Below, one piece after another: positions 1-45,917 of a stretch of DNA of 45,917 nucleotides. How positions within the stretch are numbered: the stretch's first letter is position 1; each line of letters begins with the position of its first letter. The stretch spans positions 1 to 45,917 of IMG/VR virus record IMGVR_UViG_3300030687_000029. One strand, written 5' to 3'. The notes under the pieces are model-generated. The model saw only the letters and a list, made by a program, of their open reading frames with translations, was not told the DNA's origin and did not search any database. The position numbers and the translations under genes were made by a program. The stretch comes from a virus.

Positions 1-175
1 TTGCAACGGCGGAACGCTGAAAAGGGAATCGCGTTAGCCCCGGCATTATTTTCCGCCTATGACAGAGAGCAGTTGCGTAGAGATGGCTTGAGCAAAATCA
101 GAATAGCCGGGGCCATTAGGATGCAAAGTATGGCCATAAAACAAAAATGGCGCAATGTTTGCTCTCTCGTATGAG
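1..175. repeat. Terminal redundancy, left copy
   Basis: Bases 1-175 match 45743-45917 at every position except 128 (G) versus 45870 (A). The gene across the ends reads through intact when the two copies are merged. This indicates a circular or circularly permuted genome of about 45,742 bp rather than a functional direct terminal repeat, although a short physical terminal repeat cannot be excluded. Confidence 0.95.
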
Positions 176-1278
176 CCCCACCTGTCAAAGAGGTCGATAA
201 TCGGAATCTGATTGGTTATCGCGAGCTGGTACATGGCCGTTATATATTGCTGTTGTGTGGCAAGAGCTACCACGCTTATAGAGCTCGGTGGGCCAGGAGT
301 CAATATCACATCGCTAGTCGCTTTCCAAGCTGTGATCATGGCCTGCAGATTGGTGGTGAACACAGCCACAGAGGTGCTGTTGGCTCCTTGCCAGTTGTTG
401 ATGCCCAGATCGATGAGAACAACGTCAGGGGCTTGGGTAGGAACGGCGTTAAGCGGAGACCATGGCGCAACCGCAGATGCGTAACTAATGCCAGCAACGG
501 TTCCGGCTCCCGCGCCGCCAATACCACAGTTGGTAACTTGAATAGAGCCTACGGTTGTATTAGAGGCTTCGATGCCGACAACATAGATTGCTGCACCAGA
601 GGACCAATTTAAATTGAGCGTATGTGAGCCGACAGCACCCGCTGCGATAGTTACAGAAGTTAATCCGGCAGCACCGCCCGAAGAGAAAGTGGTTGTGCCG
701 CCTGCATCAACGGCATAGGTTCCAATGCCACCGTTGTTGGTGACGTACCACAATTTGAATTGATTGACCTGACCGGTAGGAGTGAATGCCAAAGACGCAG
801 TGGCCGCGGATGCGGAGTACAGAAGGCCACCCGTTGAAGGCGAGTTTAAGGCAGTCCAACCAGAGCCGATTACCAGGCGAGCATCATTACCAAATTCCGG
901 CGCTAGGCCATTCGCCGCACCCATGACAGAATCGCGATTGGCAGGCATCAGCGTAGAGTTCAGCTGCTTGGCGAGAAGTGTAGGCCAGGATAAGACAGTG
1001 ATGTCTCCTGTATCCGACGTATTAGTGGAATAATCACCATAGGTCGTAGAGTCGCCCACGGCGTACACTCGGCAATTACCGGCGTTGATCTTGACCTTTG
1101 CGGTGCAGGCGACCCAATGCGGCATGAGATAAGGGCTGATGTTGCCAGCGAAGTTGGGCGAGGTGAGGTTACGGACTGATCCGCCCCCAATACCCGATTG
1201 GGCCATTAGCAGAGTAGGAAGCAGAAATAAGAAAGCCATCAGTTTACGTATGACGAGCCGACCGGACGAAATTCCCAT
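46..1278 (-). CDS. Secreted-type SGNH/GDSL hydrolase, probable tail-associated esterase
   Basis: 410 aa. The N-terminus carries a Sec-like signal (hydrophobic FLFLLPTLLMAQ near residues 15-27). A GDST nucleophile motif lies near residue 75, GINN near 292 and a C-terminal LHPNGPGY block near 385-392, all typical of SGNH hydrolases that deacetylate polysaccharide. The usual DxxH is HTLH here, so the acidic triad member is not in its normal place. It lies in the late leftward operon directly before (in transcription) a small structural gene and two beta-helix proteins, which suggests a role in degrading host surface glycan. The start is supported by GAGG 8 nt upstream. The stop overlaps the ATG of the next gene (45788) across the circle junction. 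Confidence 0.8.
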   Translation of the reverse strand: MGISSGRLVIRKLMAFLFLLPTLLMAQSGIGGGSVRNLTSPNFAGNISPYLMPHWVACTAKVKINAGNCRVYAVGDSTTYGDYSTNTSDTGDITVLSWPTLLAKQLNSTLMPANRDSVMGAANGLAPEFGNDARLVIGSGWTALNSPSTGGLLYSASAATASLAFTPTGQVNQFKLWYVTNNGGIGTYAVDAGGTTTFSSGGAAGLTSVTIAAGAVGSHTLNLNWSSGAAIYVVGIEASNTTVGSIQVTNCGIGGAGAGTVAGISYASAVAPWSPLNAVPTQAPDVVLIDLGINNWQGANSTSVAVFTTNLQAMITAWKATSDVILTPGPPSSISVVALATQQQYITAMYQLAITNQIPIIDLFDRWGSYERANIAPFLFYGHTLHPNGPGYSDFAQAISTQLLSVIGGK

Positions 1279-1288
1279 AATAATCCTC

Positions 1289-1609
1289 TTAAGAGAACGA
1301 AATGTGTGCGACTTGAGCGGATGCGGAGCCGATGATGCCGATGCGGCCGGGGTCGGATGCGGAGCCTGCCACGGTGAACCAGTCGCCGGGATTGAGTGCG
1401 CGCGCGTACTGAGTCGCGGTGACTGCGGGAAGCCAGGAGCCGACGTAGATAATGCCGGTGTTGGATGGGTCCGCCTGAATGGAGATGCTGGCCTTCGGAT
1501 GGATGATGCGGGGCACCTTCTGCCAATCGGTGATCAGGGCAGCCGGGATGATTTGAACGGCTGTGGTTCCTACGGTAACTGGCGCGTATGTGCCTAGGTT
1601 ATTGCTCAT
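1289..1609 (-). CDS. Small virion-type protein of unknown function
   Basis: 106 aa from the ATG at 1609, which is preceded by an AAGG-type ribosome site; an in-frame TTG at 1624 is a weaker alternative. The sequence is rich in Gly, Ala, Ser, Thr and Val with beta-strand periodicity (VGTTAVQIIPAA, IYVGSW) and resembles small decoration or fibre-accessory proteins found next to tail-spike genes. No catalytic motif is seen. It ends 11 nt before the SGNH hydrolase and is probably the first gene of the late leftward run. The structural role is inferred from position and composition only. Confidence 0.6.
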   Translation of the reverse strand: MSNNLGTYAPVTVGTTAVQIIPAALITDWQKVPRIIHPKASISIQADPSNTGIIYVGSWLPAVTATQYARALNPGDWFTVAGSASDPGRIGIIGSASAQVAHISFS

Positions 1610-2636
1610 GATGGAGCCTTTCAAATTTCGAAATTATGAACCACTCGGCTATTCAGGAACCCAGGAGCTTGGGTCCGTGCCTTCGGACGAGGTTGCATCA
1701 GAGCGCCGTTTTGAATCGGTTCTGAATCTCTGTGCCGGTCGAGTGTGGTTGGAGGTGGCGGCGTGAGGAATCAACCCTTGCTGTTATTTCCACTGCTCCA
1801 ATACCAATCTAACATGAACCTGGGTCAAAACCGTAGCAAAGGGGCCCCACTATTTTGCGGCGCGGCAAATTAAGAAAAAATGGGGTACTTTTTCTTTCAG
1901 TCAGGTCAACCGTAATACCCAAGGTACGAAATTTTCGCGCCTTCGCTCCGCGGGCGCTCCTTTCGGGGAGCAAAAAGCCTCATCGGTTGGGGGTTTTGGT
2001 CGAAATTCGTGTTTGTGCGTCGTAAACGGGGTCATTTTGGTCTGGGCCGTCGAAAACGGCGTTCACGAAACATGAACAGCGGTCGCGCGTGAACCTTTTT
2101 GGGGCACACTCAGTAGGGCGAGCGAAGCTCGCCTTGCGTTTAACTGCCGTTGAATCAAGCAGTTAGGAGGGTGGCCCCCGGGTTTGGCGTAGGGTTGCCG
2201 GTTGCGCGCCCGGCTTTTGGCCATGTGTGGCGATGTCGTTGAATCCAGGCTTGCGAGTGCCTTCGTTTGGCTTCGAAGTTCTGCGGATTTTTCCAAAATT
2301 TTTGAGCTAAGCCCTTTCGATTGATGTCGCTATGCGCCCGCGCGCCTACGTCCATACCCCCGAGGCCCTCCCGCCCCAAACTTTCGACCGGGGTGGTCGC
2401 GTTCAACCGAGCTAAACCCAATGATGTCAACGTTCGCGACATACTTTCTAACGTTTGCTTAGTAAGCTCGCTTGAGCGTAACACGAATTGCGAGGATCGT
2501 AACACGCAGGTCGGTGAGCTTGATTGTGGTGTGCGCCTGGTCCACCCCAACCTGTAGTGTTTACCATGTTGCCAACATGCGGCCGCAACAAAAGGCCAAC
2601 CATATCGGCCAGCCTTGTGTCAATACACCTCGCGAG
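1610..2636. other. About 1 kb without a convincing gene; probable regulatory region
   Basis: No open frame here has a good ribosome site or protein-like composition. The stretch holds several hairpins: GCTCC/GGAGC near 1957-1972, GGCGAGC-GAA-GCTCGCC at 2117-2133 and GTTCACG/CGTGAAC at 2061-2094. It also holds one copy of the dispersed 16-bp element (2091-2106). On the minus strand, two TTGACC hexamers read toward the late genes, but their -10 boxes are poor. It separates the early leftward genes from the late genes and is the natural place for a late promoter or a packaging or replication site. Confidence 0.5.
2091..2106 (+). repeat. Dispersed 16-bp element, copy A
   Basis: GAACCTTTTTGGGGCA, a match to the intergenic element also found at 6085, 6117, 10915, 30051, 30084, 38220 and 39904. 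It lies in the gene-free stretch before the late genes. Possible operator or stoperator; function unknown. Confidence 0.6.
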
Positions 2637-2834
2637 CTATCCGCGATACGCAACTAGGCGGCAATTCTCTTGCTGCCGAATGTACACACTCAATTCCGTC
2701 CCAACGCAAGCGTGCGCCCGACCCAAAATACGTTCCGCATCCTTGTGAGCGTCAAACATGTCCAATGGGCGGTCCATATCGTTCAAATGGTAAAGCGCAT
2801 TCTTAATCACTTTGTAAGCCTCAGTAGTCCGCAT
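2637..2834 (-). CDS. Small early protein, unknown function
   Basis: 65 aa, mixed charged and helical, with no recognised family. The start is supported by GGAGG 9 nt upstream and by a strong promoter (2858-2886) placed directly before it. It is the last gene of the leftward early cluster before the 1 kb gap and has its own promoter, separate from the cluster. Confidence 0.6.
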   Translation of the reverse strand: MRTTEAYKVIKNALYHLNDMDRPLDMFDAHKDAERILGRAHACVGTELSVYIRQQENCRLVAYRG

Positions 2835-2857
2835 TGTGTGTTGCCTCCAGTTCCAAT

Positions 2858-2886
2858 AGAATAGCCGCCCGCATCCCCAATGTCAA
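2858..2886 (-). promoter_or_regulatory. Sigma70-like promoter, leftward
   Basis: On the minus strand: TTGACA (2886-2881), 17-bp spacer, TATTCT (2863-2858), then a ribosome site and the gene starting at 2834. Directly upstream is ACGAAAGTTGTATT (2899-2886), identical to 14 bases upstream of the rightward promoter at 5911, which suggests a shared activator or repressor site. Confidence 0.7.
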
Positions 2887-2908
2887 ATACAACTTTCGTG
2901 CTACTCGA

Positions 2909-3058
2909 TCACGAACCTTGATCGGCCGGAAACAACTTTTCGTAAAGCGCTTTGACTGCTTCTTTCCACTCTTCAAGCTGTTGAGGGTGGGTTTCTCCTT
3001 CCCCATATTCAAACGAATGTGCCCCACAAAGCGGGCAATAATCACCTTCATCTGTCAT
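2909..3058 (-). CDS. Small zinc-ribbon-like protein
   Basis: 49 aa beginning MTDEGDYCPLCGAHSFEYG. One CPLC knuckle is followed by an acidic helix. The ATG overlaps the stop of the upstream gene (ATGA), typical of translational coupling. With only one CxxC it would need dimerisation or partner residues to bind a metal. A longer frame on the same strand (start 3051) is rejected because it lacks coupling and has random composition. Confidence 0.6.
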   Translation of the reverse strand: MTDEGDYCPLCGAHSFEYGEGETHPQQLEEWKEAVKALYEKLFPADQGS

Positions 3059-3636
3059 TCCGCGCTCCCCCTCACATTAATCCAGCACACGGCCTGTAGA
3101 TCACGCGCACTAATCGTGCCAATCTCACGCGCTGCTTGCTTATAAGCATCCTCAATCAACAGATAGGTGTTACCGCGCACACCTGCCTTATCATAATCCG
3201 GCAACGCCACCTTTGTTGCCCAAACATCCACCGTGACCATACTTTGATCCCCCAAGATGTTATAGTAGAACCGATTGACCTTATAACTGCCTTCACTCGA
3301 ATTCAACTCCTCAATCGGGTCAAACTTATAGCTTCCAAGCGCGATATTCCAAGCTTTAGTGACGTTTCGCAACGTCCCGCCTACACTTGGCATAACTTCC
3401 CCACTACGCGCTGCATCGCACACCCTAACCGCATACTCAATGTTCTTATCCCACCTCTGCCGTGGACTCAATGCCGCTATAACTCCAGCGCCAGCAACCA
3501 CACTCGGATGCATAACTCCGGCCATCTCCCGTACAGCAGGATACCAATTCTTGCCGGCCGCAACCGTCCACTTATCGGCCGACCTATAACACTCGACAAT
3601 CCGCGCTATCATCACCTTATCCGCAACAGTTACCAT
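3055..3636 (-). CDS. Conserved phage protein with ALSPR...W..N motif, possibly DNA-glycosylase-like
   Basis: 193 aa. The segment around residues 55-70 (AALSPRQRWDKNIEYAV) matches a recurrent phage family in which this motif sits in a helical fold reminiscent of helix-hairpin-helix glycosylases; a later VTVDVWATKVAL segment is also typical. I recall this family as uncharacterised, so a glycosylase role is an inference. It overlaps the upstream gene by 7 nt and the downstream zinc-ribbon gene by 4 nt, so the three are probably co-translated. Confidence 0.65.
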   Translation of the reverse strand: MVTVADKVMIARIVECYRSADKWTVAAGKNWYPAVREMAGVMHPSVVAGAGVIAALSPRQRWDKNIEYAVRVCDAARSGEVMPSVGGTLRNVTKAWNIALGSYKFDPIEELNSSEGSYKVNRFYYNILGDQSMVTVDVWATKVALPDYDKAGVRGNTYLLIEDAYKQAAREIGTISARDLQAVCWINVRGSAE

Positions 3637-4079
3637 GATATCCGCCGTTCCTGTAACTTCAACACAGTAAAATCATACTGATCAGTCGGGAATGAGCCGG
3701 TTTGCGCGAACCAATTACCCTGCCCATTCACCTCAATATCAACTAATGCCTCAAACAACGGCGAACTAACCTTACGGAACCGCATCTGAAGTATCTGGTA
3801 CCGAGCTGCTTTTGCCTCACCCTCCGGATCAAATCCCGCATCCACAGCCAAATGCGCTGCATCGTGCCATGCGCGAAACATCCAATTGATACGCGGCTCA
3901 CCAAAGATACTCGTCTGCGAATGCAGCGTATTGACTGAAAACACGCCACCTCGCATCTGAGAATCCGCCTTCATCTCTTCAAACGAACCATATTGATCTC
4001 GCGTAAGTGTATAGCGCAGGTCACCTGCCATCAACTCAACCACGCGATTAAACTCCGGACTCAAAACTCGCATCTTCAC
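3630..4079 (-). CDS. Conserved phage protein with HDAAH motif
   Basis: 149 aa from a GTG at 4079 with GGAGG 7 nt upstream. Longer in-frame starts to 4121 lack a spaced ribosome site and overlap another gene. A WHDAAH motif near residue 75, followed by acidic residues (DPEGE), could form a metal site. No named family is recognised. It overlaps the following gene by 7 nt, and the two may act together. Confidence 0.6.
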   Translation of the reverse strand: MKMRVLSPEFNRVVELMAGDLRYTLTRDQYGSFEEMKADSQMRGGVFSVNTLHSQTSIFGEPRINWMFRAWHDAAHLAVDAGFDPEGEAKAARYQILQMRFRKVSSPLFEALVDIEVNGQGNWFAQTGSFPTDQYDFTVLKLQERRISW

Positions 4080-4192
4080 CTTTGCACCTCCATATACTTT
4101 AACAACGTCCAAATCTGCCAAACCTCATTGAATGGAGCCGAATACAACGCGCGCGTTAAACGGTAGACAATCACCAACTGTTCAGCTGTCAT
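4076..4192 (-). CDS. Small early protein (38 aa)
   Basis: Begins MTAEQLVIVYRLTRAL and ends in a TGA overlapping the GTG of the next gene. The start has GAGG 6 nt upstream. Amphipathic helix with several aromatic residues. Function unknown; tight packing and ribosome site argue that it is real. Confidence 0.5.
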   Translation of the reverse strand: MTAEQLVIVYRLTRALYSAPFNEVWQIWTLLKYMEVQR

Positions 4193-4195
4193 ACA

Positions 4196-4276
4196 TCACC
4201 TCGATCTAGTAGAAGCATAGCCGAAGGCGAGACAAGTTGCAAGGAAAAAAGCTACAACTATCGTGGCATCAGGCAT
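4196..4276 (-). CDS. Tiny single-span membrane protein (26 aa)
   Basis: MPDATIVVAFFLATCLAFGY followed by a short basic tail. One predicted membrane segment. The start overlaps the stop of the upstream 62-aa gene by 8 nt. Phages often encode such membrane peptides early; no function can be assigned. Confidence 0.4.
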   Translation of the reverse strand: MPDATIVVAFFLATCLAFGYASTRSR

Positions 4277-4457
4277 TATCTTTTCCCCCTGTAAAAGGGT
4301 TCTCCTGTTCGATCCATTCGTAACGCAGTATGAGACTCTTACCGCTGTCAACGTGGCGAACACGACAGGTAAAAGCATACATGTGAGTGACCATGTAGCT
4401 GCCACCTTGCCATTTAATCACTTCAAACTTGACTGGTCTGCTAACCGGCTCTTGCAT
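4269..4457 (-). CDS. Small early protein (62 aa)
   Basis: Begins MQEPVSRPVKFEVIKWQGGS; beta-rich, basic in the middle. The ATG is preceded by GGAGG-like sequence (ATGGAGGTCTA). About 45 nt further upstream is a TTGACA (4504-4499) whose -10 match is poor, so a promoter there is uncertain. No family recognised. Confidence 0.55.
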   Translation of the reverse strand: MQEPVSRPVKFEVIKWQGGSYMVTHMYAFTCRVRHVDSGKSLILRYEWIEQENPFTGGKDNA

Positions 4458-4563
4458 TAGACCTCCATGACTCGACTGAAATAAGTATCACGCGGACATG
4501 TCAAGTTTTATCGCAGATAAACACGCGCATGAATGCGGCTTTCCACGACCCGACGTGGTTGGC

Positions 4564-4677
4564 TTAGTCATGGACTTTGCCGGTTTTCAGGTACTCAATC
4601 ACCTGTTCAGGGGTTGGTATCTCGTCCGGGTCGGGCACTCGTTTCGCGGCCTCGACTTTCTTAGCTGTGGTTGCCAT
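4564..4677 (-). CDS. Small early protein (37 aa)
   Basis: Begins MATTAKKVEAAKRVPDPDEI: a Lys/Ala-rich N-terminus, then an acidic Pro-rich segment and a short helix. A very strong ribosome site AAGGAGGGCG lies at 4682-4691. No known family. The small size fits the early host-takeover gene class, which is inference. Confidence 0.55.
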   Translation of the reverse strand: MATTAKKVEAAKRVPDPDEIPTPEQVIEYLKTGKVHD

Positions 4678-4719
4678 TTAACGCCCTCCTTCTTTAAACG
4701 AACCATTGTCCACTACGAA

Positions 4720-4881
4720 TTATGCGTCCCATCCTTCTACCGGCCGGCCTGCGAGCGTGAGAATCATGTGAGCGTTTGCGCTAACCTGCACCCATTCCAC
4801 TTCAAGCGGGATACCCGATTTAACCACCATGCCGAAACCATCCTCAGTCTCAAGCCGAATTGTCACCATGTCATCATACAT
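4720..4881 (-). CDS. Small early protein (53 aa)
   Basis: Starts MYDDMVTIRLETEDGFGMVV; the ATG overlaps the stop of the upstream gene (ATGTATGA), which decides this start over longer in-frame ones. Predicted beta-sheet. Function unknown. Confidence 0.55.
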   Translation of the reverse strand: MYDDMVTIRLETEDGFGMVVKSGIPLEVEWVQVSANAHMILTLAGRPVEGWDA

Positions 4882-5143
4882 ACCGGTTTGCCTCTCTCTC
4901 TTCCATCTCGTCCAACCACTGTGAGTAGAACCGCTCGTGAAGGTATTGATCGCAAGCTGCAACTTGCAACATGTCAGCTTGGTTACCCTCGTATATGAGC
5001 AAATCCAACGCCGTCTTGAGAATCAGCCGCAGCGAATACTTGCCACCATTCAACAAGAAGAGTGCATCCTTCCGCGTGAGAATGTGCATCGAATTGCGCC
5101 CCTTACCTGGACTGCCCAATTGCCATTTATCCGGGTCAATCAT
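4874..5143 (-). CDS. Small early protein (89 aa)
   Basis: Mostly helical (LTRKDALFLLNGGKYSLRLI, then a C-terminal acidic helix). GGAGG lies 5 nt before the ATG, and the ATG overlaps the TAA of the preceding gene. No family recognised. Confidence 0.6.
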   Translation of the reverse strand: MIDPDKWQLGSPGKGRNSMHILTRKDALFLLNGGKYSLRLILKTALDLLIYEGNQADMLQVAACDQYLHERFYSQWLDEMEEREANRYV

Positions 5144-5322
5144 TACAACCTCCCGATCAACGTTTGATGTTCGATGAGCGTGTGCGGAACTTCATTCCGA
5201 CACTGCGTACACTTCAGACTATACGCAAACTCCGGTGTCGACCACGTGTAACCGAGACGACCACGTGCGCCCAATTGAGCCACGTTCCGGCCGCATCCCT
5301 TCTCATCTACATAATCGCCCAA
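5143..5322 (-). CDS. Small cysteine-containing protein, TTG start (59 aa)
   Basis: Reads (TTG)GDYVDEKGCGRNVAQLG... and carries CTQC near residue 40, so it could be a zinc knuckle. The TTG lies 5 nt after AGGAGG inside the end of the upstream membrane-protein gene, and the stop overlaps the next ATG. Function unknown. Confidence 0.5.
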   Translation of the reverse strand: MGDYVDEKGCGRNVAQLGARGRLGYTWSTPEFAYSLKCTQCRNEVPHTLIEHQTLIGRL

Positions 5323-5399
5323 AGTAAACCTCCTATCGCGCCCAGCGTTAGAACCTCAAAAAGAACTGCGTACCAGATACCCTTCATCAATCCGCTCAT
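5307..5399 (-). CDS. Tiny single-span membrane protein (30 aa)
   Basis: MSGLMKGIWYAVLFEVLTLG and on to AIM; almost entirely one hydrophobic helix. GGAGG lies 8 nt before the ATG. It overlaps the TTG-start gene by 16 nt, and the internal AGGAGG of this gene serves that one. Function unknown. Confidence 0.5.
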   Translation of the reverse strand: MSGLMKGIWYAVLFEVLTLGAIGGLLWAIM

Positions 5400-5556
5400 C
5401 TTGTGATACCTCCGATTCATCTACCCCTCTTACGAAATACCTTTTGGTTCCTTGGTATATCCAGCGTGACTCTTGAAGCTGCTCTGCGTCCATCTCTTCG
5501 CGAACGTGCATGATCCAACGGGCTTCGGCCAGAAAGTTTGCTTGCTCAACGGTCAT
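5356..5556 (-). CDS. Small acidic early protein (66 aa)
   Basis: Begins MTVEQANFLAEARWIMHVRE; helical, charged. A ribosome site GAGGAGATGACGAG precedes the ATG. It overlaps the next membrane-peptide gene by 44 nt. No family recognised. Confidence 0.5.
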   Translation of the reverse strand: MTVEQANFLAEARWIMHVREEMDAEQLQESRWIYQGTKRYFVRGVDESEVSQDERIDEGYLVRSSF

Positions 5557-5614
5557 CTCGTCATCTCCTCAACTGCAATAATCATCTCATGAGCCACATA
5601 AAACCGCAATCAAT

Positions 5615-5800
5615 TTAATGAGCGTTGTCCACCTTTGCCTGCGCATAATCGTGACACAGCAAGGCATCATCGCCTGAGGACATACAGGATCTATAAGCCG
5701 CAGCGTAAACGCGCGCATCCTTCACACGCTGGTCCGCTGCACGCTCGCCATAGATCAAACCAAATATCAGGACCGCAACCAAAATCAGTGTCGTTTTCAT
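5615..5800 (-). CDS. Small exported or membrane-anchored protein (61 aa)
   Basis: MKTTLILVAVLIFGLIYGER forms a signal or anchor helix, followed by a helical domain with two Cys (SCMSSGDDALLCHD) that could make a disulfide outside the membrane. It is the first gene of the leftward early cluster. Function unknown; superinfection exclusion is one possibility for such proteins, not shown here. Confidence 0.55.
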   Translation of the reverse strand: MKTTLILVAVLIFGLIYGERAADQRVKDARVYAAAYRSCMSSGDDALLCHDYAQAKVDNAH

Positions 5801-5910
5801 GTTTTGAGATTACGCTTGACAACTCGTGAGCACCATGTCACTTTAGTGTTACATGGTTACTTTTTCCCACCGCCGAGTTACCTGCGTTTGTCCATACGAC
5901 GAAAGTTGTA

Positions 5911-5940
5911 TTGACGCGCGCCGGGTCACTCTGCTACAAT
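5911..5940 (+). promoter_or_regulatory. Sigma70-like promoter, rightward
   Basis: TTGACG (5911-5916), 18-bp spacer, TACAAT (5935-5940). The preceding ACGAAAGTTGTATT (5899-5912) is identical to the sequence upstream of the leftward promoter at 2858-2886. The transcript would run across the palindrome and the 20-bp repeats. Confidence 0.65.
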
Positions 5941-5972
5941 CGGTTACCGAAGTAACTTTCGCCTTTTCTTCC

Positions 5973-5986
5973 CCTAGACGTCTAGG
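5973..5986. promoter_or_regulatory. Perfect 14-bp palindrome, possible operator
   Basis: CCTAGACGTCTAGG, about 26 nt after the predicted start of the 5911 promoter. Its size and symmetry suit a dimeric repressor site; no binding protein is known. Confidence 0.4.
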
Positions 5987-6084
5987 TGTCTCAGATTTGA
6001 GTCACAAAGCCGGTTTGTGTATCATTTTTGAGACATTGACGATATTTTGAAAGATCGGTGACGATATTTTGGAAGATCGAGGCG

Positions 6085-6131
6085 TGCCCCAGAGTGGTTC
6101 ATGCATTCAACCGCGGGAACCTTTCGGGGCA
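6085..6131. repeat. Dispersed element, inverted pair B/C
   Basis: TGCCCCAGAGTGGTTC (6085-6100) and GAACCTTTCGGGGCA (6117-6131) face each other across 16 bp and can form a hairpin. Both match the intergenic element found at five other places. They lie between the second and third 20-bp repeats. Confidence 0.6.
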
Positions 6132-6160
6132 AGTGACTGACGATATTTTGGAAGATCCGC

Positions 6161-6189
6161 TTGACACCGCTCAGTGAGTTTGCTACATT
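6161..6189 (+). promoter_or_regulatory. Strong sigma70-like promoter for the rightward early genes
   Basis: TTGACA (6161-6166), 17-bp spacer, TACATT (6184-6189). It is flanked by 20-bp repeats on both sides and lies about 100 bp before the first rightward gene (6290). Confidence 0.75.
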
Positions 6190-6289
6190 CAACTTACGGC
6201 ATCGGGAGTCGATGACGATACTTTGGAAGATCGCATTATAACACGAGGGCAAAAAAATGATACATGGTACAATAGAACAGGAGCGAAAT

Positions 6290-6511
6290 ATGACACCACA
6301 ACAGGAACGTATCTTCTCACTTCAGGCGTCACGCAATTGGGGGCCGTTCACAGCTGATGAGATTGCGCATCTCAATCGGATGGCGATTCCCAACCGTCGC
6401 AACCCGGCAGATGTTCAGCGCCCCTACGTAGCCGATCTGATCCGAGTCCTACGGCCGGGCGAAACGTTGGAGAACATTCAAACGATTCAAATGCCGGGGG
6501 AGGAGCGCTAA
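6290..6511 (+). CDS. Early protein (73 aa), unknown
   Basis: Begins MTPQQERIFSLQASRNWGPF. This ATG is preferred over one at 6257 because AGGAGCG lies 5-6 nt upstream. Helical, with an Arg-rich middle (PNRRNPADVQRPYVADLIRV). First gene of the rightward operon. No helix-turn-helix is evident, so a regulator cannot be claimed. Confidence 0.6.
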   Translation: MTPQQERIFSLQASRNWGPFTADEIAHLNRMAIPNRRNPADVQRPYVADLIRVLRPGETLENIQTIQMPGEER

Positions 6512-6566
6512 AGCGCGACGGCTCCCGTACTTTGGGTGGTACGAACGACCGAGAGGGGAAAATGGC

Positions 6567-6845
6567 ATGCCATGCAAGCACAGTTTCAGCGATTACATTC
6601 AGGTGCGGAATATCCGCGAGGGGAGGGTGGGGGAAAAGGGGTTGGAGACGGTCTTCTTGCATTTAATCGTTGGACCCCTTATCTTCACCCAAGTGTCGTA
6701 TCAACCCGTAACCCGCAGTCTTCGATTGAATGCGCGCGGCGTAGAACTCAAAGGCAGTTACGTCGACATCATCCGCAAGATGATTGTCTCAGAAATCAAA
6801 CAGCTTCAAAAACCAAAGGAGGATGACAATGGTACACCCAAATAG
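6567..6845 (+). CDS. Early protein (92 aa), unknown
   Basis: Begins MPCKHSFSDYIQVRNIREGR; beta-rich centre, basic C-terminus. A GAGGGG ribosome site lies 8 nt upstream. Overlaps the next gene by 17 nt, and the next gene's AAAGGAGG lies inside it. No family recognised. Confidence 0.5.
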   Translation: MPCKHSFSDYIQVRNIREGRVGEKGLETVFLHLIVGPLIFTQVSYQPVTRSLRLNARGVELKGSYVDIIRKMIVSEIKQLQKPKEDDNGTPK

Positions 6846-7263
6846 CAAAAAGTGGAATAGTGGTGAGTATCTGGAGGGACAGGCCACTTTGTCCGGCACG
6901 CATGATAGTGCCATAGGAACCATACGCTCACACGTCGAGGCAGCAGATGCTCAGAAGAGGGGCCACGGCCCAAATCAGGCCAGCCGTGACTGGAATAAGC
7001 TGGGCTTGGTTGGCACTAAGGCTACAAATATGAGCAACACCAATCCGGAGTCACGTGTACGTCGGTGTGGGCGCTGCGAAGAGTATGCAATCGGTCGCCT
7101 GGGTGCAGGTCTGTCGGTTCTAGAGATCCCAGCACACAGCGAGGATGAGCACCTAGATTACGCACGCAGTCGGACGAAGTTGCCGAAGGATCGTGTGTGG
7201 GATACTGCGCGCGAAGCCTTCAGTGACGGACGCCGCACAGCAAAAACCCCAACACTCGATTAA
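6829..7263 (+). CDS. Early protein with CxxC (144 aa), unknown
   Basis: Starts MVHPNSKKWNSGEYLEGQ after AAAGGAGG with 6-nt spacing, which decides this ATG over upstream ones. One RCGRC knuckle near residue 80; hydrophilic throughout. No known family. Followed directly by a promoter. Confidence 0.55.
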   Translation: MVHPNSKKWNSGEYLEGQATLSGTHDSAIGTIRSHVEAADAQKRGHGPNQASRDWNKLGLVGTKATNMSNTNPESRVRRCGRCEEYAIGRLGAGLSVLEIPAHSEDEHLDYARSRTKLPKDRVWDTAREAFSDGRRTAKTPTLD

Positions 7264-7268
7264 TTGTG

Positions 7269-7298
7269 TTGACAACATCCCCCAATTTCCTGTAGATT
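7269..7298 (+). promoter_or_regulatory. Sigma70-like promoter, copy 1 of a repeated phage promoter
   Basis: TTGACA (7269-7274), 18-bp spacer, TAGATT (7293-7298), then GTATTTGGAG. The block TAGATTGTATTTGGAG recurs at 8118-8133. The transcript would begin near 7305 and serve the gene at 7321. Confidence 0.7.
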
Positions 7299-7320
7299 GT
7301 ATTTGGAGAGGTCGAGATGA

Positions 7321-7491
7321 ATGATTTTACCTACACTGGACGATTATGACAGACGCGATGGGCAGAGTCATCCTCTGCCTTCCCGCGTAAGAGAAATTTT
7401 TGAAGAGGTTGAATCAGAATTACACGAAGAAATTGAGGAGTACTGGGAAGAATACGACCACGATCTCGGTCAAGATTATTACGAAGACTAA
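7321..7491 (+). CDS. Very acidic small protein (56 aa)
   Basis: Begins MILPTLDDYDRRDGQSH, and the C-terminal half is dense in Glu, Asp and Tyr. Such acidity is seen in DNA-mimic and host-inhibitor phage proteins, but that is only a suggestion. A GGAGAGG ribosome site lies upstream. An overlapping 10-codon frame from 7317 is probably spurious. Confidence 0.5.
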   Translation: MILPTLDDYDRRDGQSHPLPSRVREIFEEVESELHEEIEEYWEEYDHDLGQDYYED

Positions 7492-7502
7492 GGAGAAACA
7501 CA

Positions 7503-7706
7503 ATGCCCACAGACAAGAAGGTTCAACCGAAGCGCGAAAACGTCACTGACTGGCAGCAGAAGTGCCCCAGCTGTGATCGCACCCTGGCTTTCCAACCGAT
7601 CTACGCGGTCGAGATCCGCGACCCATTCTTCCACTGCCGCTTCTGCGATGCGAAGGGCAGGGCGATCTGGGACAACAGCGGCCGGAATAGGCTGGTGCGC
7701 GCATGA
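7503..7706 (+). CDS. Zinc-ribbon protein (67 aa)
   Basis: Two CxxC knuckles, CPSC near residue 21 and CRFC near residue 45, make a four-Cys zinc ribbon. A basic N-terminus suggests nucleic-acid or RNA-polymerase contact. AAGGAG lies 8 nt upstream. Its stop overlaps the next start (ATGA). Confidence 0.65.
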   Translation: MPTDKKVQPKRENVTDWQQKCPSCDRTLAFQPIYAVEIRDPFFHCRFCDAKGRAIWDNSGRNRLVRA

Positions 7707-7891
7707 GCCAGTGGAAGCGGGACAATGCAGATGGGACGTACACACCCATCCCGACGATGAACAAAGCCGAGTGGGACGATTTGCGCGGCTTGCCCATCAC
7801 ATTTCCGATCCTGGCCTTCCCGCGGCAGATCACGGTCAACTCGCAACCCCGCCCGATTGTGCGGACGAAGCAAACAAGGGGCCCCAAATGA
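7703..7891 (+). CDS. Early protein (62 aa), unknown
   Basis: Begins MSQWKRDNADGTYTPIPTMN; basic, Pro-rich C-terminus. Coupled to both neighbours by ATGA overlaps. No family recognised. Confidence 0.5.
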   Translation: MSQWKRDNADGTYTPIPTMNKAEWDDLRGLPITFPILAFPRQITVNSQPRPIVRTKQTRGPK

Positions 7892-8037
7892 GAAATCAAG
7901 GGATATGGATTGACGGCGAAGGTAATGAAACTCAACATAACGCGAAACCTCCGATAGTTTACAAATGCGTTGAGTGTGGCAAACGCAAGCAGGACTTCGT
8001 CTCTGCCGTGAATGACAACTCGGGATTGGAAAGATAG
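7888..8037 (+). CDS. Small CxxC protein (49 aa)
   Basis: Begins MRNQGIWIDGEGNETQHNAK and contains CVECGKRK near residue 30. Coupled to the upstream gene by ATGA. Last gene before the structured non-coding stretch. Confidence 0.5.
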   Translation: MRNQGIWIDGEGNETQHNAKPPIVYKCVECGKRKQDFVSAVNDNSGLER

Positions 8038-8094
8038 ATGTGGTCTGTCAATTTAGTTCCATAATGGAATGATATTGACATCCACACTTGGGGG

Positions 8095-8123
8095 TTGACA
8101 AGACCCGATAAAACTGGTAGATT
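8095..8123 (+). promoter_or_regulatory. Sigma70-like promoter, copy 2 of a repeated phage promoter
   Basis: TTGACA (8095-8100), 17-bp spacer, TAGATT (8118-8123), followed by GTATTTGGAG as at 7299. Transcription would begin near 8130, exactly at the first base of a stable 5' hairpin. Confidence 0.75.
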
Positions 8124-8129
8124 GTATTT

Positions 8130-8530
8130 GGAGGGGTGGAAATTAAACACTCCTCCGCTGAACGACAATGGCCGTTCAGTCACACTCATTACAACAATTG
8201 CATTAGCGACGATGGGCCGAAAGGTCAACAGTCGCAAGTCCGGACAACGTGCCTGAACCTCACGAACCGGCGGGGCACAATTGAAAGTAATGAGTGTGAC
8301 TGAGCGGCCAATTCTGTCTCTGCAACAAGCCAGCGCGCTTTCCCGAGGCTAGGGTAAAAATGCGGGGTTGCGTGGAGACAGAAGCCGCTCACGATCTGCC
8401 GCAATACCCCAACTGACTCGCCCACAGAAGCCGAGGATCCCGGCGCGGGCACTTAAGTAGGTGAGCGGCACCCAAGGGATCACACCGGCGACTAGGGCGT
8501 CCAGAGTCATCAAATGCGGATGTGATCCAC
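8130..8530 (+). ncRNA. Candidate structured RNA of about 400 nt, no known family recognised
   Basis: Helices visible by complementarity: P1 8130-8138/8148-8156; P2 8158-8164/8173-8179 (7 bp); P3 8170-8192/8287-8309 (23 bp with one G-U); a six-base CAATTG extension inside P3; a GGCC-GAAA-GGTC tetraloop hairpin near 8215-8226 inside GCGAC/GTCGC; P4 8301-8308/8384-8391, continued inward by 8314-8320/8375-8381 and 8322-8326/8367-8371; P6 8477-8484/8521-8528. The outer part of P3 competes with P2 and P4, and GTGAGCGGC at 8461-8469 also pairs with 8384-8392, so alternative folds are built in. It has its own promoter and ends just before the ribosome site of a 16-codon frame. It may be a regulatory leader or a stand-alone RNA; structure calls are manual. 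Confidence 0.65.
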
Positions 8531-8547
8531 CAATTTTAGGAGGTTGT

Positions 8548-8598
8548 ATGAAGAAAGCAGTGATCGCATTCATCCTGGGCCTGACAACTCTGCCATAA
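8548..8598 (+). CDS. 16-codon hydrophobic peptide, possible leader
   Basis: MKKAVIAFILGLTTLP then stop. TTAGGAGG lies 5 nt before the ATG, a near-perfect site. The peptide resembles a bare signal sequence. It lies directly after the structured RNA and 18 nt before the next gene, so it may be a leader peptide coupling the RNA fold to downstream translation; it could also be a degenerate gene start. Confidence 0.4.
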   Translation: MKKAVIAFILGLTTLP

Positions 8599-8616
8599 GT
8601 TTGAAAGGGAGACACC

Positions 8617-8859
8617 ATGAGCCTTGAGATTCGCAACGAACGCGACGATCTCCGTCTGCGTGTGAAAGAACTTGAATGGCAGGTTACCCAGCAGGCAACC
8701 ACCATCAGCCAGTTGATAAAGGCGTTGAAAGAATCCAGTAAGCAGCACCACACTTGGTGCCCACTTATAGCCGATTGGCCACGCGGGGCAAAGCCTTGCA
8801 TATGCCCGAAGTCGATAGCAGATGCAGCTCTGGCCAGCATCCCCAAGGAGAAGCCATGA
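8617..8859 (+). CDS. Coiled-coil protein with C-terminal Cys cluster (80 aa)
   Basis: MSLEIRNERDDLRLRVKELE begins a coiled coil of about 45 residues, followed by HHTWCP and CICP, a possible His/Cys metal site. GGGAGA lies upstream. Its stop overlaps the next ATG. Function unknown. Confidence 0.55.
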   Translation: MSLEIRNERDDLRLRVKELEWQVTQQATTISQLIKALKESSKQHHTWCPLIADWPRGAKPCICPKSIADAALASIPKEKP

Positions 8860-9041
8860 CACCAGAACGCGAAGCAAAATTGTGGGCGATGCTGGAGAAG
8901 TATCCGGTCGCTCATTTGGTTGGCAATGATGAGGAAGGCTACGACGTCGAGATCTCCGACGGCAACACTCACGACATCATGCATCCTGAATCGTTCGTGG
9001 ATATGTATGACGAAATACACAGGGTGAGACATGAAAATTGA
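8856..9041 (+). CDS. Early protein (61 aa), unknown
   Basis: Begins MTPEREAKLWAMLEKYPVAH; the ATG follows AAGGAGAAGCC and overlaps the previous stop. Acidic, alpha/beta. No known family. Confidence 0.5.
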   Translation: MTPEREAKLWAMLEKYPVAHLVGNDEEGYDVEISDGNTHDIMHPESFVDMYDEIHRVRHEN

Positions 9042-9189
9042 ATTGACCGAGGAAAGTTTGATGATGGCATTGCGCGGTGCCATTGTGCTAGCCAGGGAGC
9101 ATCAGGCTGAAGATGTGGAGCGCATCATACGAATGCAGATTATGTCTCTCGTAGGTGGCAATCGAATGAAGGTGATACATGAAGATTGA
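9031..9189 (+). CDS. Early protein (52 aa), unknown
   Basis: Begins MKIELTEESLMMALRGAIVL; helical. Overlaps the previous gene by 11 nt and the nuclease gene by 11 nt. GGGTGAGAC serves as a weak ribosome site. Function unknown. Confidence 0.45.
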   Translation: MKIELTEESLMMALRGAIVLAREHQAEDVERIIRMQIMSLVGGNRMKVIHED

Positions 9190-10021
9190 CAATTCGCGCT
9201 ACTCGGCCTTCTGGGCCAACCCAGAACTGTACCGGCTGACGTATGAGAAGAATATCGTGCCTATCATTGTGCCATATTATTTCGGCCGTGGCATCCTGAT
9301 GCATGAGTTGAATGAGAAGCGCAACAAGGCCGCGATGTCAGTCAAGAATTTGAAGGCTGAGCCGCAGCGGTTGAGCGACAAGTCGAAGCAGATGGGCACA
9401 GCGTTGTTCGCCGCATTCAAGCAGCGATGGGACGGCGACAAGTCCATCCAGCTGATGCATGACGATGGCCGTCCGCTTGCTGAGGTCGCGTTTGATTTGC
9501 CCATACCGGGCTCACCACATCACATCGTCGGCAAGTTCGACGAGATCGTTCAGTACAAGGATGCCGCATGGGTAGGCGATACGAAGACAGCGAACGCCAA
9601 GACGACCGAGGGCAAGAAGAAAGTTGAATTTGGCTATGCGTCACAGCCACTGTTCTATATCAATGCGGCGCGGATGCTGGGCTATCCGGTCAAGGGCATG
9701 TTGTATCGCGTGGTGACGGAGCATGTGCCACCGAAGCACTGGGTCATCGAAAGCAAACGGACTGACTATCAACTCGCGCAACATCTGGTGAGTGTGCATC
9801 AGACGGCCGAGACAATCTTGATGTACCGGAGGGCATTTGGTGTCGACAAACCGTGGCCGCATCTGTGGTCTTATCCATGCAACTATCCTGATTGGCAAGG
9901 TAATCCTACTTGCGAGTACGCTGGCATCTGTGGTCGCCCAACTAGCGAGTTGTCCGAAGAAGATCTAGCCAGCTTCACACAACGCATCGATCACCTGGGT
10001 CTGGAGGAAGAAAATGTGTAA
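9179..10021 (+). CDS. PD-(D/E)XK nuclease, RecB/Cas4-like
   Basis: 280 aa. Motifs in order: His42 in ILMHEL, Asp121 in GKFDEIV, Asp134-x-Lys136 in GDTKTA, and Gln156 in YASQPLF, the pattern of RecB-family and Cas4-like exonucleases. Near the C-terminus, three Cys (around residues 241-258) recall the iron-sulfur cluster end of Cas4/AddB proteins, but I see no fourth Cys near the N-terminus. It probably processes DNA ends for recombination with the RecA-like ATPase downstream. It precedes the primase-like gene with an 8-nt overlap. Confidence 0.8.
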   Translation: MKIDNSRYSAFWANPELYRLTYEKNIVPIIVPYYFGRGILMHELNEKRNKAAMSVKNLKAEPQRLSDKSKQMGTALFAAFKQRWDGDKSIQLMHDDGRPLAEVAFDLPIPGSPHHIVGKFDEIVQYKDAAWVGDTKTANAKTTEGKKKVEFGYASQPLFYINAARMLGYPVKGMLYRVVTEHVPPKHWVIESKRTDYQLAQHLVSVHQTAETILMYRRAFGVDKPWPHLWSYPCNYPDWQGNPTCEYAGICGRPTSELSEEDLASFTQRIDHLGLEEENV

Positions 10022-10565
10022 CTGGGGCAATGAACCTGACTGGTCCGACGCGGCCACCGTGGTGGAAATGGCCTATCCAAAGCCGACGCCGGGGCGCGAA
10101 TTTGCGTTAGCGGAGATCGGCAAGATTGATTTCACGCCGAAGAGTAAGCCGAAGAAGCAGAAGAATCCTTACACGTCTGACATGACGAGGTTGGCGAAGT
10201 TTGCGCAGGAGAACGGCTTGGTGATGCTTCTGCGGAAGCCGAATCAGGTGCTAGTTGACATCGACACCCCATTTCTGCCAGGGGGCTTCGATCAGCGGTT
10301 GAGCATGGTTCACGCCCTTGCGCCCATCTCTGGCTGGCATATCAACACGTCGCGCGGCGGCAATCTCCATGTGACGGTGGACTTCCATCAGGATGTGAGG
10401 CACCAAGATGCGCTTCTGTTTGAGGCAATCCTGGGCGGCGACTTCAAGCGTGTGGCACTCGGCCGGAAGAGCTTGGCCGAGAACGGAGACCAATTCACGT
10501 CCATCTTTTTTGAGAAACCGGGCTACAAAACCAGATACGTGCCGTACCCAGGAGAGGGCAAATGA
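10014..10565 (+). CDS. Primase/polymerase-like protein (AEP-type motifs)
   Basis: 183 aa. A hydrophobic strand followed by VDIDTP near residues 80-85 and, about 30 residues later, HINTSRGGNLHVTV, matches the DxD ... sxGGxH layout of minimal archaeo-eukaryotic primases. The protein is shorter than typical primases and lacks a zinc finger, so it could be a catalytic fragment or a nucleotide-binding relative. It lies between the nuclease and the recombinase. Activity is inferred from motifs only. Confidence 0.5.
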   Translation: MCNWGNEPDWSDAATVVEMAYPKPTPGREFALAEIGKIDFTPKSKPKKQKNPYTSDMTRLAKFAQENGLVMLLRKPNQVLVDIDTPFLPGGFDQRLSMVHALAPISGWHINTSRGGNLHVTVDFHQDVRHQDALLFEAILGGDFKRVALGRKSLAENGDQFTSIFFEKPGYKTRYVPYPGEGK

Positions 10566-10906
10566 CGATATTCGAGAAAGCACTACACATCAAGAACGTC
10601 TTGGACGAAGCCGCGGGTTGGAGTGAACTGGGCTTATTGACGGCCATCCATGACGCCTTGGTAGGCATCGATAAGATCGAGGAAGCCGAGTGCGAACTTT
10701 ATAACCGCGCGACTGATGCGCTCGATCTGCTCCGCGACGACGCCTACGACGACGAGGAAGAGATCGAGTTGACGGCCGACGAAGTGTATAATCACGCCGT
10801 CGCTGACTCGCTCCGAGAGTCTCAGCGAGACAAGGGCGAGCGTGTGCATGTGCCGTATAGCGGCGCAGTGTTGGACAAGGCGTTTGGGCCAGGGGGATGT
10901 AAGTGA
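10562..10906 (+). CDS. Acidic protein (114 aa), unknown
   Basis: Begins MTIFEKALHIKNVLDEAAGW; an acidic helical middle (DAYDDEEEIEL) and a Gly-rich tail. Coupled to the primase-like gene by ATGA; GGAGAGGG lies upstream. No family recognised. Confidence 0.55.
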   Translation: MTIFEKALHIKNVLDEAAGWSELGLLTAIHDALVGIDKIEEAECELYNRATDALDLLRDDAYDDEEEIELTADEVYNHAVADSLRESQRDKGERVHVPYSGAVLDKAFGPGGCK

Positions 10907-10914
10907 GTGGAGGG

Positions 10915-10930
10915 TGCCCCAAGAGGGTTC
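10915..10930 (-). repeat. Dispersed 16-bp element, copy D
   Basis: TGCCCCAAGAGGGTTC on the plus strand (element on the minus strand), in the short gap before the RecA-like ATPase gene, 44 bp upstream of its ATG. Confidence 0.6.
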
Positions 10931-10973
10931 TCGTGTTAAGCTGGGTGATTGAGGAAGGTAAACTGGAGGCTCG

Positions 10974-12080
10974 ATGGGAATTGAAATCAAGAAGACGCTG
11001 ACGCCGGTTGTGGTGGGCGAGAAGCTGGGGGTTGATGGTGGAGGCGAAGAGGCTCCTGAGGTGCTTGTTCCGAGTGACGTTGATCTTGTACGCGGTCGGA
11101 TTATCATGGACTACGGAGATAGCGGCGACGGCAAATCTACTCGTGCTCATTCTTTCGCTCGATACTACTATGCTAAAACCGGTCTGCCTATCGTTCTGGT
11201 TTCGGCTGAAGATTCGAGCAAGACTGTCTTTCAAGATCTTATCGACGCTGGAATTGTTGTGCCCATCTTCCTTATATCTTCAACTACTCCGCTATCTACG
11301 TATGAGCGGATCGTAGAGGGGGATCTGCCGCAGCCTGGGCAGTTCGATGTGATCAAGAAGACCGTCAAGATAGACGGCAAGGAAGTTGTGCAGGAAATCA
11401 AGAAGCAGAAGTGGACCACGAAGGAAGAGAATCATGGAAAGTATGGAGCCTACATCTTTGAAGGAGTCAGCACCATTGTCGAGAACGTGCTCGACTACTT
11501 CCGAGAGACCGGCCGGTTCCCCCGCGAGCAGAACGACGGATACTCAGAAGGCGGCAAGACCTTCATGGCTGCGTCCCAGACAGCTTTTGGCGTGGCGCAG
11601 GGAGAGGGACTGAAGCTGGTGCGTAACTCGGCGATGCTGCCGGTTGAACGCATCTTGTGGACGAGTCACGAGTCGAAGGGGAAGGATGACGATGGCAACC
11701 TCATCAGAGGACCAAAACTTGTTGGCTCAGCGGCGACAAACACTATGCGAAAGCTGGTGGGAATTTTGCTCCACACTGAGCGCGTCGATGGTGGACAGAT
11801 CCGTGTTTATTTCGAAAACCATGCTGACCAGTTTTCTCCAAAGGTCTCGTGGAAAGCGAAGGTTACGGTCAACCCGTTCTTTGCGACCGAGTTGAAGAAA
11901 AAGTTTCCGGGCGGCTACTTTGTACCGAAGTTGCCCGAAGGCCAGGACTATCTGGCCGCAGAAGACGGCCTGATTCCCTTCCTGAAGATGGAAGAAGAAG
12001 TCAGGGCAAAGGGATCGCGGGGCGCAAGTGATTTTGCCGCCGCGGTTAAGAGCAAACTTACACAAACCAAGGAGAATTAA
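10974..12080 (+). CDS. RecA-like ATPase, probable Sak4-type recombinase
   Basis: 368 aa. Walker A GDSGDGKST at residues 48-56, then a strand plus acidic residue (AYIFEG) as Walker B near 155. The RecA core without RecA's own DNA-binding loops, followed by an SSB-like gene, is the usual Sak4 single-strand annealing setting. GGAGG lies before the ATG. An extended C-terminal part (from about residue 270) is unassigned. A general AAA_24-type ATPase is the alternative call. Confidence 0.7.
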   Translation: MGIEIKKTLTPVVVGEKLGVDGGGEEAPEVLVPSDVDLVRGRIIMDYGDSGDGKSTRAHSFARYYYAKTGLPIVLVSAEDSSKTVFQDLIDAGIVVPIFLISSTTPLSTYERIVEGDLPQPGQFDVIKKTVKIDGKEVVQEIKKQKWTTKEENHGKYGAYIFEGVSTIVENVLDYFRETGRFPREQNDGYSEGGKTFMAASQTAFGVAQGEGLKLVRNSAMLPVERILWTSHESKGKDDDGNLIRGPKLVGSAATNTMRKLVGILLHTERVDGGQIRVYFENHADQFSPKVSWKAKVTVNPFFATELKKKFPGGYFVPKLPEGQDYLAAEDGLIPFLKMEEEVRAKGSRGASDFAAAVKSKLTQTKEN

Positions 12081-12082
12081 TC

Positions 12083-12508
12083 ATGAGCGGATTGTTGCCA
12101 AGTGTCAAGATCAGTGATGTGCCCGAAATCAAGGCCGATAAGATTAGCGCCGTGGGCGTCGTTGGCGATGTTGAGTTGAAGGAAGCGAAGAACGACTACA
12201 TCAGCGTCACGGTGCCGTTGAGCTTTACGGATGAGAAGTCCGGTGATGAGTACGAGTTCAAGGCGCGTTTCAATGTGAAGGCAGAATGGTTCGATGCTGC
12301 GTTTGATGCGAAGGCCCTGGAAGACAACGAAAAGATCAGCTATCAGATCAACATGTCTAAGCTGACTCGTGGTTTGTTCAAGGCTGCTGGCCTGGAAGAC
12401 ATCGACTTCGATGCTCTGACTGGCGAGCGCGTTGGCTTCACGGCCGGACCTCGGAAGGATGATCCTTCGCGCTTAGAGATCAAGTCGTTCTATGCGCCGA
12501 AGGTTTAA
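12083..12508 (+). CDS. SSB-like/DUF669-type DNA-binding protein
   Basis: 141 aa, beta-rich with a DYISVTVPLSF strand, an acidic aromatic middle and an end typical of the small proteins that follow phage RecA-like ATPases. Two nt separate it from the ATPase, and AAGGAG lies upstream. A role coating single-stranded DNA during recombination is inferred from context and composition. Confidence 0.55.
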   Translation: MSGLLPSVKISDVPEIKADKISAVGVVGDVELKEAKNDYISVTVPLSFTDEKSGDEYEFKARFNVKAEWFDAAFDAKALEDNEKISYQINMSKLTRGLFKAAGLEDIDFDALTGERVGFTAGPRKDDPSRLEIKSFYAPKV

Positions 12509-12582
12509 TACGGTTGAGGGTGTGTAGTGCGGGGGTCATTTCTTACCCGAGGGTGGCCCCCTACAAATTTAAGGAGCGAATA

Positions 12583-12867
12583 GTGCAACCTGAACGCAGG
12601 ATGATATTGGCGGCTGCATTGTTAGCGGTTGCCCAGCAAGAAGCGAAGAACGTCAGGTGGTTGGGCATCTCGAATCGGGCGCATGTGGCTGACGTGAGTC
12701 GCATCATTGCGGATGAGGCGCGCGGCTTCGTCGCGAGCGCGGGTTTCGATGAGATGTGTGAGAATATTGATGTGGAACCGGCAAGGTTGCGGAGCCTGAC
12801 TCCCGATGCGGCACTGGTGGCTTATGAGAGAATCACTAGTAAGGATTGGAACGGAGACGCATGGTGA
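12583..12867 (+). CDS. Helical phage protein (94 aa), GTG start
   Basis: Starts (GTG)QPERRMILAAALLAVAQQ with AAGGAG 7 nt upstream; an in-frame start at 12514 lacks a site. The segment GFDEMCENIDVEPARLR resembles a motif shared by many small phage proteins of unknown role. Overlaps the phosphoesterase start by 7 nt. Confidence 0.55.
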   Translation: MQPERRMILAAALLAVAQQEAKNVRWLGISNRAHVADVSRIIADEARGFVASAGFDEMCENIDVEPARLRSLTPDAALVAYERITSKDWNGDAW

Positions 12868-13658
12868 AGAAGAGTCAAGCAGGGTTGTGGGTAGTAGATT
12901 TTGATAAGCATAGTCCACATGTGGACTGGCCCACGCATAACGCGATGATGGATTTTGTGAAGAGAGGGCCGAAGCTGAAGGGCTTCATCTTTGGCGGCGA
13001 TCAGAACAGCAATGACGAAATCTCGCACCACAATAAGTCTAAGATTCTTTTTCGAAGTCCTGGCAGTTATGCTCGTAACACAGAGCTTTTCAAGACGAAG
13101 ATTCTTGATCCTCTGGAGGGCGCTCTACCAAAAGGGGCCATCAAAGTGTGGATTGAGGGAAACCATGACGACTGGGAAAATCAACTCGTGCAAGAAAACC
13201 CCGAATTGCTCGGAACTGTCGAGCGTCGTATTCTATTGGATCTGGATCGTAGGGGGTGGCACTTTGTTAGGACTGGTCACATATTTAGTCTTGGGAAGCT
13301 GAAGGTCATCCATGGAGAGACTCTTACAGGCTTGGGCAACCAGGCTGCTGCGAATCATGCTATCCGCGCCGTACTCGCGTATGGGTCATCTGTGCTTTAC
13401 GGCCACATCCATGCTCCGCAGTCGGCTTCTCGTATTGCTCCGTTTGGTCAGAAAGACAAACACATGGGTTGGTGTTCGCCTATCACTGGTGCAACCAACC
13501 CCAACTACCTGCGCAACAAACCGACTGCGTGGGTCAACGGATTCACGATAGTGGAGGTGAGGGACGATGGCACCTTTCAGGTTTATCCGGTCGTCGTTAC
13601 TCGCGGCCGCTTTAGCTTTGCCGGTGTGGAGTATGGCGCAAGAAAGAAGTCAAAGTGA
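12861..13658 (+). CDS. Metallophosphoesterase
   Basis: 265 aa. Metal-binding motifs in order: DFDKH near residues 13-17, GGDQNS near 45, GNHDD near 95, IHGE and YGHIH, as in calcineurin-like phosphoesterases. ATG 12861 follows GGAGACG. It probably acts on nucleic acid ends or nucleotides; placement in the replication cluster supports this. The last 92 nt also encode the start of the next gene in another frame. Confidence 0.8.
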   Translation: MVKKSQAGLWVVDFDKHSPHVDWPTHNAMMDFVKRGPKLKGFIFGGDQNSNDEISHHNKSKILFRSPGSYARNTELFKTKILDPLEGALPKGAIKVWIEGNHDDWENQLVQENPELLGTVERRILLDLDRRGWHFVRTGHIFSLGKLKVIHGETLTGLGNQAAANHAIRAVLAYGSSVLYGHIHAPQSASRIAPFGQKDKHMGWCSPITGATNPNYLRNKPTAWVNGFTIVEVRDDGTFQVYPVVVTRGRFSFAGVEYGARKKSK

Positions 13659-13989
13659 TCCCGCAGATCCTTTGTGTCACACTACTGATGGCGTCACTGT
13701 TTGCTATCCTCCTCCCACGCTTCACCAGCGAGACGAGGAGAAGGAGCCGACGGTCGTTGACATCCTCAATGGCGTCGAAGATGCGCGCGGACTCCTCGAC
13801 ACCGCCAAGCGGCTGCCAGAGGCGCAGTGGATGGGCGCAGAGATAGCTGCGGCCCAGGATGCGCTGGACGAGTTCGACAAGAACACGACCCATCGGACAG
13901 TGGTCGCGCGCTACTTGGAATTGAAGCACGCGATGGACTTGGTAGAGATTCAACTGGAACACATTCGAAACGGAGACGACATCATCTAG
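13567..13989 (+). CDS. Exported helical protein with signal peptide
   Basis: 140 aa. The first 25 residues form a Sec signal (FIRSSLLAAALALPVWSMAQ) encoded wholly inside the end of the phosphoesterase gene; GGAGG lies 9 nt upstream. The mature part has two Cys and a long helical region. A later Met at 13633 would lose the signal. It may be a spanin-like or envelope protein, but no family is recognised. Confidence 0.55.
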   Translation: MAPFRFIRSSLLAAALALPVWSMAQERSQSDPADPLCHTTDGVTVCYPPPTLHQRDEEKEPTVVDILNGVEDARGLLDTAKRLPEAQWMGAEIAAAQDALDEFDKNTTHRTVVARYLELKHAMDLVEIQLEHIRNGDDII

Positions 13990-14315
13990 TGAGAGTAGCT
14001 AGTCTAGGGATAAGAAACAATTTGCGCCACGGTCACACGCAATTTGGTAAACGCCCATCGCGTACGCATAATTCTTGGACGAGTATGAGACAAAGGTGTC
14101 TCAATGTGAAGAATCCAAATTACAAAAACTATGGCGGGCGCGGTATCACAATCGATCCCCGTTGGGGGATGTTTGAAAACTTTCTTGAAGATATGGGAGT
14201 TCGACCAGACGGTAAGACACTAGACCGAAAAGATAACGATGGACCTTACGCAAAATGGAATTGTAAGTGGTCCACCCCAACAGAACAAAATAACAATAGG
14301 CGGAAACCTATATGA
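13989..14315 (+). CDS. HNH/AP2-type free-standing endonuclease-like protein, copy 1
   Basis: 108 aa, GTG start overlapping the previous stop (TAGTG). Conserved pattern: SWTSMRQRC, YGGRGI, a W..F..F..DMG stretch, TLDRKDNDG and NCKWST..EQ..N, as in phage homing-type endonucleases. A paralogue lies at 20312. The base composition is A-rich relative to its neighbours, consistent with recent insertion. Confidence 0.7.
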   Translation: MRVASLGIRNNLRHGHTQFGKRPSRTHNSWTSMRQRCLNVKNPNYKNYGGRGITIDPRWGMFENFLEDMGVRPDGKTLDRKDNDGPYAKWNCKWSTPTEQNNNRRKPI

Positions 14316-14707
14316 GCAACAGACACGACGCGAACTATCAGGCAGTGGTCACGCTGATCAATGTCACTTGTCACTACTGCGGCAAAGTGGTGCAGGTCAA
14401 TCCCAATGATCCAACCCAGGCCGCTCTGCTGGCCAGCATTCTGAAGGTGCAACGTGCCGATGGCTCAACTTTTGCTTTTTGCGATCATGAATGCTTACGC
14501 TCTGGCTCCCGTTATTTCGGGCGGTATCCTATGGTACCGGTTGCAACCGAGCAGGGAATCGGATTCGCGGAGGATAGTGGCCCGGAAATCGTCGTGACTG
14601 ATCCGAGCGAAGTGCGGCCGGTCACGGTTGAGGAACATGAGCAAATTTCGCTTGAGCGCCTTCAGCAGATCGCGTATGAGGAGCAGGGCGCAGAGGGAGC
14701 GGATTGA
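14312..14707 (+). CDS. Zinc-ribbon protein (131 aa)
   Basis: CHYC near residue 20 and CDHEC near 57 make a four-ligand site; the C-terminal half is acidic and helical. Begins MSNRHDANYQAVVTL, overlapping the endonuclease stop (ATGA). Function unknown. Confidence 0.55.
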   Translation: MSNRHDANYQAVVTLINVTCHYCGKVVQVNPNDPTQAALLASILKVQRADGSTFAFCDHECLRSGSRYFGRYPMVPVATEQGIGFAEDSGPEIVVTDPSEVRPVTVEEHEQISLERLQQIAYEEQGAEGAD

Positions 14708-15120
14708 TGCGAATCTACTTGGCTGGGCGTTACAGTCGGCGTAATGAGTTGCGTGATTATGCTGATACGCTGAGGCGGCATGGCCACACGGTCACCTCAA
14801 GATGGCTGGATGAAGACAAGCCGCTGGACGGAGCTCTGACGGATCAAACTGATGAGTGGCTTGCACAGACGGCGGCCTACGATCTTTATGATATTGACTC
14901 CGCTGATGTCCTGTTGTTCTTCAGCGAAGACCCACTCGTTGGGATTCCGCGCGGAGGTCGGCATGTGGAATTTGGCTATGCGCTGGGCCGAGGCAAGTGG
15001 ATCAATGTCATTGGCCCGATGGAAAACGTGTTCCACTACTATAAAGGGATGATCAAACATTACGACTCCTTTGAGTCGTTTCTTGCGGCTAACATTCAGG
15101 AGGTGACCTTCGGTGTGTAG
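14707..15120 (+). CDS. Nucleoside 2-deoxyribosyltransferase-like protein
   Basis: 137 aa. IYLAGRYSRR at the N-terminus, conserved acidic residues near 60, and GGRHVEFGYAL near residues 81-91 match the PF05014 nucleoside deoxyribosyltransferase fold (nucleoside or nucleotide base exchange or hydrolysis). ATG 14707 overlaps the previous TGA. It lies just before a dATP/dGTP diphosphohydrolase-like gene, so both may adjust the nucleotide pool. Confidence 0.7.
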   Translation: MRIYLAGRYSRRNELRDYADTLRRHGHTVTSRWLDEDKPLDGALTDQTDEWLAQTAAYDLYDIDSADVLLFFSEDPLVGIPRGGRHVEFGYALGRGKWINVIGPMENVFHYYKGMIKHYDSFESFLAANIQEVTFGV

Positions 15121-15481
15121 AGACGCTAAGTATGCTGTGCTTGATGATCACGACTATCGCGGATTGCCGACTGATTCCGCGGAGCGTAAGAGTCTGCCAT
15201 TCTTCAGCGGTGTGATGAAGTATTTTCCGCTGGCCCTGTTGGAAGTTGCGCGCGTCAGCAGGATCGGCAATGACAAGCACAACCCAGGAGAGGATCTCCA
15301 CTGGAGCCGTGGCAAGTCTGATGATCACGCAGATGCGGCAAGTCGGCATCTGTTGGATTACGCGGTCGGTACGATAAAAGACCCGAGTGGCAGCTATCAC
15401 TTGGCGAACGCAGCGTGGCGCGTTTTGGCCCAATTGCAGATTGACTTGGAGGAAGCGAATGCCAGCGGCGAAGCCAAATAG
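15113..15481 (+). CDS. dATP/dGTP diphosphohydrolase-like protein (DUF5664-type)
   Basis: 122 aa, GTG start after AGGAGGTGACC. ERKSLPFFSGVMKYFPLALLE, then SRIGNDKHNPGE, WSRGKSDDHADAASRHLL and a W-R-L-LQ end are the hallmark of a MazG-like phage family annotated as a dATP/dGTP diphosphohydrolase N-terminal domain. The Asp/His/Glu residues fit a metal-dependent pyrophosphatase. No PurZ homologue is seen, so a base-Z pathway is not supported. Confidence 0.75.
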   Translation: MCRDAKYAVLDDHDYRGLPTDSAERKSLPFFSGVMKYFPLALLEVARVSRIGNDKHNPGEDLHWSRGKSDDHADAASRHLLDYAVGTIKDPSGSYHLANAAWRVLAQLQIDLEEANASGEAK

Positions 15482-16013
15482 AACGTTCGAAGATGAGGTA
15501 GCTTACACCCTTAGTGAGCAGCGGCGCTTCTCCTTGGCTGGGGAGATTGGCCGGTCCGTTCACTCGACTACGGACAACATGCTCGCGTACATGACGGCGA
15601 AGAACAAGAAACCCATCACCGTATTCATGAATACGCCGGGCGGTAGTGTGATTGAGGGCCTGGGCATCTATGACTCGATCAAGCACCATGAGAAGAAGGT
15701 GCCGATCAATATCGTGGTGCAGGGTGCGTGCATGAGCATGGGCGTTATTGTGTTGCAGGCGGCGACGAAGCGATTCGCGACACCCAACAGTCAGTTCTTG
15801 TTGCACGAGGTCAGTTACGGCAGCCACAATTCGATCAGCGGTCAGGAAGATGAGTTCATCCAGGCGAGCAAGCTGCAAGCCAAGTTGGACAAGATCATCG
15901 TTGACCGCAGCGGCATCGACATTGTGGAGTTGCGGAAACTGATTAAGCGGAAAGATTACAGCATCTCGGCGCAAGAGGCGTTGGAACACAATCTGATCGA
16001 CGCCATCTACTAG
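15459..16013 (+). CDS. ClpP-like serine protease
   Basis: 184 aa from ATG 15459 after GGAGG. Ser93 in GACMSMG, His116 in FLLHEV and Asp149 in IIVDRSG form the ClpP triad; NTPGGS near 58-63 is the oxyanion region. Length and motifs fit the ClpP/SppA phage family. Phage ClpP proteins often sit by the portal as capsid maturation proteases, but this one lies among replication genes, so an early regulatory role is possible. Overlaps the previous gene by 23 nt. Confidence 0.8.
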   Translation: MPAAKPNRTFEDEVAYTLSEQRRFSLAGEIGRSVHSTTDNMLAYMTAKNKKPITVFMNTPGGSVIEGLGIYDSIKHHEKKVPINIVVQGACMSMGVIVLQAATKRFATPNSQFLLHEVSYGSHNSISGQEDEFIQASKLQAKLDKIIVDRSGIDIVELRKLIKRKDYSISAQEALEHNLIDAIY

Positions 16014-16021
16014 GAGGACTC

Positions 16022-16867
16022 GTGCCCCTGTTTACGATGGGGGAATTGCTCAGAAGAAATGACAAAGTTGAATACATCGTGCCTCCGTTCTTGACGAAAG
16101 GGGGCACCATGCTTTTGAGCGCCCCCCTGAAGTCTATGAAAACATTTCTGGGCCTGCACATGGCATCTGCTATTGCGTCGGGCAAACCATTCATTGATAT
16201 GCCAACCCAGCAGGCGAGGGTGCTTTACATCGACTACGAAATCGGAATCGCAGAAGCAAAGAAACGTATGCAGCCTATGGCAGCAGCATTTGGAGAGACG
16301 AATGACTTCCTCATTAGAACCTCCGATGAAATGCCAATCAGCCTCGACCCAGGAACTGTTGGCACGACGAACTTATTCGACTTGCTTCAAGAGGTACGTC
16401 CACAAGTTGTGTTCTTAGACACACTGCGCATGTCTACGCAGGGCGAAGAGAATAGCTCGACTGACATGATGAAGGTGTTCATGCGGCTGCGCGACTTGAA
16501 GATCAAGTTTGGTTTCACGGCCGTAGTCATACATCATATGGGTAAGGAGCCGAGCGAACAGCAGACAGCACCAAGAACCTCTCGGGGCAGCAGCGTCATT
16601 GAAGATAGCCCAGACACAATTGGCTACATTACAAAGCATGTTACGGGAGACGATGAGCCTCCCAAGCTTTCAATACGATGGAAATTTCGGAACCATGCTC
16701 CTCTACCTAACAGTCGATTTACATTTGATCCAGCATCAGGTCTCTTTGTACGAACGCCAGCAGAAAAGCGAGAGGTAAAGGAGAAAGATGGAAAGCGAAT
16801 TAAGGAAAGAGTTAAGGCTGAAAGCATCGACATCTCTGATGGGCTACTGTCAGCAGTGCGCGAGTGA
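16022..16867 (+). CDS. RepA/AAA_25-like helicase or ATPase
   Basis: 281 aa, GTG start after TAGGAGG. A variant P-loop SAPLKSMKTF near 33-42 (the Gly are replaced, as in several RepA-like phage ATPases), then VLYIDYE, VVFLDTLR as Walker B, and VVIHHMGK as sensor/H-motif. Resembles RepA-type replicative helicases; its position before the polymerase supports a replication role. The C-terminus is basic and coiled. Confidence 0.7.
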   Translation: MPLFTMGELLRRNDKVEYIVPPFLTKGGTMLLSAPLKSMKTFLGLHMASAIASGKPFIDMPTQQARVLYIDYEIGIAEAKKRMQPMAAAFGETNDFLIRTSDEMPISLDPGTVGTTNLFDLLQEVRPQVVFLDTLRMSTQGEENSSTDMMKVFMRLRDLKIKFGFTAVVIHHMGKEPSEQQTAPRTSRGSSVIEDSPDTIGYITKHVTGDDEPPKLSIRWKFRNHAPLPNSRFTFDPASGLFVRTPAEKREVKEKDGKRIKERVKAESIDISDGLLSAVRE

Positions 16868-17133
16868 ACTGTTTTTCGTGTGGCGCAACGACGAGCAAAC
16901 AAATTGGGGGCCAGACTTTGATGGACTGCCGGAGGGTAGACGAAATGTGTATTGTTATCAATGCGGACCAACAACCGTGGATTCACGCGGGCGATGTACA
17001 GCCGAGCACCTACGATGGCACGCGCGGCTCTCAACCGGAACATGGTGGGGAGATGTTGCCCGATGGCTTAGAGAATTCGTGGTCTATGGGTGAACCTGCC
17101 CCAGGAGAGGTTCTGGAGGATAGCGGATGTTGA
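16864..17133 (+). CDS. Zinc-finger-like protein (89 aa)
   Basis: GTG start overlapping the previous stop (GTGA); begins (V)NCFSCGATTSKQIGGQ with further Cys at MDCRR and MC. Its end overlaps the polymerase ATG by 7 nt, so it is coupled to both neighbours. A frame from 16839 with CQQC/CYQC competes but is not coupled. Partner or recruitment role for the polymerase is only a guess. Confidence 0.5.
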   Translation: MNCFSCGATTSKQIGGQTLMDCRRVDEMCIVINADQQPWIHAGDVQPSTYDGTRGSQPEHGGEMLPDGLENSWSMGEPAPGEVLEDSGC

Positions 17134-19379
17134 AATTATTAGTCGAATCGGATATGCGGTCCTGGGAGGATAAGGATTCTGGGACCGAGTTTGGTGGTAA
17201 GGTTGGATTTTGGTTGAAGAAGAACTGGCTGGAAAATGCGGGGGTCGGAAATGATGAAGTCAAACTCGCCTACACCTACCCGCAACTCGTTGGTAAATAT
17301 CCAAGAGCGCAGAAAAAGACAAAGAAGAATCCGAATCCGGCTCCAGCGCCGGTTGCAGCGAGCGGCATATGGGATTCAGTGGGGAGTGACGTTCCTCTTC
17401 TTTGCATCGCGGATCTTACGGCTAAGCGTTATCTCGGCGCGGACAGCGTTGCGAACTGGCACGGATCAGTTGATGAACGAAATGGACGATTGATCGGGGT
17501 GACGTTGCCACCGTCGAGTGTGATGAAGCAGCCTAATCTTCTACCGCTAGTGATTCGGGAGACTGCGAATCTGTTGCAAGCGGCGAAGGATCGAAGTGTA
17601 TTGGCGCGGCCGCAAGTAGTGAAGGGCATCGCGCCCTATCAGGATGCCGCGGAAGCGGTAGTGGATCTGGAGTGGCAATATGACAGAAAAACCAAAAAAT
17701 CCGGTAAACTTACAGTTGTTGGAATTTCCTACGAAGAGGGAAAGTCTTACGCAACCTATGACGTTGGCCAAGGCAGTGAGAGTGTTCGAGCAATTCTTGA
17801 AAACGGAACTCGGATTATCGGCCACAATTTCATCGACGCTGATCTACCCAAACTCAGAGAACTTGGGCTCCCAGAACCCAAGTCATATTCTGCTAAACAT
17901 ATCATTGACACGATGATTGTGGCCCATCTTATTCACCCGCACTGGAGTGGGATGGGTTTATTCGGTTTGGAGGATCTAGTCAGGTTCTACCGGCCCACAA
18001 CTGCATGGAAGGAAGACAAAAGTGACCTACTCTATTACAACGGACTTGACACAGCGTACAACTTTAGGCTGTGGAAAGATTTGGAGGTTGACCTCAATAT
18101 CACAGACCAGTGGCATCTCGTGGAGAAAGATCAGCGCCTGGCCCAGATGGCTCACCTTATGCGTGTTCGGGGAATGCGCGTGGATTCCGAAGGTCTGCGT
18201 CAGTTTAAGGCCAAGTGGCTTGATGCGCGGCGCGAGATAGCGAAGTCGTTTCCATTCAGTCCAACGTCGTGGCAGCAGATTCAGAAGTACTTCCGAGAGC
18301 ACAAAGTAAACGTACAGAAGACGTCTTATGATGTGCTAGTCAAGCTGTTGAGGAGGGTCAGCAAGTATGCGCAAGAGTTCACCCGCGTTTCTGCATCGGG
18401 CGACATTGTTCTTGAGTCTGGTTTCGATGTGCAGCAGCTTAAGCCGATCCATCAGGAGCTGTTTCAGCTTATCATGTTCAAGGATGAAGGCAAGGGCGTC
18501 GATGCTTGGTTCAATGATGAATCCATCGAGCGCGGTCGAGTATTTCCGCGCTTTAATGTTACTGGTACTGCTGTGGCACGGTTCAGTTCTTCTGACCCTA
18601 ATTTCCAAAACGTCCCACCGGAATACCGTCGCTTTGTACTGGCTCAGAATGATGACGAATTTCTGGCTAGCTTTGATGGAAAGAACATCGAAGGGCGCAC
18701 GGTAGCGAGGCAAGCGAATGCTACTCAACTGCTGGCAGATTATGCTTCGGGTCTTGATATTCATCGTCTCACTGCGTCTCGCATACTCAAGAAGGCGATG
18801 GCAGATGTTGGTGATGACGAGCGGCAAGCTGGAAAGGCGACTGTACATGCGACAAACTATTGTGAGACGGTTCCGAGTTTGGCTGGAAGACTCTATGGAA
18901 ATGCTTCGGATGCTTCCCGCGCGAAAGCTCAAAAGTTGCAAGATGGATACTTTGACGCCAATCCTGAAGTTAGAGATTGGCATAATAGGCTCCGTCATCA
19001 AATGTCTCAAGGCGACCTTCAACTCGTCAACAGCTTCGGAAGAGTGAGGATGATATATGCACAAGACGATCATGAGCGGACGAAACGTGCTGCTCATTAC
19101 CTGGGCTGTTCCGACGGAGCCGACGTGGTTAATCAAAGAGCCCTTGATGTGTGGGATACGTTTGGAGTTCTACCGCAGTCTGTGGTTCATGATGAGCTTC
19201 TCTATTCCTTACCTAAAGGCGAGCAAGGTGAGAAACTGGCTAAAGACATTCGGCAGCTACTTGACTCGCCCATCAAGCAGATGGATGGATTCGTAATTCC
19301 ATTCGGTTACAAGCACGGTGACAATTACGCGAAGTACAAGAAGGGCAAGAACGACGGCGGTCTGTTCGAGGAGGAGTAG
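17127..19379 (+). CDS. Family A DNA polymerase with N-terminal UDG-like and 3'-5' exonuclease domains
   Basis: 750 aa. Residues 1-150 resemble a uracil-DNA-glycosylase fold whose catalytic loop is degenerate (LLVESDM where GEAPG is usual; GGKVGFWL and a WHGSV...LPPS block remain). Exonuclease: Asp180/Glu182 in VVDLE, GHNFIDAD near 232-239, YYNGLD with Asp308. Polymerase: motif A Asp517 in SFDGKNIEGR, motif B Arg566/Lys570/Tyr578, motif C His688-Asp-Glu. All key residues are present. This is the replicative polymerase; the UDG-like part may be structural. Confidence 0.9.
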   Translation: MLKLLVESDMRSWEDKDSGTEFGGKVGFWLKKNWLENAGVGNDEVKLAYTYPQLVGKYPRAQKKTKKNPNPAPAPVAASGIWDSVGSDVPLLCIADLTAKRYLGADSVANWHGSVDERNGRLIGVTLPPSSVMKQPNLLPLVIRETANLLQAAKDRSVLARPQVVKGIAPYQDAAEAVVDLEWQYDRKTKKSGKLTVVGISYEEGKSYATYDVGQGSESVRAILENGTRIIGHNFIDADLPKLRELGLPEPKSYSAKHIIDTMIVAHLIHPHWSGMGLFGLEDLVRFYRPTTAWKEDKSDLLYYNGLDTAYNFRLWKDLEVDLNITDQWHLVEKDQRLAQMAHLMRVRGMRVDSEGLRQFKAKWLDARREIAKSFPFSPTSWQQIQKYFREHKVNVQKTSYDVLVKLLRRVSKYAQEFTRVSASGDIVLESGFDVQQLKPIHQELFQLIMFKDEGKGVDAWFNDESIERGRVFPRFNVTGTAVARFSSSDPNFQNVPPEYRRFVLAQNDDEFLASFDGKNIEGRTVARQANATQLLADYASGLDIHRLTASRILKKAMADVGDDERQAGKATVHATNYCETVPSLAGRLYGNASDASRAKAQKLQDGYFDANPEVRDWHNRLRHQMSQGDLQLVNSFGRVRMIYAQDDHERTKRAAHYLGCSDGADVVNQRALDVWDTFGVLPQSVVHDELLYSLPKGEQGEKLAKDIRQLLDSPIKQMDGFVIPFGYKHGDNYAKYKKGKNDGGLFEEE

Positions 19380-19594
19380 TGGCTAATTACAGAGTAAAGC
19401 CGAGCGCGGCGACACAGAGTAGGTTTCTGGATTCATACCAGTTTCCAGACGATGCCCGGATTGAGCGGATCGAGATCACTAAGGACGATCTGTTCGAGTT
19501 CTACATGTTCGCCGTGCTTCTCAAGGGCGAGGAAACCGTCCGTCTAATTGTCATGTGGCCAAACGAAGAAAACCCCTACGCCGAGTTGACGTAG
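19379..19594 (+). CDS. Small protein (71 aa), GTG start
   Basis: Starts (GTG)ANYRVKPSAATQSRFLDS, overlapping the polymerase stop (TAGTG); GGAGGAG lies upstream. Alpha/beta and acidic. Its final codons lie in a 9-bp hairpin (19572-19580/19590-19598) without a U-tract, which might slow ribosomes or polymerase. Function unknown. Confidence 0.55.
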   Translation: MANYRVKPSAATQSRFLDSYQFPDDARIERIEITKDDLFEFYMFAVLLKGEETVRLIVMWPNEENPYAELT

Positions 19595-19617
19595 GGGTGT
19601 GGGAGGAATGTGAGCAG

Positions 19618-19758
19618 ATGAATCAGAAGAATCGTTTGTTGCGGATGGTGGTCGAGTTGCTGAGTCGGGACTCTATGCTGTGCGCGAGTGGCAAGGATGC
19701 GGATGACTTGCTGGAGTTGCGATATGCGATCAAGAAGAACCTGGGACTGCTCAAATAA
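19618..19758 (+). CDS. Small helical protein (46 aa)
   Basis: Begins MNQKNRLLRMVVELLSRDSM. GGGAGG lies 11 nt upstream; an in-frame start at 19555 would overlap the previous gene without a site. Its 3' end overlaps the end of the minus-strand SprT-like gene by 8 nt. Function unknown. Confidence 0.45.
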   Translation: MNQKNRLLRMVVELLSRDSMLCASGKDADDLLELRYAIKKNLGLLK

Positions 19759-20050
19759 GGCCGCGGAAGGCTCCGGCCGCATAGAGGCGGTCAATCTCGG
19801 CTTGGAACTTCTTGCCGTGGTGCCAGCGCAGATTGCGGAGGTGGGCCATCTCATGGAGCAGTATGATGCGCATGAACTTCGGAAACAGTTGAAGTGCTGG
19901 GTCGAGTTTGATTTCCTTGACACGCGCCTCACCATGCGCATCGGTGAGCGGAGCCCATAAAAGAACGGTGTCGAATGGAAGCTCGTTGTTCCAGTACTTG
20001 CGGTTGTTATAGTTGTACCATCTACGGAGAGAAAGGTGACTCGCGGCCAT
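19751..20050 (-). CDS. SprT-like zinc metalloprotease, antisense in the replication block
   Basis: 99 aa. RWYNYNNRKYWNNELP near the N-terminus, HEMAH (His66, Glu67, His70) and HHGKKF about seven residues later match the compact SprT/Spartan-like zincin core. It may cleave DNA-protein crosslinks or host DNA-bound proteins. It is the only minus-strand gene inside the rightward block, and its ATG shares the bases CATG with the plus-strand start at 20049. No clear ribosome site precedes it. Confidence 0.7.
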   Translation of the reverse strand: MAASHLSLRRWYNYNNRKYWNNELPFDTVLLWAPLTDAHGEARVKEIKLDPALQLFPKFMRIILLHEMAHLRNLRWHHGKKFQAEIDRLYAAGAFRGLI

Positions 20051-20279
20051 GATCGAAATCGGTACCCATGAGGTTGTAGAGAAAATTGATTTGTTGGCGC
20101 ACCTGGGTCGTTACAGTCTGGTGCTGCGTAAGTTCGAGTGTCCTGTCGGTTGCGCGGAGTGGATGCCAGTGAGCAAGCCGTTCTGGGACCACTGTGAGCA
20201 GGGCGACTATGTGCAGATCCGCATCACGCGCGTCACGCGCAATGAGAAATGGTTTGACACGGATTACGAGTTTGACTAG
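20049..20279 (+). CDS. Small beta-rich protein (76 aa)
   Basis: Begins MIEIGTHEVVEKIDLLAHLG; likely an OB- or barrel-like fold, ending EKWFDTDYEFD. Its start overlaps the antisense SprT-like start. GGAGAGAAAGG lies 12 or more nt upstream, a long spacing. Function unknown. Confidence 0.55.
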   Translation: MIEIGTHEVVEKIDLLAHLGRYSLVLRKFECPVGCAEWMPVSKPFWDHCEQGDYVQIRITRVTRNEKWFDTDYEFD

Positions 20280-20311
20280 GCAGTGTCGCGCCACAACCAA
20301 AGGAGGGCAGG

Positions 20312-20680
20312 ATGCCCCGTTTAAGAGCATATGCAGATATACCTATTCACAATCACGCAAAGCGTGGTCAACATTCACCAACATACAAGTCTTGGACCAA
20401 TGCTCGTAAGCGTTGTTATAGTGTGAACAGCAATCGCTATCCCGAGTATGGGGGTCGAGGCATCATAATGTCTCCCAGATGGGATAATTTTTTGAATTTT
20501 CTCGCCGATATGGGTGAACGCCCCTTGGATAAAAGTTTGGATAGAATAGATCCAAATGGAAATTATGAGCCGGGAAATTGTAAGTGGTCTACAGCAAAAG
20601 AGCAGGGACAACACCGTAGACCAAATAGAGGTTGGAAAAATCACGAGCAATCACGCCAAACCCAACCCTCTAAAAATTGA
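20312..20680 (+). CDS. HNH/AP2-type free-standing endonuclease-like protein, copy 2
   Basis: 122 aa with the same pattern as the gene at 13989: SWTNARKRC, YGGRGI, W..FLNFLADMG, SLDRIDPNG, NCKWSTAKEQ. AAAGGAGGG precedes the ATG. It ends the rightward operon and overlaps the converging lysozyme gene by 40 bp. Its A-rich composition suggests a mobile gene. Confidence 0.7.
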   Translation: MPRLRAYADIPIHNHAKRGQHSPTYKSWTNARKRCYSVNSNRYPEYGGRGIIMSPRWDNFLNFLADMGERPLDKSLDRIDPNGNYEPGNCKWSTAKEQGQHRRPNRGWKNHEQSRQTQPSKN

Positions 20681-21186
20681 ATTTGATCTGGTTGAGCCAG
20701 TACACGGTGCATACGATAGAGAACAGAATATGTTCTCAACGCATGTAATGTGTCTGGCTCATTTTGCGTTTGGAGCAAGGCGAGTGTGGCGGGTCCGAGG
20801 GAGCCGTCGAGCGCGATGGCGTGGCCTAGACGGACTAGACCTTGCTGGAGGATACGGACAGCGGAGCCTGGGCCGAAGTTGATTTCCATCTCGAACATCT
20901 TATTGGCCACGAGTTGCGATGGCACCTTGTCGAAGTTCCAGAACTTCTGCCGGTAGAACTGTTGGACGGCCAGCTGAACTTGCGAGTCCGCCTTGAGGGC
21001 GGCGTTAAGGTCGACGAGGTTAGGGCGCTGAGTCTTGAGAGAATCAACCAGTACCCAGCCGGGCCAATTGGGTTGCCACTTGCGCGCGATGCCGTAAACG
21101 GTTTCGCCGCCGGCATCGGCTGCGTTGTTCGAGTAGCCGCCCTCGTATGAGAGTAGTTCGTTGAGTGCGATGGTGAAGTCAGCCAT
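20641..21186 (-). CDS. Endolysin, GH108-type muramidase
   Basis: 181 aa from ATG 21186, which overlaps the holin-like gene's stop. LLSYEGGYSN with Glu15 and GGETVYGIARKWQPNW are the GH108 signature, and the C-terminal half resembles the associated peptidoglycan-binding domain. It cleaves the glycan backbone of peptidoglycan at lysis. No signal peptide, so release needs the holin-like gene directly upstream in the operon. Confidence 0.85.
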   Translation of the reverse strand: MADFTIALNELLSYEGGYSNNAADAGGETVYGIARKWQPNWPGWVLVDSLKTQRPNLVDLNAALKADSQVQLAVQQFYRQKFWNFDKVPSQLVANKMFEMEINFGPGSAVRILQQGLVRLGHAIALDGSLGPATLALLQTQNEPDTLHALRTYSVLYRMHRVLAQPDQIQFLEGWVWRDCS

Positions 21187-21407
21187 TAGATGATGTGCCT
21201 CAGAACATATGCGACTGCCGCGGAGATGACGGATGCGCCTCCCAGGATTTGCCACTTCATTCTTTCGAGCGCAGTGACACGCTCCGGTATGCGCGCCGTG
21301 GTTGTTTCTAGAACGATGAGCCGGTCGCGCGTCTCCGTAATATGTATGCCCACTTCTTTGCGGAAGTCTTTCAATTCATCTAAAATTTGTTGTTGTGCTG
21401 GGGTCAT
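21186..21407 (-). CDS. Holin-like protein, coiled coil plus C-terminal membrane helix
   Basis: 73 aa from ATG 21407 (AGGAG 6 nt upstream). Begins MTPAQQQILDELKDFRKEVG, an amphipathic coiled coil, and ends with one hydrophobic span (QILGGASVISAAVAYVL). The layout resembles XhlA-type holins or accessory lysis proteins. Its adjacency to the endolysin supports a lysis role. Longer starts to 21482 are possible but lack a better site. Confidence 0.65.
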   Translation of the reverse strand: MTPAQQQILDELKDFRKEVGIHITETRDRLIVLETTTARIPERVTALERMKWQILGGASVISAAVAYVLRHII

Positions 21408-21478
21408 CAGCATCTCCTGGCTCTGATGTAGAGCGGGTTGTTGCATTAGTTTGTTTTTAGGTGAACGACGCGGCGGGA

Positions 21479-23293
21479 TCACTTGAGCAAATCCGCTCCG
21501 AGCCCATATCCTGCGGCCCTGAGTGCTGTTTTTGCAGCCGCCTTGCCGACCTTCTGAACGGTTTGTGTGCGTCCAAAGGTGCGCGCGGTTGCCGCTGTGT
21601 CTGACATCAGTTTCTCAGCATTGTCAGGACCGAGAGCCGTATGCAGTTGTCCTGAGTTGTAAAGTGGTTCAAGTTCCTCACCAAACTTCTTTGGATTGGT
21701 TTGTCCTGGCATCCCCTTCGTTGCGCGGTTGTGTGCATCGCGGAGGTTGCGAAGTTCCTCTGCCTGATCTTGCAGCTTGAGAGCTTCGTCGTGAGCTGTT
21801 CCCAAGTCTTGCTTGTCGAGGGATCGGAGTATTTGTGACTTCGCGTTCGTGAGTTCCTTGATCTTGGCTTGCGTGGCTGCGCGCGCCTCGATGTTGTTAG
21901 CGCCGGATTGTGTCTGGAGCGTTTTCTGGAGCTTGCCGATTTGATCGTCGAAGCCGGTGATAGAGTCGGGCAGTCCTAGTTCTTCCGTCGTGCCGGTCAT
22001 GAACTTGCCACCTGCACCACGCGCAGTTACCTTAAGCCCCTGCCATGCGTTGTCGAGGGCGTCCATCTTCTCCTTCGCTTTTGCCTCTATGGCGTCAGCG
22101 ACATTGGGGATGACCTTGCGAATGTTGTCGGTCGGCTTAACATCTACGCCAGCTTCGGCGGCGACCTTCTGAAGCGTGTTGCCGAGTGAAGAATGGAGCG
22201 CGTCTACAGCCGTGGAGCCGGTGACATTGCCGTAACCCTTCTTGGCCAGGGAGACAAGGTTCTCAATTGGATCGAAGCCGCCTGTGCGACCGAGCGCGAT
22301 ACCAGCCGCAGCAGCCTTACCGACGGTTTGAGCCGGGTTGTTTGATTGAAGGTCTTGATTCAGTTCGTTGTTGTCGGCCAACTGTTGAACGTGCGCGACT
22401 GGGCTGATTGATGCGACTGATGGGTCGGACGCGATTGCGCCGAGCGCCATCTTGCCCATGCCCTTCAGGACTTCGCCAGCCGAGCGATTGACACCCTGCA
22501 TGTACGTTGGATGTGGGGCATCTTCCGCTATGCCAGCAAAGGGATCTGCTGCCACTGCGTTGTCTTCCGCGATTCCGGCGAACGGATCTGACTGCGGTTG
22601 ACCTTGAGAACCTCCTTGGGGCACACCCTGCGCTGCGGGTTGTGATGTCTGCGGTGCGATTGTCGCCACCGGCAAGCCCGACATAATCGCAGGGGGTGCG
22701 GGTGCGTTCGGCGTCGTGTTCATGGTGCCGGGCGTGACATAGGGGATCGTCATGCTTTGGCCAGATTGATCGTTCGAGATGTTTGCATCGCGCATATTCG
22801 CGAACTGCGACATGGTAGGCTGATACTTGGCGATGGATGCCTTTAGGTCAGCGTCAGAGAGATTCGGATTGTTCATGTCCGCGGTGTAGTGCTGCGCTAT
22901 GGTCGCGAGCTGTTCGGGGTTGTACTTTGATGCGTGGCGTCCTCCGACATTGTTCTCATCATATTGGTAGGGGTCAATACCGGCGCGCGGTAGCGGAGCA
23001 AATGCGCTCATGCCACCCGCCTTACGTGACTGTTGAACGTGAGAGAATTCATGCGCCATAGTCTGACTGGCCGCGCCTGGTTGCATGAAGCGGTCCACGT
23101 CATGAATGTTGACCGTGTAGGGATCAGCCGTGTTGATGGATGCGACAGCGTCCTCGTTGTTGAATCCCTTCGCAGCCCCGGCCCGTACAAATTTGACTTT
23201 GTTTGGGTCAATCCCATTCAACAAGAACTGGGGCATTTTAGTCATTTGCTGGCGCGCGTGTGCTTCGATTTGCGCCTGTGTGTAGTCGGCCAT
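21479..23293 (-). CDS. Internal virion/ejection protein with N-terminal zincin domain
   Basis: 604 aa. HEFSHVQQ (His81, Glu82, His85) near the N-terminus matches the DUF4157-like metallopeptidase motif. A low-complexity Pro/Gln/Ala linker (about 200-260) contains two copies of DPFAGIAED. The rest is helical and includes a Gly/Ala-rich membrane-active stretch (KGMGKMALGAI). It is one of two long proteins at the end of the tail cluster, like ejection proteins of podoviruses. The metalloprotease domain may be delivered with the DNA or digest cell wall; its activity is untested. Confidence 0.7.
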   Translation of the reverse strand: MADYTQAQIEAHARQQMTKMPQFLLNGIDPNKVKFVRAGAAKGFNNEDAVASINTADPYTVNIHDVDRFMQPGAASQTMAHEFSHVQQSRKAGGMSAFAPLPRAGIDPYQYDENNVGGRHASKYNPEQLATIAQHYTADMNNPNLSDADLKASIAKYQPTMSQFANMRDANISNDQSGQSMTIPYVTPGTMNTTPNAPAPPAIMSGLPVATIAPQTSQPAAQGVPQGGSQGQPQSDPFAGIAEDNAVAADPFAGIAEDAPHPTYMQGVNRSAGEVLKGMGKMALGAIASDPSVASISPVAHVQQLADNNELNQDLQSNNPAQTVGKAAAAGIALGRTGGFDPIENLVSLAKKGYGNVTGSTAVDALHSSLGNTLQKVAAEAGVDVKPTDNIRKVIPNVADAIEAKAKEKMDALDNAWQGLKVTARGAGGKFMTGTTEELGLPDSITGFDDQIGKLQKTLQTQSGANNIEARAATQAKIKELTNAKSQILRSLDKQDLGTAHDEALKLQDQAEELRNLRDAHNRATKGMPGQTNPKKFGEELEPLYNSGQLHTALGPDNAEKLMSDTAATARTFGRTQTVQKVGKAAAKTALRAAGYGLGADLLK

Positions 23294-23302
23294 GATGCCC
23301 CT

Positions 23303-25090
23303 TTAGTATGCTGTGTGACCTTGAGCCTCGATAGCTTTTTGGACTTCAGCGCGTGACTTGCCTTGGAATGCAGGAAGCTGGAGAGCTTTGTCTATACTGA
23401 CCCGCTTCTGCCCCGAAGAGGTTCCGGCGTTCAGCGGCGTGTTGTTTACGTCGTTGTTTGTGCCGGGGTCTTTGATGTTAGCGAGACGACGCGCAAGGGC
23501 TGGATTCTGTTTGAAGCCTGCTATACGCTGACCCGCCATATCGTCGAGTCCATCGAATACAGCTTTGAGGGCTTCGGGAGTACGGGCGCGCTGGATGGAA
23601 CTGATGACTGCTTTGAATTGTGCATCAGACGATGGGTTACCGCCCGATGCGAATTTAGCGTAGTCGAGTGCGATGTCAGGAGCGGAAGCCATGATGTCTT
23701 CGGCAACTGAGTTACCCGCTATACCTGCAAGGTGGGCGACTCCACGAGCGACTGGACCACTGGAGAAGAGTTCAGGATGTTCAGCCTGGAGATGTTGCAT
23801 CTTGGCTTTCATATCGGCAACGGAACCGCGAGTAACAACTGCGCCCGTTTTAGGATTGACTGTGCCAAGTAGCGTGCCAGCATTCTGAACGTTCTGCGTG
23901 TTCTTGTCGTTGTACGCAGCTTTGTAGTTTCCTTCTGCGCCTTGCCAGGATTGAGCCTGGGGATCGTAGTCAGGCGATTTTGGGTCCATGTACTTGGCTT
24001 CGTAGCGTGCTTGCATGGCGCGGTTGCCTGCGACGGCTTTGGTGCCCATACCCTTTGTGACTTGAGCGGGAGTGGCGTCACCATTGTGAACGGCGTCCAC
24101 CAATCTTTCGAGCGTGGAGTCGAGAGGTTTGGTTGGGTCGCCACCATCTGCGTTGAAGTTGGCCGCGCCTTCCTTCATCTTTTCGAGACTGACCTGACCG
24201 GCTTGACGCTGCGATTCCAGTTTGGATTCGTTCTGGGCCTTCAGATTTTCCATCTGAACTTGATGGTGTTGATCAGCAGCCTTGGAGGATTCTTGGCCGA
24301 CGAGATGGGACGCCTGTAGAGCGGTCATTTGGCCGTCGGGGAGTGTGAGGTCGGAGCCGACTGATTTGAGACGTGATTGCGTGAGCTTGTTGTCTACGGG
24401 CGCGTTAGGGTCGCCCTTGAGGATGTGGACCTCGGTTTCGCCGTCGGGGTCACGCGAGAAGGTGATTTGATGCGCGGGATCATTCAGGACTTCGGGATGT
24501 TCCTTGAGATAGTCGGCACCCACTTGCTTCATGTCCTGGCCCTGACCCACCTTGAGGGTCGTGACTTCTTTGCCGCCCGCATCAATGATGTCCTGACGGT
24601 GTTGCTCCATGCCTGCGTAGTATTTGTCTTGGACTTCTTGATCGGCGTGCTGGACGTTTTGTTCGAGTTGGATACCTGCGAGCTTGGCTTGGACGGTTTG
24701 GACTTTCTGCATCTGCTGCTGTTGCGCCATCTGGAATTGCTTGGACTGGTTCTCGAAGTCTTGCTGTGATTGCGCTTGCTTGTCCTGTTGCTGCTGGCGT
24801 GCTTGCGCGTCCTGCTGGTTCTGCATCTGTTGCGCGTAGGCGAGTCCGTTGCCGCCAGGAGTGAAGCCGGTGGTTCCGGCTCCGGCGATGTTCTCCTGAC
24901 CTTGCTTGAGTCCACCGGCGAGGCCATTGAGTGCGCCCTGAAGGAGTCGACCGAAGAAGGTGGGCTGTGGCGCGGGTGCTACGGGTGCAGGAGATGGAGG
25001 AGCCTGCTGCGGCCCTGACTCGTCAGGTAATCCGGCGAGCGCGGATTGCGCGGCTCCTGCGAACTGCGGCGGGACGTTTGGGTCAGGCAT
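23303..25090 (-). CDS. Internal virion/ejection protein, Gln-rich coiled coil
   Basis: 595 aa. A Pro/Ala-rich N-terminus, a Gly-rich segment (LLQGALNGLAGGLKQGQ), then about 70 residues of Gln-rich coiled coil, followed by a helical region with no catalytic motif found. Size, composition and location next to the zincin-domain protein fit podoviral ejection proteins. Ends 10 nt before the next gene. Confidence 0.65.
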   Translation of the reverse strand: MPDPNVPPQFAGAAQSALAGLPDESGPQQAPPSPAPVAPAPQPTFFGRLLQGALNGLAGGLKQGQENIAGAGTTGFTPGGNGLAYAQQMQNQQDAQARQQQQDKQAQSQQDFENQSKQFQMAQQQQMQKVQTVQAKLAGIQLEQNVQHADQEVQDKYYAGMEQHRQDIIDAGGKEVTTLKVGQGQDMKQVGADYLKEHPEVLNDPAHQITFSRDPDGETEVHILKGDPNAPVDNKLTQSRLKSVGSDLTLPDGQMTALQASHLVGQESSKAADQHHQVQMENLKAQNESKLESQRQAGQVSLEKMKEGAANFNADGGDPTKPLDSTLERLVDAVHNGDATPAQVTKGMGTKAVAGNRAMQARYEAKYMDPKSPDYDPQAQSWQGAEGNYKAAYNDKNTQNVQNAGTLLGTVNPKTGAVVTRGSVADMKAKMQHLQAEHPELFSSGPVARGVAHLAGIAGNSVAEDIMASAPDIALDYAKFASGGNPSSDAQFKAVISSIQRARTPEALKAVFDGLDDMAGQRIAGFKQNPALARRLANIKDPGTNNDVNNTPLNAGTSSGQKRVSIDKALQLPAFQGKSRAEVQKAIEAQGHTAY

Positions 25091-25471
25091 TTATTTCTCC
25101 AAAAAGAAACTGAGTTCGGTTGTTGCGTGGACTTCGGTGCCGAGCGCCTTGGTGATGAACTTGGCGATGCGCTGTCCGACGAGTGCGCCGGTGTGTCCGT
25201 ATGAGCGCATGAGGTCATTGATGGTGGCGCGTTCGGGCAGCTTGGCGAAGGACTCGCCGGATGCTTTGAGTCGGAGGTCGTAGAGGAGAGCTTGGTAGCC
25301 GTCTATGAAGGCGTTGAATAGTCGATGGCCGTGTTCGTCGCGCGAGTGTTTCAGGGATATGGCGCGGAGCAGGCCAGGGTTGCGGTTTTGATACGCCGCG
25401 GAGGTTGGTTCATGGGACAGGTTGTAGGAGGCAATGGAGTCTGCCAGGGCTTCTAGGCGATTGAGAATCAC
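25091..25471 (-). CDS. Virion-associated protein with NRNPGLLR motif
   Basis: 126 aa. QNRNPGLLRAISLKHS resembles the NNPGNL motif of phage virion proteins suspected of peptidoglycan or structural roles, although the protein is short and lacks a clear catalytic Glu. Adjacent to the ejection proteins with no gap, so probably co-packaged. Confidence 0.5.
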   Translation of the reverse strand: MILNRLEALADSIASYNLSHEPTSAAYQNRNPGLLRAISLKHSRDEHGHRLFNAFIDGYQALLYDLRLKASGESFAKLPERATINDLMRSYGHTGALVGQRIAKFITKALGTEVHATTELSFFLEK

Positions 25472-25601
25472 TTGAACCTCAAAAATTTGGTCTAAATTGG
25501 TGTTGATTCTAAAGGGGTACTATACCAAGGAAAACGTGGAAGGTACCTTGTTGCAAAATCTGAAGGTTTTTCTGTAAACTAACACATAGGGAGGGCTAGA
25601 A

Positions 25602-25724
25602 ATGCCAAAATCGAGAACTTCGTTCCCAATTACCTCGGAAAGTGATTTACGTCCAAGGTGTATTGTTATAGGCGGCAAGCTGCGAGGCCGAAGTGGGCTG
25701 TCCCCCAGTGTTCGCGGTCGTTAG
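25602..25724 (+). CDS. Possible small plus-strand gene (40 aa) within the late region
   Basis: Begins MPKSRTSFPITSESDLRPRC; very basic. AGGGAGGG lies 6 nt upstream, a strong site for this orientation, and TTGCAA followed by TGTAAA with a 16-bp spacer lies further upstream. Its 3' part overlaps the end of the minus-strand gene at 25647. It may be an independent moron-like gene or chance; modest support only. Confidence 0.3.
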   Translation: MPKSRTSFPITSESDLRPRCIVIGGKLRGRSGLSPSVRGR

Positions 25725-26459
25725 GCCGGACACGAGTGAGCCTGCGCCCGGCGCGATGGCGTTGAGTCCCATGCCCAGGACAGAGGAGCCGAGGCCAGAC
25801 CAGAACGTCGAGGGTTGGTAGGCTTGCGTCTGTTCCTTGAAGGATTGGCCGGATGCGCCTACCGCTTGTCCACCGAGGGAGTCGGCTTGGCTGGTTTCTT
25901 GTCCAGAAAGCGAACCGAGACCCGATAGTCCCGATTGGACGTTCTGACGAGCAAGTGTTGCGTTCTCCCCGGTGATGTTTCGCTGAGCAGAGGCGTTCTG
26001 AGCGGCCGCGGCGTTGGCGAGCAGGGCGTCATTGGAGCCGACTGCGCCGGATGTTGCAGCGCCGCCTTCTTCGCCTCCTGCGTTGCGTTGGTTGAGAGCA
26101 GCCTCAGCCTTAACGTTCTGTTGCGCCGATTGCTCATCAGAGTCGGAGCGAAGATTAGCCTCTTCGCCGTTCTGAAAGCCCTTGCCAGCGAGGCCCTGAT
26201 TGGTGAGAGTTTGTAGTTGTGCATTGAGTCCTCCCTGGATCGCCTGCGAGTTGGCGAACGTTTGATTCATGTTGGAGGAAATTGTGTTGGAGAGATTGGT
26301 CGAGGCGTTGGCTGCGTTCTTCTCTTCCTGAGAGGCTTTATTCTGAGCGTTCGAGATCGCTGAGTCGGAGCCGGAAGCTACGGCCCATTTCGCGGAACTT
26401 ATGGCGAGCAGCAAAAGCGGCGATGGTGTCGTCGGTTGTGTAGAAATAGATTTCAGCAA
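25647..26459 (-). CDS. Tail/internal virion protein, Ala/Ser/Gln-rich (270 aa)
   Basis: TTG start at 26459 with GGGAGA upstream; the start lies 122 nt inside the GNAT gene. Ala/Asn/Gln-rich coiled coil (NAQNKASQEEKNAANAST), then Gly/Ser-rich repeats and a hydrophobic Gly-rich C-terminal region. Such proteins lie next to ejection proteins in podoviruses. The exact start is uncertain because there is no ATG in the first 100 codons of this frame. Confidence 0.55.
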   Translation of the reverse strand: MLKSISTQPTTPSPLLLLAISSAKWAVASGSDSAISNAQNKASQEEKNAANASTNLSNTISSNMNQTFANSQAIQGGLNAQLQTLTNQGLAGKGFQNGEEANLRSDSDEQSAQQNVKAEAALNQRNAGGEEGGAATSGAVGSNDALLANAAAAQNASAQRNITGENATLARQNVQSGLSGLGSLSGQETSQADSLGGQAVGASGQSFKEQTQAYQPSTFWSGLGSSVLGMGLNAIAPGAGSLVSGLTTANTGGQPTSASQLAAYNNTPWT

Positions 26460-26748
26460 TTTGTTTCTCCCGCGCGATGAAGACCGCCGTCTTGATGAGT
26501 TGTGCGATTGCCGCCGCCTTCTGAACTTCTGTGGAGCCCGGCGCGAACGCGAATGATTCGAGCGTCATCGTTAGCTGGACAGGAAGGAAGGCGACTGGCT
26601 TATCTTTGTGAGCGACGTAGACCTGGGTGTTCGGATATCCGAGGACAGCGCCAAATCCAATGTCGTTCTTTTGTGCTTGATCGGACATCCATTGAGAGAT
26701 CAGCGGAATGTCACGCTGTTCTGCTTTACGAATCCAAATATCATTCAT
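26338..26748 (-). CDS. GNAT-family acetyltransferase-like protein
   Basis: 136 aa. N-terminal strand-helix MNDIWIRKAEQRDIPLISQW, then a mid-protein helix and a C-terminal AAFAARHKFREMGRSFRLRL typical of GNAT folds. The acetyl-CoA-binding Arg/Gly loop is weak (VQKAAAIAQL), so substrate binding is uncertain. Set between tail genes; similar GNATs occur in late operons of related podoviruses, with unknown targets. Confidence 0.6.
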   Translation of the reverse strand: MNDIWIRKAEQRDIPLISQWMSDQAQKNDIGFGAVLGYPNTQVYVAHKDKPVAFLPVQLTMTLESFAFAPGSTEVQKAAAIAQLIKTAVFIAREKQIAEIYFYTTDDTIAAFAARHKFREMGRSFRLRLSDLERSE

Positions 26749-27188
26749 AGTTGTACCGGTGTTGATGGTGATGAGGAGAGAGGAAGCAGCGAACCATCCT
26801 TGCCCACCGACTGAACGGTCAGGGACACCTGCTCACCGGTTGAAGGCAGGAGCAGCGTGTGAGGGCTCGCTGTAGAGGACGACATCAGTTGCGGGTTGGG
26901 GTTGCCAGCTAGGCCGGTGACCCAAACGTTCGCGTGATGGAACGTGGTGTCGTAGGAAGGAATCTTGTGATTGATCTGGACTTGTGCCATCGTTGCGCCA
27001 CCGAATGTACGCTTGGTGGATATGGCACTGAGTTTTGTAACAGGCCGCGGCATACCCTGCTCACTGGTTTGAAGAGGGGCGATACCTGCGGCCTTGTTAG
27101 CGCGCCCTGTTGAGAGACGAGGGTTGGTGTCCCAGGACTCGACGGTTGGCATCTTGATTGGAACGGGCGTTGAGTCTGGTGCGGACAT
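26745..27188 (-). CDS. Structural protein (147 aa), Ser/Pro/Thr-rich
   Basis: Begins MSAPDSTPVPIKMPTVESWD; beta-strand rich with an Ig-like pattern near the C-terminus (TGEQVSLTVQSVGKDG). It overlaps both neighbours by single-base to 4-nt couplings. A tail adaptor or fibre-like part is inferred from position. Confidence 0.5.
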   Translation of the reverse strand: MSAPDSTPVPIKMPTVESWDTNPRLSTGRANKAAGIAPLQTSEQGMPRPVTKLSAISTKRTFGGATMAQVQINHKIPSYDTTFHHANVWVTGLAGNPNPQLMSSSTASPHTLLLPSTGEQVSLTVQSVGKDGSLLPLSSSPSTPVQL

Positions 27189-30043
27189 TAGATTGCATCC
27201 CTCATGAACACTCCATACACTTCATTCTTCACGATGTCGGTTGGTGAGAACACGATCTTGATTGAGGCCAAGTTCACGAGTCCGGTACCGGTTGGGAATG
27301 TGGTGAGAGTGGATTGTGTGTACCAACGTTTCGCGAAGAGTGACTGTGACGGTGGTGCATCGGGCGGATCATTGACGGGTGCCATCAGTTGCGTGAACGG
27401 TATGATGTTCGCGTTGATCTCATTGAAGAGAAGCCAAGTCTGATGGAGCGTGCCGAGTGCCGCGGATTGCGTGGCGATGTTGTTGACTGTTGCCTTCTGA
27501 CCTTGCGGCGCAAGTTGGATGACGCCGATGGTGAAGAATGCTGCGTATGGTGCGCCGTTGTCAGAGAAGGTGTTTAGACTGCGCGACCAAACTCCGCTTG
27601 TGGTGGAGTTTAGTAGGGTATTGACACCGACTGAGGTTTCGAGCGACTTGACGCGGCCAGCCGTGACCAGAGGAGTTTGCTTAGGTGACCAAGCGCGCTT
27701 CGCCGGGTTATAGCGGAATATGGTATTAGTCCCATTCGATACGTAGAGCGCGGTATCGAGTGACGAGCCGCGATGAAAGGTGAGTGATGTGGTAGCAGCG
27801 GGAAAGTTAGCAAGGAACAGATCTCCGATGTCGAAGCCGATTTCTTTTGACTCACCGGGGAACAGTGAGTGAAGCTGCTGCTTAACCGTGTAAACGTAAA
27901 GGCCTTCACCATCGCGTACCCATGCATTTTGATTGGTAATGCCGAAGCCGACCAGCCAAGGTTTCGCATAGTAGGATGACGAGTCGACGCCGGTGATGAC
28001 GTGGAGATCGTCAGAGAGCCCTACGATGAGACCACTGGACATGGACTTGATATCGGTTACCGTGCCGGGGAATGCGAAGTTGTTGCCGGGGGGCCAAGCT
28101 TCATCACCATTTCCGTTCGTTGTGTCAGGACCACCAGAATAGTAAACCCGATTATCAACAACACCAAACTTACGACCGGTGTGAGATACAATATTACGAA
28201 GTCCAATTGGCGGGGGGTCAGCTTCTTCATTGATTGGTCCTACGAGTTCTTCATTGAGTCCGTTGTCAGTGATGAGGAATGACGTTGAGTATGTGGTCAG
28301 GTTGGCGTAGGCCATGATCTGCTCATACAAATAGCTGCTGCCGCCATCTACTGTGCGATAGACTTCGATGTTTTGGTTTCCGTTTGCAGGAGCCGGAAAG
28401 GCTGGGTTGTAGACGGCGAAAGGAAGGTTAAGGGATACACCCCAACGAGCAGGGTAGATCTGCGGGCCAACGGTAACTGGCGGCGATAGATTGGAGAGAC
28501 CACCAGAGAAGACGTCACGAATGGCATAAGCTATGTTCACTCCTTGCTGCGGTTGCTGAGCCCAGTCGTTCGATTCGAGGTAGGTCCAATTCTGAAAGTT
28601 GAGATTGGTATCTGCCAAGTCCACCAGGGTATTGATCTCCATTGTGAGAACGGAGTCCTGGGTGGTCGACGGAGTGGACGCCTGGAAGTTGCGGAGGACG
28701 ATGTAGCATGTGGTGCCGGTCTGAACGTAGATCGGGTTCCAACTCGCGCTGGCCATCGCTGTGACGATTTGCTTCAGGGTTTGCGCCGTGAAGTTGAATG
28801 TGTTGGTCACGGTTGATGCGCCGACGAGATCCAACTGGATCTGACCGGTGAAGGTGTCGGTCACGTTCACTGCGGGCGAGATGTACTGATAGAGCCGCGG
28901 CGCTGATCCGATTGATGCCAGGAGCGAGTACTGCGGATTGGTGATGTCGAAGAGACCGGAGTTGAATGAGACCGTCTGGTTGCCTACGAATGGTTGGCCG
29001 TAGGGTGAGACGAATTTAAAGTTGAGTGCATTGCCGGTCTGCGCGGCGAATGGCGGCTGACCTGGGGCATGATAGAGTCCGGCCACGATGGTCGTGGTGG
29101 TGAAGACTACCAAGTTGAGCGCGGCCGATAGAGGGACATTGACGCGGAGCGCGGGCCAGTTGACTGCGGCCTGGGTGTTGATGATGGTCGAGAGCGCGGA
29201 GAGTGCGATCGTGCCACCATAGGAGACATCGAAGTCCAACGTGGACACGCCGGTGTTCGGATAGTACTGCATCACACCGTTGGTGGTGCCAGTTGAGGTC
29301 AGGAGGTCTTTGTATCCGCTGGTCGAAGTGATGACGTTAGTGTCCGTTTGATTCGGCGCGGTGCCTGTTTGGGTTTGGACGTTGACCGTCGTATAGGACA
29401 GGTTCTGCGAAATCTGGTTGCCGGTGTATGTGACATTGAAGTGGATCGTCGTGGCATTGATCGTGATCGTCAGGGTGCGCTGATTGTTTGGGTCGCTAAC
29501 CACAATGTTGCCGCCAACGAAGTCGGCCGTCGGGATGAAGCCGGTTACGGCACCGAAATAATTGAGCGAGGAAAGGGTAAGCGTCGGGACTGTCTGTGGC
29601 GTAACTTGACCCCAGCCGTATACTGTTCCCAATGCCGATCCAGTATCATTGACGCGAATTTGGTCGACACCATTAGTGCCATACAGAAAATTACCGCTGC
29701 CAGAAAGAGACCACAGACCAGCACCCGCTGAGTTCGTCTTGAGCGTTGTCGCGCCAGATACAAGAGAAGTGCCAGTGTCGCGAAGGAGAAAAATGTTACC
29801 ATTGAGATCCTTGTACTGAAACACATCTTTGGTCGTGCCGGTGAGAAATGATGTCCAACCCGGCCGACGCTGCATGGTATCGTAGGGGCTGACTTCGGTG
29901 TTGAGTCCATCGGAGAGGACGTCATGGTGCAGGATGGTGTTGAGGCCCTGGAGCGAGAAAGGCGTGTCAACTGGGTTGCGGTTCGTGACTAGGCCAACGA
30001 GGAAGCGCGTGATCGAAGGAAGATGCGAGGCTTGTTGCGGCAT
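27188..30043 (-). CDS. Large tail protein, beta-rich (951 aa)
   Basis: Begins MPQQASHLPSITRFLVGLVT. A long beta-rich protein with a conserved start (tail-nozzle/tubular-B-like RRPGWTSF segment near residue 60), repeated Thr/Asn/Ser-rich strands and propeller-like repeats. It lies downstream (in transcription) of the 253-aa connector-like gene, as the large tail nozzle protein does in podoviruses. A dispersed element copy (30051-30066) lies immediately upstream and overlaps the ribosome-site region. Confidence 0.7.
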   Translation of the reverse strand: MPQQASHLPSITRFLVGLVTNRNPVDTPFSLQGLNTILHHDVLSDGLNTEVSPYDTMQRRPGWTSFLTGTTKDVFQYKDLNGNIFLLRDTGTSLVSGATTLKTNSAGAGLWSLSGSGNFLYGTNGVDQIRVNDTGSALGTVYGWGQVTPQTVPTLTLSSLNYFGAVTGFIPTADFVGGNIVVSDPNNQRTLTITINATTIHFNVTYTGNQISQNLSYTTVNVQTQTGTAPNQTDTNVITSTSGYKDLLTSTGTTNGVMQYYPNTGVSTLDFDVSYGGTIALSALSTIINTQAAVNWPALRVNVPLSAALNLVVFTTTTIVAGLYHAPGQPPFAAQTGNALNFKFVSPYGQPFVGNQTVSFNSGLFDITNPQYSLLASIGSAPRLYQYISPAVNVTDTFTGQIQLDLVGASTVTNTFNFTAQTLKQIVTAMASASWNPIYVQTGTTCYIVLRNFQASTPSTTQDSVLTMEINTLVDLADTNLNFQNWTYLESNDWAQQPQQGVNIAYAIRDVFSGGLSNLSPPVTVGPQIYPARWGVSLNLPFAVYNPAFPAPANGNQNIEVYRTVDGGSSYLYEQIMAYANLTTYSTSFLITDNGLNEELVGPINEEADPPPIGLRNIVSHTGRKFGVVDNRVYYSGGPDTTNGNGDEAWPPGNNFAFPGTVTDIKSMSSGLIVGLSDDLHVITGVDSSSYYAKPWLVGFGITNQNAWVRDGEGLYVYTVKQQLHSLFPGESKEIGFDIGDLFLANFPAATTSLTFHRGSSLDTALYVSNGTNTIFRYNPAKRAWSPKQTPLVTAGRVKSLETSVGVNTLLNSTTSGVWSRSLNTFSDNGAPYAAFFTIGVIQLAPQGQKATVNNIATQSAALGTLHQTWLLFNEINANIIPFTQLMAPVNDPPDAPPSQSLFAKRWYTQSTLTTFPTGTGLVNLASIKIVFSPTDIVKNEVYGVFMRDAI

Positions 30044-30050
30044 AACGTGA

Positions 30051-30099
30051 GAACCCTTTCGGGGCAGTGGAGTTGGGCGCGGCTGCCCCTAGAAGGTTC
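30051..30099. repeat. Dispersed element, inverted pair E/F
   Basis: GAACCCTTTCGGGGCA (30051-30066) and TGCCCCTAGAAGGTTC (30084-30099) face each other across 17 bp and can fold into a 16-17-bp hairpin in the leader of the large tail gene. The E copy ends 7 nt before its ATG, so the hairpin could hide the ribosome site. Confidence 0.65.
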
Positions 30100-30105
30100 A
30101 TGGGT

Positions 30106-30243
30106 TTAGCGGAATAGCAGGAAGAGGAGGATGATCAGGACGACTAAGCCCAGTCCACCACCTCCATAGTAGCCAAGTCCAGGCCCCATGTGATAACCAC
30201 CGAAGCCAAAGAGGAGTAGCAGGACGACTAAAAGGATAATCAT
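30106..30243 (-). CDS. DUF3309-like small membrane protein (45 aa)
   Basis: MIILLVVLLLLFGFGG, a polar Gly/Tyr-rich loop, then a second Gly-rich hydrophobic span ending LLFLLFR. This two-span layout matches the DUF3309 family of small bacterial membrane proteins. The ATG overlaps the upstream gene's stop. Inserted between tail genes; likely a host-derived accessory (moron) gene. Function of the family is unknown to me. Confidence 0.6.
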   Translation of the reverse strand: MIILLVVLLLLFGFGGYHMGPGLGYYGGGGLGLVVLIILLFLLFR

Positions 30244-30537
30244 TTAGCGGGGCCTTTCGTTGCTACGGGGCTTTGAGTCATGCGATGGTTGGCGCGATTG
30301 GTGATATCCGTTCGACTTTCCACGGTAGTTATTGTTGCGGCCCCAAGCATGACGCGGGTGGTAACGGCCATTGACGAAAAATTCGGGTCCATAATAACCA
30401 TACGGTGCGCAAGCGTACGGCGCATAGTCAAAGTAGCCGTATGTGCAGTTGGGTTCGGGGGTACCGATGGTGATGTCGATCTGGGCAAACAACGGTGTAG
30501 CGAAAAGCAAACACGCGAGAGCAATTTTCTTAAACGT
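30244..30537 (-). CDS. Tyr/Gly/Pro-rich exported protein, start codon apparently ACG
   Basis: The frame from ACG at 30537 gives FKKIALACLLFATPLFAQ, a convincing secretion signal, then a domain rich in Tyr, Pro and Gly with two Cys (CAPYGYYGPEFF) and a basic His/Arg/Asn tail. The next in-frame possible start (TTG at 30510) would cut the signal to about 9 residues. So either ACG is used, or an ATG has mutated or was misread. The domain resembles host exported proteins of soil bacteria (YGYYGPE-type). Coupled to the DUF3309-like gene. Confidence 0.5.
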   Translation of the reverse strand, partial: TFKKIALACLLFATPLFAQIDITIGTPEPNCTYGYFDYAPYACAPYGYYGPEFFVNGRYHPRHAWGRNNNYRGKSNGYHQSRQPSHDSKPRSNERPR

Positions 30538-30633
30538 ATAGGTTGTGATTTCTCTTGATGCGGTGAGACGAAGGGAGGTTGTGGTAGCGAAGTCGGCAGC
30601 GGCCCCAATGGCCGCGGGATGCGACGGTGTTGA

Positions 30634-31395
30634 TCACCCGAGGAAGAGTCCGCTGTCAGGCTGGAATCCTTCAGCGTTGCCTTCTGAATCGAGATGGCCA
30701 AGTTCTTTCGCCATCGCGGCTTCGAAGATTCGGTCGGCTTCAGCGAAGCGTGGATCGTTTGCGTGACGGTATGCTTCGGCCATAAAGCCGAGGTTGTAAA
30801 CCCAACCCATCTCGTCAGGGAACGGATACCAAGTTTGCTGGAGCCCAGTCATGATTGGAACTTTCTTCTGGTATGTGACGCCGATCTGCCACTGTTTGGA
30901 GATCGAGGGCATCGGCCACATGCGGAATATGCCACCGTCGTTGTTCTCATACATCCAGGCAATCTTCATTGGATTGTCAGTCTGGGATGTTGGACGGATG
31001 ACGCGAACCACTTCGAGGTTGTCGAGTGGCTGCGGTGTTGCAGTGGAAAGAGTATCGATGCGCCACGCGGCTTCGAGCCAGGCAATGTCGGTCAAGGATT
31101 GCTGGTAGTCTTGCGTGGGTATGCAGCTTGTGCCGGAACAGGGAGTTGGGCACGATGGTGTTGGATTGGGGCAGGGAGTTGTACCGAGCCCAGAGGACGC
31201 CACTGTGTAGAAGAGAGGGGCGTCCACCGAGTTGAATTTCCAATTATAAGGCTTGGCAATCATGCGCTGCATTACGTTGTTGCAGATCGTCAAAGCGGGT
31301 TCTTCGTTGAAGCCCGCGACACCGATGATGGGAGTCATCTGGGTGAACGTCATGGCCCATTGTACGACTTGCTGTAATGTGCGCGTGGATGCCAT
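30634..31395 (-). CDS. Head-tail connector/tail-tubular-A-like protein (253 aa)
   Basis: Begins MASTRTLQQVVQWAMTFTQM; helical N-terminus and a beta middle with a Pro/Cys insert (PCPNPTPSCPTPC near residue 78). Size and position before the large tail protein match the tubular-A gatekeeper of podoviruses. The Pro/Cys insert is unusual. It overlaps the upstream gene by 1 nt. Confidence 0.6.
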   Translation of the reverse strand: MASTRTLQQVVQWAMTFTQMTPIIGVAGFNEEPALTICNNVMQRMIAKPYNWKFNSVDAPLFYTVASSGLGTTPCPNPTPSCPTPCSGTSCIPTQDYQQSLTDIAWLEAAWRIDTLSTATPQPLDNLEVVRVIRPTSQTDNPMKIAWMYENNDGGIFRMWPMPSISKQWQIGVTYQKKVPIMTGLQQTWYPFPDEMGWVYNLGFMAEAYRHANDPRFAEADRIFEAAMAKELGHLDSEGNAEGFQPDSGLFLG

Positions 31396-31784
31396 TAGTA
31401 GATCAGACCTACCTTACCAGTTGGGATTTTGAGCCACTTCGCATATTCGGACGGGTCCTTCATGTTCGGATGGAAGTGTTTGTTACAATTTTGGCAGAAG
31501 CCGTCGATCACGTACAACTTGGTTGCGCGGATGAATTGCTCTTGCCATGCAATGCGGGAAGAGTTGTCTTCGCGAAGGTGCGAGCAACTATTCTGAATTG
31601 CTTCGAGGTCACGTTCTGATTCCTCACGCTGAGCACGCATACGAACCTTAGTGGCTTCGTTGCGTGCTACGATGTCAGGATCAACGTGGGGCTTCTTCAT
31701 CTCCGCGACGAGTGCGGCCATCATGTCCTTTAGATCGGACATGGTGATGTTCAATTTCGGTTCGTCTGTATGCTGAGTCGCCAT
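31395..31784 (-). CDS. Small virion-region protein with CQNC (129 aa)
   Basis: N-terminal helical, charged region and a C-terminal CQNCNKHFH with another Cys upstream (NSCSHL), so a zinc-binding domain is possible. No family recognised. Expressed with the tail-connector genes. Confidence 0.5.
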   Translation of the reverse strand: MATQHTDEPKLNITMSDLKDMMAALVAEMKKPHVDPDIVARNEATKVRMRAQREESERDLEAIQNSCSHLREDNSSRIAWQEQFIRATKLYVIDGFCQNCNKHFHPNMKDPSEYAKWLKIPTGKVGLIY

Positions 31785-31791
31785 GATGTGC

Positions 31792-32391
31792 TTAGATTAC
31801 CTCTGCCGAGAGTTCGAGCAAGTTGTGAACGGCAGTCGCGTCGGTCTGCGCCTGCGTGATGGCAACTTCGAAGTACTGTGTTTCGTCGAAGCCTTCAGGT
31901 GCGCCTACGCCAGTGATGGCGGTCTGCGAGAAGCCGGGCTGAGCGGTGAGGATCGTCCGGGCTACGAGAGCCTGACCCGCACCGGATACGGAGACGCCCT
32001 GAAACTCGCCAGCCAGAACCGCACTGGTCGTGGTGTCAAAGAGGATCTTCGTTTCGAGGTACCAGCCGTTTACTGCACCCGCCTGAGTTGCGGCTGCTAC
32101 GGCACCGGTCGTCGCAATGACGGTTACGGTTCCAGCAGTGTTGACTGCATTGAGGGTGACGGTCAGAGCCTGGGAGCCAACGGTCGCGAGCTTGGAGTTA
32201 CCATAGACGCGAACGAGAACTTCCTGATACTTGGCCTTGTACTGACCAGGGATGGACAGCTTAACGGTGCCTGTCCGCGATTCCTGCGCGCCAGCGGCGA
32301 ACTGGAAGTACGTGATGGTCGCAGCCGTCGGAGCCGTGATGGGAGCTACGGAACCCTGAACGATGCGCTGATCGGTGTTAGTGTTGCTCAT
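31792..32391 (-). CDS. Structural protein (199 aa), Ala/Thr/Val-rich
   Basis: Begins MSNTNTDQRIVQGSVAPITA; beta-rich, low Cys, with evenly spaced Thr/Val strands typical of virion decoration or minor head proteins. No catalytic motif. Ends 8 nt before the next gene. Confidence 0.55.
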   Translation of the reverse strand: MSNTNTDQRIVQGSVAPITAPTAATITYFQFAAGAQESRTGTVKLSIPGQYKAKYQEVLVRVYGNSKLATVGSQALTVTLNAVNTAGTVTVIATTGAVAAATQAGAVNGWYLETKILFDTTTSAVLAGEFQGVSVSGAGQALVARTILTAQPGFSQTAITGVGAPEGFDETQYFEVAITQAQTDATAVHNLLELSAEVI

Positions 32392-32396
32392 AGTGA

Positions 32397-32732
32397 TTAG
32401 TCCTGTGTGACGAAGATTTTTTGCGCGGTCGGAGTCAGAGTTCCGGCAGTCGTGTTGGTGATCGGGATATGCAACTGATAGGTATTCGGGGAACAGCCCG
32501 AGCAGCTGGGGGCATTGCCCGCCACATAGCAGGAACCCATAGTTAATCCCGTTCCGAGCCCTTGAATAACCACTTGAATAGCTTTCTGCGGTTTGAAGGT
32601 ACGCGGGAGGTTGAGAACAGTTTCCACAGTCGCCAGCGTGGTTACGGCAGTGAACGTCACGTTAGCGAACGTGAAATTAGCAACTGCGCTAGGTGCTGGG
32701 GCCGAGTTCGCTGTAGAGCGAGGTATAGCCAT
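32397..32732 (-). CDS. Structural protein (111 aa), Thr/Ala/Val-rich
   Basis: Begins MAIPRSTANSAPAPSAVANF; beta-rich with a CxxC-containing loop (APSCSGCSPNTY). Probable head or decoration protein by position after the capsid gene; no family recognised. Confidence 0.5.
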   Translation of the reverse strand: MAIPRSTANSAPAPSAVANFTFANVTFTAVTTLATVETVLNLPRTFKPQKAIQVVIQGLGTGLTMGSCYVAGNAPSCSGCSPNTYQLHIPITNTTAGTLTPTAQKIFVTQD

Positions 32733-32744
32733 AGTGAGAGATCC

Positions 32745-33245
32745 TTACTTAGCGCGTGCTTCGCGCGTATTGAAAGTCCAGCGGTCGGATGCGGCATGAT
32801 CGAGCCCGTCTCCGAAACCATACTTAACCTGCGGCCACGTTATGACCTGGGCTTGCATAAGCCGAGTCAGAACCGTGCGCCAACCGCGCTTCTCCTTGAT
32901 TGGCAGATCTCGCTCGTCTGTAGTAATGTGCGAAAACTCGGGCAGTGGGCCTTTGTCGAACGCGCATATAAACTTCTTTGCACCGTTGTGTTGTGTGTAG
33001 AAGCCGCAGACCGCGGAGTCATTGATCGAATCTTCTGCCCAGACCCGTTTGTGGGTGAGTTTCTCGATGCGCCGGATAAGGTCAGTGTGGTAGAGCATCT
33101 GGCCGGTACGCTTCGAGGTGTTCTTGAGTTCAGCGTGATCTGAAAGACGATACCGATCAAGTTGCTGATTGGTATCCTCCTTCAGTCCCGCTAAGCCCTC
33201 TTTAAGCGAAATTCTTTTGAGTTGCTTGGTTGTGGTGGTTAGCAT
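32745..33245 (-). CDS. Virion-region protein (166 aa), unknown
   Basis: Begins MLTTTTKQLKRISLKEGLAG; helical, then a beta domain with two Cys. Follows the capsid gene by 6 nt. It could be a head-completion protein, which is inference from position. Confidence 0.5.
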   Translation of the reverse strand: MLTTTTKQLKRISLKEGLAGLKEDTNQQLDRYRLSDHAELKNTSKRTGQMLYHTDLIRRIEKLTHKRVWAEDSINDSAVCGFYTQHNGAKKFICAFDKGPLPEFSHITTDERDLPIKEKRGWRTVLTRLMQAQVITWPQVKYGFGDGLDHAASDRWTFNTREARAK

Positions 33246-33251
33246 GATGAA

Positions 33252-33692
33252 TTACGAGATGCTGGCTTCGCTCTGTACGCGCCGGAAGGTCGGTACAGCG
33301 TTCGGACGGGCGAGGACGGCGTACTTGAAGTTGTACGCAATGGATGCCCCAACAACGCCGGCCGGATCAGACGAACTGGGTTCCCAGTTGCGGGTGATGA
33401 GGCGGAAGTTGTTCTCGTTCGGCACAGCGGTCGCGCCCAGGGATACGGAGAAGATGGCGTTCATGCCGACCACGTAGGTCGCATAGCCAGTCTTACCGGT
33501 CGAGGGATAGTTCGCGTAGGTCGGAACAGTCGTGGTTTCGATGTAGCGGACGCCGGACAGTTCGATTACGCGATAGCCTTGAACACCGGCCTTCAGTTCG
33601 GATACGCCGCTCTGTACATGCTTGAGCAGATCGATCACGCCGCCAGCGGTGTTGTCGTTGAGCAGGTCGTATGAAACGAAGGGATGGATAAT
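33252..33692 (-). CDS. Major capsid protein, N4-gp56 family, exon 2
   Basis: 146 codons, reading IIHPFVSYDLLNDNTAGG onward. The segments GVRYIETTTVPTYANYP and YATYVVGMNAIFSVSLG are typical of the C-terminal half of N4-gp56-type capsid proteins. With exon 1 (34305-34844) it gives 326 aa, the usual family length. A start at 33638 inside it would give only the C-terminal 128 aa and is not a separate gene. Joining at GGT|ATT keeps the frame and restores a continuous FYGIIHPF segment. Confidence 0.85.
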   Translation of the reverse strand: MIHPFVSYDLLNDNTAGGVIDLLKHVQSGVSELKAGVQGYRVIELSGVRYIETTTVPTYANYPSTGKTGYATYVVGMNAIFSVSLGATAVPNENNFRLITRNWEPSSSDPAGVVGASIAYNFKYAVLARPNAVPTFRRVQSEASIS

Positions 33693-34304
33693 TGTTTGTG
33701 TTTAGGATATCTCAGTCACCTGAGTATCGCTCTCATAGTCGCCTATGAGACCAGACTCTCTCTTCTCTGATTGTGAGTCAGAGTTTGACGTATTAGTCGT
33801 TACGGTAATTGGACCTTTACGATTGAGTTCGCGCGACTGGAGATAAAGAATCTCGCGTGTTGCGTTGTCTTTCGTATAATGCAGCTCTAGATATAGAAGG
33901 GCTAACTTTGCTTGCTCTGCCTTGAGTATCATGTAGGGCAGGACACCAAGCAAAAGTTGTTTGCGATTCTTCGCTCCGGTCGGACGCCAAGCCATTGATG
34001 GTTTGTGTCGCGGATCGCGCGAAGGTCGTGTATAATACTGCCCGCCAAAGTTCTTAATGAGAAAATCCATCAGGCGTTTATCAGTATTGACGACGGTCAA
34101 CTCGACTGCGTATGTCTGAGCGGTATCAGACCGGTCGGGTTTATTGTGTTTGTTAATCGCAATGGTGCCTTCACCATCAATAATTGCGGCCAGATACGAC
34201 CAATGAGCTTTATTATTTGTCACAATCTTACCTCGGTATTGTCTGAGTGTATCAGAGTTTCACCGATTTAGTCAAATTTTACTACGGCATTATGCTGCTA
34301 GTTT
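33693..34304 (-). ncRNA. Group I self-splicing intron in the capsid gene
   Basis: 612 nt. P1: exon CTACGGT (34305-34311) pairs with GCCGTAG (34282-34288), with the U-G pair at the 5' splice site. P10: ATAAT (34289-34293) pairs with the exon-2 start ATTAT (33688-33692), directly adjacent to the P1 guide. P3: TTTGAC (34271-34276)/GTCAAA (33784-33789). P7: GACTA (33794-33798)/AGTC (33754-33757). P8: 33766-33770/33778-33782. P9: 33731-33750 with a GCGA loop. P9.1: 33711-33724 with a GUGA loop. The P4-P6 segment resembles the phage T4 td core. The intron end inferred from P10 is A, not the usual G. Confidence 0.85.
33702..34223 (-). CDS. LAGLIDADG homing endonuclease inside the group I intron
   Basis: 173 aa, GTG start with GAGG 7-8 nt upstream. 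YLAAIIDGEGTI near residues 10-21 is a LAGLIDADG motif; only one is seen, so it likely acts as a homodimer like I-CreI. The remainder fits the family fold (KRLMDFLIKNFGGQYYTRPS). Its last ~35 codons (from about 33805) overlap the ribozyme's P7-P3-P8-P9 region, so protein and RNA share sequence. It would cut intron-less capsid genes and drive intron spread; this is standard for the family. Confidence 0.85.
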   Translation of the reverse strand: MTNNKAHWSYLAAIIDGEGTIAINKHNKPDRSDTAQTYAVELTVVNTDKRLMDFLIKNFGGQYYTRPSRDPRHKPSMAWRPTGAKNRKQLLLGVLPYMILKAEQAKLALLYLELHYTKDNATREILYLQSRELNRKGPITVTTNTSNSDSQSEKRESGLIGDYESDTQVTEIS

Positions 34305-34844
34305 ACCGTAGAACATGCCGTCAGACTTCGGCTTCGCGTTCTGACCGCGGAGGCTCATTACTGCCTGACGCGCGATGGACGCGGTGAAAAATTCGTTGTC
34401 TGCCAGGGCGATGTTCACGTTGCCTGCCACTGCGGCTTCGAAGGCCGAAGAGGTCAGGGAGTTCACCGTGAGAGCGGCGCGATAACCCATTTCGCCAGCG
34501 GAGTTCTCAACAATCGGGTCGATGGCAGTCTCGATCAGAAGATCAGAGAAAGACATGTAATCGAAGTATTGATTGACGCTGGTTTTGTTCGTTGCGGTCG
34601 TGGGCGCGATTCCGGTGCCGGGCTGACCTTCAGACCCAGGCGTGGTGTTTGCGCCGAGAACCTGATATCCAAACATTTGGATCGTCTTGCCACTGCGCTC
34701 AGGTAGGACACGTCTCTCGGTCGCAGCCTGGAAGGGCAGATTAGCCTTCAGATTTTCGACGGCAACTTTGTCGTACCAAATTGTCGCTAGATGAGTCAGT
34801 GAAGAAGTGGTGGATACTACTGAAGCTGGGCTCAAAGAAGCCAT
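34305..34844 (-). CDS. Major capsid protein, N4-gp56 family, exon 1
   Basis: 180 codons, beginning MASLSPASVVSTTSSLTHLA, with WYDKVAVENLKANLPF and RVLPERSGKTIQMFGYQ, both typical of the N-terminal half of N4-gp56 capsid proteins. Without splicing it continues four codons (KLAA) into the intron and stops, giving a truncated 184-aa protein. The start has a ribosome site GAGGTGAAGCAAAATG. See exon 2 at 33252-33692. Confidence 0.85.
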
Positions 34845-34869
34845 TTTGCTTCACCTCTAAATTAATTGC

Positions 34870-35796
34870 TTACTTCGAACCTGAAGCTGCCTTAGCTTTT
34901 GCCATTAGCCGGTTCATCTTTTGACGAGCCTCTTCTAATGGTAGCTTATAGATCTCTTCGACTTCCGATTCTGACGCGGCTTGCTTCGCTTCCACTGCGG
35001 AGTCCGGCTTAGTGGCGCTGGACTGATTGGAACGAATGCCCGTCGACATCGGTTTGGTGCGGGTGTGTGGCTTTACTGTGACCGCATTAGGGTCGGCCAC
35101 GGCGACATCGAGCAATCCGCTCTCTGTCAACTCTTGGAAGGCATATTCGAGATTGGATGCTGATTTCGTCAGCTTCTCGTCAGCCAGAAATTTTTCTATC
35201 CGCGCGGCATTCTGAGCGGAGGGGATGTAATCGGTCTGATGATTCATCAAGAAAGCAGTTTCAGCCTGGGCCACTTGCTGCGCGGCCATGAAGTCATTGA
35301 TGAAGTTGCCGATTTCGGTAGCGGACTTACCGGTCTTCGCGGTGAAGATTTTGTCAATCGCGGCGGCCGGATTGGTGCTGAGCTCATTGGCGATCTGAAA
35401 GAGTTCATCCGCCGTCAATTCTTTCTTGGCGAGGACCGGCGCTGCTGAGCGATCAGGCTTGGCGCGCTTCTCTCTTTTCAGTTCAAACTCTTGTTCGCGT
35501 ATCTTGCGCGTGGCGTTCTCTTGAGCGGTGGTCAGCTTGTCGAGTAACTCTTCCGCGGTGTCAGCGGTGAAGACCTGCTTGCCGGAACCGTCACCGAGGT
35601 CAATGGTGCGGGTGACCTTGCCCCCAGAGGTTCTTGTAGTGGCGGCGGGAGTGACAACTTCTGAGTTGTCATCTACATCGTCGGTGACAACTTCGGAGTT
35701 GTCATCGGTGGTGGGAACCTGAGCGGTAAATTCGTCGTCGAACAATGATAGGCCAGCTGCTACCTTAGCCTCACCTTTTCCATCATCTTGTGCCAT
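34870..35796 (-). CDS. Scaffold-type protein
   Basis: 308 aa, acidic and highly helical, with a duplicated acidic peptide near the N-terminus (DDNSEVVT twice). A long charged coiled coil in the middle (TTAQENATRKIREQEFEL) and a Lys-rich C-terminal helix are typical of scaffolding proteins that bind capsid subunits during assembly. Directly upstream of the capsid gene. No protease motif is seen. Confidence 0.7.
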   Translation of the reverse strand: MAQDDGKGEAKVAAGLSLFDDEFTAQVPTTDDNSEVVTDDVDDNSEVVTPAATTRTSGGKVTRTIDLGDGSGKQVFTADTAEELLDKLTTAQENATRKIREQEFELKREKRAKPDRSAAPVLAKKELTADELFQIANELSTNPAAAIDKIFTAKTGKSATEIGNFINDFMAAQQVAQAETAFLMNHQTDYIPSAQNAARIEKFLADEKLTKSASNLEYAFQELTESGLLDVAVADPNAVTVKPHTRTKPMSTGIRSNQSSATKPDSAVEAKQAASESEVEEIYKLPLEEARQKMNRLMAKAKAASGSK

Positions 35797-35829
35797 GTTT
35801 CTCTTTCCTTCGCCGCAATCCGCAGCGTG

Positions 35830-36153
35830 TTAGAGTCCTGAATAGTTTGCCTGCTGCGACAGTTGTTGGGCGGCTTCTTGAGCCTCTATTCCAACGTCTA
35901 TGGCAGCTTGGATGCGGAGTTGCAGTTGCTCGAAGATTGAGCGTGCAACGCGCGCATGGCTGTGTGTATCGTCGAGTAGTTGTCGCGTCGATCCCGCGGG
36001 AAGCGAGAGTAGACGAAATTCGTACTTGACGACTTCGGCTTCGAGAATGTCTAGAACGTCTGACCAACCCGGCGCATTGACGAGTTGGTAGAGTTTGTTG
36101 GCTTTCTCGAAGGCCGCCATTATTTCCGCTTGCTTGGTCTGATCCAAGTTCAC
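35830..36153 (-). CDS. Small virion-region protein (107 aa), GTG start
   Basis: Begins (GTG)NLDQTKQAEIMAAFEKAN; all-helical. AGGAG lies 8 nt upstream, inside the portal's last codons, and the start directly follows the portal stop. Possible scaffold-associated or head-maturation factor, from position only. Confidence 0.55.
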   Translation of the reverse strand: MNLDQTKQAEIMAAFEKANKLYQLVNAPGWSDVLDILEAEVVKYEFRLLSLPAGSTRQLLDDTHSHARVARSIFEQLQLRIQAAIDVGIEAQEAAQQLSQQANYSGL

Positions 36154-38205
36154 TTATTGATCTCCTGTTGCGATCTGGTCGTCGTGTTCGAAGATGTGTT
36201 TGAAGAAGAGTTCTCCGGCCTTATCGATTGAGGCACGGTCGAGTAGTTGGCCCTTGTTCTCAGTCTTGACTTGCTCCATTTGAGCTTCGTGAGTCATCTG
36301 AGCTTGTTGCTGCTGTTGTGCGGCTTGGGCTTTCTGTTGGTCGGCCGCGATGTCCTGCGGCGTCTTATTGACGATGACAGAGGACATGTTGGGCCAGCCG
36401 GATACGTCGAAGCTCATCTTGACGAGTTCGGAGACGTTCACCTTCTTGCCTTCCTGGGCCAGCGAATCTATGACGGGTTGAGTCAAGAGGAACTGGTAGA
36501 AGAGAGGTAGGTTCTGTTTCATCGCAGTCTTGGCTTGCAGGCGTGAACCGGCGAGCATTTCGAAATCGACTTGCGCATTGATGAGGTCGAGCGTGTCGCC
36601 CTGGTATGCTATGCCGAGTTCTTGAGTCAGGATGCGATCTATGTCGTCTGCTTCCATGAAGAGGCCGTTCATTTTGTGAAAGGCGTCAAGCATTGGGACG
36701 AACACTTGGTATGAGAATTGTTCAATAATAGACTGTAGGCGTGTTCCGGTGCCTGAAGCCAAACTATTAACACCTGTTGCTGTGCGCGTGATAGATGACT
36801 TATCAGACGGCATAGAACCCTGTACCGCACTTTCGTTGGCAGCAGTTCTACGAGCAGCGCGACTATCTGATGCAGAGAGAACGGCTTGGGTTTCAGCAAT
36901 GGGGATCGGGTTCCGTTTCATAACGGTAACACCTTCGGGGGTGTCTGAATCAATGATACCGCCCGGTCGCATCCGCAGCTGTTGAGTTTGGACGTTCGAG
37001 CCGCGCACACGTTGAAACATGCCGTTCAAGTTCAGCGAGAGATCATCTAGAAAAGTGTTGATGACTCCTTGCTGCATCCTTTGTTCGTTGCCGATAAGCA
37101 TCCCAAAGCCGATGCCCCAGAATGAGCCCAGAACATCCGCCTGGGTGACTGAGAGAAATGGAATAAACCCCAACGGATTTGGCTCATTGCGAATGATAGT
37201 TTTCGACTGAAGGACAGTGTACACCCTATCGTTCGTCCAATACTCCATGACTTCGAGAGGCTGATTGCGTTTATCATGCGTGGAGTTCCAATGGCGCGGT
37301 TGTGGTTGAAACTCCTGAAAGAGATCCAACTTCGGCTGTTCGAGCGGATTCTGACGAGGGACTTCTTCGGGTGGGAACTTGAGCTTGATCAAATCTTCGA
37401 GCGAAGGTATATCGTAGCCTTCGTAGCCACGAAGTTTGTCGAGGTCGAGCGGCGTCATGTAATTGATGTGGATGACGAACTTGCCCTTGCGAATGTCGGG
37501 GCCGGTCAAGCCTGGGTCGACGAGCACATATTTGTTGTTGACCCATTCCAAAGTTGGCCGATTGACTTTGATTTTTACGTCAACCGCTTTCTTCTTCGTC
37601 TTCGGTTTGATGCGAACGCCGCCGCCATCTCTGAGCCCATGCCATTGATAGGGGGCTTCATTGATGTAGGTGCGGCGCGTAGTCTCGTAAGTTTCCCATC
37701 CGATCTTCCAGATGCCTGCGCCGTGCAAGAGGGCGGATTTCAATCCCAACCGGTACTGCTCACGAACGTCGGCCTGCTTCATTTCGTAAGTCAGGAGTTG
37801 ATCGTTCGCGCGCGCCGCATCCATTGGTGTGTTGGGTTTGGGCTTCGACATGAACGGTGGATCGTCTGCGAAGAGGCCCTGCATAAGTTGAGGCAGGACC
37901 GATTCGACATGCTCATAGACGAGCGGCATTCCGAGATGCGAACGCGGGATGTTGGTTCCATCCCACATGCGGACGGGCACCTTAAACAGATAGAGACGTT
38001 CCTCCATCTGCCACTGTAGGAGCCATCCTTGAGTTTGGAGCCACGTCTCAGCCTGAGCGCGGTCCTGCAAGACTATTTTGAGCGCCGTCAAATCCTTATC
38101 GGGTTTGGTGAGGTCCAGCTGTAGTTCACTGGGTTCCGTAATCAGTTGGAACGCTTCGCCGTTTTGGAAGGTATTGCGCGGAACCAAGTCTTCGAGAAGC
38201 GCCAT
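36154..38205 (-). CDS. Portal protein
   Basis: 683 aa, the size of podoviral portals. A conserved N-terminal core (YEHVESVLPQLMQGLF near 96-111, then a KSALLHGAGIWKIGWE segment), a mid region with polar helices, and a Gln-rich C-terminal coiled coil (AAQQQQQAQMTHEAQ). Forms the dodecameric head-tail vertex through which DNA enters and leaves. The start has AAGGA upstream; a dispersed element copy lies 15 bp further up. Confidence 0.8.
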   Translation of the reverse strand: MALLEDLVPRNTFQNGEAFQLITEPSELQLDLTKPDKDLTALKIVLQDRAQAETWLQTQGWLLQWQMEERLYLFKVPVRMWDGTNIPRSHLGMPLVYEHVESVLPQLMQGLFADDPPFMSKPKPNTPMDAARANDQLLTYEMKQADVREQYRLGLKSALLHGAGIWKIGWETYETTRRTYINEAPYQWHGLRDGGGVRIKPKTKKKAVDVKIKVNRPTLEWVNNKYVLVDPGLTGPDIRKGKFVIHINYMTPLDLDKLRGYEGYDIPSLEDLIKLKFPPEEVPRQNPLEQPKLDLFQEFQPQPRHWNSTHDKRNQPLEVMEYWTNDRVYTVLQSKTIIRNEPNPLGFIPFLSVTQADVLGSFWGIGFGMLIGNEQRMQQGVINTFLDDLSLNLNGMFQRVRGSNVQTQQLRMRPGGIIDSDTPEGVTVMKRNPIPIAETQAVLSASDSRAARRTAANESAVQGSMPSDKSSITRTATGVNSLASGTGTRLQSIIEQFSYQVFVPMLDAFHKMNGLFMEADDIDRILTQELGIAYQGDTLDLINAQVDFEMLAGSRLQAKTAMKQNLPLFYQFLLTQPVIDSLAQEGKKVNVSELVKMSFDVSGWPNMSSVIVNKTPQDIAADQQKAQAAQQQQQAQMTHEAQMEQVKTENKGQLLDRASIDKAGELFFKHIFEHDDQIATGDQ

Positions 38206-38219
38206 TAAGCTATCCTTGT

Positions 38220-38235
38220 GAACCCTTTTGGGGCA
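38220..38235 (+). repeat. Dispersed 16-bp element, copy G
   Basis: GAACCCTTTTGGGGCA in the short gap between the large terminase and portal genes, 15 bp before the portal ATG. Confidence 0.6.
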
Positions 38236-38241
38236 GTGTGG

Positions 38242-39786
38242 CTAGCCGGTAATTCCAGCGCCAAGTAGGTTGTCGTCGTCTGCGTTGAAGAAGACCGAAG
38301 TGATCTCGTCGTCTTCCTCTTGCGAGTCAGGTATGATGTCTACCATCGTCGCGAAGAAGAGGAGCATGGAGATCGCGTCCGGTATGTCATCGTGTGAGAA
38401 GCGCGGGAACTTGAGGAATTGTTTCTTCAGTTCGATCCATACGCTAGGTGGGATGGCAGTCGAGAAATAGAGTTTGTGCTGGGCCATCAAAGGTTGAAGA
38501 GAGAGGATGCGTTCCTCTTTGCTCTTGAACGGATTGGTTGGCATCCAGATGATGTTGAACCGCTTGCCGATGGTGCGCTGTAGGTTGTCGAGCGCCGGGG
38601 CTAGGAGTTTAGAGCCGCCTGCATTTTCGATGCCCACTTGCCTAGGCCGCCACTTGAGCGCCTGGGCAGCAATGATCTGTACCAGAGCATGTGGCGAATA
38701 TCGGCCAGCAACAACATCCAAGACGAATAGATTGCCCTTCGTGTCATACATTCCGGTGATGCCAGCGGTGAAGTCTGCGCGCTTCTTTTCACTGAAGCCG
38801 AGATCCCACGTTTGAAACACGCTCCCGTTTTTCGGGATGTGCATATGGGGCATGTGGTGGGATTCGATCAGTTCGTCGGTGAAGGTTGCGGTGTCGACGG
38901 GTGTGGGGTCGAGCAGGTATTGGCAATTGAAGATGAATTCGTCTTGCTTGCGGATTGAGTTGAGGAAGTCGAACGTGAAACGCTCTGGGAATAGCAAGGT
39001 GACATCGCTTGCTGATAGAGGCGTTCCTTTAACATAAGCGGGGTTAGTGATGACCCAGGCGGGGCGTCGGAATTTGCGAATCCATGCGCCGTTCTCTGGA
39101 TCTTCCAACCATGCGTAGAGGTCCGAATCGCTGTAAGGTGTCCCGATGACATGAATGTATCCGTAGGGCTCCACGATGGAGCGCATGAAGATGAATCGGT
39201 CGATGACGTTCTGAAGAAGTTCGGGGGTGCGGATGTTGTCGGCATGGACAGCATCGTCAATGAACATGACATCGCAGTGTGGACCTGCCTTGATGGAGTC
39301 CATTGAGAAGGCCACGCACGAAGCGTCTACGAGGACTTTAGTTCGATTGGGCAGAGTAAATTCAGTTGTCGTTCCCCAATCTTTGTTTGGAGGAGGACAA
39401 AACTCGGGGAAGAGCCGTCGGAGCTTGGGGTTGTGCTGAAAGTGGGATTTGACTGCAACAAGGGAATCCGAGGCGCGATCCAACTTACCAGCCCCAAAAA
39501 AGAGCCGAATGTTAGGGTAGTTGAGGAGCCACTGGACTGCCGATGCAATGGCGAGGGTGGTCTTGAAGTGTCCGCGGGGATCATATAGCGACATGCCTTT
39601 CTCATCTGATAAGTCGGCAATTGGTGTGCCGGGCTTCATCTGGTAGAAGTGGTTGGCGACCGGTTGGTGGACTCTATCCACTAGGTCTTCGTAGCCCAGG
39701 ATTTCGCGAGCGAGCCACATGAGATCTGTGCGCGCGCGGTACCTAAGCTCTTTTTGTCTTTCCGCTACACTTGCCTCGACCGGCAT
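38242..39786 (-). CDS. terL: Terminase large subunit
   Basis: 514 aa. Walker A DPRGHFKTT near residues 69-77, Walker B VMFIDDAV near 173-180, and a nuclease Asp328 in TWDLGFSEKKRADFT with a C-terminal HDDIPDAISML. It pumps DNA into the prohead and cuts it. Its start overlaps a small upstream frame (39743-39901) by 44 nt; AAGG lies 6-7 nt before the ATG. TerS lies apart (41202), separated by the tRNA and four genes. Confidence 0.9.
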   Translation of the reverse strand: MPVEASVAERQKELRYRARTDLMWLAREILGYEDLVDRVHQPVANHFYQMKPGTPIADLSDEKGMSLYDPRGHFKTTLAIASAVQWLLNYPNIRLFFGAGKLDRASDSLVAVKSHFQHNPKLRRLFPEFCPPPNKDWGTTTEFTLPNRTKVLVDASCVAFSMDSIKAGPHCDVMFIDDAVHADNIRTPELLQNVIDRFIFMRSIVEPYGYIHVIGTPYSDSDLYAWLEDPENGAWIRKFRRPAWVITNPAYVKGTPLSASDVTLLFPERFTFDFLNSIRKQDEFIFNCQYLLDPTPVDTATFTDELIESHHMPHMHIPKNGSVFQTWDLGFSEKKRADFTAGITGMYDTKGNLFVLDVVAGRYSPHALVQIIAAQALKWRPRQVGIENAGGSKLLAPALDNLQRTIGKRFNIIWMPTNPFKSKEERILSLQPLMAQHKLYFSTAIPPSVWIELKKQFLKFPRFSHDDIPDAISMLLFFATMVDIIPDSQEEDDEITSVFFNADDDNLLGAGITG

Positions 39787-39901
39787 AAATACCTTCAGGT
39801 TCGTCTAAGTATGTGGGTTCAAGCCAAAATGGCGTGGGTGGACCGAGTGGGGCAGACGGTGTGTATTTCCACCGCTCCGGTGTGTCAAATGTGTGTGGCA
39901 C
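39743..39901 (-). CDS. Small protein overlapping the terminase start (52 aa), GTG start
   Basis: Begins (GTG)PHTFDTPERWKYTPSAPL; Pro-rich, then an acidic/Tyr segment and a basic end. GAGGGG lies just upstream and is part of dispersed element H. Protein-like composition over its whole length, but no family. It may simply help translation of the terminase gene. Confidence 0.45.
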   Translation of the reverse strand: MPHTFDTPERWKYTPSAPLGPPTPFWLEPTYLDEPEGIYAGRGKCSGKTKRA

Positions 39902-39903
39902 GC

Positions 39904-39919
39904 TGCCCCTCAAAGGTTC
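39904..39919 (-). repeat. Dispersed 16-bp element, copy H
   Basis: TGCCCCTCAAAGGTTC on the plus strand, between tRNA-Asn and the 52-aa gene. Its GAGGGG end (minus strand) doubles as that gene's ribosome site. Confidence 0.6.
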
Positions 39920-39926
39920 ATGTATT

Positions 39927-40002
39927 TGGCTGGCTCTCTTGGATTCGAACCAAGAACGACGCGGTTAACAGCCGCGCACTCTGCCGTTTGAGCTAAGAGC
40001 CA
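39927..40002 (-). tRNA. tRNA-Asn (GTT), CCA encoded
   Basis: 76 nt on the minus strand: acceptor TGGCTCT/AGAGCCA, D-arm, anticodon loop CTGTTAA (anticodon GTT), TTCGAATC T-loop, discriminator G and an encoded CCA end. All arms close. Phages often use encoded-CCA tRNAs to supply a host codon. Confidence 0.93.
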
Positions 40003-40216
40003 ATAAAAAAGTTAGATGTGTGACGGGTTCTGTTTTTAGACAAGATGCCGTCTATACAGTGAAGTTTTAGGAAGCAATATCCCGGACCCGTCGTCAGGAT
40101 AAAGCTGCTCTTGTCTAAATCACTAGGGATCAACTGGTCGTCGCTTGCGCGGTGTGACTTCTCTCGACCGAAGTCGAACGATGCAGTTTCTTAGGGTCTA
40201 GCCCCGGCGTCTGGTG
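40003..40216 (-). ncRNA. Candidate structured RNA next to tRNA-Asn
   Basis: No gene fits. On the minus strand: a perfect 10-bp helix TTTAGACAAG/CTTGTCTAAA (40110-40119/40035-40044), a 7-bp GACGGGT/ACCCGTC helix (40086-40092/40022-40028) that overlaps and competes with it, and a stable TCGAC-TTCG-GTCGA hairpin (40164-40177). A T6 run lies at 40004-40009 before the tRNA. The 71-nt closed part resembles a tRNA-like outline but lacks a T-loop. A processed leader or an attenuator are both possible. Confidence 0.5.
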
Positions 40217-40504
40217 TTACGCGACAGACTTGGCGATGAGATCGTTCACGTTGTCGAAGATGGTGTCGTTCGGCGCGAACTTATGCAGGCCATGTTTGCC
40301 GGTGATGGTCACGATGAGAAACTGTGAGCCATCATAGGTGTAGCTGAAGTCGATGTTCTCGGCCGTGAAGGAGCCGACGAGTACACCGAGTTGCTTGTTG
40401 CTGAGTTCAGTGTTCGATTCGAGCGCGGCCAGTAGTCGAGTGGACTCCTGGGTCGTCACGGCGAACTTTGCTGAGTCAGGGGAGACGTAGATGGGCGCGC
40501 CCAT
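40217..40504 (-). CDS. Small virion-region protein (95 aa)
   Basis: Begins MGAPIYVSPDSAKFAVTTQE; beta-rich, then a helix. Its ATG overlaps the upstream gene's stop. No family recognised; lies between the tail-fibre genes and the tRNA. Confidence 0.5.
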   Translation of the reverse strand: MGAPIYVSPDSAKFAVTTQESTRLLAALESNTELSNKQLGVLVGSFTAENIDFSYTYDGSQFLIVTITGKHGLHKFAPNDTIFDNVNDLIAKSVA

Positions 40505-40917
40505 TATGCAGCCACCGAGGGGATGTTCAGGATGGCCACAACGGCGTTGATGATTGATTGGACGGTGTTGGAGTCAGCCGAGTAGCCGAGCGACTTGAGG
40601 TTGGCCAGGACAGCCTGGGAGACGATGGTGAGAACGTCCGCAGACTTCTGGAGGCCGGTGAGTCCAGCGGGGATGAGCTTGGACTTGGCTTCAACTTCGA
40701 TGACCGTGTTCTGAACGACGGCGGTGATGTTGATCGCGACCGAGGTGCCAGCCTTGATAGCGGCAGAGTCGGCGGGGAAGATCAGTTCAGCCAGGGTGGC
40801 CGCTTCGGGCAGATACTTCGCGACTAATGCGAGGCCCTTATCGGCATCGCGACCTGCAATTTCGAGGACGGAGAGAAGCTTCTTGCCGTCTTTTTCGAAT
40901 GTGGATATGATAGACAT
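40504..40917 (-). CDS. Small helical virion-region protein (137 aa)
   Basis: From ATG 40917: MSIISTFEKDGKKLLSVLEI, Ala/Leu-rich helices, ending AVVAILNIPSVAA. AAAGGC lies upstream. A longer in-frame start to 41142 would overlap the next gene and adds an odd Pro-rich lead, so it is rejected. Function unknown. Confidence 0.5.
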   Translation of the reverse strand: MSIISTFEKDGKKLLSVLEIAGRDADKGLALVAKYLPEAATLAELIFPADSAAIKAGTSVAINITAVVQNTVIEVEAKSKLIPAGLTGLQKSADVLTIVSQAVLANLKSLGYSADSNTVQSIINAVVAILNIPSVAA

Positions 40918-40918
40918 T

Positions 40919-41200
40919 TTATTTGCCTTTGACAACGGTTGCGTCGGGTTGATTGGTGCTGGTTGACTCAAGAGCGGTTGTGCGAGTGGTTGAGGGGTCA
41001 ACGTAGACAGTGGGGTGAAATCGGTCGCGAAAGTTCGCCGCCCCTGATTGAAAGAGATTGTAGGCCCAGGTACGCCAATATCCGCTGGGTGGGTTTGAAC
41101 CCAGAGGCGGCTGAGTTCCAGCGGCGAGAACATAGAGTACACCTAAAGACACAATCACTGTTGTCTTATGTATGATGAGATAGGCGATGAGTGTGTGCAT
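40919..41200 (-). CDS. Small membrane-anchored protein (93 aa)
   Basis: MHTLIAYLIIHKTTVIVSLG begins with one hydrophobic span, followed by a Pro/Thr/Ser-rich polar domain (TTALESTSTNQPDATV). It sits between TerS and tail-associated genes; a role in the envelope or in lysis is possible, not shown. Confidence 0.5.
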   Translation of the reverse strand: MHTLIAYLIIHKTTVIVSLGVLYVLAAGTQPPLGSNPPSGYWRTWAYNLFQSGAANFRDRFHPTVYVDPSTTRTTALESTSTNQPDATVVKGK

Positions 41201-41201
41201 G

Positions 41202-41591
41202 TTAGCCCTGGATGTCGTTTATCGCGTCGTACTGATCGGCAACTGGCGTCTTGGGCTTGGAGAAACCTGAGACGCGCTCGTAGGCTGTCAGAGCTTGCAG
41301 TTTGATGCGAGACTCTTCGGCGTTGTTGTAGATGTCGATGTACATGGCGCGAAGTTCTTCGGATGTGGGTAACTTAGCGACGGGCTTGGGTTGTATATGG
41401 TCGCGGATGAGCCCGGCAACTGATGGGTGGGCTATGACGGTGAGGCCGTAGGATCGAGCTTGCGCGGGGTCTTTGATGTCATAGTTTTCCAACACAGCCT
41501 GAGTTAGATCTTGGTTGATCGCGAAGGAGTCCAGAAAACCCTGTTGTTTGTGGGTTAGCAGAGGATAGCGCGCATCTTGTTTGTAACTCAT
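41202..41591 (-). CDS. terS: Terminase small subunit-like protein
   Basis: 129 aa. LTHKQQGFLDSFAINQDLTQAV near residues 12-33 and a following HPSVAGLIRDHI match the N-terminal helix-turn-helix of TerS proteins, which bind the packaging site and load TerL. A helical C-terminal part fits oligomerisation. Its distance from terL is unusual but compatible with a late operon. No separate start site conflict. Confidence 0.7.
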   Translation of the reverse strand: MSYKQDARYPLLTHKQQGFLDSFAINQDLTQAVLENYDIKDPAQARSYGLTVIAHPSVAGLIRDHIQPKPVAKLPTSEELRAMYIDIYNNAEESRIKLQALTAYERVSGFSKPKTPVADQYDAINDIQG

Positions 41592-41791
41592 TTTGAGAGG
41601 CCCGTTGCGAGTAGGGATTTGCCGACTGAGGGAAATCGCTTCTTGACTGCGGCCACGATTGCCGCCGGGTTCTTCGCGAATTTGCGTTCGCGGAGCGCGT
41701 CTTCGGCGTGCGACTTATCAGGAATGGGAAACGAGTTGCCCGGGCCAGCGTGAGGCGCGGCCTTGCGTTGTGCTGCGTCGAGTTTGGCCAT
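41588..41791 (-). CDS. Small basic protein (67 aa), DUF6582-like
   Basis: MAKLDAAQRKAAPHAGPGNS then SFPIPDKSHAEDALRERKFA, a pattern shared by small phage proteins near terminase genes. ATGA coupling to TerS. Function unknown. Confidence 0.6.
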   Translation of the reverse strand: MAKLDAAQRKAAPHAGPGNSFPIPDKSHAEDALRERKFAKNPAAIVAAVKKRFPSVGKSLLATGLSK

Positions 41792-41797
41792 AAGTCC

Positions 41798-43900
41798 TTA
41801 GAGTTGGCAAGCGTATTCTAACGTGATGGAGGTCACGCCGGATACGGTTTGCGTATTGACGATGGTGAAGTGGGCAGTCGTGGTTGAGTTGCTGAAGAGT
41901 CCGTAGTATGCGACCCCACCAGATTGCTGAAGGGTGCAAAAGGGAGCGGCCGCTAGACTGGAGGCGAAGTTCAACGTGCCCAGTACCTCCGAGGTAGTGG
42001 CAGATGCGTTGGTGATGGTAATGAAGCCACGCGATTGTGTTGAGCCAGCAGTGACGGAGCAAGAGGTGACACCGGTGCCAGCTGCGCAGGTAGGCAGGGA
42101 ACCATTTGAAGTTAGGATCGGTCCCTTGAATGTTCCTGTGCCTTCGAAGTCGCCGGAATTGACCTGGGTGACGTTGGCGGTTGTGATGGACGCGATGGCT
42201 AATGTGGTTGTTCCGCCGTTGCGCCCTAAGTCGGGATTGTTACCAATGACGACGAAGTGGCCGGATGTGCCCGTCTTGAGAACTGCGTCTCCGATGATGA
42301 TGGAGCCGCCGCCGCTTATGGGCGTCTGATAGACTGAGGCGCAGGATGAGCACGTCGAGGCTGCGGTCAGGTTGATGTAAGTGTTCTGTTGGCCGTTGTC
42401 GGTTACGTCTACTCCCGCTGTGCCCGCGCCGTTACCTTCGAGATCGGAGTTGATGAAGGTGTTCAGCTTGTTGGATGTGCCAGGATTGACGCCGTTGCCG
42501 GTGGTATTGATGAAAATGCCGTTGCCGGTGAGGTTGTCTTCCGATGTGCCGCCCATAAAGGTCAGGTTGGTAGCGGAAGTCAGATACCATCCGGTGTTGG
42601 AAAGACCCTCGTCGATGGCGTCGATTACTGAGGAATCGGTTGAGTCGATGGTGCCACCGATTGTGTTGCCGCCGAAGATTTTGCCAAAGGCAGGAACGGT
42701 GTGCGAACCAGATTGGATGCCCTGGTAGAAGGCATCGTTCACTGAGCAATGGAGCGACTGGTAGGTGTTCGTGACAGCGCCGTGGACATCGAGGCAGGCG
42801 TTGACCGCGCCCCACATCTTGATTCGGCTGAAGTCGGAGCGGTTGACGAAATCGAGACGGAGGGCGTCAGTTGCGTTGGCCGCGCCGCCATAGATGTAGA
42901 GGTCGCGGATGTCGATGGAATTGATGCCGTTGGAGCCGTAGGAGCCGCTGCCGGTTGTGCCGTTGACATAGAGAACGGCGGCGACGGTTGAGCCCCCGGT
43001 GTACTCAATCTGGGTCATGTTGCCACCCATACCCCAAAGTCCGACGCCGCTATTGGTGATAAGCTGCTGAACGGTCGATTGGATGTGGACGACGCCGAGT
43101 TGCAGCGTGACGGCCGCGGTGGTCGATCCCGCTAGGCCGAGTGCGAACATGTTGGTGGCGCACGTCTGCGTGCCTGAGAAGTTCTGCCCATTGACTAAGG
43201 GGCGACTGTTTGCGATGGCGTAGATGAGCGCGGCATTGATCTTGGCGCACATGTCGGAACCGGCGAACTGATCGGCTTGGACTACTCCGTTGATGGTGTA
43301 GGATGAGATTCCCCAGGGCGAGGGGATGATTAGGTTGCCTTGGAGTGTGCCACCTGTGATGGGAAGAGCCGCAGTAGTTGACGGGGAGTTGGCCGCGCAC
43401 TGAGGTACATATTGGGCGTTGAAGCCTGTGAAGATGGGAGTTGCGGCTGGGCAGTAGGCTCCAGCGGAGTTGCCGATGACGGGCGGCACGAAATTGACCG
43501 GAACCTGGGTACTGAGGTTGATGGTGGAGTTATCGACGAGTCGGTAGGTGACGGTGGGCGCGATTGGGAATCCATTGTCCATCCATGTGAAGGCGTAGGT
43601 CGTGTAGGATTGGGTGCCGCAGATGATCTTATCGTTGCCGGGTAGCACGCCGGTCACAACTTGAGAGGCGTTGGCCGTGAAGGGTGCGGCGTAGGTCTGG
43701 TTCGGCGTGTTGGAGATGGGCAGGTTGTTGTAGTAGGGAACCGCGCCATTGCCGCAGCCGACTATTTGGGCGCGCAGCGTGAGTACGTCGCCGGAGTTCA
43801 GGGTGAAGGAGCCAGTGGCCGTGAAGTTGACGAGGCCGATCTGCGCCATCCCCGGTAGCGAGGAGAGCAGTACTGCGAGGATGGCGAAGATGCGTTTCAT
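41798..43900 (-). CDS. Tail-spike-like beta-helix protein with signal peptide
   Basis: 700 aa from ATG 43900 (AAGGAAAC upstream). A Sec-type signal (MKRIFAILAVLLSSLPGMAQ) precedes a virion-binding-like N-terminal part and a long right-handed beta-helix rich in Asn/Gly/Thr (about 230-560), as in phage polysaccharide lyases and hydrolases. The final beta domain has a Cys pair. It likely recognises and cuts host surface glycan. The longer frame to 44401 is a shadow of the next gene. Confidence 0.75.
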   Translation of the reverse strand: MKRIFAILAVLLSSLPGMAQIGLVNFTATGSFTLNSGDVLTLRAQIVGCGNGAVPYYNNLPISNTPNQTYAAPFTANASQVVTGVLPGNDKIICGTQSYTTYAFTWMDNGFPIAPTVTYRLVDNSTINLSTQVPVNFVPPVIGNSAGAYCPAATPIFTGFNAQYVPQCAANSPSTTAALPITGGTLQGNLIIPSPWGISSYTINGVVQADQFAGSDMCAKINAALIYAIANSRPLVNGQNFSGTQTCATNMFALGLAGSTTAAVTLQLGVVHIQSTVQQLITNSGVGLWGMGGNMTQIEYTGGSTVAAVLYVNGTTGSGSYGSNGINSIDIRDLYIYGGAANATDALRLDFVNRSDFSRIKMWGAVNACLDVHGAVTNTYQSLHCSVNDAFYQGIQSGSHTVPAFGKIFGGNTIGGTIDSTDSSVIDAIDEGLSNTGWYLTSATNLTFMGGTSEDNLTGNGIFINTTGNGVNPGTSNKLNTFINSDLEGNGAGTAGVDVTDNGQQNTYINLTAASTCSSCASVYQTPISGGGSIIIGDAVLKTGTSGHFVVIGNNPDLGRNGGTTTLAIASITTANVTQVNSGDFEGTGTFKGPILTSNGSLPTCAAGTGVTSCSVTAGSTQSRGFITITNASATTSEVLGTLNFASSLAAAPFCTLQQSGGVAYYGLFSNSTTTAHFTIVNTQTVSGVTSITLEYACQL

Positions 43901-43908
43901 GAGTTTCC

Positions 43909-45474
43909 TTAGTTGGTTTGAACGTCGTTGGTGCCGGAATCTGTCACCGGAGTCGTGTGGGTGAAGTTCGCGGCGTCGATTGCATAGACGTTTGAAGTGG
44001 TGACGTAGGAGCAGCCAGAATCCAGGGTGACGCCATAATTCATGTAGCCGGATATGGAATTGGCGCTGATCGTGGATCTGACTAACGAAACCCCTTGTAT
44101 GCCAACGGAGTTGTTGCCGCTGGGCGCTTCGATGATGTTGCCGGTTATGGTGGCGTTGCGAACCGTGTTGAGCGCGATAGCTGCTGTGACTTGATTCAAG
44201 AAGTGATTGCCGACAATGGCAATGTGCGACGAAGTAGAATTGGCAAGCACACCATATGCCTGAGAGCCATTCTGACCAAACTCCATATTGGAGATTGTGA
44301 CGCCGGAACTGCCGGTGACGTTGACGCCAGCTGAGTTGGATGCTGAACCCGCTGCGCTTGTGCCAGACCAGCCGCCATTGATTTCGACGGATGAGCCGCA
44401 AGCCTGCGTCATGCCTGAGAGGACGATGCCCGCTTGAAAGAAGGAATCATTGATCGTGTCGAGGAGATGGATGTCGGAGCACGAGTATGATCCGCCTCCG
44501 CCGAGATACTGGAAATACTCCCCGTAGGTGACAAATGCGGTTTCGAAGTTGTCGATCATGAAGTCGTTCAGCTGGGAGCCGGTGACTAGCAGGCCAACAG
44601 ATTGGACGCCGCTGTAGCCAGGGTAGAGCGTCTGGATAAAGCTGTGTCGGAGGCGAAATGATTCGGCTGAGTAGGTGCCGTTGACTAGGATGCCGTAGAC
44701 CGGGACCGTGGGATTGAAGCCGTTCGAGCCCCACATGCCACCAGAGTTTTCCATGCGACCGGTTCCATATGCGCCTGCGTTGTTGAAGTAGAAGTCGCAA
44801 GCTGAGTCGAAGGACCAAACGTCGTCGACGACCCAACCACCCGCATATTCGATTGAGAGGCCAGCTGCTCCGACGCCAATGCCTGTGCCGCCCTTGCAGG
44901 AGCCAGTTGATACGCCGGTGTCAGCGAGGGTGCGGATGATGGAGAAGGATCGGAATTGATTGAAGGAGACTGGGTTGGATAGACCGCCACCAGCTGAGGC
45001 CGGATTGAGTTCAACAGCGGTTGCAGTTGCGGAGTCGATCACGAGAGCGGAGATTGGTAAGGTCTGAAGGAGTTGGTTGGACGTGGTTCGCGTCCATGCG
45101 CCCGGCGATGATCCAATGATGTTGATGCTGGACTTGTTAATGATGATGGGCGCGGTAATGCGATATTTCTTATTGGCTAGGTTGCAGTTGCCCTGCGGAA
45201 TCGTGAGGGCTTCGAGTGCATTGATGCAGGCTTGAATGGCGGTCGTGTTGTCGGTGCCGACTCCTGCTGCGCCCGTTGCATCGCCTACTGCGCCATAAGA
45301 TTCGACGGTGTAATTGACCGCGGAGGTGCCACCACTTGAACAGGCCGTGAGTGCCCATCCGCCTGTGCCATTGGTCTGCATACATTGACCGGCTGCAACT
45401 GGTGTCGTGGTCTGCGCCTGAACGTAAGAACCTATGAGGGGCAGGAGCGCGAGTAGAAATAGAAGTTTGCGCAT
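43909..45474 (-). CDS. Pectate-lyase-like tail-spike protein with signal peptide
   Basis: 521 aa. Signal MRKLLFLLALLPLIGSYVQA, then a short Thr/Ser/Cys-rich head and, from about residue 60, ESYGAVGDATGAAGVGTDNT, the classic start of Pectate_lyase_3 beta-helix domains, with Gly/Asn-rich turns to the end. It likely degrades host exopolysaccharide. The ATG overlaps the upstream gene's TAA with GAGG 5 nt upstream. Confidence 0.8.
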   Translation of the reverse strand: MRKLLFLLALLPLIGSYVQAQTTTPVAAGQCMQTNGTGGWALTACSSGGTSAVNYTVESYGAVGDATGAAGVGTDNTTAIQACINALEALTIPQGNCNLANKKYRITAPIIINKSSINIIGSSPGAWTRTTSNQLLQTLPISALVIDSATATAVELNPASAGGGLSNPVSFNQFRSFSIIRTLADTGVSTGSCKGGTGIGVGAAGLSIEYAGGWVVDDVWSFDSACDFYFNNAGAYGTGRMENSGGMWGSNGFNPTVPVYGILVNGTYSAESFRLRHSFIQTLYPGYSGVQSVGLLVTGSQLNDFMIDNFETAFVTYGEYFQYLGGGGSYSCSDIHLLDTINDSFFQAGIVLSGMTQACGSSVEINGGWSGTSAAGSASNSAGVNVTGSSGVTISNMEFGQNGSQAYGVLANSTSSHIAIVGNHFLNQVTAAIALNTVRNATITGNIIEAPSGNNSVGIQGVSLVRSTISANSISGYMNYGVTLDSGCSYVTTSNVYAIDAANFTHTTPVTDSGTNDVQTN

Positions 45475-45788
45475 TAGTCCTCTTGGTATAGGACGACTGG
45501 CTGAGTCGCCGGTGTGATGGTGTTGGATGTGCCGTTGTAAATTGTGTAGGTTGCGGTCCAGCCAGTGAGAGCAGCGCCGGTGATTGCGATGGTGGAGACT
45601 ATGAGGCCTGCTGGGAGGCCGGTCGTGAAGAAGACCGCGGTCTTGCGATAGGGTCGGAAGTTGCGTGTCACGGGTGTGGAGAAGGCGACGGTCTGGTCAG
45701 GATTGATCGCTGAGAAGGTGGTGCTGGCCGAGGGATTGAAGATTGCAACGGCGGAACGCTGAAAAGGGAATCGCGTTAGCCCCGGCAT
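45474..45788 (-). CDS. Small virion-type protein (104 aa)
   Basis: Begins MPGLTRFPFQRSAVAIFNPS; beta-rich Thr/Ala/Ile pattern with an Ig-like end (VVLYQED). Its start lies in the terminal repeat, and its ATG overlaps the SGNH hydrolase stop. Together with the hydrolase and the two beta-helix genes it forms a receptor-binding module. Confidence 0.6.
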   Translation of the reverse strand: MPGLTRFPFQRSAVAIFNPSASTTFSAINPDQTVAFSTPVTRNFRPYRKTAVFFTTGLPAGLIVSTIAITGAALTGWTATYTIYNGTSNTITPATQPVVLYQED

Positions 45789-45917
45789 TATTTTCCGCCT
45801 ATGACAGAGAGCAGTTGCGTAGAGATGGCTTGAGCAAAATCAGAATAGCCGGGGCCATTAGGATGCAAAATATGGCCATAAAACAAAAATGGCGCAATGT
45901 TTGCTCTCTCGTATGAG
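45743..45917. repeat. Terminal redundancy, right copy
   Basis: Matches bases 1-175 except position 45870. See the left copy. Confidence 0.95.
45788..45917 (-). CDS. SGNH hydrolase, C-terminal end repeated at the contig end (partial)
   Basis: The last 43 codons of the 46-1278 gene, duplicated here because the contig overlaps itself. One base differs (45870 A versus 128 G), changing Thr384 to Ile, two residues from the catalytic His386. Not a second gene. Confidence 0.85.
   Translation of the reverse strand, partial: SYERANIAPFLFYGHILHPNGPGYSDFAQAISTQLLSVIGGK

Follow-up and report, generated by a model that had tools for sequence, protein, structure and literature searches.

Can a group I intron be removed from an essential gene if it has no terminal guanosine, and what would mark its 3' splice site instead? 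A final G is found in almost every group I intron and is treated as a universal 3' mark. The question arises in the window analysed here, a 45,917-nucleotide stretch of viral DNA (IMG/VR record IMGVR_UViG_3300030687_000029), in which an N4-gp56 major capsid gene on the minus strand consists of exon 1 (34844-34305), a 612-nt insert (34304-33693) and exon 2 (33692-33252). We consider it quite probable that the insert is a mobile group I intron whose A-ending 3' splice site is set by the P1-P10 duplex, and that it belongs to a family in which the terminal G was lost repeatedly (features in Table 1).

The capsid gene and its insert

The sequence-only reading had proposed that an N4-gp56 capsid gene is split and that exon 2 resumes the same family, and protein models and intronless homologues bear this out. 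The joined 326-aa capsid scores 69.9 bits against TIGR04387 (N4-gp56), above the curated cut-off of 60; exon 1 alone reaches 59.5 bits, below that cut-off, and exon 2 alone gave no score in the TIGR04387 search. PHROG_1357 follows the same pattern, with 78.9 bits for the joined protein versus 48.6 bits. Intronless relatives of the capsid are found in IMG/VR (L002, with 86% amino acid identity, L003-L007 and L012) and are collinear with the joined exons; the DNA of L002, which has no insert and is 78% identical, joins gap-free at 34305|33692, across GGT|ATT. The exact 34305|33692 junction, spliced or empty, was not found in one scan of viral contigs. As had been noticed before, exon 1 runs into a stop four codons inside the intron: its ORF (34844-34290) reads AAA CTA GCA GCA and then TAA. 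The unspliced product is a truncated capsid of 184 aa, and no start codon stands at the 5' start of exon 2. We infer that splicing would govern capsid expression.

The insert has the group I core (P3, P4-P6, P7, P8 and the conserved R/S segments) and the P1 U.G pair, and the terminal G is absent. All the helices traced by hand in the sequence-only reading are present, namely P1 with its U-G pair, the adjacent P10, P3, P7, P8, P9 with a GCGA loop and P9.1 with a GUGA loop, and so are P4, P5 and P6 (GGUAA/UUACC). The Rfam comparison proposed in that reading gave a divided answer: RF00028 (Intron_gpI), whose core helices are the same as those of the window, does match with 26.2 bits (E 2e-4 in 1 kb), but this lies below the gathering score of 50, and at the gathering score no intron match was found in the window or in the 12 sibling loci tested. 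A covariance model (R1) made from the 3' domains of 30 sibling introns, with the window left out, finds 33811-33693 at 109.6 bits (E 9.9e-25), the next best match having 8.6 bits. Compensatory changes occur in 16 of the 23 pairs in the alignment of these 3' domains, and a paired P3, built from many differing sets of base pairs, is present in 52 of 53 family introns. By its sequence features, then, the insert is what had been claimed, a group I intron, and it is a member of a phage capsid-intron family.

Table 1. Coordinates of the capsid exons, the intron and its parts in the window
Feature	Position	Strand	Basis and remarks
Capsid exon 1	34305..34844	minus	180 codons, 3' end GGT|; ORF, PHROG_1357 and TIGR04387 matches, gap-free against uninterrupted L002
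P1 exon strand CUACGGU	34305..34311	minus	read from sequence; pairs with 34288-34282, U.G at splice site
Group I intron, 612 nt, last nt A33693	33693..34304	minus	empty-site homologues, P10, Rfam sub-threshold match, model R1
P10 intron strand AUAAU	34289..34293	minus	adjoins guide sequence; pairs with 33692-33688
P1 internal guide sequence GCCGUAG	34282..34288	minus	partner of CUACGGU
P3 5' strand UUUGAC	34271..34276	minus	pairs with 33789-33784
P4-P5-P4' (UCGGUGAAACUCUGAUACACUCAGACAAUACCGA)	34233..34266	minus	pattern common to at least 119 viral stretches
P6 5' strand GGUAA	34228..34232	minus	read from sequence; pairs with UUACC 33808-33804, encloses endonuclease gene
LAGLIDADG homing endonuclease gene	33702..34223	minus	single-motif, 173 aa, GTG start; runs through P7-P9.1 to TAA in intron tail
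P7 5' strand ACGACU	33795..33800	minus	guanosine-site G-C pair kept; model R1 alignment
P3 3' strand GUCAAA	33784..33789	minus	family P3 pairing, model R1
P8 hairpin, CUCUGA/UCAGAG	33765..33783	minus	sibling alignment, model R1, fold
P7 3' strand AGUCU	33753..33757	minus	sibling alignment, model R1
P9 hairpin, GCGA loop	33731..33750	minus	compensatory changes in family; fold
P9.1 hairpin, GUGA loop	33706..33728	minus	one bulged A; sibling alignment, fold
Intron tail CUAAACACAAACA	33693..33705	minus	G-free, final base A; sequence; family tail consensus CCTAAACA(C)A-N-N
P10 3' exon strand AUUAU	33688..33692	minus	sole 5-bp adjacent match in 33640-33760
Capsid exon 2	33252..33692	minus	146 codons and stop, 5' start ATT ATC CAT CCC; collinear with uninterrupted homologues

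The reading frame, the empty site and P10 together make A33693 the final base of the intron, so that the 3' splice site 33693|33692 and its terminal A, as first read, are upheld. Position 33692 is the only one in 33640-33760 that allows a 5-bp P10 adjacent to P1, and A ends the intron at each of the in-frame alternatives (33693, 33696, 33699 and 33702). Two further details of the sequence-only reading are seen in the sequence: the last 18 nt (33710-33693) contain no G, and a splice after G33711 would read ATA TCC TAA, with the stop in frame. A mis-called base at 33693, for which a second look at the 3' end had been advised, is ruled out because other assemblies carry the same sequence. Four other IMG/VR contigs with the region show no differences; L008, L009 and L011 match the window at every base of the gene, L011 differing from it by one SNP, elsewhere, in 7.5 kb, and L010 is identical over its partial overlap, which does not include the 3' end of the intron.

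Terminal bases across the intron family

At least 119 viral stretches contain the P4-P5-P6 pattern, and 98 contain the P7 pattern AACGACTAATA...AGAGTCTG. We read 78 distinct introns, the window included (L048, L053 and L136-L227 are among the loci), and capsid-like sequence lies near 72 of them; intron invasion in these phages has a hot spot in the capsid genes. The window shares the features of the family: the R/S core, a P9 loop of the GNGA type, a GUGA loop in P9.1, the CCTAAACA tail and insertion in a capsid gene. BLASTN against named phages gave no match for the whole intron or for its 3' domain. The literature searched describes neither this capsid-intron family nor its hot spots in capsid genes nor a repeated loss of the terminal G, and to that extent all three are new.

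Sibling splice sites were placed from P1, frame and homologues. The survey used 80 capsid homologues, mostly uninterrupted; collinearity fixes the length of each intron, and the P1 U.G pair fixes both ends. The ends of L058, L171, L194, L161, L211_1162, L224, L222, L146 and L218_3536 were set by hand from the conserved protein, and L139, L147, L157, L188, L206 (ranked G) and L211_2039 stand outside the count. Among the 53 introns whose 3' ends are fixed by homologues or conserved protein, the last base is G in 35, A in 17 and C in one, which makes 18 of 53 non-G, window included. The terminal A of the window is thus not a lone oddity in these alignments, about a third of the family being without a terminal G. 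At the capsid site VIH|P (the bar marks the intron) all eight introns end in A. The GV|IHP site holds one G-ending intron and six A-ending ones; the ends of the six are uncertain by one nucleotide, so that they could be C instead of A but in no case G. One A-ending and two G-ending introns are found at QY|EMF, and likewise at the window's own site G|IIHP, where the window has A and L211 and L224 have G; the GEY|ADY group is G-ending throughout. In 12 of the non-G introns the last 12 nt are free of G. Several A-ending siblings align gap-free with intronless DNA homologues (L154 with L276 at 96%, L219 with L053 at 92%, L205 with L171 at 85%).

On the endonuclease tree the non-G state requires at least four switches on well-supported branches, and seven on the best tree, and the AU test rejects a single non-G clade (p 2e-6). 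On these phylogenies the terminal G has been lost repeatedly, several times independently, in the capsid-intron family. A clade of the window with L211 and L224 is not rejected (p 0.60), and the intron of the window may therefore descend from a G-ending intron at the same site. L048/L222, L154/L187 and L151/L212 are sister pairs with unlike terminal bases; judged from the survey positions, the insertion points of the closest such sisters are often separated by 5-7 nt of capsid gene, a hint that loss of the G may go along with slight changes of site.

Proposed splicing without a terminal guanosine

The known 3' determinants in the second step of splicing are the terminal G, P9.0 and P10 (PMC6155759, PMC10020454). 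An adjacent P10 of at least 3 bp is found in 17 of 18 non-G introns versus 11 of 35 G-ending ones (Fisher p 9e-6), the null rate in mismatched pairs of guide and exon being 6.5%; without the GEY|ADY group the counts are 17 of 18 versus 11 of 20 (p 0.009). Once relatedness is considered, four independent contrasts are left, of which two to three run as expected and practically none in the opposite direction, and this is not significant. The association comes partly from shared ancestry and shared sites. The pattern suggests that P10 may make up for the missing terminal G, which we hold as a supported hypothesis and not as a result. Where J7/9 contains GG, in the window, in L213 and in one G-ending intron, a C is always the penultimate base, a pattern consistent with a possible P9.0. 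The core and the guanosine site are alike in G-ending and A-ending introns (partly through the choice of the search pattern), so the first step should be ordinary.

From the fold, the junction, the terminal A, the family and the repeated loss, all of them sequence-based, we infer splicing and its rate, compensation by P10, and homing. The precursor RNA would fold, and exogenous GTP bound in P7 would cut after U34305 at the U.G pair of P1; the freed exon 1 would then attack the bond after A33693 and join exon 2, giving the 326-aa N4-gp56 capsid. The 3' splice site would be fixed by the continuous 12-bp P1-P10 duplex on the guide sequence and not by a terminal G, presumably helped by a weak P9.0 between C33694 and the G after P7. 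The LAGLIDADG protein encoded in the P6 loop would cut empty capsid alleles and so spread the intron. The unchanged G-binding site in P7 counts against this explanation, because a terminal A should bind poorly there. More tentatively, and as a possibility that we would not yet call probable, the second step may be independent of the terminal guanosine in the whole family: if a strong P10, formed on the guide sequence, picks the 3' splice site, introns shifted within the capsid gene could repeatedly drop the G and stay active and mobile.

The terminal G is needed for efficient second-step splicing in model introns, and L211 and L224 keep it at the same capsid site as the window, so the intron might instead be a natural splice mutant, weak or dead, whose first step works while exon ligation is slow or fails, with capsid output lowered or the locus decaying. 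We regard this as improbable. The capsid is essential, both of its exons are intact and collinear, and the allele is common to several assemblies. Unlike in decaying elements, the A is fixed at one site (8 of 8) and has come up again in four or more lineages whose endonuclease genes are intact. Furthermore, the terminal-A intron ND5-717 splices precisely in vivo (PMC6545197). Another reading takes the general rule that group I introns end in G at its word and moves the 3' splice site to G33711 or to a G in exon 2. This is very unlikely, as G33711 would give the in-frame stop and poor P10 pairing and lies inside P9.1, the next downstream G would delete the conserved IIHPF residues and shift the frame, and the homologues have no residue extra or missing. 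That there is no intron at all, and that a free-standing homing endonuclease gene has split the capsid in two parts, has in its favor the endonuclease gene and the missing Rfam match at the gathering score, but is scarcely credible given the complete group I core with its compensatory changes across siblings (E 1e-24), the lack of a start codon at the start of exon 2, and family introns that have no endonuclease gene (L136, 254 nt; L213, 212 nt).

An A-ending intron that is spliced would have company among known systems. The terminal G (omega G) is nearly universal without being strictly defining, and introns that lack it but are spliced count as group I introns all the same. The Cbu.L1917 intron of Coxiella burnetii, a bacterial group I intron in a 23S rRNA gene, reportedly ends in A and splices slowly; it is a single case, whereas the window represents a family in phage capsid genes. 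Self-splicing of Cbu.L1917 is documented (PMC4990558). In the hexacoral mitochondrial ND5-717 group I intron the last nucleotide is A and the exons are ligated precisely in vivo (PMC8146996, PMC6545197). Like the window intron it lies in a protein gene and has A in place of the conserved terminal G; however, it is mitochondrial and obligatory and carries OxPhos genes in P8, whereas the window family sits in phage capsid genes with a LAGLIDADG gene in P6, and in the latter the terminal A arose several times within one family. The major capsid gene of LittleE (Cluster J mycobacteriophages) is likewise split by an intron with a LAGLIDADG-like ORF, which is efficiently spliced in infection (PMC3706429), but that intron ends in G, has its ORF on the opposite strand and belongs to another capsid and phage group. 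In the window family the G has been lost at least four times, at one capsid site altogether, with close G-ending sisters; the three sister pairs are natural matched pairs for the choice of a 3' splice site without G and for P10 as its substitute.

The endonuclease and further observations on the family

The intron ORF, placed in the P6 loop, carries the LAGLIDADG motif YLAAIIDGEG. Its Pfam LAGLIDADG_1 match (E 0.005) is below the cut-off and that of the sibling L151 ORF is above it; the ORF is 39-47% identical to sibling intron ORFs and matches I-MsoI at E 3e-4, and the LAGLIDADG gene reported in the sequence-only reading is confirmed. I-MsoI is the nearest solved relative, at low similarity; it is an rRNA-intron enzyme, and so its target site differs. 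No match to the endonuclease was found in a search of bacterial genomes. PHROG_5046, labelled 'HNH endonuclease', matches the LAGLIDADG protein of 33702-34223 at E 8e-20, and this label looks wrong. In the window and many siblings the ORF crosses P7-P9.1 and stops near the TAA of the tail CCTAAACA, which in the window (33702-33704) lies about 12 nt before the intron end. The conservation of this tail may serve stop codon and ribozyme alike.

Almost every LAGLIDADG group I intron of the family interrupts an N4-gp56-type capsid gene, about a dozen sites being in use, and several contigs have two family introns each (L140, L162, L207, L211, L214 and L218). The L213 intron appears to end in C. The GEW-site siblings L139, L147, L157 and L188 seem to have no U.G pair at the 5' splice site; either A would be the last base of their exon 1 or P1 would be bulged. 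Eleven bacterial genome contigs from varied phyla (L307-L317) contain the R/S core pattern as well. The nearest named relative of the sibling capsids is that of Tunturiibacter phage Tunturi_3 (L318 / PP885686; 97.6 kb, Finnish soil, acidobacterial host), which is uninterrupted and shares 80% identity with the joined capsid of the sibling L155; the sibling phages plausibly have acidobacterial hosts. The window also contains a tRNA-Asn (GTT) gene at 39927-40002, beside the terminase gene.
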